From an archaeon (lineage in GTDB: Archaea; Hydrothermarchaeota; Hydrothermarchaeia; JALTZZ01; JALUTC01): a stretch of 6,956 bases of DNA. The notes beneath the pieces are model-generated. The model did not search any database. It was not told the DNA's origin and saw only the letters and a program-made list of their open reading frames with translations. The position numbers were made by a program, and so were the translations under genes. Position 1 is the first letter of the stretch. Each line of letters begins with the position of its first letter. Location of the stretch: assembly GCA_027051265.1 (NCBI GenBank), contig JALTZH010000013.1:1-6956 (forward strand), in the 5' to 3' direction. Of this stretch, positions 1 through 6,956 are shown in pieces.

Positions 1-754
1 CCTTTATATCTCTTACCGTATAATTTTTATAATGAAAAATACTCGCAGCTAATGCAGCGGAAGCTTTAGTTTTAGTAAAAACCTCGTAGAAATGTTTAGG
101 ATGTCCAGCTCCACCACTTGCAATTACAGGAATTGAAACATTTTCCGATATAATCTTTGTTAATTCTATATCAAAACCTTTTTTTGTGCCATCGGTATCT
201 ATACTTGTTAATAAGATTTCACCAGCTCCAAGCTCTTCAACCTTTTTAGCCCATTCAATAGCATCTAATCCAGTAGGTTTTCTTCCACCATAGATGTATA
301 CTTCAAACCAATATTTGTTATTAATTACATGTTTTCCTTTCCTTATATCATAATTTCTTTTTGCATCGATTGCCACAACAATACATTGTGATCCAAAAAT
401 TCTGGAAGACTCTTTAATTAAGGATGGGTTTTTAACAGCGGCAGTATTTATTGAAACTTTATCTGCTCCAGCTCTTAAAACTTTTTCAATATCTTTAACG
501 CTTGAAATTCCACCACCAACCGTTAGAGGAATGAAAACTTTTTCAGCAGTTTTTTCTAGAATATCAAAAAGCAATTTTCTTTTCTCAACACTTGCTGTTA
601 TATCTAAAAATACGATTTCATCAGCGCCATCTTTATCGTAGATTGAAGCTAAGACATCAGGCTCTCCTGCATATCTTAAATTTCTAAAATTTATTCCTTT
701 TACAACTTTACCATCCTTAATATCTAAACAAGGGATAATTCTCTTCGTTAACAT
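1..754 (-). CDS. hisF: Imidazole glycerol phosphate synthase cyclase subunit HisF (3' end cut by window edge)
   Basis: HisF is the cyclase half of IGP synthase in histidine biosynthesis. With ammonia delivered by HisH it turns PRFAR into imidazole glycerol phosphate and AICAR, in the cytoplasm. Translating the minus strand from the ATG at 754 gives 251 uninterrupted residues of a (beta/alpha)8 barrel. The N-terminus reads [15 protein letters not shown], with the catalytic aspartate exactly at D11. The second catalytic aspartate is D130 in VVAIDAKR. Phosphate-binding loops are visible as TVGGGI (78-83), SINTAAV (101-107), DGTKKGFD (188-195) and IASGGAG (211-217). The family is usually about 250-260 residues and the text runs to the last helix (VRDIKG), so only about a dozen residues should be missing. 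A stop codon lies two codons upstream of the ATG, so no earlier start is possible. No ribosome binding site is evident close to the ATG. It is separated by 322 bp from the next gene on the same strand and probably has its own promoter. No HisH gene is visible here. Confidence 0.96.
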
Positions 755-791
755 ATATTATAGTAATTTTATTCCTCTCATTTCTCAAATC

Positions 792-802
792 AATAATTAA
801 AA
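792..802 (-). promoter_or_regulatory. Weak candidate TATA box for hisF
   Basis: The minus strand reads TTTTAATTATT about 40 bp upstream of the hisF ATG. A start about 25 bp downstream would give a short leader of roughly 18 nt that contains no clear ribosome binding site. No better A/T box sits at the spacing expected for a leaderless hisF message. The region is AT-rich throughout, so this is a tentative call. Confidence 0.25.
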
Positions 803-848
803 CTGAAGACTAAAAAATATGGAGAATAAAGATATAAATGTGTTAATG

Positions 849-862
849 TTAAAAAAAAGAGG
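849..862 (-). terminator. Possible T-tract terminator downstream of polB
   Basis: On the minus strand there is an uninterrupted run of eight T preceded by a CCTC stretch, about 220 nt after the polB stop. Archaeal intrinsic termination mainly needs a U-rich tract on the RNA, so this is the best terminator candidate for the cdc6-polB transcript before hisF begins. I saw no strong hairpin ahead of it. A 5-bp ATATG/CATAT pair at about 873-885 is too weak to count. Confidence 0.3.
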
Positions 863-1076
863 AAACGAGACTATATGTAACATATTCATTTCTGTAGCTT
901 TTTATAATAATAATTTGATAGTGAGGAATTAAAGATGAAACAACAAATTTTTTTAGAAATCTTTTTAATACTTCAATTACTCGCTTAAATGTCTCGATTC
1001 TTCTCTTCTAAGGTTATAAAGCAAATCCAACACCTAATTTCTCCCAATCAAATGATTTTATTTTATACAAATATAA

Positions 1077-2522
1077 TTAGAATTGAAGAATGTTTATTTT
1101 CATTTCATTCATGAACAAAACAGGCACCAAACCTGGTGTTGGATGAATATTCATTCTTTTCTGATATTCTGTTTGTTCTTGAAACGTTCCAGAATTTATA
1201 AGAAGAATGTTCTTATAATCTTTGATTGCTGTTCGATGTACATGACCAGCATGAATAATGTTTGGAATTTGATCGATCACCAAAAAATCAAAATCTTCTG
1301 GAGCAATAGGGACTCGTGAACCGTAAAATGGAGAGAGATGTCTTTTCTTTAACCAGATGGTCATTGCGAGATCAACTTTTTTATAATCATAACCTGGTAA
1401 TGTTGCTATTATATCATCTAAGCTTCTTCCATGATAAATCAATATATCAATTCCATGCAATGATATGAAAGAAGGATTCGATAACATTACAAATCTTGAA
1501 TCATTATAAAAATCTTCGGCATATTCTTCTAAAATTGGTGGCTGCGGCTCTGCTTGTCTTGTCGCATCGTGATTTCCAGGGATTATTATAATTTTTATAC
1601 CTTCAGGAACTTTTTTTAACATCTCGTATAATTTTTTGTACTGTTCTTTTATGTTTTTTATTTTAAGCTCTTCTTCTTGATTAGGATATACTCCTATACC
1701 ATCAACTAGATCACCACCAATTATAATATATTTGACACGAGATGCAATATTCTTAGCAACGCTTTCCATGCGTAGCCATCTAACAAATCTTTGAAACTTA
1801 TCGGTTAAGAATTTATTACTACCAACATGAATATCCGAGATAAAAACCGTTACAATATCGTTTTCTATCGTTTTCGTCCTTAAATTAACAGGAACATCAG
1901 GAAATATTATATCCGAAACAATAAACCTTCCGTGTTGAAATTTTCCTCTTAAACATAGAATTTCATCTTTAATTATTTCATCACAAACTTTATATAACTC
2001 ATCGTTTTTCACCACAGCACTCATTGTTCCTGTAGGATCATCAACCTCCAATACGATATATCGGTTAGAATATTTTTTAATATCATAGACACAACAAACA
2101 ACATAAGCTTCTTCTTTTAACTTTTTTGCTTGCGATATAGTAATTGATCTAATTCCCCTTGATTCAAACAATTCCTTTATTTTAGAATATCTATTTCTGA
2201 AATAATTTAAGAATTTTTTTACATCAGCTTTTGAGGTGATCTTTTTAAAATTTTTTTTGATTTTTATATCTTCCTCGTATTCATCAGCGATTCTTTTATA
2301 TTTTTTCTCCAATACTACAACGTTGTTTCTACTATTAGTTTTCATGTTGGATTTTATCTTGTTTAGGAATTCTTCCGTTATGATTGCAACATCTTCTTTA
2401 AGAGCATGCTCTATTATCTTATTTAAATCGGAGATATGTTCCTTTTCTAGAATTTCTAATGCTTTTGGTGTTATATTTAAATTGTACTTAAGAAGTTTTC
2501 TTATTATATCTTTCTTTTTCAT
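1077..2522 (-). CDS. polB: DNA polymerase D (Pol II) small subunit DP1, 3'-5' exonuclease
   Basis: DP1 is the small subunit of archaeal replicative polymerase D. It gives 3'-5' proofreading exonuclease activity and binds the catalytic DP2 subunit. From the ATG at 2522 the product is 481 residues. The order is a helical, lysine-rich N-terminal region (about 1-125), an OB fold (about 140-210, containing VDDPTGTMSAVV) and a calcineurin/Mre11-type phosphoesterase domain (about 225-450). All metal-ligand motifs are present: SDIHVG (D230, H232), GGDLVDG (D271), PGNHD (N317, H318), YHGRS (H364) and HAGHVH (H427, H429). The exonuclease should therefore be active. The C-terminal NSGTFQEQTEYQ and PTPGLVPV segments are typical of DP1. 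An upstream GTG at 2531 would add three residues. I prefer the ATG because GGTGA at 2532-2528 sits 5 nt before it, and the GTG lies inside that ribosome binding site. The gene overlaps the end of cdc6 by 35 bp, so the two are probably cotranscribed and translationally coupled. The DP2 gene is not in the window. Confidence 0.95.
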   Translation of the reverse strand: MKKKDIIRKLLKYNLNITPKALEILEKEHISDLNKIIEHALKEDVAIITEEFLNKIKSNMKTNSRNNVVVLEKKYKRIADEYEEDIKIKKNFKKITSKADVKKFLNYFRNRYSKIKELFESRGIRSITISQAKKLKEEAYVVCCVYDIKKYSNRYIVLEVDDPTGTMSAVVKNDELYKVCDEIIKDEILCLRGKFQHGRFIVSDIIFPDVPVNLRTKTIENDIVTVFISDIHVGSNKFLTDKFQRFVRWLRMESVAKNIASRVKYIIIGGDLVDGIGVYPNQEEELKIKNIKEQYKKLYEMLKKVPEGIKIIIIPGNHDATRQAEPQPPILEEYAEDFYNDSRFVMLSNPSFISLHGIDILIYHGRSLDDIIATLPGYDYKKVDLAMTIWLKKRHLSPFYGSRVPIAPEDFDFLVIDQIPNIIHAGHVHRTAIKDYKNILLINSGTFQEQTEYQKRMNIHPTPGLVPVLFMNEMKINILQF

Positions 2523-3678
2523 CAAAATCACCGGATAAAATATTGATACAATTCTTTATTGCTTCAAGATTTTCAAAATTCAAATGAATTTCTCTCGTTC
2601 TTCCATATCTTCCTCTATTTACAATTTTACAGGATATAAAACCCATGTTTTCTAATTCAGTTATTATTTCGGAGATTCTTTTTTTCGATAGCTTTTCAAT
2701 ATTTAATGAGGAACATAATCTTTCATATATACTATAAATAAAACCTGTTGTTAATCTTCTCCCTTCATTACTTAGCACCACTAGTATATATAAGATTAAT
2801 TTGTAATGCAATGGTAGATCTTTAACAATTTCTTCGTAAATTTTTACATCTAGATGTTTAATCGCTCTTTTAATATGATCTAACGTTATTTTATTTGAAC
2901 CCTCTTTCTCTGCCAGTTCACCTGCGAGTCTTATTATGTTAAGAGCTTTTCTTACATCACGACTTTCTCTCATAACGTATGCGGCAACATAATCTAAAAC
3001 ATTAAAATCTATAACGTTATCGTTTAATGCTAATTTAACCCTCTCGTATATTATATCTCTTAGTTCTTCTAAATTATACGGATGAAAAATAATTTTAACA
3101 CCATCAATTGTGCTGAGAATTCTATCATCAATGTTTTTTAGGAAATCCACACGATTTGAGATACCTATAATTGAAACTCTGGAACTTCCTATTTCGGTGT
3201 TTAATCTCACCAACGTATATAAGATACTATCGTTTCTTTTTTTGATTATTTCATCAATTTCATCCAGTACAACGATTAAATAGCAATTCGTATCTTTTAA
3301 TTTATCTCTTAATAACAAATATAACTTATCTGAACTCCAACCACTTACTGGTACATGAATGTTAAAACTTTTAAGTATTTCAGCCAAAATTCTATATCTG
3401 GTTTGTAAATTTTTACAGTTTATATAGCAACATATTAAGTTACGATTTAAACCTTCATCGTTTTTTATTATCCTTGTAACATAATTTATTACTAATGTTT
3501 TTCCAACACCAGGTTTTCCATATACTAATATATTTCTTGGAATATTATTTATTATTGAACATTTTAATATTTCCATAATTCTTCTCACTTCATTATCTCT
3601 ATGAAGTGGTTTTTCAGGAATATAAGAATCATATAATGCCTCCCTATATTTAAATATCCTAGTATTAAATCGTTCCAT
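2488..3678 (-). CDS. cdc6: Orc1/Cdc6-type replication initiator ATPase
   Basis: Archaeal Orc1/Cdc6 binds origin repeats, opens the duplex and helps load the MCM helicase. The 396-residue product has the normal length and layout. An N-terminal arm (about 1-25) contains the LYDSYIPEKPLHRD entry segment. The AAA+ core has Walker A GKPGVGKT (54-61), Walker B VVLDEIDE (D139, E140) and sensor-1 asparagine N175 in GISNRVDF. The sensor-2/lid helix ESRDVRKALNIIRLAG spans about 238-253. A C-terminal winged helix (about 288-370) has the wing signature GRYGRTREI (357-365), which contacts DNA. The start at 3678 has a six-G run at 3693-3688 as ribosome binding site, 9 nt upstream. The gene is divergent from the molybdoenzyme gene and overlaps polB, an arrangement known from Pyrococcus, where the origin lies upstream of cdc6. 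Arginine codons are mixed (AGA, AGG, CGT, CGA), unlike the molybdoenzyme genes. Confidence 0.96.
   Translation of the reverse strand: MERFNTRIFKYREALYDSYIPEKPLHRDNEVRRIMEILKCSIINNIPRNILVYGKPGVGKTLVINYVTRIIKNDEGLNRNLICCYINCKNLQTRYRILAEILKSFNIHVPVSGWSSDKLYLLLRDKLKDTNCYLIVVLDEIDEIIKKRNDSILYTLVRLNTEIGSSRVSIIGISNRVDFLKNIDDRILSTIDGVKIIFHPYNLEELRDIIYERVKLALNDNVIDFNVLDYVAAYVMRESRDVRKALNIIRLAGELAEKEGSNKITLDHIKRAIKHLDVKIYEEIVKDLPLHYKLILYILVVLSNEGRRLTTGFIYSIYERLCSSLNIEKLSKKRISEIITELENMGFISCKIVNRGRYGRTREIHLNFENLEAIKNCINILSGDFDEKERYNKKTS
2528..2532 (-). promoter_or_regulatory. Ribosome binding site that decides the polB start
   Basis: GGTGA matches the complement of the archaeal 16S rRNA 3' end and lies 5 nt upstream of the ATG at 2522. 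It overlaps the alternative GTG codon at 2531, which would be occluded by rRNA pairing. It lies inside the last codons of cdc6, as expected for a coupled operon. Confidence 0.65.
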
Positions 3679-3687
3679 AAATATAAT

Positions 3688-3693
3688 CCCCCC
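3688..3693 (-). promoter_or_regulatory. G-run ribosome binding site of cdc6
   Basis: Six consecutive G on the minus strand lie 9 nt before the cdc6 ATG. They can pair with the CCUCC of the 16S 3' end if one G-U pair is allowed. It is the only G run in an otherwise almost pure A/T region. Origin recognition boxes also carry a G string, so the run could serve a second purpose, but no full box surrounds it. Confidence 0.5.
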
Positions 3694-3696
3694 AAT

Positions 3697-3742
3697 AATT
3701 GTATATTATCTAGTTATAACTTAAATAAATCTTTATACAATT
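3697..3742. repeat. 9-bp inverted repeat flanking the cdc6 promoter
   Basis: AATTGTATA at 3697-3705 and its exact complement TATACAATT at 3734-3742 lie 28 bp apart, 37 bp centre to centre (about 3.5 helical turns). The candidate cdc6 TATA box lies between them and the predicted transcript start falls in the left arm. A dimeric regulator, Orc1/Cdc6 autoregulation, or chance in AT-rich DNA are all possible. Confidence 0.45.
3721..3729 (-). promoter_or_regulatory. Candidate TATA box of the cdc6-polB operon
   Basis: The minus strand reads TTTATTTAA centred about 47 bp upstream of the cdc6 ATG. Initiation about 25 bp downstream would fall near 3700 and give a leader of about 20 nt that keeps the G-run ribosome binding site. 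The box lies between the two arms of a 9-bp inverted repeat. AT-richness makes any single box uncertain. Confidence 0.4.
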
Positions 3743-3762
3743 TATAATATAATTTATAAAAT
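3739..3762. repeat. Two tandem 12-bp AT repeats
   Basis: AATTTATAATAT (3739-3750) is followed directly by AATTTATAAAAT (3751-3762), identical in 11 of 12 positions. The units contain no G or C. They could be part of a DNA unwinding element or only low-complexity sequence. Confidence 0.45.
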
Positions 3763-3847
3763 ATTTTAATTAAATGGAAATCATGTATATACTTACTAAA
3801 ATTTTTTATTATATATCATTATAATGTTTATTCCTTAAAAGCTAAGA

Positions 3848-3855
3848 TTTAAATA
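3848..3855 (+). promoter_or_regulatory. TATA box of the molybdoenzyme operon
   Basis: TTTAAATA is a near-consensus archaeal TATA box. Initiation about 25 bp downstream would fall near 3877, just ahead of the GGTGAT ribosome binding site, giving a leader of about 14 nt. The agreement between box, predicted start and ribosome binding site makes this the best promoter call in the window. Confidence 0.55.
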
Positions 3856-3878
3856 CCTTAAATTACTAATTTTTAATT

Positions 3879-3884
3879 GGTGAT
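3879..3884 (+). promoter_or_regulatory. Ribosome binding site of the molybdoenzyme gene
   Basis: GGTGAT lies 6 nt upstream of the ATG at 3891 and matches the complement of the 16S rRNA 3' end. It favours this ATG over the in-frame ATG at 3897. Confidence 0.7.
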
Positions 3885-3890
3885 TAGAAT

Positions 3891-6383
3891 ATGGTAATGT
3901 TGAAAAGAATTTCTGAGTCAACAAAGGATTACGATACAATAAGATATACAACATGTACAAACATGTGTGAATCTGGTTGTGGTTTAAAAGTCTTTCTAAA
4001 AGATGGCAGAATCGTTGATATATGGGGAGATGAAGAGCATCCACAAAACTATGGAGCTCTATGTCCAAAAGGATCAGCATTAATACAACATGCTTATAAT
4101 CCATTAAGAGTTAAATATCCAGCTATTAGAGAAAATATAGATGATAAGTTCAGAAGAGTAACATGGGATGATGCTTTAGATTTCGTTGCTGAAAGATTAA
4201 AGTATATAAGAGAAAAATGGGGTGCTCATACCGTTGCATGTCATAGAACAGGTAGATCAAGTTTTGGTCATAAATTAGGTGCAACCAGATTCTTAACAAT
4301 GTATGGTACACCAAACATATTTGGACAAGGACCACTATGTTGTGAATCACCAGGTGCTAGAGGACATTATGTATTTGGAGCAAAAGAATTTCTAAGATTG
4401 TTTAATCCTTGTCAAGATGCTGTAAATTCTGATACAATTGTAATATGGGGAGGAAATGTTGCTGCTAACGAAGTCATAACAATGTCATGGTTTATCAGAG
4501 CAAAAGAAAAGAGAGGAGCTAAGTTAATAGTAGTTGATCCAAGATTTAATGCTACGATGGCAAAAGCAGATTTAGCTCTAAGATTAAGACCAACAACTGA
4601 TGCTTATCTAGCAAATGCAATTGCACACGTATTAATATATGAAATTGATGGTATCGATAAAGAATTCGTAAGAAAGTGGATCCATGGATTTAATAGATAT
4701 GCTGAAACAGTAAGACACTATACACCAGAAAAAGCTGAAGTTGTAACCTGGGTACCAGCTGAAGATATAAGAAAAGCAGCTGAATGGGTTGCATATCCAA
4801 GAAGAACTCACTGGACTGGTTGTTTAGGTACGGCACAACAATACAACGCAGGTAATACAAATGCTGCCATTCAAGCATTAGTAGCAATTACCGGTAATGT
4901 TGGTGTTAAAGGAGGCGGATGGAACTGGTTACATAATTGTAGACCACCTCTAAATGCTGGTAAGGATTTAGCAAAATATAAGGCAAAGATTAAGGAACCA
5001 ATAATCTCCGATAAAATAATACCATGGGGTGATACAAGCTCTGCAGCAATCATACATGTAATGTTAACAGAGAAGCCATATCCAATTAAAGGATTCATAA
5101 GCAATGGAAATCATCCAGGTAGTCAATGGCCAAACATCAATAAAGTAAGAGAAGCAATAAGAAAGTTATATCTACATGTACACTTAAGCTTCCATCCAAA
5201 TGGAACTGCTGCTATGTCACATGCAATATTCCCAATTGGAAGTCAATTTGAAAGAGAAGGATTATGTCACCATGGTAACAATAGACATATGCAATGGCAT
5301 AACTGGATAATACCAAGACAATGGGAATGTAGATCTGATATTGACTTTTGGGCAAACTTAGCAAAGAGATTTGAATTCGCAGAAGAATATTATGCACCAG
5401 GTGGAAAAAGCTGGTGGGCTAAGGTTGATCCTTTAGGTAATCCAGTTCCTGAAGATCCAAAATATCCTGGTACAACAATATATGTAGATGAAAAGATTTC
5501 AACAGACTTCTTTAATCAACAAGAACCATTTACAGCAGGTTGTACATGGGATGTATTAGATCCTGAAAGATCACCAAGAGGAGGAGTAATGTGGCCAGCA
5601 CAAACAAAAGATGAAGCTCTAATGTATTCCGATCCAGAAGCAACAATTAGAGGTGCACAATGGATAATGTATAGAGAGGGTGTAAACTATCCTGGAACAG
5701 ATAAAAGATTCCCAACACCAAGTGGAAAGGTTGAACTTTATTCAGAAGCATTAGAACAAATCGGATGGTATCCAGTACCAATTCATATTGAACCAAGTGA
5801 ATCTCCAATAGCAAGACCAGATCTATGGGAAAGATTCCCAATCATATTATCATCTGGAAGATTGGTATCTAGCTTCCACGAAATGGGTCACTGGTGGCCA
5901 TGGATGGTAGAATTAGAAAATCATAGCTTCGTAAATATCCATACGGAACTAGCAAAGGTATTGAACATCAAAGAGGGAGATTTGGTAGTAGTAGAAAACG
6001 ATAGAGGTAAAGTAATAGTACCAGCATGGGTTAATGAAATGGTAGATCCTGCAGCAGCATGGTTCCCAGAAGCCTTTGATCCATATCAGCCATTCTATCC
6101 ATACGAGTCAAATAATGTCTTAGTAGATGATATAGTAAAAGATCCATATTATACACAGGCACAATATAAATGTAACATGGTTAGAATATATAAACTTGGA
6201 GACGATCCAGAAGAAGCTGTTAAGAAAACAAAAGAATTTCTAAAGAAAATTGGAAGAGATCCTAAGAGCTATCCTGATCCTAAGACAGATCCAACAGTTA
6301 ATCTAGGTACTTACACAAGATTTATCAAACCAGGTTCAGGTATTTGGTTAGAACCACAACCTAGAGAGGAATATAAATTATAA
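3891..6383 (+). CDS. Molybdopterin (Mo/W bis-pterin) oxidoreductase catalytic subunit, acetylene hydratase-like, substrate unknown
   Basis: This is an 830-residue catalytic subunit of the DMSO reductase superfamily. A [4Fe-4S] site is formed by C22, C26, C30 and C58 (CTNMCESGC, then GALCPKG). Pterin-binding segments include VDPRFNATMAKADLALRL (215-232), QALVAITGNVGVKGGG (328-343) and TPSGKVELYS (609-618). The C-terminal pterin-binding beta domain spans about 647-770. The metal ligand is probably C150 or C151 in GPLCCESPG. By spacing to G163, C150 matches the Cys/Sec of formate dehydrogenase and acetylene hydratase as I recall them. The His that follows the ligand in formate dehydrogenases is absent, which argues against that activity. 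The TPSGKVELYS block and the segment after it strongly recall acetylene hydratase, about 100 residues shorter. There is no twin-arginine signal or membrane helix, so it should be cytoplasmic. An iron-sulfur subunit gene follows after 58 bp, so an electron-transferring enzyme is likely. PsrA/TtrA-like thiosulfate, polysulfide or tetrathionate reductase remains possible. Every arginine codon is AGA. Confidence 0.92.
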   Translation: MVMLKRISESTKDYDTIRYTTCTNMCESGCGLKVFLKDGRIVDIWGDEEHPQNYGALCPKGSALIQHAYNPLRVKYPAIRENIDDKFRRVTWDDALDFVAERLKYIREKWGAHTVACHRTGRSSFGHKLGATRFLTMYGTPNIFGQGPLCCESPGARGHYVFGAKEFLRLFNPCQDAVNSDTIVIWGGNVAANEVITMSWFIRAKEKRGAKLIVVDPRFNATMAKADLALRLRPTTDAYLANAIAHVLIYEIDGIDKEFVRKWIHGFNRYAETVRHYTPEKAEVVTWVPAEDIRKAAEWVAYPRRTHWTGCLGTAQQYNAGNTNAAIQALVAITGNVGVKGGGWNWLHNCRPPLNAGKDLAKYKAKIKEPIISDKIIPWGDTSSAAIIHVMLTEKPYPIKGFISNGNHPGSQWPNINKVREAIRKLYLHVHLSFHPNGTAAMSHAIFPIGSQFEREGLCHHGNNRHMQWHNWIIPRQWECRSDIDFWANLAKRFEFAEEYYAPGGKSWWAKVDPLGNPVPEDPKYPGTTIYVDEKISTDFFNQQEPFTAGCTWDVLDPERSPRGGVMWPAQTKDEALMYSDPEATIRGAQWIMYREGVNYPGTDKRFPTPSGKVELYSEALEQIGWYPVPIHIEPSESPIARPDLWERFPIILSSGRLVSSFHEMGHWWPWMVELENHSFVNIHTELAKVLNIKEGDLVVVENDRGKVIVPAWVNEMVDPAAAWFPEAFDPYQPFYPYESNNVLVDDIVKDPYYTQAQYKCNMVRIYKLGDDPEEAVKKTKEFLKKIGRDPKSYPDPKTDPTVNLGTYTRFIKPGSGIWLEPQPREEYKL

Positions 6384-6384
6384 A

Positions 6385-6400
6385 CTTTTATTTTTTTCTT
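6385..6400 (+). terminator. T-rich tract after the catalytic subunit gene
   Basis: CTTTTATTTTTTTCTT begins one base after the stop codon, inside the 58-bp gap before the iron-sulfur subunit gene. It resembles an archaeal U-tract terminator. Because the next gene is the expected partner, it more likely causes partial termination than a full stop. I see no second TATA box at a convincing spacing in the gap. Confidence 0.35.
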
Positions 6401-6428
6401 AAATTTACGAATCATCATCTCAAAGATA

Positions 6429-6437
6429 GAGGGGGAT
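6429..6437 (+). promoter_or_regulatory. Ribosome binding site of the iron-sulfur subunit gene
   Basis: GAGGGGGAT ends 4 nt before the ATG at 6442, with the G run 6 nt from it. It supports this start and the long N-terminal segment of the protein. Confidence 0.6.
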
Positions 6438-6441
6438 ATAT

Positions 6442-6956
6442 ATGGTTGAACCTTTCACTGAAAAGGATCAATTGAAGAATTTCGTACCTCAAATAGCCAA
6501 ATATTTCTGGGAGAAAAATAAAAAAATAGGATTATATGAAAGCCAAGGAGCTCATAGATGGTTAGTACCAGCAGAACATCTATGGTTATACATAGATTTT
6601 GATAGATGTCTAGGATGTTTTGCATGTGAAACCGCTTGTAAACTAGAGCATGATTTACCAATGGGTATTAGACATATAAGAGTAATGCAAATTGGTCCAA
6701 AGAAAGTAGGAAAAAAAGTTAAAACAATATACTATCCGATGGCATGTTTCCATTGTGGAAGAGCACCATGTGTCGAAGCATGTCCAACAGGTGCAATGAG
6801 AAAGAGAACGGATAACGGTATTGTTTATGTTGATAAGGAAGCATGTATAGGATGTAAACAATGCATGCAAGCATGTCCATTTGGTGCAATTCAATTTGAT
6901 TCCAGATTTGGTAAAGTTACGAAGTGTAACTATTGTATGCATAGAATAGATAAAGG
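6442..6956 (+). CDS. PsrB/DmsB/NrfC-type four-cluster ferredoxin subunit (cut by window edge)
   Basis: This is the electron-transfer subunit that normally partners a molybdopterin catalytic subunit, passing electrons between its pterin/[4Fe-4S] site and a quinone-linked or soluble carrier. The window holds 171 codons plus two bases. Cysteine motifs run in family order: C56-x2-C59-x2-C62-x3-C66 (CLGCFACETAC), C102-x2-C105-x4-C110-x3-C114 (followed by PTGAM), C135-x2-C138-x2-C141-x3-C145 (CIGCKQCMQAC then PFGAI), and the first pair of the fourth motif, C162-x2-C165. Two more cysteines are expected beyond the edge. About 47 residues precede the first cluster strand (WLYIDFDRC), longer than in typical DmsB/PsrB, and they show no signal peptide or Tat motif. 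The ATG has a strong GAGGGGGAT ribosome binding site. The gene lies 58 bp after the catalytic subunit, on the same strand, and uses the same AGA-only arginine codons. A NrfD-like membrane subunit or maturation chaperone may follow outside the window. Confidence 0.93.
   Translation, partial: MVEPFTEKDQLKNFVPQIAKYFWEKNKKIGLYESQGAHRWLVPAEHLWLYIDFDRCLGCFACETACKLEHDLPMGIRHIRVMQIGPKKVGKKVKTIYYPMACFHCGRAPCVEACPTGAMRKRTDNGIVYVDKEACIGCKQCMQACPFGAIQFDSRFGKVTKCNYCMHRIDK

Follow-up and report, generated by a model that had tools for sequence, protein, structure and literature searches.

A conserved bis-pterin oxidoreductase operon of Hydrothermarchaeia and its possible role in sulfite chemistry

Genes and sequence features of the locus

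The window analyzed here spans an entire contig (C13, 6956 bases). The genome, 1.46 Mb in size and 95% complete, belongs to the class Hydrothermarchaeia, which bears out the archaeal host proposed in a first-pass annotation. Because the contig ends at exactly 6956, the assembly contains no sequence 3' of this position. We identified two consecutive genes on the plus strand. The first, designated A (3891..6383), encodes an 830 aa catalytic subunit of the Mo/W-bis-pterin oxidoreductase type. Its Molybdop_Fe4S4, Molybdopterin and Molydop_binding domains all scored above Pfam cut-offs, and by domains and fold A is a member of the Mo/W-bis-PGD (DMSO reductase/MopB) family. The second gene, B1 (6442..6956), encodes a DmsB/TtrB/DsrO-type four-cluster ferredoxin and is cut by the contig end, in agreement with the earlier statement that such a gene follows the catalytic one. 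The visible 171 aa of B1 contain 14 Cys residues in a four-cluster pattern, and the remainder of the fourth cluster is seen in full-length orthologs. One complete ortholog (L020, 261 aa), 74% identical to B1, scored 131/416 bits for TtrB.

An archaeal TATA-box-like site (TTTAAATA, 3848..3855, plus strand), approximately 40 bases 5' of the A start, and a possible Shine-Dalgarno sequence (GGTGAT, 3879-3884, plus strand) were read in the sequence and are both putative. The minus strand of the window carries hisF, the PolD small subunit gene and an orc1/cdc6-type gene (names based on a reading of their translations), divergent from A-B1.

The [4Fe-4S] ligands of A are C22, C26, C30 and C58, the first three forming a C22-x3-C26-x3-C30 motif; the stretch that ends with C58 and K60 (CPKG) occupies positions 4020..4070 on the plus strand. 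Codons of C150-C151 lie at 4338..4343 (plus strand), and C150 is the presumed Mo/W ligand. This residue was kept in all 14 aligned family members, paralogs included, even where C151 was replaced with T (L110) or G (L032), and it aligns with C141 of acetylene hydratase (AH; GPLC / MYMC). A Cys metal ligand is common to SoeA, PhsA, PsrA and AH (ligand table, PMC10100899). We infer that the metal, Mo or W, is probably molybdenum. Another residue conserved in 14/14 members, E27, sits on the C-x3-C motif at the position of AH Asp13, where two AH-like proteins (L064 and L107) have a His and no acidic residue.

Operon organization in related genomes

The complete operon was read from relatives of the window, in which the gene order is A, B1, a protein of ~100 aa, B2 and a TorD/NarJ-type chaperone (PF02613), with mobA and moeA located divergently upstream. 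B2 is a second four-cluster ferredoxin, found in complete Hydrothermarchaeia operons, and the ~100 aa protein corresponds to the B1 C-terminal tail, duplicated as a separate gene (HHalign 97.5%, E=5e-12). MOT1-family molybdate transporters adjoin A in three loci, and in one genome (G002) TauE (TauE/SafE) and a MOT1 molybdate transporter come after B2. No NrfD-type SoeC was present among the conserved genes of complete operons L020-L031. Net electron transfer, suggested in the first-pass annotation, is implied because the conserved operon carries two four-cluster ferredoxins together with a TorD-type chaperone. Of the additional genes that had been suggested to lie downstream, the chaperone was found in the operons of relatives, while an NrfD-like anchor and thiolation or CoA enzymes were absent from them.

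None of the 14 aligned A sequences had a Tat (RR) motif, and the conserved operon genes encode no membrane protein and include no NrfD-like gene; thus, a soluble cytoplasmic complex is expected, the location of A being predicted from the absence of a signal.

Affiliation of A within the family

In PDB searches, full-length A matched Thermus PsrA/PhsA (E=3.8e-51) and FdhF (3.9e-51) better than AH (2e7z, 8.8e-41), and HDCR FdhF was on top in a profile search. Residues 534-830 alone were closest to AH (2e7z, E=1.4e-11, 47.5 bits), followed by TMAO reductase (36.5 bits). The predicted structure (pLDDT 68, moderate confidence) was compared with PDB entries using VIA, which gave Z scores of 34.0 for D. 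desulfuricans NapA (over 655 residues, rmsd 3.3), 33.4 for Fdh, 32.5 for AH and 27.2 for PsrA. The resulting order (Nap, Fdh, AH, Aio, Psr) confirms no more than the overall fold and is neutral between clades.

Phylogenetic analysis (38 rows, without SoeA or TtrA sequences) placed the A proteins in a clade of their own, with a support of 100/99 including the paralogs, separate from PsrA/PhsA, DmsA, Fdh/Nap, and AH with the two AH-like proteins. A different Hydrothermarchaeota protein, L068, grouped with NapA/Fdh. No NCBIfam equivalog cut-off was reached by A: the highest score was for Fdh-alpha (280 bits, cut-off 666), followed by PhsA (199, cut-off 694), NapA (108, cut-off 904) and ArrA (104, cut-off 1600). 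Forced grouping with PsrA/PhsA was rejected (AU test p=6e-5), and neither a Tat motif nor a membrane anchor accompanied A; forced grouping with AH was likewise rejected (AU p=0.005). ArrA membership was discarded on its score, NapA membership on its score and the lack of a Tat motif and nap genes, and Fdh-alpha membership on its score and separate position in the tree. These data suggest that the A clade is a well-supported, uncharacterized branch of bis-pterin oxidoreductases, as had been supposed; firm placement in PsrA/PhsA or ArrA, which would have spoken against this, was not obtained.

The first-pass annotation had also noted that the C-terminal half of A recalls AH. This part of the claim stands insofar as residues 534-830 match AH best. 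However, the full-length protein prefers PsrA/FdhF, and the TPSGKVELYS motif is not diagnostic for AH since versions of it occur in PhsA (SPSGKIELYS), DmsA (TPSGKIEIYS) and PsrA (TASGKIELY). As an affiliation, the label 'acetylene hydratase-like' was given up in view of the AU test, the cluster motif (C-x3-C-x3-C in A, as in DmsA, versus C-x2-C-x3-C in AH) and the approximately equal fold matches to NapA, Fdh and AH.

Distribution of A and of sulfur metabolism genes

A was detected in 14/23 Hydrothermarchaeia genomes. The 13 orthologs outside the window genome are 67-88% identical to the window protein, and a chance ORF is therefore ruled out. The nearest named relative among the matches listed is the A protein of Candidatus Pyrohabitans JdFR-17 (76% identity). 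At the thresholds used, A was absent from roughly 370 other archaeal genomes, and a viral sequence collection contained no relatives. Among the matches listed, full-length relatives with 47-57% identity occurred outside the class in at least one Altiarchaeales single-cell genome (SAG), which has two copies of A, and in at least two Anaerolineae MAGs (from a search of 298 Anaerolineae genomes and a wider contig scan by two short patterns); further rare relatives may exist. The genomes are MAGs and one single-cell genome, and gene absence is weak evidence in the incomplete ones. Two Hydrothermarchaeia also contain a 40%-identical paralog whose neighbors are FwdB-like, moeA and moaA genes. As a separate observation, these FwdB-like genes point to C1 chemistry, against a sulfite role.

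DsrAB was found in 12 of the 14 A-bearing Hydrothermarchaeia genomes; G013, for example, has A and no DsrAB. Full-length AprA or a clear homolog was detected in G008, G010, G012, G015, G019 and G021; weaker matches, with E about 1e-14 and above, were assigned to the broader flavoprotein family. Sat was present in G008, G010, G012 and G015, and G021 had a Sat fragment. Both AprA and Sat were missing from 13/14 genomes with A and from 11/12 genomes with A and DsrAB, G008 alone having all of these proteins. With relatedness ignored, Fisher tests gave p=0.018 for A versus AprA over 23 genomes and p=0.21 among genomes ≥88% complete; the corresponding values for A versus DsrAB were 0.066 and 0.013. 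At the family level, 5 families had A without Apr, 1 had A together with Apr, 2 had Apr without A and 2 had neither. The exclusion pattern of A and Apr is suggestive and is carried by few independent lineages. In Hydrothermarchaeia dsrAB is not located beside A; in the window genome it is on another contig (C48).

Gene neighborhoods outside Hydrothermarchaeia

In one Anaerolineae genome (G548), the minus strand contains a single run of dsrA-dsrB-dsrC-dsrM-dsrK-cytochrome c-MOT1-A-B. Its dsrB and dsrK scored 383 bits (cut-off 341.5) and 545 bits (cut-off 400), respectively, and dsrC keeps the C-terminal Cys motif. Sat was present in this genome and AprA was not found. In an Anaerolineales genome (G394), A was preceded by genes for ETF alpha, a Tfr/DsrK-like membrane protein, two GcvH-like (LbpA-like) proteins, LipS2, lipoate ligase-like genes and MOT1. 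This locus resembles those of lipoate-dependent sulfur oxidation; DsrA, AprA and Sat were searched for in the genome and none was found. In the Altiarchaeales SAG, one A-B pair lies opposite HdrA/NuoE, NuoF and HdrA/NuoG-type genes and the other is near a PadH-like flavoprotein. Neither DsrA nor AprA was found in this genome, which may be chimeric.

Proposed function

Hydrothermarchaeota have been reported as CO oxidizers with dsrAB, of which only a part have sat/apr (PMC6775978, PMC6759336), and sulfate reduction normally requires Sat-Apr (PMC10504309). They have been called sulfate/sulfite reducers or sulfide oxidizers on the strength of dsrAB. Most dsrAB-bearing genomes of the class lack Sat and AprAB. 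Judged by its gene neighbors and genome distribution, the enzyme probably acts on sulfite or a related sulfur compound, alongside the Dsr sulfite reductase. We tentatively propose that the operon opened by A-B1 encodes a soluble, low-potential oxidoreductase that acts on sulfur oxyanions at the sulfite node and most likely interconverts sulfite and sulfate, with substrate and direction as the less certain parts of this assignment. The earlier reading, an oxidoreductase with an uncharacterized substrate, thus survives with regard to the oxidoreductase and its uncharacterized lineage, but the substrate is not wholly open, as the context points to sulfite chemistry.

In the proposed mechanism, A, B1, the small protein and B2 would form a soluble cytoplasmic complex matured by the TorD-type chaperone and MobA/MoeA. 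The bis-pterin Mo (or W) site would act on a sulfur oxyanion next to the Dsr sulfite reductase, the most likely reaction being a SoeA-like interconversion of sulfite and sulfate. Electrons would pass from the metal via the [4Fe-4S] cluster of A to the clusters of B1 and B2 and be exchanged with a soluble low-potential carrier, presumably ferredoxin, or NAD(P) via a separate flavin module, and quinone would not be used. The sulfite/sulfate couple has a potential of about -516 mV, which suits a ferredoxin-type partner.

Several observations favor this still uncertain role: the dsrABCMK run in G548, the lipoate cluster in G394, TauE in G002, the presence of DsrAB and near-absence of Apr/Sat in A-bearing Hydrothermarchaeia, the Cys metal ligand shared with SoeA and the MOT1 genes beside A. 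For the electron route, the lack of an NrfD gene and the HdrA/Nuo-type genes opposite A-B in the Altiarchaeales SAG are in its favor. Against it, A is not beside dsrAB in Hydrothermarchaeia, the Apr pattern is carried by few lineages, DsrAB is missing in G013, G548 has Sat, the Altiarchaeales SAG has neither DsrA nor AprA, and the paralogs lie beside FwdB-like genes. The dsr, lipoate and TauE contexts share sulfite, and we therefore rank sulfite/sulfate first, thiosulfate/polythionate second and C1 compounds third; a many-cluster soluble enzyme suits the low sulfite/sulfate potential, which supports the same order.

The close rival is a cytoplasmic thiosulfate or polythionate reductase that would use ferredoxin electrons to split thiosulfate reductively into sulfite and sulfide, or to convert tetrathionate to thiosulfate, while DsrAB reduces the sulfite onward. 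DsrAB without Sat/Apr needs a sulfite source, the best full-length PDB match is the Thermus PsrA/thiosulfate reductase, and TtrAB was listed for some Hydrothermarchaeota by Kato et al. We nevertheless consider this function doubtful: the PsrA/PhsA grouping was rejected, A lacks the Tat signal and NrfD anchor of Phs, Psr and Ttr, the lipoate sulfur-oxidation context of G394 fits it less well, and Carr et al. did not find a thiosulfate reductase in the genomes they described. A role in C1 chemistry, as a formate dehydrogenase-like enzyme or another C1 oxidoreductase connected with Wood-Ljungdahl metabolism in these archaea, is unlikely. The top NCBIfam score (Fdh-alpha), the PDB profile search (HDCR FdhF), FwdB-like genes in paralog loci and NuoEF/HdrA-type partners beside A in the Altiarchaeales SAG all argue for it, but the score is far under the Fdh-alpha cut-off, A stands apart from Fdh in the tree, and its neighbors include dsrABCMK and lipoate sulfur genes.

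Two further functions appear much less probable. Genes of Hydrothermarchaeota annotated as NapA have been read in the literature as Nap-type nitrate reductase, and Carr et al. reported genomes from Juan de Fuca in which an early-evolved napA is accompanied by napDGH. Although NapA is the top fold match and the operon has a TorD-type chaperone, this function is very unlikely for A, given its low NapA score, the absence of a signal peptide and of NapB/D/G/H from the operon, and the grouping of L068, the likelier napA, with NapA/Fdh. Least probable of all is a redox-neutral hydratase of the AH kind in which the ferredoxins would be structural or activating. The C-terminal third of A and the position of E27 at the AH catalytic Asp13 recall such an enzyme; however, the AH grouping was rejected, AH has no partner subunit whereas A occurs with two four-cluster ferredoxins in complete Hydrothermarchaeia operons, and the AH-like L064 and L107 have His in place of the acid.

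A more speculative extension of sulfite/sulfate interconversion, which we regard as improbable, is that direct interconversion of sulfite and sulfate, with neither ATP nor APS, is carried out by a reversible ferredoxin-coupled Mo enzyme that replaces Sat-AprAB in DsrAB-bearing archaea. If true, CO (about -520 mV) could supply electrons for direct sulfate reduction in carboxydotrophs. No description of the A operon was found in the literature searched. Loose labels for A, such as NapA, Fdh or acetylene hydratase, would mislead metabolic reconstructions. As a protein conserved in the dsrAB-bearing genomes without Sat and AprAB, and encoded immediately after dsrABCMK in one bacterium, A is a concrete and expressible candidate for the step that makes or removes sulfite.

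Comparison with known systems

Sat-AprAB works at the same sulfite/sulfate step beside DsrAB, but its proteins are unrelated to A and, as described above, are mostly missing where A and DsrAB co-occur. FdhF/FdhA share the fold and the highest family score with A, which differs in its sub-threshold score, separate clade and lack of an fdh-type operon. Similarities to AH (2e7z) include the fold, the Cys ligand and the C-terminal third, and A has a conservative Glu (E27), on a C-x3-C motif, in the place of the acidic residue beside the AH cluster; at 26% identity, A differs in the first spacing of the cluster motif (C-x3-C versus C-x2-C) and in having redox partners. PsrABC/PhsABC include the best full-length PDB relative, with a Cys ligand and a B-type ferredoxin, yet A is only 27% identical to Thermus PsrA, falls well below the PhsA cut-off, and has no Tat motif or membrane anchor. 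SoeA is nearly absent from archaea (5 archaeal of 1,354 bSreA/SoeA matches, PMC10100899). SoeABC contains an NrfD-type SoeC, in place of which the A operon has two ferredoxins and a small protein. Compared by features rather than by sequence, however, SoeABC resembles the A system in its predicted cytoplasmic location, its Cys-ligated Mo subunit paired with a four-cluster ferredoxin and its sulfite-linked genomic setting.

Genomic context of A and its paralog

The free-standing protein of ~100 residues (L020 13151-13477, plus strand) and its orthologs in other loci are duplicates of the C-terminal tail of the four-cluster ferredoxin B1, with a conserved position between B1 and the second such ferredoxin, B2. 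Large B12-binding radical SAM proteins adjoined the operon in three Hydrothermarchaeia genomes (L026 15105-17237, plus; L022 544-2805, minus; L029 6430-8505, plus). In the window, A, the Mo/W oxidoreductase gene, was divergent from the overlapping genes for PolD small subunit and an orc1/cdc6-type ATPase (1077-3678, minus); hisF occupied 2-754 (minus). The names of these three minus-strand genes were read from their translations.

A paralog of A (40% identity) was detected in two Hydrothermarchaeia genomes (L032 9125-11554, plus; L033 283-2748, minus), adjoining FwdB-like and FwdD-like genes, two moeA genes, one moaA-like gene and one UbiA-type gene. This paralog may be another uncharacterised Mo/W enzyme, one linked to C1 chemistry.

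An Anaerolineae locus contained a dsrABCMK run and cytochrome c (L114 5560-9992, minus), with no dsrJOP seen beside it in the stretch read. In the Altiarchaeales single-cell genome, HdrA/NuoE fusion, NuoF and HdrA/NuoG fusion genes (L076 1055-7017, minus) adjoined an A-B pair, a set resembling an electron-bifurcation module.
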